Shown here piece by piece: positions 1 to 64,000 of a DNA stretch of 64,000 bases (position 1 is the stretch's first letter; each line of letters begins with the position of its first letter). The notes under the pieces were generated by a model that worked only from the letters and a program-made list of their open reading frames with translations, was not told the DNA's origin and made no database searches. The position numbers and the translations under genes were made by a program. Source of the stretch: Banduia mediterranea. Its GTDB lineage: Bacteria; Pseudomonadota; Gammaproteobacteria; Nevskiales; Nevskiaceae. The stretch covers positions 1-64,000 of the forward strand of contig NZ_JAVRIC010000005.1 in NCBI RefSeq assembly GCF_031846245.1, given 5' to 3'.

Positions 1-4
1 AGCA

Positions 5-1339
5 TTATTTGGCGCGGTGGCGGTATTCGTTCCAGGCATAGGCGCACCAGACCACGCCGCAGCCCGCCGCCAGCGGTAGCGCGAATAAAATATGCACCTG
101 CACGGTGCCGGCGACGATGCCCAGCAGGCCGCCCAGCAACTGGATCACGGTGAGGTTGCCGCCGGTGTTGTCCAGCACCATCTTTTCCAACTCGTCGGTG
201 TCCAGTTCCATCACCTGCTGCTCGACCAGCTCGGTGACGTTGAGGTGCTGGACGGCGCTTTCGATGCCGGCGCGCAACCAGGCCTGGCCGGTAGGTGAGT
301 CCACCAGCTTCAGCGCATGGCCCTTGAGCCAGAGGATCGTCTGGATCAATGTTTCTTCGATCTGCGGCCAGTTGTCGGCATTGTTGAAATAGGCGTCGAT
401 CTGCTCAATGGTGGCGGGCAGCACGGTCTTGCGCGAGATCTCGCCCAGCCATCCGATCCAGCGATCGAGCTGGGTGTGGATCAGGGTCTGGGTGCTGTCG
501 GCCTCGAGCTCACGCTGGATGCCGTCCACCACCGCGTCGAGGCCCTCCATGATCTGGGCGATGAAACGCGGGTCGTCGGTAAACCGCTGCAGCATGTGCA
601 AGATGGCGTCCTGATCGAAGGACACCAGGTTTTTCAGCCCGCGGCCGATACCGCCCACGGCACGCCGGTCGGCGAGATAGGCCTCCAGCGCCCGGTCCAG
701 CCACGCCGCGATCTGCGGCAGTTGCTGCTGGAGCAGGTTGCGGCCCTGCTGCGCGGCCACACCGCGATTCTCCTGCGCTTCCAGGAAGGCGACCAGTTCG
801 GCGCGTGTTTTCTGCCAATAGCGCTCGATCGTGCCCGGATCGCGTGCGATCCGCTTAAGGGCGTCTTCTGCCAGATCGAAACCGTTGGTGAGCAGCGCCG
901 GGCCGCGGGTGTTGAGGAACTCGATCACCAGCGCGGTGATCTGCCGGCGAACCGCCGGTTCCTGCAGGTTGGCATCCAGCCACTGCGCCAGCCGGGTGGT
1001 GGCCAGATCAATCAGCTTGCGGTCACGGATATAGGCGATCACGATATCCGGCGCGAGCAGCCGCCGCTGCACGTTGTGGGCCAGACTGCGCGCGATCTGC
1101 GCCTGGTTGCGCGGCACCAGCCCGCGCCAGCCGAGCACCTGCCCGCGCTTGGGCTGGAACAGCATCTTGATCGCCAGATAGTTGGTGAAATAGCCGACCA
1201 GCCCGGCGACGGCGATCACGAAGCCGGATTTGAGGTAAAGGTTGCCGCCGAGCCAATGGTCCAGGCTGCCCAGCACGACCGCGACGACAATGAGGCCGTA
1301 GCGGAACCAGCGGTCCCATGTGACCAGATTGCCACTCAT
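5..1339 (-). CDS. DUF445 family membrane protein
   Basis: A 444-residue protein with two hydrophobic segments near the N-terminus (about residues 14-33 and 38-58), a long charged helical middle and a further hydrophobic segment near the C-terminus (about 400-430). The motif GYFTNYLAIKMLFQP after the second N-terminal segment is typical of the DUF445 (YheB/YjiN-like) family, whose biochemical role is unknown. The start at 1339 puts the first membrane segment at the expected distance. The stop lies five bases from the window edge. Family assignment is firm; function is not. Confidence 0.85.
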   Translation of the reverse strand: MSGNLVTWDRWFRYGLIVVAVVLGSLDHWLGGNLYLKSGFVIAVAGLVGYFTNYLAIKMLFQPKRGQVLGWRGLVPRNQAQIARSLAHNVQRRLLAPDIVIAYIRDRKLIDLATTRLAQWLDANLQEPAVRRQITALVIEFLNTRGPALLTNGFDLAEDALKRIARDPGTIERYWQKTRAELVAFLEAQENRGVAAQQGRNLLQQQLPQIAAWLDRALEAYLADRRAVGGIGRGLKNLVSFDQDAILHMLQRFTDDPRFIAQIMEGLDAVVDGIQRELEADSTQTLIHTQLDRWIGWLGEISRKTVLPATIEQIDAYFNNADNWPQIEETLIQTILWLKGHALKLVDSPTGQAWLRAGIESAVQHLNVTELVEQQVMELDTDELEKMVLDNTGGNLTVIQLLGGLLGIVAGTVQVHILFALPLAAGCGVVWCAYAWNEYRHRAK

Positions 1340-1489
1340 GTCATTGCCCCCCGCGCTGCATGGCTGCGAAGCCTACAGCAAATTGGCGCGGCGCTGGCTG
1401 TTCGATTTCTTGGGCTCGTCGGAGAAATCTGTGGGTGATAGAGCCTCTTCCGAAATTCCCGAACGAGGCTGATTTTCTCACAGTCGATT

Positions 1490-1940
1490 TCGGCGAAAAA
1501 GAGAAGCGCGGGTGTTGCCATTGACAGCACACCCGCTCAATGAATACCGCCCTGCGCGAAGGCCTGACGCAATTCCATCGTCGTTTCCAGCAGGAGCTGG
1601 CGCCCTTGGTGGAAGCCGATCTGCCCACGGCCTGCGACGTGGGCACCCAGCGCAACAGCCAGGGCTTCAAGACCACCTGGATCGGCTACAAGCTGCACCT
1701 GGACGTGGCCGACGGCCTGATCCCGATTTCAGCGGTGCTCGCCTCGGGCAGCGTCCACGACTCGCAGCGGGCGATCCCGTTGGCGACGATGAGTGCGCAG
1801 CGCGTGACCCACCTCTACGACCTGATGGATGCCGCCTGCTGCAGCCCGATTCTGCGCGCGCACAGTCAAGGCATGGGCCATGTGCCGTTGATCGATCACA
1901 AGGCGCGCCGTGGCGAGAAGATCGAGTCGGGAACCGGACA
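1490..1940 (+). pseudogene. Remnant of an IS4/IS5-type DDE transposase
   Basis: Two reading frames carry pieces of one transposase. The first reads AGVAIDSTPAQ (a typical first catalytic Asp context) and stops at 1541-1543. The second, from 1540, reads DVGTQRNSQG, then GYKLHLDVADG, ISAVLASGSVHDSQ and LYDLMDAA, which are the characteristic core blocks including the second Asp. Similarity fades at about 1930 (RRGEK) and the C-terminal block with the catalytic Glu is absent. The N-terminal DNA-binding part is also missing. The element is therefore inactive. Its ends could not be placed, and the rest of the 745-base gap between genes shows nothing else recognisable. Confidence 0.75.
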
Positions 1941-2084
1941 CCGAATGACAGCCCGTCCGACAGCAAATCGAGAACTGCGACACATCCGCGCGACGCGTCT
2001 TGCGATTACATTCGCCCCGGATTTAGTATCGTTCGTGGATCGCGGGCGAGGTCCATCTTACTGAGAACCACTGGGAGAGGTTAG

Positions 2085-2561
2085 ATGAAGAAACTGATGG
2101 CTGGCGCTGTCCTGCTTGCTGTGTCCTCGGCAGCTTCTGCGGTCGCCCCCGGCGGCCCGAACTGCGGCTGGGGCAACATGCTGTTCGAAGGCAAGTCAGG
2201 CACTGGTGCCCACTTCCTGGCCAGCACGACCAACGGCACTTCGGGCAACAACACCTTCGGCATGACCTCCGGCACCAATGGCTGCTCCGTTTCGGGCACG
2301 CTGACTTACGGTGGCAGGGCCATGATCAACGCGATGCTCAACGAGTTCACCGAGGATGTCGCGGTCGGTCAGGGCGATACCCTAACCGCGGTGGCGGTGG
2401 CCCTCGGCGTCGAGAAGGAAGACCGCGCCGCGTTCGCACAGGTGACCCACGAGAACTTCGGTGTGCTGTTCCCGAACGAGAACGTGACTGCCGACGAGGT
2501 GATCGCGAACCTCGAGACGCTGATGCTTGCGGACGCACGTCTGGCCAAGTACGTCGCCTGA
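2085..2561 (+). CDS. DUF3015 family secreted protein
   Basis: 158 residues with a cleavable signal peptide (charged start MKK, hydrophobic stretch, cleavage near ASA at about residue 19). The mature start APGGPNCGWGNMLFEG and the later FGMTSGTNGC block are hallmarks of DUF3015, a family of exported proteins of unknown role. Two Cys (in NCGW and NGCS) could form a disulphide. A GGGAGAGG ribosome binding site lies about 6 bases before the ATG. The gene stands alone between a transposase remnant and its own terminator. Confidence 0.85.
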   Translation: MKKLMAGAVLLAVSSAASAVAPGGPNCGWGNMLFEGKSGTGAHFLASTTNGTSGNNTFGMTSGTNGCSVSGTLTYGGRAMINAMLNEFTEDVAVGQGDTLTAVAVALGVEKEDRAAFAQVTHENFGVLFPNENVTADEVIANLETLMLADARLAKYVA

Positions 2562-2606
2562 TCATCCGACACTGCCGCCAACGCGGCAGCCCGGTTGTCC
2601 AATCGG

Positions 2607-2635
2607 GCCCGGTATCTCAGGATGCCGGGCTTTTT
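2607..2635 (+). terminator. Rho-independent terminator after the DUF3015 gene
   Basis: The arms GCCCGGTATC and GATGCCGGGC pair over 10 positions (one G-T) around a TCAG loop and are followed by five T. It sits 46 bases after the DUF3015 stop and just before the next gene. Confidence 0.85.
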
Positions 2636-2653
2636 CGTGGCTGTTCCGCAGCA

Positions 2654-4531
2654 ATGCACACCATGCGCGCGTTCGTGTCGTCCCTGCTCAGTCTGCTTGC
2701 AATGCTGCCGGCCGCGGCCTGGTCGGCCGATGACGCCTGGGCGCAGGCGCAGGCCAGTCATTTGTGGCAGCGTGACGAATGGCTCAAGCTCGTCCACTAC
2801 AAGGCGGGTGCATGGGCGGGCACCTGGCGCAGCGATGCCGACGATCCGCGCTTCTTCCTCGCCGACACTGGCCCGCAGGATCCGCGCGCCGAGCTGGCGG
2901 CGACCCTCGCGGCCTTCGCCGCGCCAGCCGAGCTGGGCGACGCGCACGCGCAGTGCCGTTTCGTCGCGCGGCTGAGCTGGCTGCGCAGCGAACTCGAGCT
3001 GGGCGAGCTGTCGCAACCCGACTGCGCCGGGTACCGGAAATTCCGGGATCTGGTCCAGGCCACCCGCGTGGTGCTGGTGTTTCCGTCGTATTACCTCAAC
3101 AGTCCGTCGTCGATGTTCGGCCACACCTTGCTGCGGCTGGATTCGGGCGAGGCCGACGGCGGCTCGGAATACCTGTCGTTCGCGGTCAATTTCGGCGCCA
3201 TCGTCGACCCCGGCGACAACGGCCTGTTCTTCGCCTTGAAAGGCCTGACCGGCGCCTATCCCGGCCAGTTCGCGGTCGACCACTATTACAAGAAGATCCA
3301 GGAGTACAACCACGGCGAGAACCGCGACATCTGGGAATACCCGCTCGACCTGAGCGCGCCCGAGACCGAGCGTTTGATCCAGCACCTGTGGGAGCTGCGC
3401 GAGATCGAGTTCGCGTACTACTTCTTCGACGAGAACTGCTCCTACCGGGTTCTCGAACTGCTCGAAGTCGCGCGCCCCGGCATCGACCTGACCAGCGCGT
3501 TTCCGCTGACCGCGATTCCGATCGATACCGTGCGCGCGGTGCAGCGCGCCGGTGCAGTGCAGGGCAAGCACTTCCGCGCGGCCAAGGGTACGGTGCTCAA
3601 GCAGCGGCTTGCAGCGCTGCCGCCGGAACTGCACGAGGTGGTCGTCGAACTGAGCCTGTCCCCCGAACGGCTCGACGACGACGACTTGCAGGCGCTGGAC
3701 CCGGCGACCCGGGCGCAGCTCATCGAGGCCGCCTACAAGTACCTGCGCTACACCCAGACCGACGCGGCACGCGACCCGGCGGTGGCACAGCGCAGTTTCC
3801 GGCTGCTGCAGGCCTTGCGCCGACAGGCCGCCGAACTGCCCGGAGACGACGCGCCGGTCGATCCGGACCGTTCGCCGGACCTCAGTCACGGCAGCCGTCG
3901 GCTCGCCGCCGGCCTGTGGACCGAAGAAGAGCGGGAATACCTGAGCCTGGGGCTGCGTCTTTCGCTGCACAGCCTGCAGGAGAATCGCGCCGGCTTTCCG
4001 CTCGGTGCCCAGATCAACCTCGGCAACGTCGACCTGCGGGTCGAGGACGATGGCCGGCTCGACCTGAACCGCCTGGATCTGATCGACATCGTTTCGCTGA
4101 GCCCACGCGACCGCTTCTTCAAACCGTTGTCCTGGGCGGTACGGACCGGCGTCGAGCGCCAGTGGACCGGCGGACGCGAGCACCGGGTCGCCCATGTCAA
4201 CGGTGGCGCCGGCGCCAGCCGTGCCCCGTGGCCCGGCGCACTGGTCTACAGCCTGGCCACGGCGCGGCTCGAGTACAACCACGGCTACGCCGACCGGCTG
4301 CAGCCGGCGACGGGCCTGCGCGGCGGCCTGTTGCAGGATCTCGGCGCGTTGACCCTGCACTGGGATCTCGGCGCCGAGAAGTTCGCCAACGGCGAGACGC
4401 GCGTGCGCGCGGAGCTGCGCCACAATCTGCGCCTGTCGCGCCACCAGGCTCTGCATCTGGAGCTGCTGTGGCGCGACCAGCAGCCAGAGGACACGCTCGC
4501 CGTCGGCCTGCGTTACCAGTACTACTACTGA
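2654..4531 (+). CDS. DUF4105 (Lnb-like) periplasmic domain protein with barrel-like C-terminus
   Basis: 625 residues with a signal peptide ending near AWSAD. Residues about 140-330 form the DUF4105/Lnb N-terminal-type domain: FGHTLLRL carries a conserved His and FDENCSYRVLELL a conserved Cys, the pair proposed as catalytic in the Lnb lipoprotein N-acyltransferase family (family knowledge). From about residue 430 the sequence alternates polar and hydrophobic residues in strand-like blocks and ends in YQYYY, an aromatic C-terminus typical of outer-membrane beta-barrels. I infer a periplasmic Cys-enzyme domain joined to an outer-membrane anchor. The lipoprotein hydrolase follows after 5 bases, suggesting an operon. 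The precise substrate is unknown. Confidence 0.8.
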   Translation: MHTMRAFVSSLLSLLAMLPAAAWSADDAWAQAQASHLWQRDEWLKLVHYKAGAWAGTWRSDADDPRFFLADTGPQDPRAELAATLAAFAAPAELGDAHAQCRFVARLSWLRSELELGELSQPDCAGYRKFRDLVQATRVVLVFPSYYLNSPSSMFGHTLLRLDSGEADGGSEYLSFAVNFGAIVDPGDNGLFFALKGLTGAYPGQFAVDHYYKKIQEYNHGENRDIWEYPLDLSAPETERLIQHLWELREIEFAYYFFDENCSYRVLELLEVARPGIDLTSAFPLTAIPIDTVRAVQRAGAVQGKHFRAAKGTVLKQRLAALPPELHEVVVELSLSPERLDDDDLQALDPATRAQLIEAAYKYLRYTQTDAARDPAVAQRSFRLLQALRRQAAELPGDDAPVDPDRSPDLSHGSRRLAAGLWTEEEREYLSLGLRLSLHSLQENRAGFPLGAQINLGNVDLRVEDDGRLDLNRLDLIDIVSLSPRDRFFKPLSWAVRTGVERQWTGGREHRVAHVNGGAGASRAPWPGALVYSLATARLEYNHGYADRLQPATGLRGGLLQDLGALTLHWDLGAEKFANGETRVRAELRHNLRLSRHQALHLELLWRDQQPEDTLAVGLRYQYYY

Positions 4532-4536
4532 CTGCC

Positions 4537-5379
4537 ATGACTCCGGTACGCCTACTGCTCGGCCTGCTGTGCGCCGTGCTGTCCGGCTGCACCTCGGTAT
4601 TCCTGTATCCGGACCGCGTTCAGCACCTCGCGGACCGTGCGCTCGGCACACCAGCGGAGGACGTGTGGATCGAGGCCCGCGACGGCAATCGGCTGCATGC
4701 ACTGCATCTGCCCGCGCAGGGCGCACTGAAGGCCACGTTACTGCACCTGCACGGCAATGCCGAGAACCTGAGTTCGCACGTGCACCTCGTCAGCTGGCTG
4801 CCGGCGCGCGGCTATGCCGTGCTCGCGCTCGACTCCCGCGGCTACGGCCGCTCGCAGGGCGCAGCGAGCGTCGCCGCGATGCACGAGGACGCCGAAGCGG
4901 CGCTGGCCTGGCTCGTGGCGCGGGGGCAATCGCGCACCGGGCCGTTGATCGTCCTCGGCCAGAGCATCGGCGGCTCGGTCGCGATCCGCATGGTGGCGCA
5001 GTCGCCGCTGCGCGAGCATGTGACGGCCGTGGTTGCCGACAGCGCGTTCTCCGGCTACCGGCGCATCGCGCGGGAAAAGCTCGCACAGCCGTGGCTGACC
5101 TGGCCGCTGCAATGGCCGCTGTCCTTGCTCGTCTCCGACCGCTTCGCGGCCGTGGACGTCGTTGCCGGGATCAGCCCGATCCCGCTGCTGCTGATCCATG
5201 GCGAGCGCGACATCATCGTCGACGCCAGCCACTCGCAGCGCCTGTACGCCGCGGCGAGCGAGCCAAAGACGCTATGGCGGATCGCGCAAGGCGGGCACAT
5301 CGACGCGCTACGCAGCGACTCGGTGCAGGCCCGCCTGGTCGAATACCTGGACCGCATCGTGCAGGCGAACAACGACTGA
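4537..5379 (+). CDS. Alpha/beta hydrolase lipoprotein
   Basis: 280 residues. The N-terminal hydrophobic stretch ends in the lipobox LSGC, so it is probably a lipoprotein. An alpha/beta hydrolase fold follows: HGNAE oxyanion region, nucleophile elbow GQSIGG, acidic residue in GERDIIVD and the catalytic His in GGHID. This matches the BEM46/YfhR-like serine hydrolases of unknown natural substrate. It starts 5 bases after the DUF4105 gene, so the two are probably co-transcribed and may act on the same envelope substrate (inference). Confidence 0.82.
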   Translation: MTPVRLLLGLLCAVLSGCTSVFLYPDRVQHLADRALGTPAEDVWIEARDGNRLHALHLPAQGALKATLLHLHGNAENLSSHVHLVSWLPARGYAVLALDSRGYGRSQGAASVAAMHEDAEAALAWLVARGQSRTGPLIVLGQSIGGSVAIRMVAQSPLREHVTAVVADSAFSGYRRIAREKLAQPWLTWPLQWPLSLLVSDRFAAVDVVAGISPIPLLLIHGERDIIVDASHSQRLYAAASEPKTLWRIAQGGHIDALRSDSVQARLVEYLDRIVQANND

Positions 5380-5412
5380 ATCGCAACGCGCAGAGGTTAC
5401 GGTCGGTTACGC

Positions 5413-5489
5413 GGTTACGGTGACGGTATACAAAACGCACGAATTGGTTCGGGGCCGAATAAGGGAAACGGTAAACCGTCACCGTAACC
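5413..5489. repeat. Inverted repeat with 15-base perfect arms
   Basis: GGTTACGGTGACGGT (5413-5427) recurs as its exact complement at 5475-5489; allowing one mismatch the arms extend to 19 bases. The 47-base spacer shows no gene. GGTTAC is also repeated directly three times at the left side (about 5395-5418). It lies between the convergent hydrolase and MscS genes and has no T-run, so it is not a standard terminator. A second, shorter inverted pair (GACACCCGG/CCGGGTGTC) lies within about 5505-5607. Confidence 0.7.
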
Positions 5490-5611
5490 CCATCGAAGCC
5501 GGTGTCGGGACACCCGGCGGGCGACCATGGCTGCCGTATTCGCGACACCGGTCAGCGAAGGAGCAGCCTGAACGTCGTTCCTCTTCGTTGTTGTCACCGG
5601 GTGTCGTGCCC

Positions 5612-6469
5612 TCAGGCGTCCGCGCGTGGCGGCATTTCTTCCTGCGGTGTATCGCGCAGGTGCAGGTCCATCTGCGGAAACGGAATCTCGATGCCTTCCG
5701 CGTCGAAACGCAGCTTGATCTTCTCGATCATGTCGCAGCGCGTGTTCCACCAGTCGCCACTGTTGGTCCAGCCACGCACCGCGAAATCCACCGAGCTGTC
5801 GCCGAGGTTGGTGCAATGCACCGTCTTGGCAGGGTCTTCGAGGAAGCGCGGCTCATTCGCGAGCAGGTCCAGCAACAGGTTCTTGGCCTTGAGCAGATCG
5901 GAGTTGTAGGAAATGCCGATCGTCAGATCAACGCGGCGGATCGGGCGAATGCTGAAGTTGGTGATGGTGTTGCCCCAGACCGAGGAATTCGGCAGCGTCA
6001 CTTCCTGGCCGTCCGGAGACTTCAGCACGGTCACCACGATCTTGAGGTGTTCGACCACACCCATGGTGCCGCCGATCTGTACGAAGTCGCCGGCGCGGAA
6101 CGGCCGGAACATGATCAACAGCACCCCGGAGGCGAACGAGGACAGCTGCCCCTGCAAGGCCAGGCCGACCGCCACCGCCATGCCGCCGAGCACCGCAGCC
6201 GCCGAGGTGGTATCGACGCCGAGCTTGCCGAGTGCCGCGATCACAACGATCGCCAGCGCAATGCCATACAGCACGTTGCCGACGAAATTGACGATCATCG
6301 GGTCCGATTCCTTGCGCGATATCACCTTGCGCACCAGGCGGACGATGAGCTTGGCGACCCAGCGGCCGATCACGAACGTCAACAGGGCGGCGATGACACG
6401 CCAGATCACCGGCAGCACGAAGGTCATCATGGTGTCGACATCGGTGAGCCTTTCTAGCAGAGCATCCAC
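5612..6469 (-). CDS. Small-conductance mechanosensitive channel, MscS family
   Basis: 285 residues. Three N-terminal membrane helices (about residues 15-40, 58-80 and 88-120) lead into a Gly/Ala-rich pore helix (AAAVLGGMAVAVGLALQG), then the MscS beta domain (FRPFRAGDFVQIGG, then LPNSSVWGNTITN) and the mixed C-terminal domain. Length matches E. coli MscS (286). I chose the GTG at 6469 because AGGAG lies 6 bases upstream; the longer upstream frame runs into the intron remnant and has no family similarity. Function: tension-gated release of solutes under hypo-osmotic shock. Confidence 0.92.
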   Translation of the reverse strand: MDALLERLTDVDTMMTFVLPVIWRVIAALLTFVIGRWVAKLIVRLVRKVISRKESDPMIVNFVGNVLYGIALAIVVIAALGKLGVDTTSAAAVLGGMAVAVGLALQGQLSSFASGVLLIMFRPFRAGDFVQIGGTMGVVEHLKIVVTVLKSPDGQEVTLPNSSVWGNTITNFSIRPIRRVDLTIGISYNSDLLKAKNLLLDLLANEPRFLEDPAKTVHCTNLGDSSVDFAVRGWTNSGDWWNTRCDMIEKIKLRFDAEGIEIPFPQMDLHLRDTPQEEMPPRADA

Positions 6470-6678
6470 AACGACTCCTAAAGCTTTGGGGACAGGCCGG
6501 GCAGTGTAGTGGCGTATCCTCGATCCGCAAATTGCATTGCGGGCAAGGCAATAAGGGGTCGGAGTGAATAAAATGGCTCTTGTGCCGTTGCATGAGGTAG
6601 GAAGGGGGTAGCCGTCCGGCATAAGGGCCTGTAAAAACGAGTGTTCTTGAACATTTCGAGTACACAGACAAATGGGGA

Positions 6679-7062
6679 GTGCGCCAGCACAAACTGGCAA
6701 GTGATAGTTGGTGAAAGACCGATACAGGAAAGGAGTAGCGAACCGTCTTGTCCCCGAGTCATGCGTTGGTCATCGTGAGGTGGGCGACGAAGCGTTGACA
6801 GGGGACACCGGCAGGCCAGCCATGGAGCCGCGAAATTTTCAATTCGGGATGCCGACGCCGTTCCCCAAGGCGGAAGGCCACACACAGCGCGGGGCAACAC
6901 GCGAGCCGCGCTGTGATCCGGCGCGGTCGGAGAGACCCTGAGCACGCCGGGAAGTCACTTGCACAGGAGCTGGGAGGTCTCAACGGAGCCCGAGGGTAGT
7001 GAGTCGGGCGTGGCGGGCAAGGTCAGTATCGCGGGGCAATTGCCCGAGAAAGCGGCATCGGG
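6679..7062 (+). mobile_element. 5' remnant of a group II intron
   Basis: The stretch begins GTGCGCC, the conserved 5' end of group II introns, and continues with blocks typical of domain I (TTGGTGAAAGACC, CAGGAA, CGAGTCATGCG) and the later GAGCTGGGAGGTCTC and AGCCCGAGGGTAGTGAGTCGGGC blocks that come just before the maturase gene. A frame then opens that reads RSWEVSTEPEGSESGVAGK, resembling maturase N-termini. The reverse transcriptase and domains V and VI are absent; similarity ends by about 7060, against the next gene's terminator. It is thus a non-mobile fragment. Assignment is by recalled motifs and needs a covariance search. Confidence 0.6.
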
Positions 7063-7066
7063 CGTC

Positions 7067-7094
7067 GAAAAATGCCCCTCCGGAGAGGGGCATT
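7067..7094 (-). terminator. Terminator of the serine-rich lipoprotein gene
   Basis: Ten-base perfect arms AATGCCCCTC and GAGGGGCATT around a CGGA loop. On the minus strand the hairpin is followed by a T-run (A-run at 7068-7072 on plus). It lies 27 bases beyond the stop at 7122. Confidence 0.85.
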
Positions 7095-7121
7095 CGAGGC
7101 CTTTCATGTCAAAACGCCGAT

Positions 7122-8144
7122 TCAGGTACCGGACTCGCTGGCCGTCAGACATTCGGCATCCAGAGCTTCGAGATCTTCTAGGGTGTAGGTCACCGGGCTG
7201 CCGCCGTTCAGCGTGACCGTGATCGACTGATCCTCGTTGTAGACAATCCCTGCGACGTCGTCGCCGGCATCGAGCTGCAACTCGCCACCTCGCAGTTCGC
7301 CGGATTCGTCCTCGGCGATCAGCGGGCTCACGGTGCTGATCTGCACCATTCCGCTTGGGCAGCTGTCATTCAACAAATCTTCGGAGCCGATCAGGCCGTC
7401 CAGCGTAGTCTCCGAGAGACCCACCGTTTCGGCGGGCACGACACTGGACACGAATAGCGCGCCGTCCATTGATTCACCCAGCAGGATGCGGTTGTGGTAA
7501 TCGCCAGCTGGTGATCCATGACTCTCGATCTCCCCACGCAGATAGACCTGACTGCTAACGTGCTCATCGTCCTGCGATTGCGTGTGAATCACGCCGAAGA
7601 AGCTGAGATTGCTGGATTCGGTGACGCTGCCCTGCGTGGTGTTCGTCGACAGGGTGAAAGGCAGGTCTTCGGCCGTACCGAAGCCGACGTAGTCGATTCC
7701 GCTGTCGGTGCCGTCGGCCGGTGTGCCTGATTCTTCATAGCCATCGATGGATGAACTGAACGAGAAGTCCGCAGATTCGAACGATGCGATGCAATCGCGA
7801 TATTCGCTGGATTCGATGTTGAACAGACTGTCAGTGAACGGTGAATCGACCGATTCGGAGCGGGTATCGAAGGTCTCGACCATTCCGCTGGTATCACAGC
7901 TTTCCACCGTCTTGTAGGCCTTCGACGATTCCGAAGTTTCCGGAATTTCCGGAATGGGTGGGGATTGGGCGACGCTCAACAGGCTGGCGCCGAACACCGC
8001 GACATCGTCGGTCGAGGTGAGCTCCACGAACCCCAGGTCATCGGCCGGTGGCGTGCCGCCATCACCGCCGTCGTCACCACTGCCGCCACCGCAGGCGGCC
8101 AGAATCAAGCTGGCGAACAGGCTTCCAAGTATGAGTTTGTACAT
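7122..8144 (-). CDS. Serine-rich lipoprotein of unknown function
   Basis: 340 residues. The signal sequence ends in lipobox LAAC, followed by a Gly/Asp-rich flexible linker (GGGSGDDGGDGG). The rest is acidic and rich in Ser, Thr and Glu with four further Cys (in ESCDT, RDCIAS, NDSCPS and AECLT), which could form two disulphides. No domain is recognised. It is exported and probably membrane anchored. The gene is monocistronic, with its own terminator, and divergent from rlmJ across 113 bases that must hold both promoters. Confidence 0.7.
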   Translation of the reverse strand: MYKLILGSLFASLILAACGGGSGDDGGDGGTPPADDLGFVELTSTDDVAVFGASLLSVAQSPPIPEIPETSESSKAYKTVESCDTSGMVETFDTRSESVDSPFTDSLFNIESSEYRDCIASFESADFSFSSSIDGYEESGTPADGTDSGIDYVGFGTAEDLPFTLSTNTTQGSVTESSNLSFFGVIHTQSQDDEHVSSQVYLRGEIESHGSPAGDYHNRILLGESMDGALFVSSVVPAETVGLSETTLDGLIGSEDLLNDSCPSGMVQISTVSPLIAEDESGELRGGELQLDAGDDVAGIVYNEDQSITVTLNGGSPVTYTLEDLEALDAECLTASESGT

Positions 8145-8257
8145 AAGTCAGCATTCCCTTTTGATGTGGACGTATCAGAGATACGGATAAAAATCGGAAT
8201 TGCGGACAGCGCGGCACACCAATCCGCGATAATGGGCGGCCATGAGCACAGGTTCCG

Positions 8258-9088
8258 ATGCACTACCGTCACGCCTTCCACGCCGGAAACTTCGCCGACG
8301 TCTTCAAGCACGTCCTGCTTTGCGGTCTGGTCCTCGCACTCAATCGCAAGGGCGCGCCGTGGACGTACCTTGAGACACATGCCGGCGCCGGCGGCTATCG
8401 CTTGCAGGATGAAGCCCAGCGCACGGGGGAGTTCCGCGAGGGTGTCGCACGGCTGATGAGCGTTGATGCCGCGCCGCTTGCCTTGTCCGAATGGCTGGAT
8501 ATCGTTCGCAAATTCAATCGCGGCGCCGCGCTGGATGCCTATCCCGGCTCTCCCTGGTTTGTGCGTCAGCTTGCGCGGGAGCAGGACCGCCTGGTCTTGT
8601 GCGAGCGCGTCGAAGGGGTCTTCATGGATTTGCGCATGCTGTTCGCGGGTGATTCGGCGGTGGCTCTGCATCGCCGAGACGGATACGAACTGCCGGCCCT
8701 GTTGCCGCCACAAAGCAAGCGGGCGCTGGTCCTGATCGACCCGCCATTTGAATCGCCGACCGAATTCGAGCAGGTGGCGACATCCCTGATCGCCGCCAGG
8801 AAGCGGTTCTCGCAGGGAATCTATGCGGTCTGGTATCCGCTGAAAAAGCGCTTCGAAGCGGACCGCTTCTGTCGCCGCATGGGACGCGAGGCGGATCGCG
8901 ATGTGCTCGACCTTCGATTCGAGACCGGCGCGCCCGGCGAAGGCCAGATGCGCGGCTGCGGCGTATTGATCGTCAACCCGCCGTACCGGTTCGAAGAAGA
9001 CTTGGCGCCCGCGCTCGACCTGTTGAAGCGCCTGCTGGCCCAGGGCTCGTCCGCAGGCTGGCAGGCTCAGTGGCTCAACAAAGTTTAG
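8258..9088 (+). CDS. rlmJ: 23S rRNA (adenine2030-N6)-methyltransferase RlmJ
   Basis: 276 residues. The start MHYRHAFHAGNFADVFKH is the conserved N-terminus of RlmJ. THAGAGGY forms the SAM-binding loop and IDPPFE is the catalytic DPPY-type motif of N6-adenine methyltransferases. RlmJ methylates A2030 of 23S rRNA using SAM. Length is the family norm (about 280). The ribosome binding site is weak, but the conserved N-terminal residues fix the start. A NUDIX gene follows after 9 bases. Confidence 0.93.
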   Translation: MHYRHAFHAGNFADVFKHVLLCGLVLALNRKGAPWTYLETHAGAGGYRLQDEAQRTGEFREGVARLMSVDAAPLALSEWLDIVRKFNRGAALDAYPGSPWFVRQLAREQDRLVLCERVEGVFMDLRMLFAGDSAVALHRRDGYELPALLPPQSKRALVLIDPPFESPTEFEQVATSLIAARKRFSQGIYAVWYPLKKRFEADRFCRRMGREADRDVLDLRFETGAPGEGQMRGCGVLIVNPPYRFEEDLAPALDLLKRLLAQGSSAGWQAQWLNKV

Positions 9089-9097
9089 ACTTTTGCG

Positions 9098-9643
9098 ATG
9101 AACGACGAATCAGACAAACCATTGGAAGTCCTGGCCGAAGGCAAGTTTCTGCGACTGCTGAAGCGCGGCCGTTGGGAGTATGTCGAGAGGTCCACTGCGC
9201 GTGGTGCTGCATTTGTCGTTGCCGTCACAGACGAGGAGGAGCTTGTTCTCGTCGAGCAGTTCCGGGTGCCTCTGGGACAGCAATCGATTGAGCTGCCGGC
9301 GGGGATTATTGGGGACGAGGCGCAATTCTCCGACGAATCAGCCCTTGAATCTGGTTTGCGCGAGCTGGAGGAGGAAACCGGCTTCCGTGCGGCTCGGGCC
9401 GAGCTGTTGTTTGTGGGTCCGACCGCGCCAGGCCTGTCCTCGGAGCACATCAGCTTTATTCGCGCCTTTGAGCTTCGCCGCGTGGGTCCCGGTGGCGGGG
9501 TGGCGGACGAGGATATCCAGGTGCACGTAGTGCCGCTGGAAAGAATCGACGAGTGGTTGGCGATGAAGCGCGAGGCCGGCTGCTGCATCGAGCCGCGCAT
9601 CTATGCCGGACTGTATTTTGCGAAGGCGATGAATCGTTCGTAG
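9098..9643 (+). CDS. NUDIX hydrolase, ADP-ribose pyrophosphatase-like
   Basis: 181 residues with a full NUDIX box at about residues 70-92: a Gly, then ESGLRELEEETGF (the REx2EExGU core). Upstream EQFRVPLGQQSIELPAG matches the region preceding the box in ADP-ribose and nucleoside-diphosphate-sugar pyrophosphatases. It probably hydrolyses a diphosphate linkage with Mg2+. It lies 9 bases after rlmJ, probably in one operon. The exact substrate cannot be read from the sequence. Confidence 0.87.
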   Translation: MNDESDKPLEVLAEGKFLRLLKRGRWEYVERSTARGAAFVVAVTDEEELVLVEQFRVPLGQQSIELPAGIIGDEAQFSDESALESGLRELEEETGFRAARAELLFVGPTAPGLSSEHISFIRAFELRRVGPGGGVADEDIQVHVVPLERIDEWLAMKREAGCCIEPRIYAGLYFAKAMNRS

Positions 9644-9676
9644 CTGCGGGGCTACCGTTCCGGCCGCCACACTGCA

Positions 9677-9690
9677 TTGATCGGGATCAA
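9677..9690. promoter_or_regulatory. Candidate FNR/Anr binding site upstream of the desaturase
   Basis: TTGATCGGGATCAA is a perfect match to the FNR/Anr palindrome TTGAT-N4-ATCAA. It lies 63 bases upstream of the chosen start of the oxygen-dependent fatty acid desaturase, a position consistent with control of that gene. Regulation is inferred; no FNR-family gene is in the window. Confidence 0.6.
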
Positions 9691-9753
9691 TGGCCAGTGC
9701 GGGGCCAAGGCCGAGCATGGCGGCTGTACGACCGCCGCCTTGTGAGGCCGACA

Positions 9754-10857
9754 TTGAACACGTATGCGATCCCCGACCCGGTTCCCTTGCACGAGCCGTT
9801 GCCGCACCGCAAAACCTTGCGGGCCTGGCTGGTGCCGCTGTCGGCACGCGACACGCGCCATGCGCTGGCGCTGGTGGCGCTGGACTCGGTGCTGTTCGTG
9901 CTGGCGATCGCGGCCACGGTCTGGTCGGCTTATGTGCCACTGAAGTTGCTGTTCGGCACGCTGGCCGGTTTCATCATCGGGCGCCTGTTCATACTCGGTC
10001 ACGATGCCTGCCACCAGAGCTTCACCTCGCACCGCGGGCTCAACCGCTGGATCGGACGCTTCGTGTTCCTGCCGTCGCTGACGCCGTACAGCCTGTGGGC
10101 GACCGGGCACAACGTCGTGCATCACGGCTATACCAATCTCAAGGATTTCGACTTCGTCTGGCAGCCCAAGACCCGCTCCGAATTTGCCGCGTTGCCGCGC
10201 TGGCGTCAGACGCTGGAGCGTGTCTACCGCAGCGGCTGGGCGCCGTGGCTGTACTACTTGGTCGAAGTCTGGTGGTTGCGCATGTTCTTTCCGAGTCGGC
10301 GCTACATGCCGACGCGGCGCAGCGAATTCTTCTGGGACTGCATGCTGGTTTCGGGCGCAGCGCTGCTGTGGATCGGTTTGCTGGCGATGGCGGCGACGGC
10401 CAGCGGACAGTCGCTGGTAGTGACGCTGTTCGCCGGATTCGCGCTGCCGTTTCTGGCCTGGAATGCGATGATCGGATTTGTCGTCTACGTGCACCACACG
10501 CATCCTTCGGTGGAATGGCACGACGACAAGAGTGCCTGGGCCGATGCCCAGCCATTCGTGTCGACGACGGTTCATCTGCGCTTTCGCCCGATCCTCGGAT
10601 TCGATATTGGAACGCTGTTGCACCACATCACCGAGCACACCGCGCACCACGTCGACATGGGCATCCCGCTGTACCGGCTGCGGCGTGCGCAGGCCCTGCT
10701 GGAAGCGGCGTTGCCGGGGCGCATCATCATTCAGACGTTTTCGTGGCGCTGGTATTTCGACACCGCGCGGCGCTGCAAGCTGTACGATTACGAGCGGCGC
10801 TGCTGGACTGATTTCGACGGCTGTCGCAGCAGCGGCGACGGCGCGAGGCTGCGCTAG
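9754..10857 (+). CDS. Membrane fatty acid desaturase
   Basis: 367 residues with hydrophobic pairs at about 40-75 and 210-250. The three His clusters of membrane di-iron desaturases are present: GHDACHQS, HNVVHHG and HHITEHTAHH. The enzyme would insert a double bond into acyl chains of membrane lipids using O2 and reduced ferredoxin or a similar donor. I chose the TTG at 9754 because GTGAGG precedes it by 6 bases and it leaves the FNR-type site upstream; a GTG at 9742 is the alternative. The frame stays open further upstream into the NUDIX gene but without family similarity. Its stop overlaps that of the convergent gene in CTAG. Confidence 0.88.
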   Translation: MNTYAIPDPVPLHEPLPHRKTLRAWLVPLSARDTRHALALVALDSVLFVLAIAATVWSAYVPLKLLFGTLAGFIIGRLFILGHDACHQSFTSHRGLNRWIGRFVFLPSLTPYSLWATGHNVVHHGYTNLKDFDFVWQPKTRSEFAALPRWRQTLERVYRSGWAPWLYYLVEVWWLRMFFPSRRYMPTRRSEFFWDCMLVSGAALLWIGLLAMAATASGQSLVVTLFAGFALPFLAWNAMIGFVVYVHHTHPSVEWHDDKSAWADAQPFVSTTVHLRFRPILGFDIGTLLHHITEHTAHHVDMGIPLYRLRRAQALLEAALPGRIIIQTFSWRWYFDTARRCKLYDYERRCWTDFDGCRSSGDGARLR

Positions 10858-11489
10858 AGTAGCCGGTTCGGGGGGAACTGCGCGGCTTCGGGCAGCGCGC
10901 CTGCGGTGCTGACCGCATGTGTCAGCAGACGGTCGGCGGCGACCGGGCCGACCGCCTCGCAGGCGGTGATATACAGGCCGTGAATCACTGCCGCGTAGTC
11001 CGGCGGCGCGAGGCTCATCAAGGCGTCGAGATTGGCGCCTTCGATGGCCCAGCGGCGAACCACGGCCGAGGTGGCCAGAGGCAGGTGTTTCGTCAGCAGT
11101 TGCGTGAAGTCATACCAGCCAGGGTTCGGTGCCAGCTTCATGCCCTTGAGGATGGATTCCCCCATCGATTGGAACACCACGAAGGCCGGCGGCGTGGGCG
11201 CCATCGTCGGCTTGGATGGCGGTGCGGCACCCGGCTGCATCGGCGCGGCATCCAGCGACTTGTACAGGGCCATGCGCAGACCGTGCCGCTCGCCCTCGTC
11301 CATCTGCAGCGGCCCGGCCAGTTCGTTGACCAGTTCGATGACGGTCATGCGCCCGCGTTCGGCCGCGAGCTTCTCCCAGAGACCGATGGCCGTGTGCGCG
11401 CGATCCGGGCCGAGTACCGAGACCAGCGCCTGATGCAGCGCTTCGCGACGGCGCGCGCGCGGTGTAGTGGACTTGGACGAGTCCGCCAT
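10854..11489 (-). CDS. Unknown protein translationally coupled to amt
   Basis: 211 residues, not recognised. A basic N-terminus (PRARRREAL), a helical segment, a Pro-rich linker (about residues 85-105) and a second helical domain ending in FPPNRLL are visible. There is no signal peptide or membrane span, so it is probably cytoplasmic. Its ATG lies two bases after the amt stop, a spacing that implies translational coupling. The usual amt partner is the PII protein GlnK, which this does not resemble. I started at 11489 because the longer frame runs backwards through the amt gene. Confidence 0.7.
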   Translation of the reverse strand: MADSSKSTTPRARRREALHQALVSVLGPDRAHTAIGLWEKLAAERGRMTVIELVNELAGPLQMDEGERHGLRMALYKSLDAAPMQPGAAPPSKPTMAPTPPAFVVFQSMGESILKGMKLAPNPGWYDFTQLLTKHLPLATSAVVRRWAIEGANLDALMSLAPPDYAAVIHGLYITACEAVGPVAADRLLTHAVSTAGALPEAAQFPPNRLL

Positions 11490-11491
11490 GC

Positions 11492-12793
<1,302 letters not shown>

Positions 12794-12907
12794 GAGGCTC
12801 CTTGCTCTATTGGAATATATGGAATCGTCTCAAGAGCTTGCCCAAGCAAGAAAAGGGCCACGCCCGAGCCCTGTTCGGCGCCGGAGTCGCGCGCTACAGT
12901 AGGCGTT

Positions 12908-14932
<2,025 letters not shown>

Positions 14933-14941
14933 GGAGGTTTC

Positions 14942-15436
14942 ATGAGTACGGTTCATCGTCTCAAGATCGTTCTGCGCAACACCCGCCCCACCGTTTCGCG
15001 AGAAGTGCTGGTATCGTCCGATCTTCGGCTCGATCGTCTGCACGAGATCATCCAGGTCGTCATGGGTTGGGAAGACGCCCACATGCACGAGTTCAGTAAT
15101 GGCGTCCGCGGTCCGGACGGGCTGCGTTTCGGTCTGCCGCAGCAAGAATTTTTCGACGATCCGCTGCTGCGCGACGAACGCAAAGGTACGCTCGCCCAAC
15201 TGGCGCCGGACAAGGGCAGCAAGTTCGTCTACTGGTACGACTTCGGCGACGACTGGTTTCACGACATCAGCGTCAAGGCCGTCAACGAATCCAAGTCCGG
15301 TATTCAGGTGCCGGTTTGCCTCAAGGCGGCCGGTGCCTGCCCGCCGGAATACTACGACATCGAGGGCGTCAATCAGATGCTGGCGGCGATGGCGGCCCGC
15401 TGGCAGCGAAAGCGGCGTCAATCCAGGCCCGGCTGA
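14942..15436 (+). CDS. Plasmid pRiA4b ORF-3-like family protein
   Basis: 164 residues matching the pRiA4b ORF-3 family: LKIVLRNTRPTVSREVLV, LHEIIQVVMGWEDAHMHEF, FVYWYDFGDDWFHDISVK and GACPPEY are diagnostic blocks. The biochemical role is unknown. An AGGAGG ribosome binding site precedes the ATG, which lies 10 bases after thiC, so it is probably co-transcribed with it. The C-terminus after GACPPEYYD is short and basic, so the end may be a diverged or truncated version of the family. Confidence 0.85.
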   Translation: MSTVHRLKIVLRNTRPTVSREVLVSSDLRLDRLHEIIQVVMGWEDAHMHEFSNGVRGPDGLRFGLPQQEFFDDPLLRDERKGTLAQLAPDKGSKFVYWYDFGDDWFHDISVKAVNESKSGIQVPVCLKAAGACPPEYYDIEGVNQMLAAMAARWQRKRRQSRPG

Positions 15437-15673
15437 GACCGAGTCGTGTCCGATTGAGACGTTCCATTCATTTGCGGATGGCAACGGTCGGCTACGGCAG
15501 GTTTGATCAGCTTGTTGCCAGGCTTCGATCCGCGGACAGGGGAAACGGCGGCGCAGATTGACCACGCTCGTATCGAGCGCTGCCGGCCGACTTGTTCGCT
15601 TGGCCCAAGGTCACACCGCGTTCAGTAATGGTGTTTAATCTGCCCCCAATCCGTTTCGCAACAATAGGTCGCA

Positions 15674-16777
15674 ATGCCTGAAGTCGACTTGCAGAATCTG
15701 GAAGCGTTGTTTCTCGGAAACCCGCTCAGGACATGGATGATCTCCGCTGGTGTGGTGGTGCTGATCATTGCCGTGGCGTTTTCGCTCAAATGGGTGGTCG
15801 TGAATCGCCTGTCACGGCTGGCGGAGCGCTCCCGTTTCGCCTATGACGACGCCATCGTTGCCGCGGTGCGGGTCACACGCATGTGGCTGGTGTTCTTCCC
15901 GGCCGTGCTGATCGGCACGCAAGGGCTGGACCTGCCGGACAAGCTCGCCAACGGCATGCAGAAGGCGGCGGCGTTGGCGGTGTTCGTGCAGCTCGGAATC
16001 TGGCTCAGCGCCATGCTGCGGCACGTCATCGACCATTCCCGCGCCAAGGCGATGGAGACCGACCCAGGAACCGCCACCAGTCTTTCCGCGCTGAGCTTCG
16101 TCGGCAAGATGTTGTTGTGGGCGGTGATCCTGCTGCTGGCGCTGGACAACATGGGGATCGACGTCACCGCGATGGTGGCCGGTCTCGGCGTCGGCGGCAT
16201 CGCCGTGGCACTGGCGGTGCAGAACATTCTCGGCGACCTGTTTGCCTCGCTGTCGATCATTGTCGACAAGCCCTTCGTCATCGGCGACTTCATCATCGTC
16301 GACAGCTACATGGGTTCGGTCGAGAACATCGGTCTCAAGACCACGCGCATCCGCAGTCTTGGCGGCGAGCAGATCGTGTTTTCCAACAGCGACCTCCTCA
16401 ACACCCGCATCCGCAACTACAAGCGCATGCGCGAGCGCCGCATCGTGTTCAAGTTCGGCGTGCTGTACTCCACGCCGGCCGATCAGCTCGAAGCCATTCC
16501 GACGATGGTGCGCGAGATCATCGAAGACCAGCAGACGGTGCGTTTCGACCGGGCGCACTTTCAGGGTTTCGGCGACTCTTCGCTCAATTTCGAAGCGGTC
16601 TACTGGATGCTGGACCCGGACTTCAATCTCTACATGGACCGGCAGCAGGCGATCAATCTGGCGCTGGTGCGCAAGTTCGCCCCGCTGGGCATCGACTTCG
16701 CCTTCCCGACGCGGACCCTGCATGTGGAGGGACCGATTCGCGTCGAGCCGGCGCAAGGGCAGGCGCCGGAGGCATAG
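15674..16777 (+). CDS. MscS family mechanosensitive ion channel
   Basis: 367 residues with four to five N-terminal membrane segments (about 18-38, 68-88, 95-118, 140-160 and 165-185). The pore helix AGLGVGGIAVALAVQNILGDLF is followed by the beta domain: DKPFVIGDFIIVDSYMGSVENIGLKTTRIRS and then IVFSNSDLLNTRIRNY, diagnostic for MscS family members longer than MscS itself. It is likely an inner-membrane osmotic safety valve. The 237 bases upstream hold no recognisable gene and presumably its promoter. It is not close in sequence to the other MscS gene in the window. Confidence 0.92.
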   Translation: MPEVDLQNLEALFLGNPLRTWMISAGVVVLIIAVAFSLKWVVVNRLSRLAERSRFAYDDAIVAAVRVTRMWLVFFPAVLIGTQGLDLPDKLANGMQKAAALAVFVQLGIWLSAMLRHVIDHSRAKAMETDPGTATSLSALSFVGKMLLWAVILLLALDNMGIDVTAMVAGLGVGGIAVALAVQNILGDLFASLSIIVDKPFVIGDFIIVDSYMGSVENIGLKTTRIRSLGGEQIVFSNSDLLNTRIRNYKRMRERRIVFKFGVLYSTPADQLEAIPTMVREIIEDQQTVRFDRAHFQGFGDSSLNFEAVYWMLDPDFNLYMDRQQAINLALVRKFAPLGIDFAFPTRTLHVEGPIRVEPAQGQAPEA

Positions 16778-17040
16778 TCGATACGCCACGGCTGCGAGAC
16801 ATTTATCGACGGTCGCCCATACTGGGGGCGTTCGATGAGCCTTACCCTGCTTTACGCCGCCTGCTGAGCCTTCGCGTCGTGCAGCGCCGCGCCTCCGGAC
16901 CGTCTTTGGGTGACGGCGGCGACCCCGAGATGCAACGAAGAATCCGTGCTTCCGTTGATCCTGTTGCTGATGGGCTTTCTGAATGACGCCCAAGCTCGCA
17001 ACGGCTTCGGTCGCTCGGCCGTTTCGATATTCGGCAGTGC

Positions 17041-17333
17041 GTCCGACCCACGACGCAGCACCGCGCCGCCCATGTCCGGCAGCAATCCCCATTTCGATTC
17101 CATGCCCGCACAGAAAGCGCGGCCTTCGCCGCGCGGGATCGCGGCGCGCAGGCTGCGCTGTCGGCGCAGCTGCCTGGCCGCCGACAGCATGCCCGAGAGC
17201 ATCTCCGGATTCACGGCGTTTGAGTTTGGGTGTTGAGTTTGTCGGGCCGATCCAGGACCACCTGCGCTACATCGTCGTGGATCTCGATACGAACCATGCC
17301 GCCCTTGGCGGTCCAGTTTGTGGAAGTACGCAT
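17041..17333 (-). pseudogene. Broken enoyl-CoA hydratase (crotonase family)
   Basis: On the minus strand an ATG at 17297 (or 17333) opens MVRIEIHDDVAQVVLDRPDKLN, a typical crotonase N-terminus, but the frame stops 28 codons on. The neighbouring frame continues NPEMLSGMLSAARQLRR and GEGRAFCAGM, the first oxyanion-hole block. It then jumps straight to SKWGLLPDMGGAVL, a block that normally lies over 100 residues later, and similarity ends. There is thus a frameshift, an internal deletion and a lost C-terminus. An 8-base direct repeat TTGAGTTT (17220-17227 and 17233-17240) marks a 13-base duplication that explains the frameshift. The remainder of the 640-base gap shows nothing. Confidence 0.8.
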
Positions 17334-17417
17334 GTCGGAATTCCTCTTGAATCCGCTTCCGAGTCTGACGGGGCGGTCGGTTAGGCTACGGGTTCATTTC
17401 CGCCGCTTGTTCCAAAC

Positions 17418-18011
17418 ATGCCTGAAAAGCCCTACGCCCCGTCCTGCGACCGTAATCGTGATCCGATTCTCGAGGTTTTGCGCGAAGTTCTGGACAAGCC
17501 CGCCGACGTGCTGGAGCTTGGCAGCGGCACCGGACAGCACGCAGTCTACTTCGCGCACGCCCTGCCGCATCTGTGTTGGCAGACCAGCGAACGCGCCGAG
17601 GAATGCGCTGGCGTCCAGGCCTGGCTCGACGAAGCGCAGCTGCCGAACACGCCGCCACCATTGATTCTGGATGTTGCTGGCGACTGGCCGAAGCGGCACT
17701 TCGATGCGGTGTTCAGCGCCAACACCCTGCACATCATGAGCTGGCCGCAGGTCGAAACCCTGTTCGCGCGCCTGCCGGCGGTCCTGCGTGAGGGCGGACA
17801 GCTGATCGTCTACGGCCCGTTCAATTATGGCGGACATTTCAGCAGCGACAGCAACGCCGCCTTCGAGCAATGGCTCAAGGCTCGCGGTGCGCACATGGGC
17901 ATCCGGGATTTCGAAGCGGTGGATGCGCTGGCGCAGCAGGCCGGCCTGCGCCTGGTCGAGGATCGCGCGATGCCGGCCAACAACCGTTGTGTGATCTGGT
18001 CGCGGCGATGA
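17418..18011 (+). CDS. DUF938 SAM-dependent methyltransferase-like protein
   Basis: 197 residues. ADVLELGSGTGQHAVYFA is a class I SAM-binding motif I, and the opening PYAPSCDRNRDPILEVL with FSANTLHIMSW marks the DUF938 family. It is a probable small-molecule methyltransferase of unknown substrate. Its stop overlaps the ychJ start by four bases (ATGA), so the two are co-translated. Confidence 0.85.
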   Translation: MPEKPYAPSCDRNRDPILEVLREVLDKPADVLELGSGTGQHAVYFAHALPHLCWQTSERAEECAGVQAWLDEAQLPNTPPPLILDVAGDWPKRHFDAVFSANTLHIMSWPQVETLFARLPAVLREGGQLIVYGPFNYGGHFSSDSNAAFEQWLKARGAHMGIRDFEAVDALAQQAGLRLVEDRAMPANNRCVIWSRR

Positions 18012-18385
18012 GCGTCGAAGCCTGTCCCTGTGGTTCGGGGCGATCGCTTTCGGATTGTTGCGCGCGCTGGCATGGCGGGCTGCCGGCACCCAGCGCCGAA
18101 GCATTGATGCGGTCTCGATACAGCGCTTTCGTGCTGGGTTTGGAAAGCTATCTGCGGGCGACTTGGCATATCTCGACACGGCCGCAATCATTGTCGTTGC
18201 CGGACGCACAAAAATGGCTGGGGCTCAGCATCAAGCGCCACGAGACGGTGGGCGATGCTGCACAGGTCGAGTTCGTTGCGCGCTTTCGCGTGGGTGGCGG
18301 CAGTGCCCAGCGCCAGCACGAACGCAGCCGCTTCGTGCGCGAGCCGGATGGCCGCTGGTACTACGTCGACGGCGAAATGCTCTGA
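18008..18385 (+). CDS. ychJ: YchJ family protein with SEC-C-type zinc motif
   Basis: 125 residues. The N-terminal ACPCGSGRSLSDCC is the Cys-rich SEC-C-like zinc motif, followed by LMRSRYSAFV and a C-terminal WYYVDGE strand, the standard YchJ (UPF0225) layout in the NTF2-like fold. Function is unknown. ATG at 18008 overlaps the upstream stop in ATGA. Length is slightly below the roughly 150 of E. coli YchJ because the second C-terminal Cys motif is missing. Confidence 0.88.
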   Translation: MSVEACPCGSGRSLSDCCARWHGGLPAPSAEALMRSRYSAFVLGLESYLRATWHISTRPQSLSLPDAQKWLGLSIKRHETVGDAAQVEFVARFRVGGGSAQRQHERSRFVREPDGRWYYVDGEML

Positions 18386-18438
18386 CTTCGGGACACATGT
18401 CTGTCCGGGCGGTGGCTCGCGGCTGCCCCGAGTCGGCG

Positions 18439-18924
18439 TCAGTCCCTGAAATTCTCGAACTGCAACGGCAGTTCCAGGTTTTCGGCGCCGCGTAACAGCG
18501 CGATGGCCGATTGCAGGTCGTCGCGCTTCTTGCCGTTGACGCGAACCTTGTCTTCGTGAATCTGCGCGGACACCTTGAGCTTGGCATCCTTGAGCCGGGC
18601 GATGATCTTCTTCGCGTCAGCCTGCTCGATGCCCTGTTTGATCGTGATCTTCTGCCTGGCGCCGGCCACGTTGGTTTCGATAGGCCCGGCGTCGATGGCG
18701 CGCAGGTCGATGCCGCGGCCGGCCAGTCGCTTGTCGAGAATGTCGCGCAGCTGTTCGAGCTGAAATTCGCTGGGCGCGCTTTGCGAAATCACGAAGCCAT
18801 CGAGCTCGAATGCGGCACCGGTACCACGCAGGTCGAAGCGATGCGTCAGATCGCGGGCGGCCTGATCCACGGCGTTGGCCAGTTCGTGCTTGTCGACTTC
18901 GGAAACGATATCGAAAGAGGGCAT
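18439..18924 (-). CDS. yajQ: YajQ family nucleotide-binding protein
   Basis: 161 residues, the family size. MPSFDIVSEVDKHELANAVDQA is the conserved start, followed by RFDLRG, the central IKQGIEQADAKKI and LKVSAQIHEDKVRV blocks and a terminal PLQFENFRD. YajQ-type proteins are described as cyclic-di-GMP or nucleotide binding and act with transcription factors in Xanthomonas (family knowledge). The longer frame starting at 19029 has no conserved residues before this Met and would overlap the rluF promoter region. Confidence 0.93.
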   Translation of the reverse strand: MPSFDIVSEVDKHELANAVDQAARDLTHRFDLRGTGAAFELDGFVISQSAPSEFQLEQLRDILDKRLAGRGIDLRAIDAGPIETNVAGARQKITIKQGIEQADAKKIIARLKDAKLKVSAQIHEDKVRVNGKKRDDLQSAIALLRGAENLELPLQFENFRD

Positions 18925-19043
18925 GTCGGTTGGAAGTGGTCGAGGGTGCCACAGTATGCCGTGCCAGACGCCTACACTTCCGCATCGGGCGCGGCGATAA
19001 TCGCCTGCTGGCCGGTCATTTCGGCCCACGCGACGGGTGACGC

Positions 19044-19760
19044 TTGCGCCTCAACAAATTCCTCAGCGAGACCGGTGTCTGCTCGCGCCGTGAGGCCGAT
19101 GCCTGGATCGAGGCGGGTCGCGTCGCCGTCAACGGTCGGCGCGCTACCCTGGGAGTCCAGGTCGAAGCCGTGGACGAGGTGCGTGTCGACGGGCGGACCG
19201 TGGGTCAGCGCAGCCGTCGTCATATCTACATCGCGCTCAACAAACCGGTGGGCATTACCTGCACTACCGAGCGCCATGTTGCCGGCAACATCATCGATTT
19301 CGTGGGCCATCGCGAGCGCATCTTTCCGATCGGCCGGCTCGACAAGGATTCGGAAGGCCTGATCCTGCTCACCAGCAACGGCGACATCGTCAACGAAATC
19401 CTGCGCTCCGAGAACCGTCACGAAAAGGAATATCGCGTCACCGTGGACCGGCCGCTTAGCGACCAGTGTCTCGCCGGGATGTCGCGCGGGGTGTGGCTGC
19501 CGGAACTGAAGCAGACCACCAAGCCCTGCCGCGTCACGCGCGTGCACGGCGCTCGCGGCGAGCATGTGCTGCGCATGGTCCTGACGCAGGGGCTCAACCG
19601 GCAGATCCGGCGCATGTGCGCCGAGTTCGGCTACAAGGTACGGCGCCTGCAGCGCATACGCATCGTCAATATCCAGCTTGGCAGGCTGCCGTCCGGGCAG
19701 TGGCGGGAACTGGAACAGGGCGAGCTGCACGGCCTGCTGCCAAAGCGCGCGGTGTGGTGA
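19044..19760 (+). CDS. rluF: 23S rRNA pseudouridine synthase RluF
   Basis: 238 residues. An N-terminal S4 RNA-binding domain (MRLNKFLSETGVCSRREAD, to about residue 60) precedes the RsuA/RluB/E/F catalytic domain with the catalytic Asp in GRLDKDSEGL and the closing GLNRQIRRMC. The block KPVGITCTTERHVAGNIIDFV resembles RluF (U2604) rather than RluB or RluE. The start is TTG at 19044, fixed by the conserved S4 N-terminus; the GGGTGA site is weak. It is divergent from yajQ. Confidence 0.88.
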   Translation: MRLNKFLSETGVCSRREADAWIEAGRVAVNGRRATLGVQVEAVDEVRVDGRTVGQRSRRHIYIALNKPVGITCTTERHVAGNIIDFVGHRERIFPIGRLDKDSEGLILLTSNGDIVNEILRSENRHEKEYRVTVDRPLSDQCLAGMSRGVWLPELKQTTKPCRVTRVHGARGEHVLRMVLTQGLNRQIRRMCAEFGYKVRRLQRIRIVNIQLGRLPSGQWRELEQGELHGLLPKRAVW

Positions 19761-19838
19761 ATTGCACGCATGAGGTGACACTTTTTTTCGGGATTTGATA
19801 GCGTCGCCGAACCGTCACCCGAATGTCATGCTACTGAA

Positions 19839-20744
19839 ATGAAAATGTGCTGGTCCGCCGGCAGCGCCTGCGTCAATGGGCTGCAACTCTCCTGGGAACA
19901 AGCTGGTCCGGATCATGGTGAACCTTTGCTGATGGTGATGGGCCTGGGCGGGCAGCTGATCCACTGGCCGGAGGCCCTGTGCACGGCGCTGGTGGACCGT
20001 GGCTTTCGCCTGATCCGCTTCGACAATCGCGATGCCGGACTGTCCGCGCACGCTGACCGCGGCATTCGCGTCAATCTTCCACGCGACTGGCTGCGTGCCC
20101 GTTTCGGGCGGGCGGGGGCGGCGAACTATGACCTGCACGACATGGCCGATGACGCGATGGGATTGCTGGACGCCCTGCAGGTCGGCAAGGCGCATCTGCT
20201 CGGTGTGTCCATGGGCGGCATGATTTCCCAGATTGTCGCCGCCCGCTATCCGAGGCGAGTCAGCAGCCTGTGCTCGATCATGTCCAGCACCAACCATCCC
20301 AGGCTGCCCGCGGCGCGGCTGGACGTGCTGTGGCGCATGGCGGGCATCGGTCCGCGGCCGAAGACGCGCGAACAGGTGATTCACAAGACCACGGCGATGC
20401 TCAATCGTGTCGGCAGCCCCGGCTTTCCGACACCAATCGAATACCGGCGCAAATTGGCGGGCCGCGCCTACGATCGCGCCTTCAGACCGCGCGATCTGAT
20501 GCGCCAGACCCACGCGATCGTCTCCACCGGTAGCTTCGAAGATCTGCTGCCGCAGATTCGGGTACCGACGCAGGTGGTGCACGGTCTGGCCGATCCGCTG
20601 CTGCGACCGGTGCACGGCCGCCGCAGCGCCCAGCTGATTCGGAATTCGCGTCTGGAACTGATCCCGGGCATGGGCCACGATTTCGCGCTGCCGCTGATGT
20701 CTCGCTGGGCCGATCTGGTGTCCGGCAACGCCGCTCGCGCCTGA
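19839..20744 (+). CDS. Alpha/beta hydrolase
   Basis: 301 residues, no signal peptide. The fold markers are LLMVMGLGGQL, RFDNRDAGLS, the nucleophile elbow GVSMGG, an acidic residue in HGLADPLL and the catalytic His in GMGHDF. Homologues include esterases and rifamycin- or aclacinomycin-esterase-like proteins annotated only as hydrolases. Substrate is unknown. It is a single gene, divergent from nothing nearby and convergent with the disrupted gene downstream. Confidence 0.85.
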   Translation: MKMCWSAGSACVNGLQLSWEQAGPDHGEPLLMVMGLGGQLIHWPEALCTALVDRGFRLIRFDNRDAGLSAHADRGIRVNLPRDWLRARFGRAGAANYDLHDMADDAMGLLDALQVGKAHLLGVSMGGMISQIVAARYPRRVSSLCSIMSSTNHPRLPAARLDVLWRMAGIGPRPKTREQVIHKTTAMLNRVGSPGFPTPIEYRRKLAGRAYDRAFRPRDLMRQTHAIVSTGSFEDLLPQIRVPTQVVHGLADPLLRPVHGRRSAQLIRNSRLELIPGMGHDFALPLMSRWADLVSGNAARA

Positions 20745-20769
20745 GCCGCGAAAACGGTTCGCCGGACGC

Positions 20770-21092
20770 TCAGTCTCGGGACATCGTCGCGTCGCTCGCA
20801 GCTGGCGCCAGGCGGTGCACCCACAGCCAGCCACCGCACAGACCCAGCCAGATCAGGAATGCGGCCCATTCGCCGGTCAGCATCATCAACAGGCCGGCCA
20901 GTGCGGCCAGCGCGTCACGGATTCGCGCGCATTGCGCGGCAGATCGGCATGCTCACCATGCTGTTCGCGATCAGGGCGCCGTGGCTCAGGGCGAGGCCGC
21001 GCACCACCAGCCAGGCTCGGCCCAGGCGCACATCGAGGCGCTTGTACAGGAACATCGCCGTCCACGGCAGCGGAAAGCGCACGATCGGCCAT
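20770..21092 (-). pseudogene. Disrupted small membrane protein gene
   Basis: Two frames carry parts of one hydrophobic protein. The first reads LVWPIVRFPLPWTAMFLYKRL, then LGRAWLVVRGLALSHGALI and stops at 20915-20917. One base shift on, the second reads IRDALAALAGLLMMLTGEW and IWLGLCGGWLWVHRLAPAA to a stop at 20770-20772. No ATG opens the first frame. Joined, they would give a protein of about 108 residues with two or three membrane helices. Either the gene is decaying or the assembly has indels. The family is not recognised. It would be the gene downstream of the DeaD helicase. Confidence 0.5.
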
Positions 21093-21108
21093 ACCAGGTC
21101 GTCATGCC

Positions 21109-23079
21109 TCAGGCTTGCTTGCGATTCGGCGGACGTTTGCCGCCGGGCTTGCCGCCAGGGCGCTTGCCGAAGTCCTTGTCGGCGCTGCCTCGTGGTTTCG
21201 AATCGCTCGCGGTAGGATCCGCGCCGGCCGGATTGTTGAGCCTTGTGATTTGCAGCTGCTGACCACAAACCCAGGTCTTGCGCAGATCCTTGAAGATCAC
21301 CTTGGGCATGCCGGACGGCAGATCGACGAAGCTGTAGGTTTCGAAAATCTCGACGCGACCGATGAACTGCGAATCGAGGCCGGCCTCGTTGGCGATTGCG
21401 CCCACGATATTGCCGGGCTTCACGCCATGCTTGGAGCCGACCTCGATGCGGAAGGTTTCGCTGGGAAGCTCGGGCCGCTTGCGGTCAGCGTGCAAAGCGT
21501 CGACCGGCCTGGGTCGGGGTGCGCGATTCTCGGCGTCTTCGCGGGGCGCTGCGGCCGGAGACGCTGAAGCCGGCGTTGCCCCGGGCCGGGCGTCGGCGCG
21601 TGGCGCCGGTCGCTCGAACGGTCCGGTGGACGGCTCTGTCGGCGTGGCTGGGCGCGATTCACGAGGTTCACGGGTTTCGCGCGGCGGCCGGCGTGTCGTG
21701 CTGTCCGGCGTCAGCAGCACCGGCCGATCGCCTTTGAGCATCTGCGCCAGCGCGGCGGCGATGTCCAGCGGGTCGGAGCCGGTCTCTGCGGCAAATTCGG
21801 AGAGGATCGCGCGCAACTGCGCGTGTGCATCGCCGACCTGGCGATCCGAATCGATGCTGGCGATGGTGTCGGCGATGGTTTGCTTGAACTTGTCGATGCG
21901 GCGCTGGTTGACGGCATCGGGGCTCGGTGCGCTGATCGCCTCGATGGTCTGCCGCGTGGCGCGTTCGATCGCGCGCAGCAGATGCCGCTCGCGCGGCGCC
22001 ACGAACAGAATCGCCTCGCCCTTGCGCCCGGCGCGCCCGGTGCGGCCGATGCGGTGCACGTAGGATTCGGTGTCGGTCGGGATGTCGTAGTTGAGAACGT
22101 GGCTGATGCGCTCCACGTCCAGTCCGCGCGCGGCGATGTCGGTGGCCACGAGAATGTCGATCTGACCATCCTTGAAGCGCGACACGGTGCGTTCGCGTTC
22201 GGCCTGCTGCATGTCGCCGTTGAGTGCGCGTGCGGAGTAGCCGCGGGCCTCCAGTTTTTCGGCCAGTTCGACCGTCATCGCCTTGGTGCGCGAGAACACG
22301 ATCATGCCGTCGAAGTCCTCGGTTTCAAGGAAGCGCGTCAGCGCGTCGAGCTTGTGCAGACCGCTGACCAGCCAGTAGCGCTGGCGGATGTTGGCGCCGG
22401 TGGTGGTCTTGGCCGCGATCGTGACCTCGACCGGCGAATTCAGGTGCGTCTGCGCGACGCGCCGGATCACCGAGGGCATCGTCGCCGAAAACAGCGCAAT
22501 CTGACGCGGCTTGGGAATCTGTTCGAGCACCCATTCGACATCGTCGATGAAGCCCATGCGCAGCATTTCGTCGGCCTCGTCGAGCACCAAGTGCTTGAGC
22601 TTGTCGAGACGCAGCGTGCCGCGCTTGATGTGGTCGACCACGCGCCCCGGCGTGCCGACCACCACCTGTGCGCCGCGCTTGAGCGCCTTGAGCTGCGGCG
22701 TGTAGCTCTGTCCGCCGTAGATCGGCACCACGTGGAAGCCGGGCATGTTGCCGGCGTATTTCTGGAAGGCCTCGGCGACCTGGATGGCGAGTTCGCGCGT
22801 CGGCGCCAGCACCAGTGCCTGTGGCGCGGCGAGCGAAAGATCGAGCATCGTCAGGATCGGCAGCGCGAAGGCCGCGGTCTTGCCGGTGCCGGTCTGTGCC
22901 TGTCCGAGCAGGTCGCGGCCTTCCAGCAGCGGCGGAATCGTGCGCGCCTGGATCGGGCTCGGTGTTTCGTAACCGATGGCGGCAAGACCTGCGATCAGGG
23001 ATTCGGCCAGCGCCAGATCGGAGAATCGAAGGGCCGGCTCGGCTGCCGCGTCGGACGGTGGGGGCGGCGTAGGGGGCAT
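21109..23079 (-). CDS. deaD: DEAD-box ATP-dependent RNA helicase, DeaD type
   Basis: 656 residues. Helicase motifs are all present: F..IGYETPSPIQ (Q motif), [26 protein letters not shown] and [10 protein letters not shown]. After a Pro/Arg-rich linker (about residues 455-530) comes a DbpA-type RNA-binding domain (FRIEVGSKHGVKPGNIVGAIANE, about 545-615) and a basic Gly/Lys tail. This layout fits DeaD/CsdA, which unwinds structured RNA in ribosome assembly and at low temperature. I start at MPPTPPPPSD (23079); the longer frame has no family similarity. It lies downstream of the SNF2 gene on the same strand. Confidence 0.92.
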   Translation of the reverse strand: MPPTPPPPSDAAAEPALRFSDLALAESLIAGLAAIGYETPSPIQARTIPPLLEGRDLLGQAQTGTGKTAAFALPILTMLDLSLAAPQALVLAPTRELAIQVAEAFQKYAGNMPGFHVVPIYGGQSYTPQLKALKRGAQVVVGTPGRVVDHIKRGTLRLDKLKHLVLDEADEMLRMGFIDDVEWVLEQIPKPRQIALFSATMPSVIRRVAQTHLNSPVEVTIAAKTTTGANIRQRYWLVSGLHKLDALTRFLETEDFDGMIVFSRTKAMTVELAEKLEARGYSARALNGDMQQAERERTVSRFKDGQIDILVATDIAARGLDVERISHVLNYDIPTDTESYVHRIGRTGRAGRKGEAILFVAPRERHLLRAIERATRQTIEAISAPSPDAVNQRRIDKFKQTIADTIASIDSDRQVGDAHAQLRAILSEFAAETGSDPLDIAAALAQMLKGDRPVLLTPDSTTRRPPRETREPRESRPATPTEPSTGPFERPAPRADARPGATPASASPAAAPREDAENRAPRPRPVDALHADRKRPELPSETFRIEVGSKHGVKPGNIVGAIANEAGLDSQFIGRVEIFETYSFVDLPSGMPKVIFKDLRKTWVCGQQLQITRLNNPAGADPTASDSKPRGSADKDFGKRPGGKPGGKRPPNRKQA

Positions 23080-23206
23080 GGGCGTTCCTGGCGGTCCGCG
23101 TTGCGGACGTAGAGCGGTGCCCGGTCCGGTCAGGACTTGGGCGGCTCCCATTGTACGACTTGCGCGGTACAGCTTGCAGTGGCGGCCGGACCGGCGCGGT
23201 CTGTGC

Positions 23207-25867
23207 TCAGATGGGTGCGAACAGCTCTTCCAGATCGTCGGGCGCAAAGCTGACGGCGCGGCTGCTGCCGCCGCCTTCGAGCACGGCCTGCGCCAGCGCC
23301 GCCTTGTGCACCTGCATCGCCTGGATTTTTTCCTCGACGGTGCCGGCGCAGATCAGCTTGTAGACGAACACCGGCTTGGTCTGGCCGATACGGTGTGCAC
23401 GGTCGCTGGCCTGCTGCTCGACCGCCGGATTCCACCAGGGGTCGTAGTGGATCACGGTGTCGGCGGCCGTCAGATTGAGGCCGACACCGCCGGCCTTGAG
23501 GCTGATCAGGAACACCGGCGTGTCGCCGTTCTGGAAGCGGTCGACCAGCGCACCGCGGTTCTGGGTGCCACCGGTGAGCATCAGATAGGCGATGCCGCGT
23601 GCACGCAGCGCGGCCGCGATCAGATCGAGCATGCCGGTGAACTGCGAGAACACCAGCACGCGGCGATCTTCGGCGATCAGTTCGTCCAGCAGTTCCAACA
23701 GCAGTTCGAGTTTGGCCGAAGCGGTGATGCCGCGCGCGCCGTCGAGCTTGAGCAGGCGCGGGTCGCAGCAGACCTGGCGCAGCTTGAGCAAGGCGTCGAT
23801 CACCACGATGCCGGACTGCGACAGGCCACGCTGCGCCAAGGCCGCCTGCACGCGGCTGTGCTGGGCCAGGCGCAGCGATTCGTAGAGTTCGCGCTGGCGG
23901 CCTTCAAGCTCGACGCTGCGCAGGATTTCAGTGCGCGGCGGCAGTTCCGGCGCCACGTCTTCCTTGCGGCGGCGCAGGATCAGCGGTGCGATGCGCCGGT
24001 TCAGGCGCTGCTGTCGCGCCACGTCGCCCTGCTTTTCGATCGGTGCGCGATACAGGGTGGTGAACAGGCGCTCGTCGCCGAGCAGGCCGGGTTCGACGGC
24101 ATCGACCTGCGCCCACAGTTCGCCAAGGTGGTTTTCCAGCGGCGTGCCGGTCACCGCGAGGCGTCGCGTTGCGCGCAGTTCACGTACGGTCTGTGCGGCC
24201 TGGGTGCGCGCGTTCTTGATCGACTGCGCCTCGTCGAGCACCAGCAGCCCGAAGTCGTGCTCGGCGAGGCGGCGCCGGTCACGTGCCAGCAGTGGATAGG
24301 TGGTGATCACCAGGTCGTGCGTCGCAATCCGGCGGAACAGCTGCGCGCGCTGCGTGCCGTGCAGGATCAGCAGCTTGAGCAGCGGCGCGAAGCGCCGCGC
24401 CTCGCGATACCAGTTGCTGATCAGGCTGGTCGGCACCACCACCAGCACCGGTTTGCGCAGACGGCCGCTGGCGCGTTCGGTCCAGATGTGGGCGAGCACC
24501 TGCACGGTCTTGCCGAGGCCCATGTCGTCGGCGAGGATGCCGCCGAGCCCGGCGTCGGCGAGAAAGCCGAGCCAGGCGAGCCCTTGCTGCTGGTAGGGGC
24601 GAAGTTCGGCTTCGAAGCCCGGCGCGGGCTGCATCGGCTCGCGCCGCGTTTCGAGCCCGTGCAGACGCTGTCTCAGGGTTTCCCCACCGCTCCAGTTCAG
24701 TGGCAGCTCGTCGAGGATCGCGGCCTGCGGTAGCCGCAGTTGCAGCCGCTCCTGTTCGTCGTCCGGATCGCGGCCGCCGACGTCGACAGGCCGCGCCAGC
24801 CATTCGAGCAGGGGTTCGATCAGGCCACGCAGCCGCAGCAGCGGCAACGGCACGTGGCGGCGCCCGTCGATGGTGGCCAGCCACACCGCGTCCGGCGCCT
24901 CGTTCGGCAGCGGTTCATGCGGAAAGTCCGGATCGGCGAGTACCTGACGCAGGATCGGCAGCAGGTCCAGGCGCTGATCGCCCACGTCGATGCCGAGCGA
25001 GACATCGAACCAGGTGCCGTCGCGGTCACGCACGTCGACGTGCCACTGATCCGGCGCCTGCAGCAACTCGACCGGGAAGTCGTCTTCGAATTCGAGCGTA
25101 AAGGCGGTGGCCAGACGCGGCAGCAGATTGGCGAGATGCGACGGCGAGGCCGGGCGGCCTTCGCCGCGTTCGAGGACGTAGTCGGCGGCCAGAAAGCGTG
25201 CGGCCTCAGCATCGTCGAGGTACAGGCCGACCACTTGATCGGCCGGCACCAGCCCGAAGGTCAGCAGGCGATCGCGGGCATCACCTTCCAGCGCACGCAT
25301 ACGTTCGATCCGCAGCGGCCGGTCCTCATGTGTGAATCGGGTCCAGGCGCGGCCGTCCGGGGGCACGCGGTGGCCGTCATAGTCGAAAGCCAGCCTGGCG
25401 ACGCCGATGGTTCGTTCGGCACCGCGCCGAGCCCGCGAGCGAAACGGCGCGCCGCGCAAGCGCAGCACCGGTTTGGGCGTGACGCTCACAGTGACAACCG
25501 AATCGCTGTTGGCGAGGACCGGTTCGCCGAGCATCAACGGCACCGGCCCGGTGTGGCGCTGGGTCGCCTCCAACAGGGCGGCCACGCAATGTGCGCATTG
25601 CGTGCCGTCCGGGCAGCTGCAACGCATATTGATTTCCAAGGCCGCCTGGGGATTGGGCCGCAGCTCGATGGAGCACTGATAGGACTGCGGTGCGCCATCA
25701 AGCACATTCGCCCGGATGCGGGTCTGACGGGGATGCGAATGGTCCATGTCGAAGTCGCTGACGCAGCGTCGCTGCGCGTACTCGCGGCCCTGCCGCAGCG
25801 CTTTGCGGTCAAACAACTGTGGCCAGTTGGATCCGGCCAGCAAGGCGATCAGACGTTCGTCCTCCAT
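23207..25867 (-). CDS. SNF2-family helicase with SWIM zinc finger
   Basis: 886 residues. A SWIM zinc finger lies at about residues 80-100 (CSCPDGTQCAHC, CxCx5CxxC-like). A long middle region precedes the SNF2 ATPase: Walker A DDMGLGKT, DEAQ box LLVLDEAQS, GTPLENHL, and the C-terminal helicase domain with VFSQF and ASDRAHRIGQ. Such proteins are ATP-driven DNA translocases thought to remodel protein-DNA complexes. MEDERLIALL at 25867 is the chosen start; the longer frame runs into the repeats upstream. The stop is 128 bases before the DeaD start. Confidence 0.92.
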   Translation of the reverse strand: MEDERLIALLAGSNWPQLFDRKALRQGREYAQRRCVSDFDMDHSHPRQTRIRANVLDGAPQSYQCSIELRPNPQAALEINMRCSCPDGTQCAHCVAALLEATQRHTGPVPLMLGEPVLANSDSVVTVSVTPKPVLRLRGAPFRSRARRGAERTIGVARLAFDYDGHRVPPDGRAWTRFTHEDRPLRIERMRALEGDARDRLLTFGLVPADQVVGLYLDDAEAARFLAADYVLERGEGRPASPSHLANLLPRLATAFTLEFEDDFPVELLQAPDQWHVDVRDRDGTWFDVSLGIDVGDQRLDLLPILRQVLADPDFPHEPLPNEAPDAVWLATIDGRRHVPLPLLRLRGLIEPLLEWLARPVDVGGRDPDDEQERLQLRLPQAAILDELPLNWSGGETLRQRLHGLETRREPMQPAPGFEAELRPYQQQGLAWLGFLADAGLGGILADDMGLGKTVQVLAHIWTERASGRLRKPVLVVVPTSLISNWYREARRFAPLLKLLILHGTQRAQLFRRIATHDLVITTYPLLARDRRRLAEHDFGLLVLDEAQSIKNARTQAAQTVRELRATRRLAVTGTPLENHLGELWAQVDAVEPGLLGDERLFTTLYRAPIEKQGDVARQQRLNRRIAPLILRRRKEDVAPELPPRTEILRSVELEGRQRELYESLRLAQHSRVQAALAQRGLSQSGIVVIDALLKLRQVCCDPRLLKLDGARGITASAKLELLLELLDELIAEDRRVLVFSQFTGMLDLIAAALRARGIAYLMLTGGTQNRGALVDRFQNGDTPVFLISLKAGGVGLNLTAADTVIHYDPWWNPAVEQQASDRAHRIGQTKPVFVYKLICAGTVEEKIQAMQVHKAALAQAVLEGGGSSRAVSFAPDDLEELFAPI

Positions 25868-25923
25868 CAGGCAAAACAGGCTCGTTCGGGTTGACAGTCG
25901 ACCAGCGTAGCAAAGCTTTTTCG

Positions 25924-26068
25924 CTAACGGCCATGCCGCCAAGCGGCGGAATGAATCTGCTGCGGCATGGCCGTTGCCCGCACCCACCGCTCGCATTCGC
26001 GAGCGGTCCCCCTCACCCGCAAGCGGGCGAGGGCAGCTCGGCATCACGCGGCGCGTGATTCACGCTAA
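25924..26068 (+). repeat. Four-hairpin interspersed repeat, copy A
   Basis: Four hairpins follow each other. Hairpin 1 has perfect 14-base arms AACGGCCATGCCGC and GCGGCATGGCCGTT (25926-25939, 25962-25975). Hairpin 2 has 9-base arms ACCGCTCGC/GCGAGCGGT (25986-26007). Hairpin 3 pairs CCCTC-CCCGC with GCGGG-GAGGG (26010-26033). Hairpin 4 pairs ATCACGC with GCGTGAT (26043-26059). The unit begins CTAACGG and ends CACGCTAA. It is non-coding and directly repeated 23 bases later. Confidence 0.9.
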
Positions 26069-26091
26069 GGTGGCTGAAAGTCTTTTCGATC

Positions 26092-26241
26092 CTAACGGCC
26101 ATGCCGCAAGCAGCACCCGTCACAATGAATTGCCTGCGGCATGGCCGTTGCCCTCACCCACCGCTCGCAGTCGCGAGCGGTCCCCTCACCCGCAAGTGGG
26201 CGAGGGTAGCCCGGCATCACACGGCGCGTGATTCACGCTAA
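26092..26241 (+). repeat. Four-hairpin interspersed repeat, copy B
   Basis: This is a second copy in the same orientation, again from CTAACGG to CACGCTAA. Hairpin 1 has 15-base perfect arms (AACGGCCATGCCGCA and its complement) but a different loop sequence, while hairpins 2-4 are nearly identical to copy A. Variation is concentrated in the loop of hairpin 1, so the stems rather than the primary sequence appear to be kept. It ends 21 bases before the CbiM-like gene. Confidence 0.9.
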
Positions 26242-26262
26242 ATTCGCGAGCTTGTCCTTGGC

Positions 26263-26847
26263 ATGAACGGCTATCTCAGCGAAGTTCTGGCCGTGATGCA
26301 TTGCGTGCTGCTGCTGGCGGCGGCATCGGCGGCGCCGTGGCGGGCGCTGCTGGCGGTTCCGGTGCGTGTGCACCTGGTGTTTGCCAGCGTGCTGGCCTTG
26401 GTCCTGAGCTGGACCCTGACGGGCAATGAATGGTCGGTATTGGGCCTGGCCAGCGTCACCCTGCTGCTGGGGGCACCGCTGGCCTTGATCGTGGGCACGG
26501 CGGCCGAGTGCGTGGTGGCGATGCTCGATGATGTGCCGGTCCGCATGTTGTTGACCGCCGCCTGGGTCGATGTCGCGATCCCGGTCACGGTGACCGTGCT
26601 GCTGTTGCGGGCCGCCACGCTGTGGCGACCCGGCCATCGCCGCGTCTACACGCTGCTCGCGGCCGGTGTCGGCGGGATGCTTTCGCGACTCGCGCAATTG
26701 CTGGCGTTCAGCGTGATCGCGACACTGCCGTTGTCGCCGGAGACGGTGTTGCTGATGGTGCTGGCCGAAGGCCTTGTCAATGCGGCAATCATCGCGATTC
26801 TGTCGGCCTGTCGACCGCAATGGCTGCAAACCCTGAGCGAGCCTTGA
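26263..26847 (+). CDS. CbiM-like energy-coupling factor transporter permease
   Basis: 194 residues, almost entirely hydrophobic, with about six membrane segments. The C-terminal part (LAEGLVNAAIIAILSACRPQWLQTL) matches the closing block of CbiM-type S-components, where PEAFINGMIVTLLVVYRPEW is the usual form. The N-terminal metal-binding His motif of true CbiM/NikM (MHIxDG) is not seen, so a role in Co or Ni uptake is doubtful. No ATPase or T-component is nearby. It starts directly after the repeat pair, and only weak signals for translation are seen. Confidence 0.6.
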   Translation: MNGYLSEVLAVMHCVLLLAAASAAPWRALLAVPVRVHLVFASVLALVLSWTLTGNEWSVLGLASVTLLLGAPLALIVGTAAECVVAMLDDVPVRMLLTAAWVDVAIPVTVTVLLLRAATLWRPGHRRVYTLLAAGVGGMLSRLAQLLAFSVIATLPLSPETVLLMVLAEGLVNAAIIAILSACRPQWLQTLSEP

Positions 26848-26950
26848 TCGGTGCTCACCTGTTTGGGGTATCGCAAGGCACGGCCGGGGCGACGGTATAA
26901 TCCCGACGGCGGCGCCGTCCGGTGCCGGCCATGACCACCTATGGATCGAC

Positions 26951-27925
26951 ATGAAAGCGATCGTCTGCAAGGAATTCGGCCCGCCCGAGAAGCTCGTGTT
27001 CGAAGATGTCGAACTGCCGGCGCTCAAGCCCAATGAGGTGCGTATCGCGGTCAAGGCGGCCGGCGTCAATTTCCCAGACACGCTGATCATCGAGAACCGC
27101 TACCAGTTCAAGGGCACTCCGCCATTCGTACCGGGAGCGGAGGCGGCCGGCAAGGTCATCGAATGCGGCGAGAAGATCCGCCACCTGCGGCCCGGTGACA
27201 TGGTGGCCGCGCTGTTGACCACCGGCGCCTTCGCCGAGGAAGCCATCACCTCGGGCGAGAACGTGCTGCCGATTCCGCAGACGATGTCGCCGGTGGATGC
27301 GGCCGTGTTTCCGATGATGTATGGCACCACCTTGTACGCGCTCAAGCAGCGCGGTCAGCTCAAGTCCGGCGAAACCCTGCTGGTGCTGGGTGCTGCCGGT
27401 GGGGTCGGTCTGGCCGCGGTGCAGATCGGCAAGCTGATGGGTGCGCGCGTGATCGCGGCGGCGAGCAGCGACGACAAGCTGGCGGTGTGCGCGGCGCACG
27501 GTGCGGACGAACTCGTGAACTACGCCGATACCAGCCTAAAGGACGCCGTCAAGCAACTCACGGGCGGCGCCGGCGCAGACGTGATCTACGATCCGGTGGG
27601 TGGCCCGCTGGCGCAGGATTGTCTGTCGTGCATCAATTGGAACGGTCGTTACCTGGTGATCGGCTTCGCCGCCGGCTCGATCCCGGAGATCGCTGCGAAT
27701 CGCCTGCTGCTCAAGGGCGCGTCGGCCGTCGGCGTGTTCTGGGGCGCCTTCGTGAGCCGCGAACCGCAGGCCAGCTTCGACAATTTCCAGCAGCTGTTCG
27801 AGTGGTACGCCGAGGACCGGCTCAAGCCGATGGTGTCGAAAACCTATCCTTTGGCGGAAGCCGCCCAGGCGCTGCAGGACATGCTGGAGCGCAAGGTCAC
27901 CGGCAAGCTCGCGCTCACGACCTGA
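26951..27925 (+). CDS. NADPH:quinone oxidoreductase family protein
   Basis: 324 residues of the zinc-free medium-chain dehydrogenase group. GVNFPDTLIIENRYQFKGTPPFVPGAEAAG is the N-terminal GroES-like signature and LGAAGGVGLAAVQIGKLMGA the Rossmann NADPH motif. NYADTSLKD and YDPVGG follow in the usual places. It probably reduces quinones or enoyl-type carbonyls with NADPH in the cytoplasm. It is a single gene, convergent with ribB 16 bases after its stop. Confidence 0.9.
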   Translation: MKAIVCKEFGPPEKLVFEDVELPALKPNEVRIAVKAAGVNFPDTLIIENRYQFKGTPPFVPGAEAAGKVIECGEKIRHLRPGDMVAALLTTGAFAEEAITSGENVLPIPQTMSPVDAAVFPMMYGTTLYALKQRGQLKSGETLLVLGAAGGVGLAAVQIGKLMGARVIAAASSDDKLAVCAAHGADELVNYADTSLKDAVKQLTGGAGADVIYDPVGGPLAQDCLSCINWNGRYLVIGFAAGSIPEIAANRLLLKGASAVGVFWGAFVSREPQASFDNFQQLFEWYAEDRLKPMVSKTYPLAEAAQALQDMLERKVTGKLALTT

Positions 27926-27941
27926 GGCGAGGTTCCCGACC

Positions 27942-28619
27942 TCAGGCGCTCAGCGCTTCGAGTGGCGCGGCGTCGATCAGGCTCCGTCTGTAGTCCGCCA
28001 GTTCGGCGATGCTCAGCCTCACCAGTTGGTGGCGATGCGCATAGCGCTCGATGTCCGCTCCCCGTGCCATGCTGCCGTCCGGGTTCATCAACTCGCACAG
28101 CACGGCCGCCGGCTTGAGCCCGGCCAGCACCGCCAGATCCACCGAGCCCTCGGTGTGTCCGCGGCGTTCCAGTACGCCGCCGGGTACCGCGCGCAGCGGA
28201 AAGACGTGGCCCGGTCGCGCAAGATCCTCCGCTTGTGCGCCGTCGGCGATCGCGGTGCGAATCGTGGTCACGCGGTCTGCGGCCGATACGCCGGTGGTGA
28301 CACCTTGTCGCGCCTCGATGCTGACGGTGAAACCGGTGCCGTAGCGGCTGTTGTTGACCGGAACCATCGGCGGCAGTTGCAGGCGCTGGATCGTCGCATC
28401 ATCCAGACACAGGCACACAATGCCGCTGCAATCACGGATCAGCATCGTCATGCTCGCAGTGTCGATGCGCTCGGCGGCGACGATCAGGTCGGCCTCGTTC
28501 TCGCGATCGAAATCATCCATCAGGATGACCGGCCGGCCCTGACGCAAATCGGCCAGTGCCCGTTCCAGACGTTGATCGAACGCCTGTTGCTGGGTGGGAA
28601 AAACTTCGAATTGGGTCAT
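27942..28619 (-). CDS. ribB: 3,4-dihydroxy-2-butanone 4-phosphate synthase RibB
   Basis: 225 residues, the length of monofunctional RibB rather than the RibBA fusion. Converts ribulose 5-phosphate to the four-carbon precursor of riboflavin. Conserved blocks: [14 protein letters not shown] (acidic metal site), [43 protein letters not shown] and CELMNPDG. The start is either MTQ at 28619 (chosen) or an in-frame ATG at 28637; neither has a strong ribosome binding site, which fits riboswitch-controlled translation. The FMN riboswitch lies about 90 bases upstream. Confidence 0.93.
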
Positions 28620-28709
28620 TGAAACGCGCTCATGCAATCAGAAATGGGCGTTTCAGGGCATACGGCAACCATTCGCCGCGGCACCGGTTCCCGGTGCTGA
28701 TGGCAAGGG

Positions 28710-28858
28710 CCGCACATCTTCTTTCATCCGGACTGTGACCGTCGGCTCTGGAGTCTCACCAGATCTGCTGACCCCGCAATGTGATTGCGGGCGCTCGCGG
28801 GCTTGCCACTAGGCTTTACCGCCGGTGGGGAATTTCGCCCCGCCCTGAAGACATACGT
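28710..28858 (-). promoter_or_regulatory. FMN riboswitch (RFN element) upstream of ribB
   Basis: On the minus strand the RFN blocks appear in order: CTTCAGGGCGGGGCGAAATTCC, CACCGGCGGTAA, AGCCCGCGAGC, CAGATCTGGTGAGACTCCAGAGCCGACGGT and CACAGTCCGGATGAAAGAAG. FMN binding should lower ribB expression. A further hairpin, GCACCGG-TTC-CCGGTGC at about 28681-28697, lies between the element and the start and has no T-run, so it may be part of a translational switch. Confidence 0.95.
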
Positions 28859-29034
28859 GCCGCCGTTGTTGGTGGCGCAGCGATTCTAACGGTTCTTTCG
28901 ACGGCGGGTATCGTTTCGGATTCGACGGAAGACAGTTCACGGTGCGGGCACGGTTATAATCGCCACCCTTCGTTCACCGGACCGGGCCCGCGAACATTGC
29001 CGCGGCCCGTCCCGATCACCAGTTCCTGAAACGG

Positions 29035-29472
29035 ATGTTCAAACGCATACTCGTCGTCTGCACCGGCAATATCTGTCGTAGCCCCATCGGCGAAGGTCTA
29101 CTCAAAGCACGGCTGGACGGTCGTGGAATCGAGGTGTTTTCGGCCGGCGTCGGCGCGCTGGTCGGGCACCCTGCCGATGCGCATGCCAGCGCGGTGATGC
29201 GCGAGCATGGCTACGATATCGACGCGCACCGCGCGCAACAGGCCACCCAGCCGATCCTGGCCCATTCCGACCTGATCCTGACGATGGACCAGACGCATTC
29301 GGATTGGCTGAACCAGCGCTATCCGCAGTTTCGCGGGCGGGTGCACAAGATGCTCAAGTGGCAGGCCAATGCCGATGTGGACGATCCGTATCGACGCCCG
29401 CGCGAAGCCTTTGAGCGCTCATTCAGTGAAATCGAATCGGGCGTGGACGACTGGGTCAAGCGCTTGGGGTAA
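29035..29472 (+). CDS. Low molecular weight protein-tyrosine phosphatase
   Basis: 145 residues. The active-site loop VCTGNICRS (Cys at about residue 9, C-x5-R) is at the N-terminus and the general acid lies in DDPYRRP near residue 118, both at the standard positions. Wzb/Etp-type enzymes of this size remove phosphate from tyrosine kinases controlling exopolysaccharide. No kinase or capsule gene is nearby, so the partner is unknown. The ATG at 29035 directly precedes the conserved FKRILVVCTG. Confidence 0.93.
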   Translation: MFKRILVVCTGNICRSPIGEGLLKARLDGRGIEVFSAGVGALVGHPADAHASAVMREHGYDIDAHRAQQATQPILAHSDLILTMDQTHSDWLNQRYPQFRGRVHKMLKWQANADVDDPYRRPREAFERSFSEIESGVDDWVKRLG

Positions 29473-29735
29473 GGGACCATGGCGTCCCGCGGCACGATAT
29501 TCGATCACTGAATTTGCTTAGATCGAAGGCGCCGCAAGGGCTGGAGCGGTGCGAGGATACGTTAGACTCGCGCCCGCTGCGGAACCGGTAGCGGGTCGAT
29601 ACGGTCGATCCACTCCGTCCGCACGAAGCATTACGCGTCCGCTTTGCTTGAAATGCTTCAGGGCGGATGATGCTCGTTTCGCCGCAAATCGACGCACCTC
29701 ATTTTCTTCAGACGATACGAACAGGTACTTGAGCG

Positions 29736-30512
29736 ATGGCTGCCCTTGGAACCGAACGCGTCCTCAGCGTTCGCCATTGGAATGACACTCTTTTCAGTTT
29801 CACCACGACGCGCGACCCGAGTCTGCGCTTCGAGAACGGCCAGTTCGTGATGATCGGCCTGCAGGTGGAACAGCGGCCGCTGCTGCGCGCCTACAGCATT
29901 GCCAGCGCGAACTATGAAGAGCATCTGGAATTCTTCAGCATCAAGGTGGCGAACGGTCCGCTGACATCGCGGCTGCAACATCTCAAGGAGGGCGACGAAA
30001 TCTTCGTCAGCAAGAAGCCCACCGGAACGTTGCTGTTGCATGACCTGCTGCCGGGCAAGCATCTGTACCTGCTGTCCACCGGGACCGGCCTTGCGCCATT
30101 CATGAGCCTGGTCAAGGACCCGGAGATGTACGAGCGTTTCGAGAAGATCGTGCTGGTGCACGGTGTGCGCCAGGTCAACGAGCTGGCGTATGAGGAATAC
30201 CTGTCCGAAACTCTGCCGAACGATGAAATTCTCGGCGAGTACGTGCGTGACAAGCTGATCTACTATCCGACCGTGACGCGCGAACCATTCCGCAACACCG
30301 GTCGCCTGACCCAGCTGATCGAAAGCGGCAAGCTGTTCGACGATATCGGCCTGCCTCGCCTCAAGCCGGAAACCGACCGCGCGATGCTGTGCGGCAGTCC
30401 GGCGATGCTGACCGATACCGCAGCCCTGCTCGACGCCCACGGCCTCAGGATTTCTCCGCATATCGGGGCGCCCGGTGACTACGTGATCGAGCGGGCCTTC
30501 GTCGAAAAGTAG
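29736..30512 (+). CDS. fpr: Ferredoxin-NADP reductase
   Basis: 258 residues, family length. RAYSIAS is the FAD-binding RxYS motif, STGTGLAPFMSL the NADP-binding motif, and the C-terminus ends ERAFVEK, as in the Azotobacter and Pseudomonas Fpr group that ends in a similar -V-E-K. It moves electrons between NADPH and ferredoxin or flavodoxin in the cytoplasm; it could also supply the desaturase in this window (inference). The 263 bases upstream show only a short palindrome after the phosphatase gene. Confidence 0.93.
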   Translation: MAALGTERVLSVRHWNDTLFSFTTTRDPSLRFENGQFVMIGLQVEQRPLLRAYSIASANYEEHLEFFSIKVANGPLTSRLQHLKEGDEIFVSKKPTGTLLLHDLLPGKHLYLLSTGTGLAPFMSLVKDPEMYERFEKIVLVHGVRQVNELAYEEYLSETLPNDEILGEYVRDKLIYYPTVTREPFRNTGRLTQLIESGKLFDDIGLPRLKPETDRAMLCGSPAMLTDTAALLDAHGLRISPHIGAPGDYVIERAFVEK

Positions 30513-30651
30513 GCCGGGCGCCCCTGTCGCCGGCCTGCCGCTACGGTACTGCCGCGCTGGGTGTAGAATTTGCAGTCGGCTTTGCGACGATCCGCGCGTC
30601 TGTACGGCAGTTCCCGCCGTGGCATGCGGCGTTGCCCGCACCGTTGCACAC

Positions 30652-32205
30652 ATGCTGCCCCCCAAGTCTTCAAGCGCCCGAATCATTGTCATTGGCGACC
30701 GCCCGGGATCGCGCCAATCCACGGTGAGAACGCTGAGTGCCTCCGGGCTCTCGGAGACCATCGAGGCGGCCGGAGTCGACGAAGCGATTTCGCAGCTGGC
30801 CGGCATCGATCTGATTGTTCTGGATGCCAATGCGTCCGAATACGCCGCGCTGGCGCAATGTCGTCAGCTCCGCGAGCACTGCGGGTCCGAACTACCGATA
30901 CTCAGCTTGGCCCCGGCCGGTTTGCGCGAGGCCTTGGACGCGGTTACCGACGTCTGTCTTGCGCAGCCGGTGGAGCCCGCCGTGCTGATTGCCGTCATCA
31001 GCACGCTGCTGCGCGCGCGGGCCGCGGAAACGGCCTTGAAGCCTTCGAAAAGAAATACGCAAGCGCCCCCGCAACAGGACGGAGACACCCGCACCGATTC
31101 CGAGAACGGACTGAAGGACGACATGCTGTCGGTGCTGTCACACGAGTTGCGTAACCCGCTGAATGCGATTTCGGGTTGGGTGCAGATCCTTGCTCAGGAT
31201 CGTTCGCCCGAGACGCTGCGCGAAGGGATCGCCGCGATCGGACGCAATACCCAGATCCAGATTGAACTGATTTCCGATCTGGTGGATGCCTCGCGCTCCC
31301 TGACCGGCAAGCTGGAACTCGATCTTCAATCCGTCGACCTGGGCTTCATCACCGAGCAGGCCGTCACGGCCCTGTATGCCGACGCCTCCGGACGACGGTT
31401 GACGTTGCGCGGCGCCGAGCTCTACACCTGCACGGTCCGTGGCGATCAGTCGCGTTTGCAACAGCTCGTACGCTCCTTGATCGGTCTCGGTATCCGGCAT
31501 GCGGCCGAAGGCGGCACGATTGGCCTCACGCTCGCGCAGGACGGCGATCTGGCGATGCTCTCGATCAGCATCGACCGCTGCGATATCGAACAGGCAGTGC
31601 TGGACGGTATTTTCAACGTGAGTGCCTCGAAACCGCGCCGGCGTCTCGACGGACCTGGCCTCAAGCTGTTGATGGCGAAGCGCCTGGCGGAGCTGCATGG
31701 TGGCGCGCTCAGTGCGACAAGGGATGCCGGCGGGGCGCTTCGATTCTCCTTGAGCGTGCCCAGTGAAGCGGATGCTGCGCCGGTCGATATCGATGCGCTC
31801 ACGGCGCAGGCGATGCAGGCTGAAGTCAGTCGCCTGGCCGGTATCGACGTGATGGTGGTCGATCCGGACACCGAATCGCGTCAGGCATTGCGCGACCTGT
31901 TGCGTTCGCTTGGCGCCAACATGATCGAATGTGCCAGTTCCGAGCGCGCGCTCAAGCTGCTGCGCGGTATGCACCCGTCCGTGATCATTCTCGCCGCAGG
32001 ACTTGCAGGGGATGATCTCGGCCGCTTCACGGCCGGGGCGCGACGCTATGGCGGTGTCGAACAGCCAATGATTGTCCTGCTGCCGAGCGATGCGGCGGCG
32101 ATGTCGGCATCAGCGTTGGACGGATTCCAGGCGCAGCTGCACCGGCCGGTCACGCGCGAGGCCTTGTGCTCGGCGGTCGAGTCGGTGGTGTCGGCGCGCC
32201 ACTGA
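30652..32205 (+). CDS. Receiver-kinase-receiver hybrid histidine kinase with lost key residues
   Basis: 517 residues. A receiver-like domain (about 1-125, Asp in IDLIVLDAN) precedes a HisKA H-box with the phospho-acceptor His164 (VLSHELRNPLNAISGW). The ATPase part (about 250-375) lacks the usual Asn of the N box (reads LIGLGIRHAAEGG) and the DxGxG box, though GPGLKLLMAKRL is present. A second receiver (about 395-517) has Ala-Ala where the phospho-Asp should be (VIILAAGLAG), and both receivers have lost the conserved Lys before Pro (AQP, HRP). There is no membrane segment, so it is cytoplasmic. Catalysis is probably impaired; a scaffold role is possible. Confidence 0.8.
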   Translation: MLPPKSSSARIIVIGDRPGSRQSTVRTLSASGLSETIEAAGVDEAISQLAGIDLIVLDANASEYAALAQCRQLREHCGSELPILSLAPAGLREALDAVTDVCLAQPVEPAVLIAVISTLLRARAAETALKPSKRNTQAPPQQDGDTRTDSENGLKDDMLSVLSHELRNPLNAISGWVQILAQDRSPETLREGIAAIGRNTQIQIELISDLVDASRSLTGKLELDLQSVDLGFITEQAVTALYADASGRRLTLRGAELYTCTVRGDQSRLQQLVRSLIGLGIRHAAEGGTIGLTLAQDGDLAMLSISIDRCDIEQAVLDGIFNVSASKPRRRLDGPGLKLLMAKRLAELHGGALSATRDAGGALRFSLSVPSEADAAPVDIDALTAQAMQAEVSRLAGIDVMVVDPDTESRQALRDLLRSLGANMIECASSERALKLLRGMHPSVIILAAGLAGDDLGRFTAGARRYGGVEQPMIVLLPSDAAAMSASALDGFQAQLHRPVTREALCSAVESVVSARH

Positions 32206-32225
32206 GCGCATGAACCGCGGTTCAC

Positions 32226-32254
32226 GAAAAAGCCCACCGTTTGAAGGTGGGCTT
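32226..32254 (-). terminator. Terminator of the DUF4399 gene
   Basis: The stem AAGCCCACC/GGTGGGCTT lies around a seven-base loop. On the minus strand it is followed by a T-run, 22 bases after the DUF4399 stop. It sits between convergent genes and may also slow transcripts from the kinase gene. Confidence 0.85.
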
Positions 32255-32276
32255 GGGGACCGACACGGGTAATCGC

Positions 32277-32801
32277 CTATTCGACCGCGTCGCCTTCGCT
32301 CACGGTGATCGTGATCGTGTCGGATTTGACCACCGGATCGGTCGGCTGATGTTTCCAGTCACCGAGGATCAGTTGCAGGGTGTGTTCGCCGGGCGTGAGT
32401 TCGATCTCGGTTTCGGTCTGTGCCTTGCCGAAGTGAACGACTTGATCGGTAGCCGGCAAGGGCCGGTCGGTGTCAATCTCCGGATCATCGATCAGCAGAT
32501 GATGGTGGCCGGAATTCGGCAACGGGTCGCCAGCGGGCACGATCTTCACGTGTTCCGCGCCAAACAGGATTTTCACCGGACTGCTTACGGTAGCGCCATC
32601 GGTGGGTTCCACGAAGTAGACCCGCGCATCGTCCGGAACCGGAGCGGGGGCGCTCATGGCCGGTTCGGTCGTCATCTCATGGGCAGCCGGCTCGGCGGGG
32701 GTCATTGCCTTCATGTCCTCTGCACTGTCAGCGGGTTCCTGATTGCAGCCGGCGGCCAGAGTCAGAACGAACAAGGGGACGGCGGCGTAGGCGAGACGCA
32801 T
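32277..32801 (-). CDS. DUF4399 lipoprotein
   Basis: 174 residues. The signal sequence ends in lipobox LAAGC, followed by a Met/Ala/Pro/Glu-rich linker to about residue 65. The folded part has VYFVEPTDGATVSSPV, HVKIVPAGD and the His triplet SGHHHLLID, diagnostic for DUF4399, and ends in strands LQLILGDWKH. Three clustered His suggest metal binding (inference). An AGGAG site about 7 bases upstream fixes the ATG at 32801. Confidence 0.87.
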   Translation of the reverse strand: MRLAYAAVPLFVLTLAAGCNQEPADSAEDMKAMTPAEPAAHEMTTEPAMSAPAPVPDDARVYFVEPTDGATVSSPVKILFGAEHVKIVPAGDPLPNSGHHHLLIDDPEIDTDRPLPATDQVVHFGKAQTETEIELTPGEHTLQLILGDWKHQPTDPVVKSDTITITVSEGDAVE

Positions 32802-33076
32802 GGCATGCTCCTGCTGCGTTGGGGGAGGCCGATTCTTCCACATGGCGAGCGCCGCGACCAACTCGCGCAAAACCGCTGTGCATTGTGGCCGGACCGCAAA
32901 ACGTGTACCGTGCGCGCCAGTTTGTCGCGGCGCGGTCCGGTTCGCGCCCGAGGTCCACCGGCCTTAGCCGCTTTTCCTCTTTCGCAAACCTGTCCGGCCT
33001 TCGCCGGATAATCCGAATCTCATGCGCCTGAACCGGTGCTTCCAGCGGAAGCCAGGCCGAACAGGATGCATACCAG

Positions 33077-34384
33077 ATGAATTTTTCTGAACTCGGCGTA
33101 GACGCCGCCCTTGCGCGTGCGGTCGCCGATCTCGGTTTTACCGTTCCCACGCCGATCCAGGCCCAGGCCATTCCCGTGGTGCTGAAAGGCGGTGATCTGC
33201 TCGCTGCCGCACAAACCGGCACCGGCAAGACCGCTGCCTTCATGTTGCCGCTGATGAGCCGGCTGATGCAGGGCAATTCGCGGCGCGAGCCGCGCGCCCT
33301 GGTGCTGACGCCGACGCGCGAGCTGGCCTCGCAGATCGCCGACGATGCCTCGGCCTACGGCCGCCATGCGCGGCTGCGCAACACCCTGATCTTTGGCGGC
33401 GTCAGCGCGCGTCCCCAGGAAGCAGCGCTGCGTCGTGGCGTCGATATCGTCATCGCCACCCCGGGGCGTCTGCTGGATCACGCTTCCACGCGCACCATCG
33501 ACCTGTCCCACGTCGAGATTCTGGTGCTGGACGAGGCCGACCGCATGCTCGACATGGGCTTCATCCGCGACATTCGGCGCATCCTTGCCTTGCTGCCGGC
33601 GAAGCGTCAGAACCTATTGTTCTCGGCGACGTTCTCGCCGGAGATTCGCGGTCTCGCGGGCAGCCTGCTGCATGCCCCGGCGACGGTGGATGTGGCGCCG
33701 CGCAACGCTACCGCCGAGCGCGTCGAACAGCGCATCTATCATTGCGACAAGTCGCGCAAGCAGCCGCTGCTGTCCTACCTGATCGGCAGCGGGAACTGGC
33801 GTCAGGTGCTGGTCTTCGCCCGCACCAAACACGGTGCCGACCGCCTCGCCAAGCAGCTCGAGCGTGACGGGCTGACGTCCGCCGCGATTCACGGCAACAA
33901 GTCACAGAACGCCCGCACACGGGCGCTGGCCGACTTCAAGGCGAACCGCGTACGGGTGCTGGTGGCCACCGACATTGCCGCGCGCGGCATCGACATCGTC
34001 GAACTGCCGCATGTGGTCAACTACGAGCTGCCGCATGTGCCGGAAGACTACGTGCATCGCATCGGTCGCACCGGTCGTAACGGCTGCGAGGGCGAAGCGA
34101 TCTCACTGGTGTCCGAGGACGAACGCGGGCAACTGCGCGATATCGAGCGGCTGCTCAAGCGCAGTCTGCCGGTGACCGAGCAGGCCGGCTTCACCTTGAG
34201 TCGTCCGCCTTCCGGAGAGGTTCGTCGCCCCGCAAAGACCCCTGCCAAACCCAATAATGCCCGCGCCGAGGACGGTAACAAGTCCGGCGCGCCGGGCCAG
34301 AAGCGCCGTCGGCGCCCCCGTCGTGACGGGCAGGCGCCGCACAGCGGCCACGCTCACCCTTCCAAGACCAAGGATCGCGCATGA
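33077..34384 (+). CDS. rhlE: DEAD-box RNA helicase, RhlE type
   Basis: 435 residues. Q motif [13 protein letters not shown], then [26 protein letters not shown] ([12 protein letters not shown]), SAT, ARGID and [10 protein letters not shown], followed by a basic Pro/Lys-rich tail. The block order and the [16 protein letters not shown] start fit RhlE, involved in rRNA maturation and RNA turnover. Its stop overlaps the start of the RRM gene by four bases (ATGA), so the helicase and RNA-binding protein are co-translated. Confidence 0.92.
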
Positions 34385-34650
34385 TTCGTATCTACGCAGG
34401 CGGCCTGCCGCCCGATATGACCGAGCAGGAACTTTCAGAGCTGTTTTCCGAACACGGCCGGGTACGCGAGCTGTCGCTGGCCCATGACGTCTTCACCGGC
34501 CGTTGCCGTGGCTTCGGCTTCGTGGCGATGGAAGGCCACCATGCGCGGGCCGCGATCACGGGCCTCAACGGGCGCGAAGTGCGCGGACACATCCTTCGCG
34601 TCAATCAGGAAAAGACCAAGCCGGGCGCACGCCGCGGCGGTCGTCGCTAG
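34381..34650 (+). CDS. RRM RNA-binding protein
   Basis: 89 residues forming one RRM. RNP2 is IYAGGL at the start, RNP1 is RGFGFVAM at about residues 42-49, and the tail is basic ([12 protein letters not shown]). This is the short bacterial RRM type often linked to cold shock. Overlap with rhlE in ATGA suggests the two act together on structured RNA (inference). Confidence 0.92.
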
Positions 34651-34697
34651 TTGATCTAGTCGTCCAACTGCCCGACCGCTACGGGTATTGCCAAAGA

Positions 34698-34815
34698 GTA
34701 TTTTTCTCCCTCTGGGAGAGGGTCGGGGTGAGGGCGCTTTCATGGCTCCCGCACTGGGCCCCAAGGCGAAAAGCGCCTTATCCCCAGCCTTTCTCCCGGA
34801 GGGAGAAGAGCGCCA
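34698..34815. repeat. Palindromic intergenic repeat between the RRM gene and rpiA
   Basis: The left arm TTTTCTCCCTCTGGGAGAGG is roughly the reverse complement of CTTTCTCCCGGAGGGAGAAG at the right, and each arm is itself a short palindrome. GGGTCGGGGTGAGGG and a pair GGCGCTTT/AAAGCGCC-like lie between. It lies in the gap between convergent genes. Similar CTCCC/GGGAG elements are common in proteobacterial intergenic DNA. It could serve as a transcription end for both genes. Confidence 0.65.
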
Positions 34816-34847
34816 TTTAAGCTCCTCGGTTCCTGCCGCCGACGCTC

Positions 34848-35510
34848 CTAGGCCCTTTCGATCCGGTCCACGCCGTCGGCGTGCCCAAGCAGGAGCACGT
34901 CGGCTCCGCGGTGGGCGAACAATCCCACGGTGACCACGCCGGCGATCTGGTTGATCGTGCTTTCCAGCGCGGGTGGGTCGGAAATCTGCAGGCCGTGAAC
35001 GTCCAGAATGTGGTTGCCGTTGTCGGTGACCACGCCCTCGCGCCATACCGGACGACTGCCGATTGCCGCCAGCTTCCGGGCCACCAGACGGCGGGCCATC
35101 GGGATCACTTCCACCGGCAGGGGAAAGGCGCCGAGCACATCGACGCGCTTTGAGCGGTCTGCAATGCAGATGAAGCGTTGGCTCGCGGCGGCCACGATCT
35201 TTTCGCGCGTCAGCGCGGCGCCGCCGCCCTTGATCAGGTTCAGGCCCGCGTCGGCTTCGTCGGCGCCGTCCACGTAGATCGAAATGCCATCGACCTCGTT
35301 GAGGTCGACCACCGGAATGCCGATAGCCTTGAGCCGTTCGGTGCTGGCGAGCGACGACGATATGGCGGCGGGAATCTCCGACTTGCGCGGGGCCAGTGCG
35401 TCAATGAAGAAATTGACGGTGGAACCGGTGCCGACACCCAATACCTCTCCCGGAACCAGATACTGCAGAGCCGACTCGGCGGCGAGACGTTTGGCAGAAT
35501 CCTGGGACAT
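34848..35510 (-). CDS. rpiA: Ribose-5-phosphate isomerase A
   Basis: 220 residues, the family length. [15 protein letters not shown], the DGADEAD catalytic region and [12 protein letters not shown] are the conserved RpiA blocks. It interconverts ribose 5-phosphate and ribulose 5-phosphate in the pentose phosphate pathway, supplying tkt and, through ribulose 5-phosphate, ribB, both elsewhere in this window. It is a single gene on the minus strand, followed on the same strand side by yggS. Confidence 0.96.
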
Positions 35511-35562
35511 GGGCGGGCGCGGCGGAAGTGGTCGCTGAATCTACCGTGTTTTGTGGCGTTTC

Positions 35563-36276
35563 TCACCCGGAAACCGGTTTCGCCGGCCGCGTTCCGAACA
35601 AGGCGGTGCCGATACGTACGAGCGTCGCACCTTCGGCGATCGCCACTTCGAAGTCGCCGGACATGCCGGCGGACAGGGTGTCCAGTTCCAGGCCGCGTTC
35701 AATCAGCGATTCATACAGTTCACGCAGTCGCCGGTAAGGTCGCCGCGCGTCGCCCTCCGGCGCAACGCGCGCCGGAATCGTCATCAGTCCACGCAGCCGC
35801 AGTCCGGGCTGAGCGGCGACGAATTCGCACAGCGCGGCAGCATCGCCGGGTGCCACGCCGGACTTGCTGGCTTCGCCGTCGATGTTGACCTGCACGCATA
35901 CATTCAACGGCCCGAGCGACGCCGGACGCTGCTCGCCGAGGCGGCGTGCGATCCTGTCGCGGTCCACACCGTGAACCCAGTCGAAGCGGGACGCGATCTC
36001 GCGCGTCTTGTTGGACTGAACCGGCCCGGTGAAATGCCATTCCAGTCCGCAATCGGCGAGCGCGTCCATTTTCTTCACGGCTTCGGACAGATAGTTCTCA
36101 CCGAAGGCGCGTTGGCCGTTGCGCACAGCATCACGAATCGTTTCAACATCGAAGGTCTTGCTCATTGCGAGCAGCCGAACGGTTCCCGGTGCGCGCCCGG
36201 CGGCGGCACTTGCCTGCGCGATCCGGGCCCGGATTTGCGCAAGGTTTTCAGCGATGTGCGTTTTCTTGCCTGTCAT
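35563..36276 (-). CDS. yggS: YggS/PLPBP family PLP homeostasis protein
   Basis: 237 residues. The PLP-binding Lys lies in LLAMSKTF near residue 40; FGENYLSEA, WHFTGPVQSNK, VHGVDR, VQVNIDGEASKSG and LSAGMSGDFEVAIAEGATLVRIGTALFG complete the family pattern. It binds PLP without known catalysis and controls amino-acid and B6 homeostasis. I start at MTGKK (36276); the frame stays open far upstream only as the antisense of pilT. It is divergent from pilT, the arrangement known from Pseudomonas and Xanthomonas. Confidence 0.95.
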   Translation of the reverse strand: MTGKKTHIAENLAQIRARIAQASAAAGRAPGTVRLLAMSKTFDVETIRDAVRNGQRAFGENYLSEAVKKMDALADCGLEWHFTGPVQSNKTREIASRFDWVHGVDRDRIARRLGEQRPASLGPLNVCVQVNIDGEASKSGVAPGDAAALCEFVAAQPGLRLRGLMTIPARVAPEGDARRPYRRLRELYESLIERGLELDTLSAGMSGDFEVAIAEGATLVRIGTALFGTRPAKPVSG

Positions 36277-36333
36277 CGGGTTTGCCGATAGTGTTCGAGC
36301 GTTCGGGGAGCCGCAATCAACTGGGGAGTGTTC

Positions 36334-37368
36334 ATGGATATCGCGCAGCTCTTGAGCTTTGCCGTCAAGCAAGGCGCATCCGATTTGCACCTGTCGGCCG
36401 GGGTCGAGCCGATGATTCGTGTCGACGGCGACGTCAAGCGCATCAACCTGCCGCCGATGGAGCACAAACAGGTGCACGGCATGATCTACGACATCATGAA
36501 CGACAAGCAGCGCAAGGACTACGACGAGTTCTTCGAGACCGACTTTTCGTTCGAGATTCCGGGGCTTGCCCGTTTCCGCGTCAATGCCTTCACCCAGGCG
36601 CGCGGCGCCGGCGCGGTGTTTCGCACGATCCCCAGCAAGATCATGTCGCTGGAAGATCTCAAGTGTCCGCCGATCTTCAAGGACATCGCCAAGTTCCCGC
36701 GTGGCGTGGTGCTGGTCACCGGCCCGACCGGCTCGGGCAAGTCGACCACGCTGGCGGCGATCGTCGACCACATCAACGAAAACGACTACGGGCACATCCT
36801 CACGATCGAGGACCCGATCGAATTCGTGCACCAGTCCAAGAAGTGTCTGATCAACCAGCGGGAGGTGCATCGCGATACGCTCGGTTTCAATGAAGCGCTG
36901 CGTTCGGCGCTGCGCGAGGATCCGGATGTCGTTCTGGTCGGCGAAATGCGTGATCTGGAGACGATCCGTTTGGCGCTGACCGCCGCCGAAACCGGGCATC
37001 TGGTGTTCGGCACCCTGCACACCAGTTCCGCCGCCAAGACCGTTGATCGCGTGGTCGATGTGTTTCCGGCGGCCGAGAAGGACATGGTTCGCGCGATGCT
37101 GTCCGAATCGCTGCGCGCGGTGATCTCGCAGACCCTGCTCAAGAAAACCGGCGGCGGCCGCGTGGCGGCCCATGAGATCATGCTGGGCACCCCGGCGATC
37201 CGGAACCTGATCCGCGAAAACAAGATCGCGCAGATGTACTCGGCGATCCAGACCGGCGGCAAGGACGGCATGCAGACGCTCGACCAATGCCTCAAGGACA
37301 TGGTCAAGCGCGGCCAGGTGTCCACCGCCGAAGCGCGCCTGCGCGCCATGAACAAGCACGACTTCTGA
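36334..37368 (+). CDS. pilT: Type IV pilus retraction ATPase PilT
   Basis: 344 residues. MDIAQLLSFAVKQGASDLHLSAG is the PilT N-terminus, GPTGSGKST the Walker A, and DVVLVGEMRDLETI the Walker B. The His box lies in ETGHLVFGTLHT, and AIRNLIRENK is the retraction-specific C-terminal motif. It powers pilus retraction. ATG 36334 follows GGGGAG by 5 bases, better than the in-frame GTG at 36328. The thioredoxin gene starts within its stop (TGATG). Confidence 0.96.
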   Translation: MDIAQLLSFAVKQGASDLHLSAGVEPMIRVDGDVKRINLPPMEHKQVHGMIYDIMNDKQRKDYDEFFETDFSFEIPGLARFRVNAFTQARGAGAVFRTIPSKIMSLEDLKCPPIFKDIAKFPRGVVLVTGPTGSGKSTTLAAIVDHINENDYGHILTIEDPIEFVHQSKKCLINQREVHRDTLGFNEALRSALREDPDVVLVGEMRDLETIRLALTAAETGHLVFGTLHTSSAAKTVDRVVDVFPAAEKDMVRAMLSESLRAVISQTLLKKTGGGRVAAHEIMLGTPAIRNLIRENKIAQMYSAIQTGGKDGMQTLDQCLKDMVKRGQVSTAEARLRAMNKHDF

Positions 37369-37940
37369 TGTCCGCCCCTCGCGGAACTGGCCTCGCGGGG
37401 CGCCGCATTTCGGCAATAGTGCTGGGGGCGCTTATGCTATGGACCAGTGTCGCCGTGTCGGGGGAACTCCCGAAAGTCGGAGATGTCCCGCCGAATGTCT
37501 TCGGCAAGGACCAGCGCCGTGTACGCGTGGATCTCGAAGCCTTGAAAGGCGAGGTCGTGGTGCTGACGTTCTGGGCCTCTTGGTGCGGCCCCTGCATGAA
37601 GGAAATGCAGATGCTGTCGCAGCTCAAGGCGCTGGCGGACAAGAAGAACGCCAGCCTGGAGATCATCGCGGTCAATTTCCACGAATCGCATGAGCGCTAT
37701 CGGCAGATACAGAAGCTGCTCAAGGACCTGCCGATTCGAGTCGTCGAGGACCGATACGCGCGCGCATCGCAGACCTATGGCATCAAGGGGATTCCCAACA
37801 TGTGGCTGATCGGTCGTGATGGCGTGATCGCGGGCCACCATGTCGGCTACTCGGAAGCGCAGCTCAATGATCTGCTGGCGGAGATCAGCGCGCTGATGTC
37901 GGCGCCGGCGCAAGTCGCCACGCTGGCCCAGCCGCGCTGA
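37368..37940 (+). CDS. TlpA-like periplasmic thioredoxin
   Basis: 190 residues. A signal anchor lies at about 18-36 (ISAIVLGALMLWTSVAV). The thioredoxin fold has active site WASWCGPCMKE at about residues 76-86 and the cis-Pro in KGIPNMW. It is probably a membrane-tethered disulphide reductase or oxidase in the periplasm. It overlaps the pilT stop by one base and precedes pilU by 27 bases, so it is co-expressed with the retraction ATPases and may act on pilus or cytochrome disulphides (inference). Confidence 0.9.
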   Translation: MSAPRGTGLAGRRISAIVLGALMLWTSVAVSGELPKVGDVPPNVFGKDQRRVRVDLEALKGEVVVLTFWASWCGPCMKEMQMLSQLKALADKKNASLEIIAVNFHESHERYRQIQKLLKDLPIRVVEDRYARASQTYGIKGIPNMWLIGRDGVIAGHHVGYSEAQLNDLLAEISALMSAPAQVATLAQPR

Positions 37941-37967
37941 GCTGCGCATCGCACTGACGAGGCACCG

Positions 37968-39134
37968 ATGGAACGAGATCAGGCAATCAAACTCGTCAGC
38001 CAGTTGCTGGGCTTGATGAAACAGAAAGGGGGCTCGGACCTGTTCATCTCCTCCGGCTTTCCACCGGCGATGAAGATCGACGGAAAGCTCACGCCGGTGA
38101 TGGACAAGCCACTGACCGCGGAAGCCGCCGCAGTGATCATGCGGGCCTTGATGAATGATCGGCAGATCAAGGAGTTCGAAGCCAGCAACGAGTGCAATTT
38201 CGCGATTTCGCCGCCGAACATCGGCCGCTTTCGCGTCAATGCCTTCGTTCAGCAGGGCCGCGTCGGCGGCGTGATGCGCATGATCAACACCACCATCCCC
38301 AGCTTCGAAGACCTGGGACTGCCGCCGCAGTTGCGCGACGTGGTGATGGCCAAGCGTGGTCTGGTGCTGATGGTCGGCGCCACTGGTTCCGGCAAGAGCA
38401 CCTCGCTGGCGGCGATGCTCGGCTATCGCAACACCCATTCGCATGGTCACATCATCACCATCGAAGACCCGATCGAGTACGTGCATCCGCATGTCGGTTG
38501 CCTGGTCACCCAGCGCGAGGTCGGAGTCGATACGTTCTCCTGGGAAAACGCGCTCAAAAATACCCTGCGTCAGGCGCCGGACGTGATTCTGATCGGCGAG
38601 ATCCGCACCCGCGAAACCATGGAATACGCGATCAACTTCACGGAAACGGGGCATCTGGTGCTATCCACACTGCACGCCAACAGCGCCAACCAGGCACTGG
38701 ACCGCATCGTCAACTTCTTCCCGGAGGAAAAGCACGAGCAGTTGCTGATGGACCTTTCGCTGAACCTGCGTGCCATCATTTCGCAACGGCTGGTGCGCAG
38801 TGAAGCCGGAGGGCGTGCCGCCGCCATGGAGATTCTGATCAACTCACCGCTGATCTCCGACCTGATCTTCAAGGGCGATGTGGCGATGATCAAGGAGGTC
38901 ATGGGCCGTTCGCGCGAGCAGGGCATGATCACCTTCGACCAGTTCCTGTTCGACCTGTTCGAGGCCGGCACCATCAGCTACGAGGAAGCCCTGCGCAATG
39001 CGGACAGCCAGAACGAGCTGCGTCTTCGCGTCAAGCTGGAATCCACCCGTGCGCGCCAGGACCTGCTGGAAGACCCTGGTGTTCGCGCCATGCAGATGAA
39101 GGACGAGGACGACGGCCAGAGTCTGCGCCGATAA
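37968..39134 (+). CDS. pilU: PilT/PilU family ATPase PilU
   Basis: 388 residues. Walker A GATGSGKST, Walker B DVILIGEIRTRETM and the His box ETGHLVLSTLHAN are intact. The AIRNLIR motif of PilT is replaced and the long C-terminal tail (EDPGVRAMQMKDEDDGQSLRR) is typical of PilU, the accessory retraction motor that works with PilT under load. It follows the thioredoxin gene and precedes a third paralogue by 5 bases. Confidence 0.93.
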   Translation: MERDQAIKLVSQLLGLMKQKGGSDLFISSGFPPAMKIDGKLTPVMDKPLTAEAAAVIMRALMNDRQIKEFEASNECNFAISPPNIGRFRVNAFVQQGRVGGVMRMINTTIPSFEDLGLPPQLRDVVMAKRGLVLMVGATGSGKSTSLAAMLGYRNTHSHGHIITIEDPIEYVHPHVGCLVTQREVGVDTFSWENALKNTLRQAPDVILIGEIRTRETMEYAINFTETGHLVLSTLHANSANQALDRIVNFFPEEKHEQLLMDLSLNLRAIISQRLVRSEAGGRAAAMEILINSPLISDLIFKGDVAMIKEVMGRSREQGMITFDQFLFDLFEAGTISYEEALRNADSQNELRLRVKLESTRARQDLLEDPGVRAMQMKDEDDGQSLRR

Positions 39135-39139
39135 CACTA

Positions 39140-40231
39140 ATGAGCACGCCGCCGACTTCCCTGCAAACCTTCCAGAAGCTGCTGGCCTACCTCAAGCTGG
39201 CCGTCGAGAAAGGCGCATCCGATCTGTTCTTCTCACCGGACGCGCCGGCGATGCTCAAGATCGAGGGCCAGATGCTGGCCGTGGGCAAGACCCGGCTCAG
39301 CAGCGACTTCATCAAGGCACTCGCCTACAGCATTCTCTCGCCGGAGCAGCGGGAGGTGTTACGCACGCGGCTGGAAATCGATGTGGCGACGGAAGCCGGT
39401 GGATTGGGCCGCTTTCGCGTCAACATCTTCCACCAGCGCTCGACGGTAGCGATGGTGCTGCGTCATGTGAAAGCCGAGGTGCCGCGGCTCGAGCAGCTCG
39501 ACATGCCCGAAATCATCAAGAATCTGGTGATGCTCAAACGCGGCATGGTGCTGATGGTCGGCGCCACCGGCTCCGGCAAGAGCACCACGCTGGCGGCGAT
39601 GATCAAGCATCGCAATGAACACGCGGCCGGCCATATCCTCACGATCGAAGACCCGATCGAATACGTGCATCCGAATTGCCGCAGCATCGTCAACCAGCGC
39701 GAGATCGGCGAAGACACCGAATCCTACGAACGCGCGCTGTTCAGCTCCCTGCGCGAAGCACCGGACGTGATCCTGATTGGCGAAATCCGCAAGCGCGACA
39801 CCATGGAGGCGGCGATCCAGCTGGCCAACACCGGCCATCTCGCCCTGTCGACGCTGCACGCCAACAATGCCTATCAGGCTTTGCAACGCGTGGTGAACCT
39901 GTATCCGCCGGAACTGCGCGACCAGCTCTACATGGACCTCTCGATGACTCTGCGCGCGATCGTGTCGCAGCGACTCGTACGCCGCAAGGACGGCAGGCGC
40001 TGCGCCGCGGTGGAGGTCATGATCAACACCCCGTACATTCAGGAACTGATATTGAACAAGCGGATCGACGAGGTGCACGAAGCCATGGTGCAGTCTTCGG
40101 ACCGTGGCATGCAGAGTTTCGACCAGTCGCTGTATGCCTTGTATCAAAGTGGCGCGATCGAACTCGAAGAAGCGCTGGAGAATGCCGATTCGCGCGCCAA
40201 TCTCGAGGCCAAGATCAATTTCGGAGGCTGA
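39140..40231 (+). CDS. Third PilT/PilU-like retraction ATPase
   Basis: 363 residues. It has Walker A GATGSGKST, Walker B DVILIGEIRKRDTM and the His box NTGHLALSTLHAN. The Glu-Thr-Gly-His of PilT and PilU reads Asn-Thr-Gly-His here. The N-terminal domain differs from both relatives (SDLFFSPDAPAMLKIEG). There is no AIRNLIR motif, and the C-terminus ends without the PilU tail. It is closest to PilU-type proteins. It starts 5 bases after pilU, and the TonB-domain gene begins in its stop, so the five genes form one operon. Confidence 0.88.
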   Translation: MSTPPTSLQTFQKLLAYLKLAVEKGASDLFFSPDAPAMLKIEGQMLAVGKTRLSSDFIKALAYSILSPEQREVLRTRLEIDVATEAGGLGRFRVNIFHQRSTVAMVLRHVKAEVPRLEQLDMPEIIKNLVMLKRGMVLMVGATGSGKSTTLAAMIKHRNEHAAGHILTIEDPIEYVHPNCRSIVNQREIGEDTESYERALFSSLREAPDVILIGEIRKRDTMEAAIQLANTGHLALSTLHANNAYQALQRVVNLYPPELRDQLYMDLSMTLRAIVSQRLVRRKDGRRCAAVEVMINTPYIQELILNKRIDEVHEAMVQSSDRGMQSFDQSLYALYQSGAIELEEALENADSRANLEAKINFGG

Positions 40232-41332
40232 ATGAGCAGGATTGTCGCGTTTCTGGGCTTGGCTGGCCGCGGGTATGTTCCGCTATGGCTTGCTTTGCTG
40301 TCGTGCACGGCATGCGCCTACGCTCATGCCGCAGGCGCCGCCGAATGCGAGTCGCCCCGAAATTCGCGCCAGGTGCGTACCGCGGTCGAGGACGCGCGCT
40401 CGGCGATTGCCGAGGGGCGGGCCGCTTCCGCCATCGAGTCCCTGCTGGCACAAGCCGCGACGACGCGAAAGGATGCCGACCGCGCGACGCTGTTGCTGAC
40501 GGCCGGATACCTGCAGCTTCGGGGCCGGCAACTCGACGAAGCGAGCGACACGCTGGCGGCCGCGATGCAGGCTGCGTCACCGGACAGTGCGACGCGCCGG
40601 AGCGTGCGAGAGCTGATGGCGCAGGCGCTGTGGGAGCAGAAGCGGTATCAGCAGATCATCGAGCTGTACGAATCGACGAACGTCTGTGTCTTGGAGTCGC
40701 CGTGGACCGCCTCGTATTCGTACGGCGCCGCGCTGCTCAAGACGGGACAGTTGGACCGTGTCTACGAATTGGCGGCGGCAGTGATCGGGCCTATGCGCGA
40801 ATCGATGAACCTGCGCGATGATGAGCCGCTGTATGACGGTTTCGAATGGCAGGTGCTCGGCATGTCTGCGCAATGCGCGCTCCAGAAGCGCAGGCCCTGT
40901 CTGGAGAGTTGGCGCGATCTCTATCGGATACGCGACATGAGCGAAACGATATCGCCTGCGTTGAGCTTCATGCTTCCTCGTATCAAGGATTGGCCGGAAG
41001 CGCAGGCGATATTGCCCGGGACCATCACACTGGATGCGGGCGTCGCCAACGACGGGGACTGGGTTCCGGCCGCGATCATGCGTGACGCGGTGCCCGCCTA
41101 TCCGACTTCGGCGATCCGAAACGGTCAGGAGGGCTGGGTTTTGCTACGCATCGAGTTCGATCGGGACGGCAATGTTTCTGACGCCGAAGTGCTGAAATCT
41201 CGACCTGAGCGCGTCTTCGATGCCGCCGCGTTGTCGGCGGCAAAGCGGATCGTCATGATGCCCTCGCCGGACATTCCGGCCGGTGAAACGCGCGCGACGC
41301 GCAAGCTCTACCAATTCCGCATTGCGCGGTAG
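40232..41332 (+). CDS. TonB C-terminal domain protein
   Basis: 366 residues. A hydrophobic N-terminal segment (about 12-32) works as signal or anchor. A helical repeat-like region follows (about 45-240; TPR-like pattern, four Cys). The C-terminal TonB domain (about 275-366) contains VPAYPTSAIRNGQEGWVLLRIEFDRDG and the closing FDAAALSAAKR. There is no Pro-rich spacer and no ExbB/ExbD gene nearby, so it is unlikely to be a classical energy-transducing TonB. GGAGG 4 bases before the ATG overlaps the end of the upstream ATPase gene. Confidence 0.8.
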   Translation: MSRIVAFLGLAGRGYVPLWLALLSCTACAYAHAAGAAECESPRNSRQVRTAVEDARSAIAEGRAASAIESLLAQAATTRKDADRATLLLTAGYLQLRGRQLDEASDTLAAAMQAASPDSATRRSVRELMAQALWEQKRYQQIIELYESTNVCVLESPWTASYSYGAALLKTGQLDRVYELAAAVIGPMRESMNLRDDEPLYDGFEWQVLGMSAQCALQKRRPCLESWRDLYRIRDMSETISPALSFMLPRIKDWPEAQAILPGTITLDAGVANDGDWVPAAIMRDAVPAYPTSAIRNGQEGWVLLRIEFDRDGNVSDAEVLKSRPERVFDAAALSAAKRIVMMPSPDIPAGETRATRKLYQFRIAR

Positions 41333-41335
41333 AAC

Positions 41336-42259
41336 GTGCTGCGCTTCGCCCTCCAGCGCCTGCTCTACGCGATCCCCACAGTGCTGGTGCTGGCGACGCT
41401 GACCTTCTTTCTGATGCACGCCGCGCCGGGTGGGCCGTTCGATCGCGAGCGCGCCTTGGCGCCGCAGGTGCGCCAGCAGGTCGAAGCGGCCTATGACCTC
41501 GACAAGCCGGTCTGGCGGCAGTACCTGATCTACCTGGGCCGTCTGGCGCACGGCGATCTCGGGCCGTCCTTCCAGTACCCCGGATTCACCGTCAACGAAC
41601 TGATCGCGAGCGGCTTTCCGGTCTCGCTGAAGCTGGGCGGGCTGGCGATGTTGCTGGCGCTGGCGGGCGGCGTCACGGTCGGAGCGTATGCCGCCTTGCG
41701 ACAGAAGCGATTCGGCGACTATGCGTCGATGAGCCTGGCGATGACCGGGATAGCCCTGCCGAATTTCGTCATCGCCCCGTTGCTGGTGCTCTTTTTCGCG
41801 CTCGGTCTGGGCTGGCTGCCGGCCGGGGGTTGGGAAGCCGGTCAGTGGCAGGACATGGTGCTGCCGGTGGTGGCGCTGGCCCTGCCGCAACTCGCCTACC
41901 TGGCGCGGCTGACGCGTGGCAGCATGGTCGAGGTGCTGCGCTCGGACTTCATCCGGACGGCCCGCGCCAAGGGCTTGCCGGAACGAACCGTGATCGCCCG
42001 GCATGCCTTGCGTCCGGCGCTGATGCCGGTGGTGTCCTATCTCGGGCCTGCCACCGCCGCGCTGATCACCGGCTCGGTGGTGATCGAACAGATCTTCTCG
42101 ATACCGGGCCTGGGACGACATTTCATTCAGGGTGCGCTGAATCGCGACTACACCGTCGTCATGGGCGTGGTGATCTTTTATGGCGTGCTGATCGTGGCAC
42201 TGAACTTCATTGTGGACCTGAGTTATGGCGCGCTCGATCCGCGAGTGCGGCAGCGCTGA
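41336..42259 (+). CDS. ABC transporter permease, OppB/DppB type
   Basis: 307 residues, six membrane segments. The N-terminal LQRLLYAIPTVLVLATLTFFLMHAAPGGP is the OppB signature, and the cytoplasmic EAA loop reads FIRTARAKGLPERTVIARHALRPALMP. It forms one half of an oligopeptide/dipeptide-type importer channel. GTG start, 4 bases after the TonB-domain gene stop; the next permease gene starts within its stop (TGATG). Confidence 0.93.
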   Translation: MLRFALQRLLYAIPTVLVLATLTFFLMHAAPGGPFDRERALAPQVRQQVEAAYDLDKPVWRQYLIYLGRLAHGDLGPSFQYPGFTVNELIASGFPVSLKLGGLAMLLALAGGVTVGAYAALRQKRFGDYASMSLAMTGIALPNFVIAPLLVLFFALGLGWLPAGGWEAGQWQDMVLPVVALALPQLAYLARLTRGSMVEVLRSDFIRTARAKGLPERTVIARHALRPALMPVVSYLGPATAALITGSVVIEQIFSIPGLGRHFIQGALNRDYTVVMGVVIFYGVLIVALNFIVDLSYGALDPRVRQR

Positions 42260-43143
42260 TGGCAGCGCCAGCCACTCCTTTGGCACCCGCATCCGCGATC
42301 GGAAGTTCCGGGCCTTTGGCGTGGCGGCGTTTGCGCGAGCATCGCGCGGCGCTGGTGTCCCTGGTGCTGCTCGTGCTGATCGCCCTGAGCTGCATGATCG
42401 GGCCGTGGTTGCTGGAGTGGAGCTATGACGAACTCGACTTCGAGCACGTCAACGCCGCCCCGGCGCCGGAGGCCGGCCACTGGTTCGGCACCGACAGTGT
42501 CGGCCGCGATCTGCTGGCGCGCACGCTGCACGGCGGACGCATATCGTTGCTGGTCGGCATCGTCGCCACACTGGTTTCCCTGAGCGTGGGCGTGGTCTAT
42601 GGCGCGGTGGCCGGTTATGCCGGTGGCCGCGTCGACAACCTGATGATGCGCGCCGTGGACATCCTCTACGCACTGCCGTTCATGTTTCTGGTGATTCTGC
42701 TGATGGTGCTGTTCGGCCGACACCTCGTGTTGATCTTCATCGCCATCGGCGCGATCAACTGGCTGGACATGGCGCGCATCGTCCGCGGTCAGACGCTTTC
42801 GCTGAAACACAAGGAATTCGTCGACGCGGCGCGTGTCGGCGGTGTCGGCCCGTACGGCATCCTGCGCCGACACATCGTGCCGAACCTGATGGGCGTGGTC
42901 GTGGTGTACGTCACGCTCACGATTCCGCAGGTGATCCTGGTGGAATCGTTTCTCGGCTTTCTCGGGCTGGGCGTGCAGGAGCCGTCCACGAGCTGGGGCG
43001 CCCTGGTCAATGACGGTGCTGCCGACATGGAAACCGCACCGTGGGCGCTGGCGTTTCCGGCTGGCTTCCTCGCGGTGACGCTGCTGTGCTTCAACTTCCT
43101 CGGCGATGGCCTGCGCGATGCGCTGGACCCCAAGGATCGGTAG
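42259..43143 (+). CDS. ABC transporter permease, OppC/DppC type
   Basis: 294 residues. The N-terminal OppC domain segment (LAWRRLREHRAALVSLVLLVLIALS) precedes FGTDSVGRDLLARTLHGGRISLLVG, the classic OppC motif, and the EAA loop FVDAARVGGVGPYGILRRHIVPN. It pairs with the preceding OppB-type protein. ATG at 42259 overlaps the upstream stop by one base. Confidence 0.93.
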   Translation: MAAPATPLAPASAIGSSGPLAWRRLREHRAALVSLVLLVLIALSCMIGPWLLEWSYDELDFEHVNAAPAPEAGHWFGTDSVGRDLLARTLHGGRISLLVGIVATLVSLSVGVVYGAVAGYAGGRVDNLMMRAVDILYALPFMFLVILLMVLFGRHLVLIFIAIGAINWLDMARIVRGQTLSLKHKEFVDAARVGGVGPYGILRRHIVPNLMGVVVVYVTLTIPQVILVESFLGFLGLGVQEPSTSWGALVNDGAADMETAPWALAFPAGFLAVTLLCFNFLGDGLRDALDPKDR

Positions 43144-43171
43144 CCATGCGGGCTGAATCAGAAGCAGAACC

Positions 43172-43275
43172 TCGTGCCAAGGCGCAAAGACGCGAAGAAG
43201 AGCGGTTTTTAAATGCGCAGATCGCTTTTGAATCTTTCCCTTTGCGCCCTTGCGTCCTTGCGCGAGACCAAGAGC
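43172..43275. repeat. GCGCAAAGACGC-type intergenic repeat, copy 1
   Basis: GTGCCAAGGCGCAAAGACGCG at the left and CTTTGCGCCCTTGCGTCCTTGCGCGAGACC at the right are imperfect reverse complements flanking a short unique segment. The same words return near 44250 and 49240-49330. It lies between the permease and ATPase genes of one ABC operon, so it is transcribed. Confidence 0.75.
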
Positions 43276-43282
43276 TATTTCG

Positions 43283-44083
43283 ATGACGCTCCTTCAGGTC
43301 CAGAATCTGGGAGTGCGCTACTCGGCGCATGGCCGCGAGGTTCGCGCGGTCGATTGCGTCAGCTTCGAACTGGCGGCGGGCGAGGCGCTCGGCATCGTCG
43401 GTGAATCCGGGTCCGGCAAGTCGCAGACCGCGCTGGCGGTGATCGGCCTGCTGAGCGCGGGCGCTCGCTGCACGGGACGCATCGAATTCGATGGGCAGTC
43501 CCTGCTCGACGCACGGCCGCGTCAGCTGGCGCGGATTCGCGGCGCCGAGATCGGCATGGTATTCCAGGACCCGATGAGCTCGCTCAACCCCTACCTGCGC
43601 ATCGGGGCCCAGATTCAGGAGGTTCTGGGCCTGCACCGCGGCCTGCGCGGTGGCGCGGCGCGGGCCGAGGCCGAGCGCTGGCTGTCCACCGTGCAGATCA
43701 CCGATGCGCGCCGCCGTCTGACGCAATATCCGCATGAACTCTCGGGCGGCATGCGTCAGCGCGTGATGATCGCAATGGCGCTGTGCTGCGGTCCGCGCCT
43801 GCTGATCGCGGACGAAGCCACCACGGCGCTGGATGTCACGGTGCAGGCGCAAGTGCTGCGCCTGCTCGCCCAGCTGCAAGGCGATCTGGGCCTGGCAATA
43901 TTGCTGATTACGCACAACTTCGGCGTGGTGTCGGAGCTGTGCCAGCACGTTCTGGTGATGAACCACGGGATGGGGGTGGAGTGCGGCACCACCGAGCGCG
44001 TGCTGCACGCTCCGCAGGCCGAGTACACCCAGCGCCTGATCGCGGCGGTGCCGCGCTTGAGCGGGCCGGTGGTGGTTGGGTGA
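43283..44083 (+). CDS. ABC transporter ATP-binding protein, OppD type, C-terminally short
   Basis: 266 residues. All ATPase motifs are present: Walker A GESGSGKSQ, Q-loop FQDPMSSLNP, signature LSGGMRQRV, Walker B LLIADEATTALD and switch His ITHNFGVV. OppD/DppD proteins usually run to about 320 residues with a C-terminal domain and a Cys-rich end; here the protein ends at AAVPRLSGPVVVG. A copy of the four-hairpin repeat begins 5 bases after the stop, so loss of the tail may be linked to it. No second ATPase (OppF) and no substrate-binding protein are encoded nearby. Confidence 0.88.
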   Translation: MTLLQVQNLGVRYSAHGREVRAVDCVSFELAAGEALGIVGESGSGKSQTALAVIGLLSAGARCTGRIEFDGQSLLDARPRQLARIRGAEIGMVFQDPMSSLNPYLRIGAQIQEVLGLHRGLRGGAARAEAERWLSTVQITDARRRLTQYPHELSGGMRQRVMIAMALCCGPRLLIADEATTALDVTVQAQVLRLLAQLQGDLGLAILLITHNFGVVSELCQHVLVMNHGMGVECGTTERVLHAPQAEYTQRLIAAVPRLSGPVVVG

Positions 44084-44087
44084 GGGC

Positions 44088-44235
44088 AACGGTTATGCCG
44101 CGCGGCACCCCGCACAATGAATCGCCTGCGGCATGGCCGTTGCCCTCACCCACCGCTCGCATTCGCGAGCGGTCCCCCTCTTTCCCGCATGCGGGCGAGG
44201 GTCGGTCGGCATCACGCCGCGCGTGATTCACGCAA
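44088..44235 (+). repeat. Four-hairpin interspersed repeat, copy C
   Basis: Same order of blocks as copies A and B, in the same orientation: AACGGTTATGCCGC with GCGGCATGGCCGTT, CACCGCTCGCATTCGCGAGCGGTCC, a CCCGCATGCGGGCGAGGG hairpin and ATCACGCCGCGCGTGATTCACGC. Hairpin 1 carries G-T or mismatched positions. It lies between the ABC ATPase gene and uvrA. Confidence 0.88.
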
Positions 44236-44244
44236 AAGACCGCC

Positions 44245-44280
44245 GTTCTTTGCGTCTTCGCGCCTTTGCGCGACACGAAA
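44245..44280. repeat. CTTTGCGTCTTCGCGC-type repeat, copy 2
   Basis: TCTTTGCGTCTTCGCGCCTTTGCGCGACACGAAAG is close to the right part of the element at 43.2 kb. It sits directly after four-hairpin copy C and ends at the uvrA stop. Only one arm is present. Confidence 0.65.
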
Positions 44281-44284
44281 GCCC

Positions 44285-47149
44285 CTACCAGCCGCGCTTG
44301 AGAATCGGCTTGAGGAAGTGCCCGGTATACGAGCGCTTGAGCTTGGCCACGGCCTCGGGGGTGCCGGCGGCGACGATTTCGCCGCCGCCGTTGCCGCCTT
44401 CCGGGCCGAGATCGATCAGCCAGTCGGCACGTTTGATGACATCGAGATTGTGTTCGATCACGATCACGGTATTGCCATGCTCGCGCAGGCGTTCCAGTAC
44501 TTTGAGCAGTTGCGCCACGTCATGAAAGTGCAGGCCGGTGGTCGGCTCGTCGAGGATGTAGAGCGTCTGCCCGGTGTCGCGGCGTGACAGTTCCTTGGCC
44601 AGCTTGACGCGCTGCGCCTCACCGCCGGACAGCGTGGTCGCGTTCTGTCCCAGGGTGATGTACGAGAGACCGACTTCCATCAGGGTGTCGAGCTTGCGCT
44701 TGAGCACTGGCACTGCACCGAAGAACTCCAGCGCGTCCTCGACCGTCATGTCCAGGGCCTCGTTGATCGCCTTGCCCTTGTACTTGATCTCCAGGGTTTC
44801 GCGGTTGTAGCGGCGGCCGTGGCAGGTGTCGCAGGTGACGTAGACGTCCGGCAGGAAGTGCATCTCCACCTTGATCACGCCGTCGCCCTGGCAGGTTTCG
44901 CAGCGACCGCCCTTGACGTTGAAGCTGAAACGGCCGGGCGTGTAGCCGCGCGCGCGCGACTCGGGCACCGCGGCATAGAGTTCGCGGATCGGCGTGAACA
45001 AACCGGTGTAGGTCGCCGGATTGGAGCGCGGCGTGCGCCCGATCGGCGCCTGGTTGATGTCGATCACCTTGTCCAGCGAATCCAGGCCGGCGATCTCCCT
45101 GAGCGGCGAGTGCTGAATGCCGGCGCCATTGAGTTCGCGCGCGGCATAGGCGTAGAGCGTGTCGTTGACCAGCGTGGACTTGCCGGAACCGGACACGCCG
45201 GTGACGCAGGTGAACAGGCCCAGTGGAAATTCCGCATCGACATTCCTGAGGTTGTTGCCGGTCGCGCCCTTGAGCTGCAGCCAGCGTTCGTCCTGTGGCT
45301 TCACGCGTTGCTTGGGGACTTCGATGCGGACTTCGCCGGACAGGTATTTTCCGGTCCAGGACCGTTCCGCCTTTTCGAGATCGGCCGGGGAGCCGTGGGC
45401 GACGATCTCGCCACCGTGCACGCCGGCACCGGGGCCGATGTCGACCACGTAGTCGGCGGCGCGGATCGCATCCTCGTCGTGTTCGACCACGATCACGGTG
45501 TTGCCGAGATCGCGCAGGCGCGTCAGCGTCTGCAGCAGGCGTTCGTTGTCGCGCTGGTGCAGGCCGATGCTGGGTTCGTCCAGCACGTACATCACGCCGA
45601 CCAGGCCGGCGCCGATCTGCGAGGCCAGGCGGATGCGCTGCGCCTCGCCGCCGGACAGGCTCTCGGCCGAGCGTGACAGCATCAGGTAATCCAGACCCAC
45701 GTTGTTGAGAAAGCCCAGGCGCGCCGAAATCTCCTTGATGATCTTGTCGGCGATCTGGCCCTTGTGGCCGGGCAGCTCCAGCGCGCGGAACCAGTCCTCG
45801 GCCTCGCGGATCGACAGCCGCGTCAGCGCCGGCAAGGGCTGTTCAGCGACGAACACATTGCGCGCGGCACGGTTCAGGCGGTCTCCGTCGCAGGCGGGGC
45901 AGGGCTTGTCCGAGCGGTACTTGGCCAGTTCCTCGCGCACGGCGTCGGATTCGGTTTCGCGGTAGCGCCGCTCCAGATTGGGAATGATGCCTTCGAAACG
46001 GTGCGTACGCGTGGCCTTGCGGCCGCGTTCGTCCGGGTAGCGGAACGCGATCCTGTCAGTGCCGCTGCCGTACAGAACGATGTCGCGCGCCTTTTGCGGC
46101 ATACGCACGAACGGCACTTCCAGGTCGAAGTCGTAGTGTTCGGCCAGCGACTGCAGGATCGCCCAGTAGTAGGGATTGCGGCGGTCCCAGCTGCGGATCG
46201 CGCCGGCCGCCAGCGACAGCTCAGGATGCGCGACCACGCGGTCCGGGTCGCACACCTGCATCTGGCCGAGACCGTCGCAGCTCGGGCAGGCACCGTGCGG
46301 CGCGTTGAACGAGAACAGGCGCGGTTCCAGCTCCGGCAGCGAATAGCCACAAACCGGGCAGGACATCCTGGAGCTGAAGCTGATGTGCTCGCCTTCGCCG
46401 GAATGCGGTGCGATACAGGCCAGGCCCTCGGCCAGCTTGAGTGCGGTTTCGAAGGATTCCGCCAGGCGCTGCTTCAATCCGCCGCCCGCATCGCCGCCGT
46501 CCGCAGCGGGAGCGCGCACCTTGAAGCGGTCGACCACCACCTCCACGTCATGCTTGAGCTTGCGGTTGAGGGTGGGGATCTCCTCCAGTTCGTAGACGCG
46601 TCCGTCGACGCGTGCGCGCACGAAGCCCTGCGCACGCATCTGCTCGAACACGTCCGCGTGCTCGCCCTTGCGGCCGCGGATCACCGGCGCCAGCAGCAAC
46701 CAGGCCGAGCCTTCGGGCTGCGCCAGCACGCTGTCCACCATTTGTGACACTTCCTGCGCTTCGAGCACGGTGCCGTGGTCCGGGCAGCGCGGCTGGCCGA
46801 CACGCGCGTACAGCAGGCGCAGGTAATCGTGGATTTCTGTGACGGTGCCGACGGTCGAGCGCGGATTATGCGAGGTCGATTTCTGCTCGATCGAAATCGC
46901 CGGCGACAGGCCCTCGATGGTGTCCACGTCGGGCTTCTGCATCATCGACAGGAACTGCCGGGCATAGGCCGACAGCGATTCGACATAGCGTCGCTGTCCT
47001 TCGGCGTAGAGCGTGTCGAAGGCGAGCGAGGACTTGCCGGAGCCGGACAGGCCGGTGAACACGATCAAGCGATCGCGAGGCAGGTCCAGCGAGACATTCT
47101 TGAGGTTGTGCGTGCGCGCGCCGCGGATGCGGATGGCGTCCATGGACAT
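44285..47149 (-). CDS. uvrA: Excinuclease ABC subunit A
   Basis: 954 residues, the family length. Two ABC modules: Walker [13 protein letters not shown] near residue 35 and [11 protein letters not shown] near 655; signature boxes LSGGEAQRI and LSGGEAQRV; Walker B with [11 protein letters not shown] and [11 protein letters not shown]. Zinc modules are seen at [14 protein letters not shown]...CPSC and CETCQGDG...CDTCHG. UvrA recognises DNA damage with UvrB in nucleotide excision repair. It is divergent from the MFS gene, with ssb beyond it, as in many gammaproteobacteria. I saw no clear LexA box in the 220-base gap. Confidence 0.97.
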
Positions 47150-47369
47150 GGGTCAAGGGCCGGGGGGAATCGCGTACTATACGCAGAGAATTTTTCACGC
47201 CGCAAAGTGGTCGTGCCGGCGCCATGCCGGCGTGGAAGGGCCGCAACGTCGCGGCCGCGGGGTAAGGGCGCCCCAGACACGCGGTCCGTTCCTTGCGAGC
47301 AGACCGAACTGAATCCGACAGCGAGGGTCTTGGGGCCCCGAGTCCCGAACACACGAGCGATTTGTCCCG

Positions 47370-48566
47370 ATGAACTCGATCGAACGGCGCGCCACGGGCG
47401 GTCTCGCCCTCGTCTACGCCCTGCGCATGATGGGCCTGTTCATGGTCCTCCCGGTATTCACGCCCTATGCCGAAGATCTGCCGGGCGGCGCCACGCCGCA
47501 GCAGATCGGTCTGGCGCTGGGCATCTACGGGCTGACCCAGGCGGTGTTGCAGATTCCGCTGGGCTGGCTGTCCGACCGAATCGGCCGCAAGCCGATCATC
47601 CTCGCCGGCATGGCCGTCTTCGCCGCCGGCAGCTGGCTGTCGTCCAGTGCCGACACCATAGAATGGCTGATCGTCGGGCGTGCGCTGCAGGGCGCCGGCG
47701 CCATTTCCTCCGCCGTCAGCGCCCTGCTGGCCGATGTCACGCGTGCCCAGGTGCGCACCCAGGCGATGACCCTCATGGGTGCCGGCATGGGCGGCGCCTT
47801 CGTGCTGGCGCTGATCATCGGGCCGCCGGTGGCGGGTGTGATCGGCGTCGACGGAATCTTCGCGGGCGCTGGCTGGCTCGCCCTGCTGACCCTGCCGATC
47901 CTGATCTTCATGGTGCCCAAGGCGCCGCGTCTGAGCGCTACGCGAGGGCGCGTGCGCGATGTGATCCGTGACGGTCGCCTGTTGCGCATCGATGGCGGCA
48001 TTTTCCTGCTGCACGCGGCGATGACGGCAAGCTTCCTGATGTTGCCCGCGGCGATCGGCGAGGCCATGCACCTCGATCAGGCAGCGCAGTGGGAGGTCTA
48101 CCTGCCGGTGATGCTGCTGTCGCTGTTCCTGGTCTTCCCGATCATCCGCATCGCCGAGAAGCACGGCCTGCAGCGCAGTGCCATGGTCGGCGCGATACTG
48201 GCGCTGGCCTCGGCGCTGCTGACACTCGGTTTCGCCGAACATCACCCGGCGGTTCTGGTGGGCGCGCTGGGTCTGTTCTTCATCGGCTTCAACTATCTGG
48301 AAGGTGCGCTGCCGTCGCTGATCTCGCGGATCGCGCCGGCCGACAACAAGGGCGCGGCGCTGGGGGTCTATGCCACCTCCCAGTTTCTGGGCGCCTTCGT
48401 CGGTGGCGCCGTGATCGGCGGCAATGCCATGGACTGGTTGGGAATGCACGGCTTTGCCGTGGTCGCGCTGCTGCCGCTGATCTGGCTGAGCTTCGTGTCC
48501 GGCATTCCGGTGGTGCCGCGTGACGAGGCGCCGGTCGAGGGCGAGCCGGCAGCGTCGCAGCGCTGA
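47370..48566 (+). CDS. MFS transporter
   Basis: 398 residues with twelve hydrophobic segments. The cytoplasmic loop motif GWLSDRIGRKPII between segments 2 and 3 is the MFS signature, and RALQGAGAISSA marks segment 4. It resembles YajR-like drug-efflux MFS proteins but lacks the extra C-terminal domain. Its position between uvrA and ssb is widely conserved; the substrate is unknown. The 203 bases before ssb hold no gene. Confidence 0.9.
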   Translation: MNSIERRATGGLALVYALRMMGLFMVLPVFTPYAEDLPGGATPQQIGLALGIYGLTQAVLQIPLGWLSDRIGRKPIILAGMAVFAAGSWLSSSADTIEWLIVGRALQGAGAISSAVSALLADVTRAQVRTQAMTLMGAGMGGAFVLALIIGPPVAGVIGVDGIFAGAGWLALLTLPILIFMVPKAPRLSATRGRVRDVIRDGRLLRIDGGIFLLHAAMTASFLMLPAAIGEAMHLDQAAQWEVYLPVMLLSLFLVFPIIRIAEKHGLQRSAMVGAILALASALLTLGFAEHHPAVLVGALGLFFIGFNYLEGALPSLISRIAPADNKGAALGVYATSQFLGAFVGGAVIGGNAMDWLGMHGFAVVALLPLIWLSFVSGIPVVPRDEAPVEGEPAASQR

Positions 48567-48769
48567 CCGGGCGAGGTCCGGCACAGCGGGCCGGGTCCGG
48601 CATGATGCGCGCCCCCGACCGTCCCCGGGATTGCCCCCGGCATCACCCGTGCACGCATGCGGCGACGGCGTTATCGTAGCGTTCTGCGGCCCGCTGCCGG
48701 CATCAACGGCACCGCGGCGTACGGAATCTGTCCCCGGGGACACTCAGACCAGACACAGCGAGGAAGGCC

Positions 48770-49231
48770 ATGGCCCGCGGCATCAACAAAGTCATCTTGA
48801 TCGGCAATCTCGGCCAGGATCCGGAAGTGCGCTACACGGCGTCCGGTACGGCCATCGCCAATCTGCGCATTGCCACCTCCGAGCAATGGCGCGACAAGCA
48901 GACCGGCGAGAACAAGGAAAACACCGAGTGGCACACCGTCGTGCTGTTCGGCAAGACTGCGGAAATCGCCGGTCAATACCTCAAGAAGGGCCGTCAGGTC
49001 TATCTGGAAGGTCGCCTGCAGACGCGCAAGTGGCAGGACAAGTCCGGAAACGAGCGCTACAGCACCGAAGTCGTTGCCAATGAAATGCAGATGCTCGGCA
49101 GCACCACGGGCGGTGGTGGCGGCGGTACGGCCAGTTATGACCGAGGCGACAGCAGTCCGCCACCGTCTCGAAGCGCCTCGCCCGAACCGGCGATGGACCG
49201 CGACTTCGAGGACGACGATATTCCCTTCTAG
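48770..49231 (+). CDS. ssb: Single-stranded DNA-binding protein
   Basis: 153 residues. The OB fold is at residues 1-110: [23 protein letters not shown] at the start, [23 protein letters not shown] in the middle. A Gly/Ser/Pro-rich linker follows, and the acidic tip DFEDDDIPF recruits partner proteins. It coats ssDNA in replication, repair and recombination. An AGGAAGG site precedes the ATG. Confidence 0.97.
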
Positions 49232-49238
49232 CCGCTTC

Positions 49239-49330
49239 AAAAGCGGGTCTCGCGCCAAGACGCTGAGAGCGGCAAAAGACCGAAAGCGCCTTGCCTTGCG
49301 CCGTGGTGGCTCTGCGCGAGACCTGCTTTT
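49239..49330. repeat. GGTCTCGCGC-type inverted repeat, copy 3
   Basis: The arms AAAAGCGGGTCTCGCGC (49239-49255) and GCGCGAGACCTGCTTTT (49314-49330) are reverse complements with one mismatch over 17 bases. The interior contains AAGACGC and CTTGCCTTGCGCC words shared with the elements near 43.2 and 44.25 kb. It lies just after ssb and before an MFS gene and may end the ssb transcript. Confidence 0.75.
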
Positions 49331-49359
49331 CTCTTTGGAACCATCACTTTGGAAGCATC

Positions 49360-50529
49360 ATGGATCGTCGGCGTATTGCCGTCTGTCTGGCGGGCGCCGC
49401 GGCCTTCGTGCCGCTCTATTCACCGCAATCGCTGCTGCCGTTGCTGCGCGGCTGGGTGGGCCACGACGCATTTCTGGCCGGCCTGATCATTTCGGCTGGC
49501 ACGTTCGGTGTGGCGGTTGCCGCGCCGTTCATTGGCTTGGTCGCCGACCGTCTGGGCCGTCGACGCGTCATCGTTCTCGCCAGTTTTTCGGCGGTGGTGC
49601 CCACCGTGCTTGCCGCGCTGTCGCCGAGCGTGCATTGGTTGATCGCCTTCCGCTTTCTCGAAGGGCTGAGCCTGCCGGCAATCTTCGCCGTCACGGTGGC
49701 CTATGTGAACGAGGAATGGCAAGCGCACGAGGCACGTGCGGTCACCGGACTGTATGCGGCCGGCACGATCACGGGTGGTTTTTCGGGACGCTTCCTGTCC
49801 GGTGTGGCCGCCGAATTTCTGGGCTGGCGCTTCGGTTTTGTCGCGCTGGCGCTGACGCAGCTGCTGCTGGCGGTGCTGATCTGCCGCTGGTTGGCGCCAG
49901 ACAGGCCTCGCCTGCCGCGCCCCGCCGGCACGCAGCCGAAACTGTGGTCCCTGTTGCGCATGCCGCAGTTGCGCAGCGCCTATGCAGCGGGTTTCAGTCT
50001 GTTGTTTGCCCTGGTCGCCGGTTTTACCTACATCTCGCTGCGCCTGGCGGAGCCGCCGTTCGATCTGGGGCCGGGGGGGCTGTCGATGATTTTCACGGTC
50101 TATCTGGTTGGCGTGACGATCACGCCGGTGTCCGGTCGGCTGCTCAATGCCTTCGGTCATGCTCGGGTGCTGTCGGGCGCCTGGACCGTTGCCGTGGCCG
50201 GACTGGTCCTTACGACCCTGCCTTGGCTGACGGCTGTGGTGCTGGGTCTGACCCTCTTCTCCGCAGGTCTGTTCGTGGCGCAGATCACGGCGACCAGTTT
50301 TGTCGGAGAAGCCGTGCCGCAGGCGCGCGGCGCAGCGATCGGGCTCTACGTGACCTGCTATTACCTCGGCGGCAGTGTTGGTGGCATTCTACCGGCGCCG
50401 CTGTGGGCACACTTCGGCTGGCCGGGCGTCGTCGTCCTGATTGCTGTGACCGCCGCCTTGTCGGCCCAGCTCGGTCGGCGCGCATTCCGTGTTCCGCAAC
50501 CCGCCCGTGTCGCAGGAGAAACACAATGA
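49360..50529 (+). CDS. MFS transporter, YnfM-like
   Basis: 389 residues, twelve predicted segments. FIGLVADRLGRRRVIV is the MFS loop 2-3 motif. YSPQSLLPLL near the start and the segment order resemble YnfM/arabinose-efflux-like exporters. The ATG at 49360 follows a GGAAG site; the longer frame starts inside the repeat. Its stop overlaps the start of the MBL hydrolase (ATGA), implying coupled expression. Substrate unknown. Confidence 0.87.
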   Translation: MDRRRIAVCLAGAAAFVPLYSPQSLLPLLRGWVGHDAFLAGLIISAGTFGVAVAAPFIGLVADRLGRRRVIVLASFSAVVPTVLAALSPSVHWLIAFRFLEGLSLPAIFAVTVAYVNEEWQAHEARAVTGLYAAGTITGGFSGRFLSGVAAEFLGWRFGFVALALTQLLLAVLICRWLAPDRPRLPRPAGTQPKLWSLLRMPQLRSAYAAGFSLLFALVAGFTYISLRLAEPPFDLGPGGLSMIFTVYLVGVTITPVSGRLLNAFGHARVLSGAWTVAVAGLVLTTLPWLTAVVLGLTLFSAGLFVAQITATSFVGEAVPQARGAAIGLYVTCYYLGGSVGGILPAPLWAHFGWPGVVVLIAVTAALSAQLGRRAFRVPQPARVAGETQ

Positions 50530-51182
50530 GTCGCTTGCAGGCCGAAATCCTTCCGGTCACCGCGTTTCAGCAGAACTGCTCGCTGGTCTGGGACGCACAA
50601 ACCATGCAGGGAACGCTGGTCGATGCCGGCGGCGATCCGGACCGGCTGCTGGCTGCAGTGGCCGCGCGCGGCGTGAAACTGGAGAAGCTGCTGGTCACCC
50701 ACGGTCATCTCGACCACTGCGGTGTCGTCGCGGAACTCGCGGAGCGGCTCGGTCTACCGATTGAAGGCCCGCATCGTGATGATGCGTTCTGGATCGAGTC
50801 GATGCCGCAGCTGGCGCAGCAATACGGCTTTCCGCCCAGCCGCAGCTTCGTGCCGGATCGCTGGCTCGAAGACGGTGACCGTGTTCAGCTGGGCGGGCTC
50901 GACTTCGACGTGATCCACTGCCCCGGCCATACGCCGGGACACGTTGTGTTTCATCACGCGCCGTCGCAACTCGCTTTCGTCGGCGATGTGCTGTTTCAGG
51001 GTTCGATCGGCCGCACCGACTTCCCGCGCGGAAACCATCAGGATCTGATCGACTCGATCCGCAACAAGCTGTTCCCGCGTGGCGACGAGATCCGGTTCGT
51101 GCCGGGACATGGACCGATTTCCACATTCGGCCAGGAGCGGCGCAGCAATCCCTATGTGGCGGATTCGGTTGTCGGCACGTAG
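50526..51182 (+). CDS. MBL-fold metallo-hydrolase, glyoxalase II-like
   Basis: 218 residues. The metal motif THGHLDHCG (HxHxDH) at about residue 59, the His in CPGHTPGHVVF, the Asp in FVGDVLFQGSIGRTD and the final His in PGHGP complete the glyoxalase II-type metal site. It matches YcbL-type small hydrolases; candidate substrates are S-lactoylglutathione or other thioesters. Coupled in ATGA to the preceding MFS gene. Confidence 0.9.
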   Translation: MSRLQAEILPVTAFQQNCSLVWDAQTMQGTLVDAGGDPDRLLAAVAARGVKLEKLLVTHGHLDHCGVVAELAERLGLPIEGPHRDDAFWIESMPQLAQQYGFPPSRSFVPDRWLEDGDRVQLGGLDFDVIHCPGHTPGHVVFHHAPSQLAFVGDVLFQGSIGRTDFPRGNHQDLIDSIRNKLFPRGDEIRFVPGHGPISTFGQERRSNPYVADSVVGT

Positions 51183-51266
51183 GCGCTGACTGCGAAGCGG
51201 GAATGCCGGCACCCCGCGCGACCGCGCGCTGAGGCCTGCGGTGGTGGCGAGTGTTCCGGGATCGTG

Positions 51267-51328
51267 CGAACGGGGCCATGCCGCAGCAGATTCATTCTGC
51301 AGGGTGCGCTTGTGGCATGGCCCTTGGA
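51267..51328 (-). repeat. Four-hairpin repeat, reduced copy D (hairpin 1 only)
   Basis: Read on the minus strand, this stretch matches hairpin 1 of the larger repeat: GGCCATGCC(A/G)CA arms and the ATTCATT/GGGTGC loop words also found in copy B. The arms are diverged (AACGGGGCCATGCCGCA against TGTGGCATGGCCCTT). Hairpins 2-4 are not recognisable. It lies between the convergent MBL hydrolase and Cys-repeat genes. Confidence 0.65.
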
Positions 51329-51342
51329 CACGCCGAGACGTC

Positions 51343-51729
51343 TCAGCCGCCGTTGCGGCGCTTCTCCAGCATTTTGCGCAAATCCTCTTTCTTCTGCTCG
51401 CAGGCTTCGGGGTCGGCTTCGCAATCGGCACGGGCCTGCTCGGCGCGATCACGCAGCCTGGCCTTGCGTTCCTCGCAGTCCTGCGGGTTTTCCTCGCACC
51501 AGGACTGAAGCTTTTCGCGGCGCGCTTCGAATTTTTCCTTTTTGGCCTCGCAGGCTTCGGGGTCGGCTTCGCAGTCGGCCTTGATCTGCTCGGCACGATC
51601 CATGAATTTCTCGCATTTTTCTGGATTTGCTGCGCACATCGCCTCGATATCCCCGCGCGCGGGCTTCTCTGCGGCCTGAATCTGGCTGGCGAACAGCAGG
51701 GTGACGGCCAGCAGCAGGGTCTTTTTCAT
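51343..51729 (-). CDS. Secreted protein with four CxxxPxxC modules
   Basis: 128 residues. A signal peptide (MKKTLLLAVTLLFASQIQA) is followed by four modules, each a short loop CAANPEKC, CEADPEAC, CEENPQDC and CEADPEAC (C-x-x-[ND]-P-[EQ]-x-C) and then about 16 highly charged residues likely to form a helix. Loop spacing is 22-25 residues. The whole is periplasmic or secreted. Paired Cys in each loop suggest disulphide-closed turns linking helices. No family name is recognised. It is divergent from tkt. Confidence 0.75.
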   Translation of the reverse strand: MKKTLLLAVTLLFASQIQAAEKPARGDIEAMCAANPEKCEKFMDRAEQIKADCEADPEACEAKKEKFEARREKLQSWCEENPQDCEERKARLRDRAEQARADCEADPEACEQKKEDLRKMLEKRRNGG

Positions 51730-51896
51730 GTTCGTGAACTCCAGGATTGTGGGGGGAGGATGAGCCTACCGGGAAAACGCTGCACGGCGCTCGCAGTTGA
51801 CATCCCTTGCCCGCTGGGCGCTGGCGCAGGACAATACGCGGCCATTTTTGTCGCTGCCGCTTGCTGCGGCGACCGTTGCCCACCCGGACCCGCGTC

Positions 51897-53891
51897 TTGA
51901 AATCCAGCCGCCTCGAACTCGCCAATGCCATCCGCATGCTGTCCGTGGATGCCGTCCAGAAAGCCAATTCCGGGCACCCGGGCATGCCGATGGGCATGGC
52001 CGACATCGCGGAAGTTCTGTGGAACGATTTCCTGAAACACAACCCGGCGGACCCGAAATGGCCAGACCGTGATCGCTTCGTCGTTTCCAACGGCCACGGC
52101 TCGATGCTGCTCTACAGCCTGCTCCATCTGAGCGGCTATGCGCTGAGCATGGAAGACCTCAAGGCCTTCCGGCAGTTCAAGTCCAGGACGCCGGGGCATC
52201 CCGAAGCGCATGTCACGCCGGGCGTGGAAACCACCACCGGCCCGCTGGGGCAGGGCCTGGCCAATGCCGTGGGCATGGCGATCGCCGAATCGGCGCTGGC
52301 GGCGCGGTTCAATCGTGAAGATTTCACGATCGTGGACCACTACACCTACACCTTCGTCGGCGACGGCTGCCTCATGGAAGGCATCTCGCACGAGGCCTGT
52401 TCGCTGGCAGGCACGCTGGGCCTGAAGAAGCTGGTGGTGTTCTACGACGACAATGGAATTTCGATCGACGGCGAGGTCGAAGGCTGGTTCGGCGACGACA
52501 CCCCGGCCCGTTTCGAGGCCTACGGCTGGCAGGTGGTGCGCAACGTCGATGGCCACAACCCGGACGAAATCCGCAAGGCAGTGGATACCGCGCGCAAGTC
52601 CGATGTGCCGACGCTGATCTGCTGCAAGACCGTGATCGGCTGGGGCAGCCCCGGCAAGCAGGGAACCTCCAAGGTTCACGGTGCTGCGCTGGGCGCGGAC
52701 GAAGTTGCCCGGGTTCGCGAAACCCTGAAGTGGACGTACCAGCCCTTCGAGATTCCGCAGTCGGTCTACGAGGGCTGGGACGCCAAGGCGCGCGGCGCAG
52801 CGTCACAGGAATCCTGGACGCGGTTGTTCGAGGCCTATTCCCGGGAGTTCCCTGATCTGGCAGCCGAGTTCTCGCGTCGCATGAGTGGCGCGCTGCCGCC
52901 GGACTGGTCAGAGACCGTGCTCCAGCTACTGAAGACGGCGCGTGCGCAGGACAAGCCGATCGCTTCGCGCAAGGCATCCAATCTCTCGATCGGCATCATC
53001 GCGCCACGCCTGCCGGAGATCATCGGCGGTTCGGCGGACCTGGCCGAGTCCAACCTCACGCACTGGGACGGTGCGGTGACGCTGCAGCCGCAGCGCGTGG
53101 TCGGCAACTACATCAACTACGGCGTGCGCGAGTTCGGCATGGCAGCGGCGATGAACGGCCTGGCGCTGCACGGCGGTTTCATTCCGTTCGGTGGCACCTT
53201 CCTCACGTTCTCCGATTACGCGCGCAATGCGATCCGCATGGCGGCGCTGACCAGGACCCGCGCGATCTACGTGTTCACGCACGATTCGATCGGTCTGGGC
53301 GAAGATGGTCCTACACATCAGGCGGTCGAGCACGCGATGAGCCTGCGCATCATCCCGAATCTGGAAGTGTGGCGCCCTGGCGACACCTTCGAAACGGCAG
53401 TGGCCTGGAAGCTCGCGGTGGAACGCAGTGACGGCCCCAGTGCATTGTTGCTGTCACGCCAGAATCTGGACGTGCAGGCGCATGACGAGGATGGCGAAGA
53501 TTTTGTGGCGCGCGGCGCTTATGTGCTGCGTGATGCCGAGGCGCCAGCGGCAGTCCTGATCGCCACCGGCTCGGAAGTGGCCTTGGCGATCAAGGCGGCT
53601 GACGGCCTGGCTGACAAGGGCGTTGCGGTACGCGTCGTGTCCATGCCCTGCGTCGAGCGTTTCCTGCGGCAGCCGCGGACCTACCGCGAAACCGTGTTGC
53701 CGCCGACGCTGCGCAAGCGTCTGGCACTGGAAGCGGGCGTCAGCGTGTTCTGGCGTGGCCTGGTGGGAGATGAGGGCGATGTGATCGGCGTGGACAGCTA
53801 TGGCGAATCCGCACCGGCGGCGGACGTGTTCCGCCACTTTGGCTTCACCGTCGAGAACGTCGTGTCTCGCGTGCAGGCCCTGCTGAGTTGA
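51897..53891 (+). CDS. tkt: Transketolase
   Basis: 664 residues, near E. coli TktA (663). Conserved blocks: [22 protein letters not shown], the TPP/Mg site [27 protein letters not shown], and in the second half [15 protein letters not shown] and [15 protein letters not shown]. It transfers two-carbon units between sugar phosphates. The TTG at 51897 aligns with the normal N-terminus; longer forms run into upstream non-homologous sequence. It heads the tkt-gap-pgk run. Confidence 0.95.
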
Positions 53892-53930
53892 GTGTGGCGC
53901 GCCCCCGCGGTGCGTAACGCAGACCCGTGA

Positions 53931-54971
<1,041 letters not shown>

Positions 54972-54988
54972 TCGGCCGAACCGAACCG

Positions 54989-55015
54989 GACCCCTCCCAC
55001 GCGGAGGGGTCTTTT
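54989..55015 (+). terminator. Terminator or attenuating hairpin between gap and pgk
   Basis: Nine-base perfect arms GACCCCTCC and GGAGGGGTC around a CACGC loop, followed by four T. It lies 18 bases after the gap stop and 18 before the pgk ATG. The T-run is short, so it may reduce rather than stop transcription into pgk. Confidence 0.8.
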
Positions 55016-55032
55016 GATTCAAGGGAACCCTT

Positions 55033-56214
55033 ATGAAATTTCTCCGTCTCGCAGACCTCGACCTCCAGGGCAAGCGCGTCTTCATTCGCGCCGATCTCAA
55101 CGTGCCGCAGGACGACGGCGGCGCGATCACCGACGACACCCGCATCCGTGCCTCCGTCCCCGGCATCCAGCTGGCGTTGGACAAGGGCGCAGCGGTGATG
55201 GTCACCAGCCACCTCGGCCGCCCCACCGAGGGCGAGCTGAGCGACAAGGATTCGCTGGCGCCGATCGCCACGCGTCTGTCCGAGTTGCTGGGCCAGGAGG
55301 TCAGGCTGATCAAGGACTGGGTCGACGGCGGCTTCTCGGTCGAGCCCGGCCAGGTGGTGTTGCTGGAGAACTGCCGCGGCAACAAGGGCGAGAAGAAGAA
55401 CGACGCGGCGCTGTCGGAAAAGATGGCCAAGCTGTGCGACGTCTACGCCAATGATGCTTTCGGCACCGCACATCGCGCCGAAGCGACGACTCAGGGCATC
55501 GCGCTGAAGGCGCCGCTGGCCTGCGCCGGTCCGCTGGTTGCGCAGGAGCTGGAGGCGCTCGGCGCCGCGTTGCTGGACCCGAAGCGGCCGATGGTGGCCA
55601 TCGTCGGCGGCTCCAAGGTGTCCACCAAGCTGACGATACTCGATTCGCTGTCCGAGAAGGTCGACAACCTCGTGGTCGGCGGCGGTATCGCCAACACCTT
55701 CATGGCCGCCGCCGGCCTGCCGATCGGCAAATCCCTGGCCGAGAAGGACCTGGTCGACGAGGCCAGGCGCATCATGCTCAAGATGGGCGAGCGCGGTGCC
55801 ACCGTGCCGATTCCGGTCGACGTGGTGGTGGCCAAGGAATTCTCGGCCAGCGCCGAGGCGACGGTGAAGAAGGCCGCCGATGTCGCCGAGGACGACATGA
55901 TTCTCGACATCGGTCCCGAAACCGCGCAGCAGCTTGCGAGGATCATGAAGGACGCCGGCACCATCGTCTGGAACGGACCGCTCGGCGTGTTCGAGTTCGA
56001 AGCCTTCGCCAACGGCACGAAAGTGCTGTCCGAAGCCATCGCCGAATCCGACGCGATGTCGATTGCCGGCGGTGGTGACACCGTGGCGGCCATCGCCAAG
56101 TTTGGCATTACCGACAAAGTGGGTTACATCTCGACCGCTGGCGGCGCCTTCCTGGAGTTTCTGGAAGGCAAGACCCTGCCGGCCATCGCGGCGCTGGAAC
56201 AGCGCGCAGGCTGA
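55033..56214 (+). CDS. pgk: Phosphoglycerate kinase
   Basis: 393 residues. [12 protein letters not shown] and [11 protein letters not shown] are the N-terminal phosphoglycerate-site blocks, [13 protein letters not shown] the hinge, and [13 protein letters not shown] the nucleotide site at the C-terminal domain. It makes ATP from 1,3-bisphosphoglycerate. The next gene is a short asparaginase rather than the pyruvate kinase or aldolase genes often found here. Confidence 0.97.
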
Positions 56215-56221
56215 TCGCCTC

Positions 56222-56707
56222 ATGGACGAACTGTGCATCGTCACCACCGGCGGCACCATCGACAAGCTGTATTTCGACGACAAGTCGGATTACCAGATCG
56301 GAGCGCCGCTGATCGACCGCATGTTGCACAAGCTCGGTGTGGCGTTCCGCTACACCGTGGTTCCGCTGCTGCGCAAGGACAGCCTGCACCTCACCGATGA
56401 GGATCGCGTGGCGATTCGCGAGGCGATCGCCGCGCAGCCGGCGCGTCACGTCCTGGTGACGCATGGCACCGACACCATGGTGGAGACCGCGCAGGCCTTG
56501 GCTTGCCTTGGCGATCGCACCATCGTGCTGACCGGTGCGCTGAGCCCGGCACGCTTTCGCGAGTCGGATGCCGAATTCAACATCGGCACTGCCGTGGGCG
56601 CGGTGCAAAGCCTGCCGCCCGGCGTCTACATCGCCATGAACGGCCGTGTCTGGGACCCGAAGAAAGTGCGCAAGAACGTCGCCGAAAACCGGTTCGAGGC
56701 CTTGTAA
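56222..56707 (+). CDS. Half-size asparaginase domain protein
   Basis: 161 residues. Only the N-terminal catalytic half of the asparaginase/glutaminase fold is present: IVTTGGTIDK (first catalytic Thr region) and VTHGTDTMVETAQ (second Thr-Asp pair). Full enzymes are about 330 residues. Short stand-alone members exist in databases, so this need not be a truncation. It starts 7 bases after pgk and is likely co-transcribed with it. Activity is uncertain. Confidence 0.8.
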   Translation: MDELCIVTTGGTIDKLYFDDKSDYQIGAPLIDRMLHKLGVAFRYTVVPLLRKDSLHLTDEDRVAIREAIAAQPARHVLVTHGTDTMVETAQALACLGDRTIVLTGALSPARFRESDAEFNIGTAVGAVQSLPPGVYIAMNGRVWDPKKVRKNVAENRFEAL

Positions 56708-56762
56708 TGAGCCACCTGCGGAACGCACCGCCGCGACTTGCGGCGATGCGTTCCTTACAACT

Positions 56763-58043
56763 TCAGAGTTTCATGCAGTTGGCGTAGTAGCTGACGCTCG
56801 CCGGCCAGTCCGAGAACACGCCGAGTACGCCGATGTCGCGGCCCAGCACGTCCAGCACCTCGTACATGTCGCCGTCCTTGTTCATCGCCTCGCTGACGCT
56901 CTGGTAGTAGTACTGGCGGCCTTCTTCGACCAGATTCTCGATCGGTCCGGCGCGCTCGAAGCTCCAGGCGATGATGTCGAGCCCGGCCAGCCTGGCGTAG
57001 ATCGCATAGTCCGAAGGCGCGATCCTGCCGCTTTCGTCGAGCCTCACCAGCGCGAAGATCGGCGGCGCGACGATGCGCACGCCCTGCGCGGCGAGGTTCT
57101 GGAAATCCTCCAGGCTCGGCTCGAAGGCTGGGTCGTCGACGCGGCCATCAAGGTACACTGCCTGCCGGCCGTACAGCGGATCGGCCTGCTGCCAGAACAG
57201 CACGTCGTCCAGGTTGAAGGACTGCGGGAACACCTCCCGCGGACCCACGCCGGCGGCCTTGTACTCGTCGATCATCTGCTGCGCATAGGCCTGTTGCGTG
57301 TAGTCGCCCTGGTAGGGCATGGCAACCGAGGGCGCCTTCAGTTCGGGCGTCATCTTCACGCCGAGCTGCTTGAACAGGGCGATGCTCTCGGCATGCGTCA
57401 TCAGCGTGCCGCTGCCGCTGTACAGATCGGTGCGCCAATCCGGCGTGCCATCCAGGTACTGCGCCACTGTGCTTGCATCGGGGTTGCTGGCCTCCATCTT
57501 GCCGCGCAGCGTCCGGAATTCCTGCAGCGTGATGTCACTGGTGCAGCACTGCGCGGAGGCGGTCTTGATGCGTTCGCCGCTGATGGGATCGAATTCGGCC
57601 GGCGAGAACGGTTCGCTGCATTTCGCGGCCAGTTCGGGCTTGGCGAGGATGTCGGTGGTGGTGTGCAGATCGCACTGCGAGTGACGGCAGACCAGCTCCC
57701 GGTCCGCGGTGAAGCTCACATCGCATTCGAGTATGCCGGCGCCCATGCGTGCCGCGGCCTCGTAGCCCTCGCGGGTGTGCTCCGGAAACTGCAAGGGTGC
57801 GCCGCGATGGCTGATCGAAAAATCGGATTTGTAGAAGGGGCCGCTTGTGCACTGTTCGAGCGCGTCCTTGAGTTCGCCCTCGTCCATGTCCTGGACCAGA
57901 TAGAACGGACGCGGTCCCAGCTGCACCGCATCGCGGGCGCGGCCGTGGTTCTTGCCGTCCGCGCCACGTTCGCCCGCGCTCGCCGCGCAGGCCATCAGCG
58001 TACACAGGCCTGCCAGGGCCGCCATCTTGGCACTCGCTCTCAT
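56763..58043 (-). CDS. Secreted glycerophosphodiester phosphodiesterase
   Basis: 426 residues with a signal peptide (about 1-25, [18 protein letters not shown]). The GDPD active-site elements are [14 protein letters not shown] (His-Arg-Gly and Glu) and [19 protein letters not shown] (Glu-x-Asp and catalytic His). It hydrolyses glycerophosphodiesters to glycerol 3-phosphate, here in the periplasm. Six or more Cys (QCTSG, CCTSD, CDLHT) suggest disulphides. I prefer the ATG at 58043, which follows GGAGAG, over 58055. Confidence 0.9.
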
Positions 58044-58147
58044 CGCTCTCTCCATCGTGTCAGGCCTTTCGGCCCCGGGGGGAGCAAAAGTGTGCGCGGT
58101 CCGCTTTAGAGCAATATGACGAAGCACCAGGCGGCTTGCCGGAGGGC

Positions 58148-58699
58148 TCAGGCGGCCAGCGCCGCCTCGATGGCTTTGAGCAGCTTGGGATCGTCCGGCG
58201 GGGTATCTGGTGCGAAGCGGCCGATCACCTGGCCGTCACGGCTGATCAGGAACTTCTCGAAGTTCCACATCACGTCGCTGTCCTCCTTGGGCAGCAGCTT
58301 GTGCTGCGCCAGCTTGTCGCGCAGCCCGCCGTTGCTGGACGGCTCGGCGGCCGGTTGCGCTTCGATCAGCGCAGCGTAAAGCGGATGGCGCGGCTGGCTG
58401 TTGACATTGAGCTTGCCGAACATCGGAAACTTCACACCGAAGTTGCTGGAGCAGAAGTCCTGAATCTCCGACTCGCTGCCCGGTTCCTGCGCGCCGAAGT
58501 CGTTGCAGGGAAAGCCCAGCACCACGAAGTCGCGGTCCTGATAGCGCTCGTAGGTTTTTTCCAGGCCTTCGTACTGCGGCGTCAGGCCGCATTTGGAAGC
58601 GACGTTGACGATCAGGGCGACCTTGCCCTGGAACTCGCCGAGGCTGGTGTCCTTGCCGTCGATTGATTTCAGCGGAATGTCATAGAGCGAACGGTTCAT
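58148..58699 (-). CDS. Glutathione peroxidase family protein
   Basis: 183 residues. The peroxidatic Cys is in [13 protein letters not shown], the catalytic Gln in FGAQEPG and the Trp-Asn pair in MWNFEKFL, so the tetrad is intact. It lacks selenocysteine and is of the BtuE/Gpx thiol-peroxidase type, reducing peroxides with thioredoxin or glutathione. GGAGA 7 bases upstream fixes the ATG at 58699; the longer frame has no similarity. It lies 104 bases upstream of the GDPD gene on the same strand. Confidence 0.94.
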
Positions 58700-58882
58700 G
58701 TCGATGTCTCCTTTGATTGTCAGGCGGCGGCGCATGGGACTGGTCGGGCCTGTTCAGTTTAAACGCCAGCAGAGGCGTCTGCGCGACGACAGCCGCTACG
58801 GCCGATGGCTTGCAAGTCCGCAGCCTTGCCCCCATGTTGACGATCTCCGGTGCCATCGCGCCTTGATCGGGAGACCTGCAAG

Positions 58883-59491
58883 ATGATTCGTTCGGCTCGT
58901 TTGTTTGTGGGCTTGCCGCTCGTGTTACTGAGCCTGTTGCTCTCCGGTTGCGGTTACAACGCGATCCAGCGCCAGGAAGAGGCGGTGAACGCGGCCTGGT
59001 CGGAAGTGCTCAATCAATATCAGCGACGCGCGGACCTGGTGCCCAACCTGGTCAACACCGTGAAGGGCTACGCCAGGCAGGAAAAGGACGTGCTGACCGA
59101 AGTCACCGAGGCGCGCTCGCGTGTCGGCAGCATTCAGGCGACGCCCGAGCTGGTCAACGATCCCGAGGCCTTCAACCGCTTCCAGCAGGCGCAGGGGCAG
59201 CTGAGTTCGGCGTTGTCGCGGTTGCTGATGGTGTCCGAGAACTATCCTCAGCTCAAGTCGGACACGGTGTTCCGCGATCTGCAGGCGCAGCTCGAAGGCA
59301 CCGAGAACCGGATCACCGTGGCGCGCAAGCGCTATATCGATTCGGTGCAGGAATACAACGTCACCATCCGTTCGTTTCCGACGAATCTGACGGCGAAGAT
59401 GTTCGACTACAGCACCAAGTCCAACTTCAGTGTCGAGAACGAGGCCGAGATTTCACGTCCGCCGGCGGTCGATTTCGGCACGGGCGAATAA
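58883..59491 (+). CDS. LemA family lipoprotein
   Basis: 202 residues. The N-terminal hydrophobic stretch ends in lipobox LLSGC, then the LemA coiled region: NAAWSEVLNQYQRRADLVPNLVNTVKGYA and later VARKRYIDSVQEYNVTIRSFPTNL are hallmarks. LemA proteins are membrane-anchored helical proteins of poorly defined envelope role, usually next to TPM-domain genes as here. The next gene starts immediately at the stop. Confidence 0.93.
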   Translation: MIRSARLFVGLPLVLLSLLLSGCGYNAIQRQEEAVNAAWSEVLNQYQRRADLVPNLVNTVKGYARQEKDVLTEVTEARSRVGSIQATPELVNDPEAFNRFQQAQGQLSSALSRLLMVSENYPQLKSDTVFRDLQAQLEGTENRITVARKRYIDSVQEYNVTIRSFPTNLTAKMFDYSTKSNFSVENEAEISRPPAVDFGTGE

Positions 59492-60370
<879 letters not shown>

Positions 60371-60371
60371 C

Positions 60372-60887
60372 GTGAACACCCTGCAACGTGCCTGGCGGCA
60401 TGCGGTGACGGCTCGCCTGAGCCTGCGGCGGCATTTCACGCCAGCCGTACTTGAAACCATCGAAGCCACGGTGCGTGCCTGTGAAACCCGTCATCCCGGC
60501 GAGATCCGCTTTGCGGTCGAAGCCGGTCTGAGCCTGGTTGACGTCTTCGCCGGTCTCGGTCCGCGCGAGCGCGCCGAGGACCTGTTTTCGGCGCTGCGTG
60601 TCTGGGATACCGAGCACAACAATGGTGTGCTGATCTACGTACTGATGGCCGACCGCAAGATCGAGATCGTGGTTGATCGCGGAGTGGCCGGCGGGCATGT
60701 GCCGCAGAGCGAATGGGATGCCTGTGCCGAGGCCGCTTCGCGGGGCTTCCGCGCCGGCCAGTTCGAGCAGGGGGCGGTAGCGGTGATCGAGTCAGTGAGC
60801 TCGGTGCTGGCGAAGTACCCGCCGGGCAGCCCCGGCGTGCGGCCCGATGTCGGCGACGAGCTGCCAGATTCACCGGTGGTGCTATAG
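60372..60887 (+). CDS. Second TPM-domain protein
   Basis: 171 residues, no signal peptide. The TPM domain core is THxGEIRFAVE-like: ETRHPGEIRFAVEAGLSL, ERAEDLFSALRVWDTEHNNGVLIYVLMADRKIEIVVDRG. GTG start, preceded by GGGAGG, one base after the previous stop. It is likely cytoplasmic or peripheral. It is the usual third gene of lemA-tpm-tpm clusters. Confidence 0.88.
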   Translation: MNTLQRAWRHAVTARLSLRRHFTPAVLETIEATVRACETRHPGEIRFAVEAGLSLVDVFAGLGPRERAEDLFSALRVWDTEHNNGVLIYVLMADRKIEIVVDRGVAGGHVPQSEWDACAEAASRGFRAGQFEQGAVAVIESVSSVLAKYPPGSPGVRPDVGDELPDSPVVL

Positions 60888-60933
60888 ACTGACCGGCATC
60901 CGCATTCTCAAAGCGCAAAGCGAGGGTCAATCC

Positions 60934-61773
60934 GTGCGTTTCGAAGGTACCGAAAACTACGTCGCCACCGACGATCTGACGATGGCGGTCAACGCCGCCG
61001 TGACGCTGTCCCGCCCGCTGCTGGTCAAGGGCGAGCCCGGTACCGGCAAGACCCAGCTGGCCAAGGAAGTGGCCGCTTCGCTCGGCATGCCGTTCTTCGA
61101 CTGGCCGATCAAGTCCACCACCAAGGCCCAGCACGGACTCTACGAGTACGACGCGGTCAGCCGCCTGCGCGATTCGCAGCTCGGCGAGGAAAAGGTCAAG
61201 GACATCGGCAACTACATCGTCAAGGGACGTTTGTGGGAATGCTTCGAGGCGCAGCAGCGCCCGGTGCTGCTGATCGACGAAATCGACAAGGCCGACATCG
61301 AGTTTCCGAACGATCTGCTGCGCGAGATCGATCAGATGGAGTTCTACGTCTACGAGACGCGCCAGACCATCACCGCGAGCAATCGGCCGGTCATCATCAT
61401 CACCTCGAACAACGAGAAGGAATTGCCGGACGCGTTTCTGCGCCGTTGCTTCTTCCACTACATCCGCTTTCCGGATCGCGAGACGATGCAGAAGATCGTC
61501 GACGTGCACTTCCCGGACCTCAAGAAGCAACTGCTGAAAGAGGCGATGGAGGTGTTCTTCGGCCTGCGCGAGCTGCCCGGCCTGAAGAAGAAGCCTTCGA
61601 CTTCGGAACTGCTGGACTGGCTCAAGCTGCTGATGGCCGAGGACATTCCGCCGGAAACCCTGCGCGAGGCCGGCGTCAAGAAATCGCTGCCGCCGCTTTA
61701 TGGTGCGCTGCTCAAGAACGAGCAGGACGTGCACCTGTTCGAGCGCCTGGCGTTCATGGCGCGCCGCAGCTGA
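60934..61773 (+). CDS. MoxR-type AAA ATPase
   Basis: 279 residues. Walker A GEPGTGKTQ at about residues 33-41, Walker B LLIDEIDKAD, sensor 1 ITSNNEKELPDAFLRRC. The opening FEGTENYVATDDL is typical of the MoxR subgroup that pairs with a VWA-domain (CoxE-like) partner for assembling metal or multi-protein complexes. No VWA gene follows here; the next gene is convergent. GTG start with GAGGG upstream. Confidence 0.9.
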   Translation: MRFEGTENYVATDDLTMAVNAAVTLSRPLLVKGEPGTGKTQLAKEVAASLGMPFFDWPIKSTTKAQHGLYEYDAVSRLRDSQLGEEKVKDIGNYIVKGRLWECFEAQQRPVLLIDEIDKADIEFPNDLLREIDQMEFYVYETRQTITASNRPVIIITSNNEKELPDAFLRRCFFHYIRFPDRETMQKIVDVHFPDLKKQLLKEAMEVFFGLRELPGLKKKPSTSELLDWLKLLMAEDIPPETLREAGVKKSLPPLYGALLKNEQDVHLFERLAFMARRS

Positions 61774-61791
61774 TCGCGCGCCGGACCGTTT

Positions 61792-62658
61792 TCAGCGCGC
61801 GCCGCCGTCGGCCGCCTCCACGGTCACCGTGCAGGTCATGCCGGCGCTGAGCTGCAGCGCCTCGGGCACTTCGTCCAGCGCGATTCGCACCGGAATGCGC
61901 TGAGCCAGCCGCACCCAGTGGAAATTGGGGTTCACGCTGGACAGCAGCCCTTGGTTCTCGGTGTCGGCGATGGCGCGCGCGACGCTTTCGACATGGCCGC
62001 GCAACGGCGGCCCGCCGCCCAGCAGGCGGATGCGTACCGGATCGCCCGGACGCACATTCTGGATCTTGCTTTCCTCGAAATAGCCGTCCACGCGAAACGA
62101 GTGGCGGTCCACCAGTGCCAGCAGGGCCTCGCCGGTGTGCCCGTAGTCGCCGGCCTGCACGTTGAGATTGGTGATATAGCCATCCACCGGCGCGTGGACC
62201 TCGGTTCGCTCCAGGTTTAGTTGCGCTGCGGCCAGTTGGCTCTTGGCCTGCGCCACCTGCGCCTGCGCCGCCGCGGCCGCGGCCAGAGCCGCCTCGCGGT
62301 CTTCGCTGGATACGACTTCGCGGTCGAGGTGGGCACGGCGCCTCGATTGCGCCTGTTTTTGCGCCCGTTCGGTGATCGCTGCGTCCAGCGCCGCCTGCGC
62401 CTGTTCGACCGCGATGCGGTAGGGCTCCCGGTCCACGGTGAACAGCAGATACCCGGTGCTGACGTCCTGGTTGGCGTGCACCGCAACCCGAGTGATGCGC
62501 CCGGAAACATCCGGCGCCACGCCGATGACATCGGCGTGGACGCGCGCGTCGCGCGTCCACGGGCTGTGGAAGTTGCGGTTCCAGAGCGCGTAGGCGGCGA
62601 TCGCGGTGACGCCGACCACCAGCAGTGTCAGGGCGACGCTCAGTGATTTTTTCAACAT
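61792..62658 (-). CDS. Membrane fusion protein, AaeA/HlyD family
   Basis: 288 residues. An N-terminal membrane anchor (about 5-25) precedes the lipoyl half VIGVAPDVSGRITRVAVHANQDV. An Ala/Gln-rich coiled hairpin follows (about 85-150), then the second lipoyl half VHAPVDGYITNLNVQAGDY and a beta barrel. It is the periplasmic adaptor of an AaeAB-type efflux pump for aromatic acids or similar compounds. It is the last gene of the operon, 5 bases after the DUF1656 gene. Confidence 0.92.
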   Translation of the reverse strand: MLKKSLSVALTLLVVGVTAIAAYALWNRNFHSPWTRDARVHADVIGVAPDVSGRITRVAVHANQDVSTGYLLFTVDREPYRIAVEQAQAALDAAITERAQKQAQSRRRAHLDREVVSSEDREAALAAAAAAQAQVAQAKSQLAAAQLNLERTEVHAPVDGYITNLNVQAGDYGHTGEALLALVDRHSFRVDGYFEESKIQNVRPGDPVRIRLLGGGPPLRGHVESVARAIADTENQGLLSSVNPNFHWVRLAQRIPVRIALDEVPEALQLSAGMTCTVTVEAADGGAR

Positions 62659-62663
62659 GGTGC

Positions 62664-62867
62664 TTACCTCGAAAACAGCAGCAGCCCGAACACGCTGAAC
62701 ATCAGCACGGTGACGCTGATGCGAAACAGCGAGGGATGCCAGACGTTGCGAAAGAAGCCGCTGCGCGCCAGCGCGCCGTCCAGCAACCAGGACAGCCCGC
62801 CGGCCAGCAGCAGCAAGGGAATCAGCGTCGGAAAGACGATGCCGAACAGTTCGAGTTCACGCGGCAT
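62664..62867 (-). CDS. DUF1656 small membrane protein (AaeX-like)
   Basis: 67 residues: MPRELELFGIVFPTLIPLLLLAGG is the family's N-terminus, with two membrane helices (about 10-28 and 46-64). It lies between the pump and adaptor genes as AaeX does. The ATG at 62867 overlaps the end of the FUSC gene by 11 bases. Confidence 0.9.
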   Translation of the reverse strand: MPRELELFGIVFPTLIPLLLLAGGLSWLLDGALARSGFFRNVWHPSLFRISVTVLMFSVFGLLLFSR

Positions 62868-64000
62868 GGGCGGGCTCCGGCAGGGGGGCAACTTCGTTGG
62901 CGGTGTGCGCCCGCCATTCGCGCAGGCTCAGGTGCAGCAGGCGCAGGGCGGCGACGGTGCGCGCGTCGTTGCGCCCGGCGCGGCCCTGCAGTTGGTCTTC
63001 GATGGCCTGCAGCACCGGGTCGATGTGGCGCGGATTTTCGAACGCGGCGGGCACCAGCCTGAACAGTGGTGAATCGCCAGCGTTCTGCTGACGCAGACGC
63101 AGCAGGGCGAAACCGGCCTCCAGCACGGTGAGGCCGGCGTCGAGCTGGCGCCGGCGCGCTTCGACGTCGGCGCCGAGGCGCGGGGTGATTTGGGTGATCA
63201 GGTCGGCGACGCCGCTTTCGAAGGCATGCCGGGCACGCTCCGGTGTGTCGCTGACGGTCGTGCGCAGCTGGCGCGGCAATGCCCGTTGCAGGCGGGCCGT
63301 GACCCAGGCCGGTCCGGGCAAGGGCAGCGCGGTATAGGCGAACGCCGAAAAGGCGAAGCCGGCAAAGGTGGCGACAATGCGGTTGGCGAAGACGGCGACG
63401 TCGTATTGCATCGGGTTGGTCAGCGAGATGCCGGTCAACAGCATCAGCATCGCGCCGAGGCCGCGCGTCGAGGTCGCCGGTCGTGCGATCCAGGAACAGA
63501 ACAGCAGCAGCGGCGGCAGCTGTGCGGCGGCGAGTTCGGCGTAGCCGTCCAGCCGCGGCACCACGAACAGATACATCGGCACCGTGAACACCGCGCCGAT
63601 AGCGAAGCCGATGGCGACACCGCGTATGCCGGACATCGGGTTGGGCATGGTGGCGAACAGCGCCGGGAACACGCAGACGAGAATGAAGGCGTTGAAGCCA
63701 TCGGCCCAACCGGTCTGCATCCAGAACAGGCCGGTGAGGACGATCGCCAGCATGCAACGCAGGCCGGCGACGGCCGCCACCAACGGATCGGTGCGCGGCG
63801 TCGGCGCTGGCGCCTCATCGGCACGCAGTCGCCGCGGATTGCGCAATTGCGCGTAGGTGTCGAGGTAGCGGCTCAGGTCCTGCGCAAACCAGTGCAACAA
63901 CTGCAGGCCGGCTTCGAACTCGCGCAGTTCGTCGGCGCTGCCGCCGGGGGGGCCGAGACGTTGCCGTGCCAGCGCCGCGTGCCGGTTCCACTGCGATAAC
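62857..64000 (-). CDS. FUSC family efflux transporter (AaeB-like), partial at window edge
   Basis: The C-terminal 380 residues are seen; the frame stays open to base 64000, so the N-terminus lies outside the window. About five membrane segments are present (around MLAIVLTGLFWMQTGW, NAFILVCVFPALFATM, GVAIGFAIGAVFTVPMYLFVV), followed by a cytoplasmic helical domain with Arg-rich segments. FUSC/AaeB proteins form the inner-membrane pump for aromatic carboxylates together with the DUF1656 and AaeA-type proteins downstream. Confidence 0.9.
   Translation of the reverse strand, partial: LSQWNRHAALARQRLGPPGGSADELREFEAGLQLLHWFAQDLSRYLDTYAQLRNPRRLRADEAPAPTPRTDPLVAAVAGLRCMLAIVLTGLFWMQTGWADGFNAFILVCVFPALFATMPNPMSGIRGVAIGFAIGAVFTVPMYLFVVPRLDGYAELAAAQLPPLLLFCSWIARPATSTRGLGAMLMLLTGISLTNPMQYDVAVFANRIVATFAGFAFSAFAYTALPLPGPAWVTARLQRALPRQLRTTVSDTPERARHAFESGVADLITQITPRLGADVEARRRQLDAGLTVLEAGFALLRLRQQNAGDSPLFRLVPAAFENPRHIDPVLQAIEDQLQGRAGRNDARTVAALRLLHLSLREWRAHTANEVAPLPEPAHAA

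Follow-up and report, generated by a model that had tools for sequence, protein, structure and literature searches.

GTAG REPs, BIMEs and REPINs are, in the portions of PMC3733652, PMC8266576, PMC3686654 and PMC2817692 drawn on here, palindromic, intergenic and multicopy sequences that often lie at the 3' ends of genes and have CT on the left, and the repeat described below is alike in these respects. Unlike the REPs mobilised by RAYTs, however, it is an element of 150 nt with four different hairpins and no conserved GTAG, and no cognate RAYT was found. Non-autonomous elements derived from IS200/IS605 go by the name PATE-like. Part of PMC2817692, together with general knowledge of these elements, gives them insertion at a fixed tetramer, a right-end tetramer of their own, hairpins near the ends and no duplication, as in the present case; the same portion describes IS200/IS605 members as having no terminal inverted repeats and no larger duplications. 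The present element differs from them in having four hairpins instead of two, no strand bias was seen and no parental IS was found. The TIR repeats of TIRYT, as far as the excerpted text of PMC3733652 goes, are likewise moderate-copy palindromic families, Y1-related and known in S. maltophilia. There, the TIRs flank the transposase gene, whereas here the relatives of a nearby Y1 gene have another TIR.

Small repeats of other hosts can also be likened to this one by description. Of these, bcr1 makes a 5-bp duplication, and RU-2 is ERIC. bcr1 is given in sections of PMC2267715 as a stem-loop repeat of 147-167 bp in the Bacillus cereus group, similar in size and likewise structured, and the title of a 2004 work cited there calls it mobile and group-specific. 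Enterobacterial RU-1 and RU-2, of 127 and 168 bp, appear in part of PMC2759123 as small mobile intergenic repeats. Many hairpin repeats of bacteria have no known mobilising enzyme; in this case, two close genomes show filled and empty sites to the single base. A search of the open-licence literature, with subscription journals mostly outside its scope, found no description of this repeat in the titles, abstracts and passages covered. In keeping with the earlier note, which had recognised no named family, there was no Rfam 15 match above the gathering score, the best sub-threshold match having an E-value of 0.14. The best reading is a non-autonomous, hairpin-ended mobile element of the REP/MITE kind.

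In the window (the whole stretch of 64,000 nucleotides that was analysed, from Banduia mediterranea), unit 1 (25924-26068, 145 nt) and unit 2 (26092-26241, 150 nt) lie in direct orientation with a gap of 23 nt. The coordinates, lengths, spacing and orientation reported in the earlier note were all recovered, its shared ends CTAACGG and CACGCTAA are correct for both units, and its four hairpins per unit (H1 to H4) hold by folding, the least certain being H4 in unit 2. Folding as single-stranded DNA gave z-scores of -5.3 for unit 1 and -7.0 for unit 2, with none of 200 shuffles folding equally well in either case. The centroid structure of unit 1 contains all four hairpins, with H1 of 14 bp, H2 of 9 bp, H3 as an interrupted stem of 5+4 bp and H4 of 7 bp, and its minimum-energy fold has another pairing in place of H3. 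In unit 2, H1 (15 bp), H2 and H3 are present and a shifted 5-bp pairing stands in place of H4. Over 30 copies, 99.5% of the H4 cells are paired and four of its seven pairs are invariant. The H1 loop of unit 1 is a shortened one. The pair is located between two divergent predicted genes, a minus-strand SNF2-type helicase (Pfam) with a likely start near 25867 and an ORF of 194 aa from 26263 with no Pfam match. The parts of the units and the other copies in the window are collected in Table 1.

Table 1. Parts and copies of the repeat in the window, with the evidence for each.
Feature	Position in window	Strand	Evidence
Left tetramer CTAA, unit 1; most likely target DNA	25924..25927	+	left-tetramer counts (38 copies), 15 empty sites
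Unit 1 hairpin 1; stem of 14 bp, ATGAATC conserved in the loop	25926..25975	+	folding, sequence
Unit 1 hairpin 2, 9 bp	25986..26007	+	folding; cross-genus covariation
Unit 1 hairpin 3	26010..26033	+	centroid fold; double changes in 3 of 11 pairs between genera
Unit 1 hairpin 4, 7 bp	26043..26059	+	centroid fold
Right tetramer CTAA, unit 1; most likely belonging to the element itself	26065..26068	+	right tetramers unmatched to left (38 copies)
23-nt spacer, ordinary chromosomal DNA	26069..26091	+	found in G001:C43 without unit 2
Unit 2, complete, CTAA...CTAA	26092..26241	+	folding; G001 site empty
Another full-length copy, diverged ends GCAA...CAAA	44086..44236	+	164.1 bits, covariance model
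Lone hairpin 1, no clear ends	51273..51323	-	43.8 bits, covariance model

The host genome (G000) was found to carry a dispersed family. A blastn search gave 42 matches (40 of 123 candidates scored), and a covariance model built on 30 copies, 28 from the host and two from the sole congener compared (G001), gave 93 at E<=0.01 (150 of 3824 candidates scored), a few of these being the opposite strand of a copy already counted. At least 138 bits, spanning the whole model, were reached by 31 of the 93, so that the three full copies of the earlier note belong to a set with many members. The remainder includes a shorter type with fused H2 and H3, about 125 nt long (L086, L089, L092, L094 and L096 among others), truncations at one end, inner deletions and lone copies of hairpin 1 (60-61 nt in the five examined). 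In one copy (L119, G000:C27:48882-49064), a long CT microsatellite has grown in hairpin 3.

When 58 genomes of the bacterial family were searched with the model, 21 had a match at E<=1e-4. Strong matches were confined to the host and G001, each of which had at least 52 matches in all, and the best elsewhere among the 58 reached 52.6 bits. The count for G001 is probably too low, many copies being at contig ends. Twelve of its contigs start in or near a copy (C2, C6, C7, C19, C32, C36, C43, C47, C58, C61, C66 and C71), and the repeat therefore probably breaks assemblies. Neither unit 1 nor two exact patterns gave a match that would indicate phage, plasmid or viral carriage.

End tetramers were compared in the 38 host copies judged readable, leaving aside eight with damaged ends and the lone hairpins. 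On the left, CTAA was found 24 times, CTGA nine, TTAA and CCAA twice each and ATAA once; on the right, CTAA and TTAA were found 13 times each, TCAA five and TTGA four, along with three singletons. T occupies the first position in two left ends against 24 right ends (Fisher P 9e-8), and left and right are identical in 8 of 38 copies, with 8.9 expected when the right ends are shuffled among copies. Keeping all 46 copies gave the same picture, with first-position T in 3 left against 28 right ends (P 3e-8) and identity in 8 copies against 9.5 expected. Since the two tetramers of a copy match no more often than by chance, there is no ordinary target-site duplication; most simply, the element brings the right tetramer with it, and the left one comes from the target.

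Sites without the element were then available from G001, whose shared stretches are roughly 90-98% identical to the host. Three queries of 18-20 kb, covering nine copies, gave three empty sites (unit 2, L003 and L030), and a query made of joined flanks, for 37 copies, matched through the junction in twelve cases. In all, unit 2 and 14 other host copies have an element-free counterpart. The others among the 37 had a one-sided match or none, or their G001 site was filled or rearranged; at L029, G001 carries a shorter derivative and not an empty site. The unit 2 site reads GATC-CTAA-ATTCGCG in G001 and GATC-CTAA-[unit]-CTAA-ATTCGCG in the host. The earlier note had allowed that the pair was recently copied; with the unit 2 site empty in G001 and possessing its own CTAA, the window units look like separate insertions and not like a tandem duplication. 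From the empty sites, the element is recently mobile, and its absence in G001 could in part be due to loss.

The 15 empty sites carry CTAA in ten cases and CTGA, ATAA, CTAC and CCAA in one each; the tetramer of L004 is uncertain (read as CAAA), G001 being 9 nt shorter there, and small length differences adjoin the site at L006, L007, L014, L019 and L092. The empty tetramer equals the left one of the filled site in 10 of 15 and the right one in 5 of 15, counting three that match both; three match neither. A trait of the IS200/IS605 type, insertion on the 3' side of a fixed tetramer with no duplication of the target, is thus seen with a fit at 10 of 15 sites. L023 and L027, with CTGA on the left, CTAA on the right and CTAA when empty, call for the opposite assignment (only the right tetramer matches), and neither assignment fits L003, L004 and L089. 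Owing to these two opposed and three non-fitting sites, the cut may be CTAA^ or C^TAA. Copies with fused H2/H3 (L089, L092 and L096) likewise have empty sites, so the full H2-H3 is not needed for mobility here. None of five lone copies of hairpin 1 had a G001 match through the junction that would mark it as a mobile unit in itself.

On this evidence, the repeat is probably, with some reserve, mobile and non-autonomous, an element of about 146 nt (CGG...YTAA) that lies 3' of a CTRA tetramer, has its own YTAA-type right end and makes no target duplication. It would enter directly 3' of a CTAA-type tetramer in a single orientation relative to it. A single-strand HuH transposase, probably Y1/IS200-like, would mobilise it in trans, and may recognise the end hairpins H1 and H4 and cut beside the tetramers. 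The insertion pattern points to a HuH enzyme, and the element works like a non-autonomous element of the HuH type, for which no parent IS with its ends was found. Orientation and GC skew were unrelated (11 of 23 regions, P 0.75; 37 of 64 flanks), so lagging-strand insertion is not supported, in draft contigs whose skew is weak.

With its YTAA, each right end would become a further target, and this would account for the units arranged head to tail. At 11 of 15 inspected loci in G001, picked for neighbouring or contig-end matches, such units are joined via a single tetramer. In addition, at the G001 orthologue of G000:C6:38234, a type-B unit that the host lacks directly follows the TTAA of the shared copy, so the right end can serve as the next target. 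CTAA occurs at 188 sites in 520 kb (both strands, element ends counted) against 4100 for CTGA, and 68 of the 188 fall inside genes predicted with a simple codon-usage gene finder. Since CTAA is rare inside the genes of this GC-rich genome, target choice and selection would together keep the copies intergenic.

The enzyme was sought among Y1 transposases, of which there are six matches in the host, some of them fragments, and four in G001. One alternative, considered unlikely, is that hairpins 1 and 4 are the REPs of a REP/REPIN system moved by a chromosomal RAYT, P0001 (G000:C6:22613-23314). A lone hairpin 1 of 60 nt (CTAA...TCAC) starts 10 nt past the stop codon of this gene, and CT opens the left end in 33 of 38 copies, in line with the statement, in the part of PMC8266576 used here, that TnpAREP cuts at CT beside the hairpin. 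Right ends, however, start with TT about as often as with CT. In G001 and G027, AAAAAGGGGACAGATTTATTT-type inverted repeats, and not hairpin 1, flank the relatives of P0001 (90% and 81% identical, respectively), which resemble the TIR-flanked tyrosine transposases described in passages of PMC3733652. Given that these relatives carry another repeat, the lone hairpin 1 was treated as chance or capture, and ownership by P0001, at which it had hinted, was dropped.

The other nine Y1 loci of the host and G001 have no copy within flanks of roughly 1.5 kb, so that a cognate RAYT with the repeat at its flank comes down to a lone hairpin 1 next to a single one of the ten Y1 loci, at one flank only, and a Y1 gene bounded by the ends of the element was not found in these two draft genomes. 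The link with a transposase such as a Y1/RAYT gene, for which the earlier note had suggested looking, is accordingly weak. Of its composite REP or MITE-like reading, the dispersed, many-copy, MITE/REP-like part stood and a GTAG-tagged REP did not, GTAG or GTGG (GTRG, at most 8 nt before H4) being present in only 10 of 30 copies and CTAA preceding hairpin 1. At L050:1465-2239 there is a Y1 gene with a lone hairpin 1 standing where the right terminal repeat is expected.

That the element is a classical MITE of the DDE type, duplicating CTAA as a 4-bp target, is improbable and already largely refuted. Empty sites with one tetramer and filled sites with two are what such a MITE would give, as are the 8 of 38 copies with CTAA at both ends, but the left and right tetramers differ in composition and are uncorrelated within copies. 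The inverted terminal match covers only about 6 nt (YTAACG/CGTTAR).

The host might instead be keeping the repeat for its structure in RNA or DNA, as transcript-end hairpins, mRNA stabiliser or attenuator, with its spread being secondary, although this is quite improbable. Gene surroundings were determined for 64 copies with flanks, including truncated and lone ones. No copy is contained in a predicted gene; overlaps with a predicted gene end amount to 26-45 nt in five copies and to 14 nt in one. Convergent gene pairs hold 26 of the 64 copies against 76 of 455 neighbouring gene pairs, a placement that suits transcript-end hairpins; selection against other sites can explain part of it. The left tetramer serves as stop codon for the left-hand gene in 9 of the 64, and the right tetramer contains the stop codon of a minus-strand gene in 12. 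Against a host-kept structure, no terminator-like site was found within either window unit, the window pair lies between divergent genes, close relatives differ in presence at the 15 loci and fused-H2/H3 copies persist.

Sequence variation also bears on a structural role. The earlier note had taken stems that stay paired as a sign of selection. Within the genus this failed, since the 30 copies contain one double change against 1.3 in shuffles, and 94.7% of stem cells are paired against 94.6%. Stem columns are less variable than the other columns (0.083 vs 0.175, P 0.004), which speaks for a kept structure. The compensatory changes that the note had proposed to look for were absent at this level and appeared between genera. 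There, weak matches (L127, L130, L133 and others) resemble the repeat in layout, with ends like TAA-GGCCATG and TTCACGTTAA retained in some; within G001, a type B subfamily has the same layout and ends with different stems.

Weak matches were aligned (alignment A2), using 33 of the 38 examined and one row from the window; L142 had no recognisable core, and L131, L137, L305 and L309 were too different to be included. Changes on both sides of a pair were found in 38 cells, against 10.7 in shuffles, which lose relatedness (none of 500 reached the value), and at most 10 in slid controls, which keep it. They involve five of nine H2 pairs and three of 11 H3 pairs, a covariation that would also be expected of a host-kept structure. 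RNAalifold gave an alternative in which H2 pairs with H3, and the structure of the covariance model has this pairing and no H2 hairpin pairs; it therefore cannot have selected for the H2 covariation in A2. In the favoured mobile-element account, the structures of H2 and H3 are conserved from genus to genus, perhaps because they form hairpins, in DNA or RNA, where genes end.

An integron-cassette-like element with a tyrosine recombinase as mover is highly implausible: CTAAC...GTTAG of hairpin 1 resembles attC core sites, some of the lone 60-61 nt copies end CTAAC...GTTAR and head-to-tail units have one common junction, but the expected G before TT (C after the tetramer on the plus strand) is present, by eye, in 3 of 15 empty sites.

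Beyond the genus, G015, G019 and G036 (L301, L294 and L312) have a like H2-H3 core with quite different outer hairpins, of the GAGACCGCCG and GGCGGTCTGCGACCGCC type, and G032 (L134) has a like core with yet another pair of outer hairpins. With a like core between unrelated outer hairpins, it is the layout and not the sequence that is common. A tentative extension to the whole family, for which the confidence is low, is that these are gene-less modular elements of a fixed four-hairpin layout, with an H2-H3 core of conserved structure and outer hairpins that can be exchanged (two or more unrelated sets in different genera). An as yet unrecognised enzyme would insert them in single-stranded form next to a tetramer, and their own ends would become new targets and produce head-to-tail arrays. 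The filled and empty sites of the close genome pair, the defined target, and a layout whose structure persists as the sequence changes between genera make the question of the mobiliser directly testable in laboratory hosts.

The unit 1 locus differs from that of unit 2 in the comparison with G001. The interval between TTCGCTAA and GCGCTAAGGTGG measures 798 bp in G001, and the host has unit 1 there instead. These 798 bp (G001:C43, L145) lie between two CTAA sites and contain, by reading of the sequence, a short-chain dehydrogenase-like gene. Two insertions followed by recombination between them would delete this gene and leave unit 1. The window may show a cost of the element, a dehydrogenase-like gene of a relative being replaced by one copy.

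Elsewhere in the window, about 970 bp (about 40263-41236) have no counterpart in G001, appearing as a gap between matches. Rfam group II intron domains (group-II-D1D4-6, 170 bits) were found at 6714-6936 on the plus strand, and two ordinary riboswitches were also identified with Rfam, a TPP riboswitch at 12904-13001 (plus strand) and an FMN riboswitch at 28712-28856 (minus strand).
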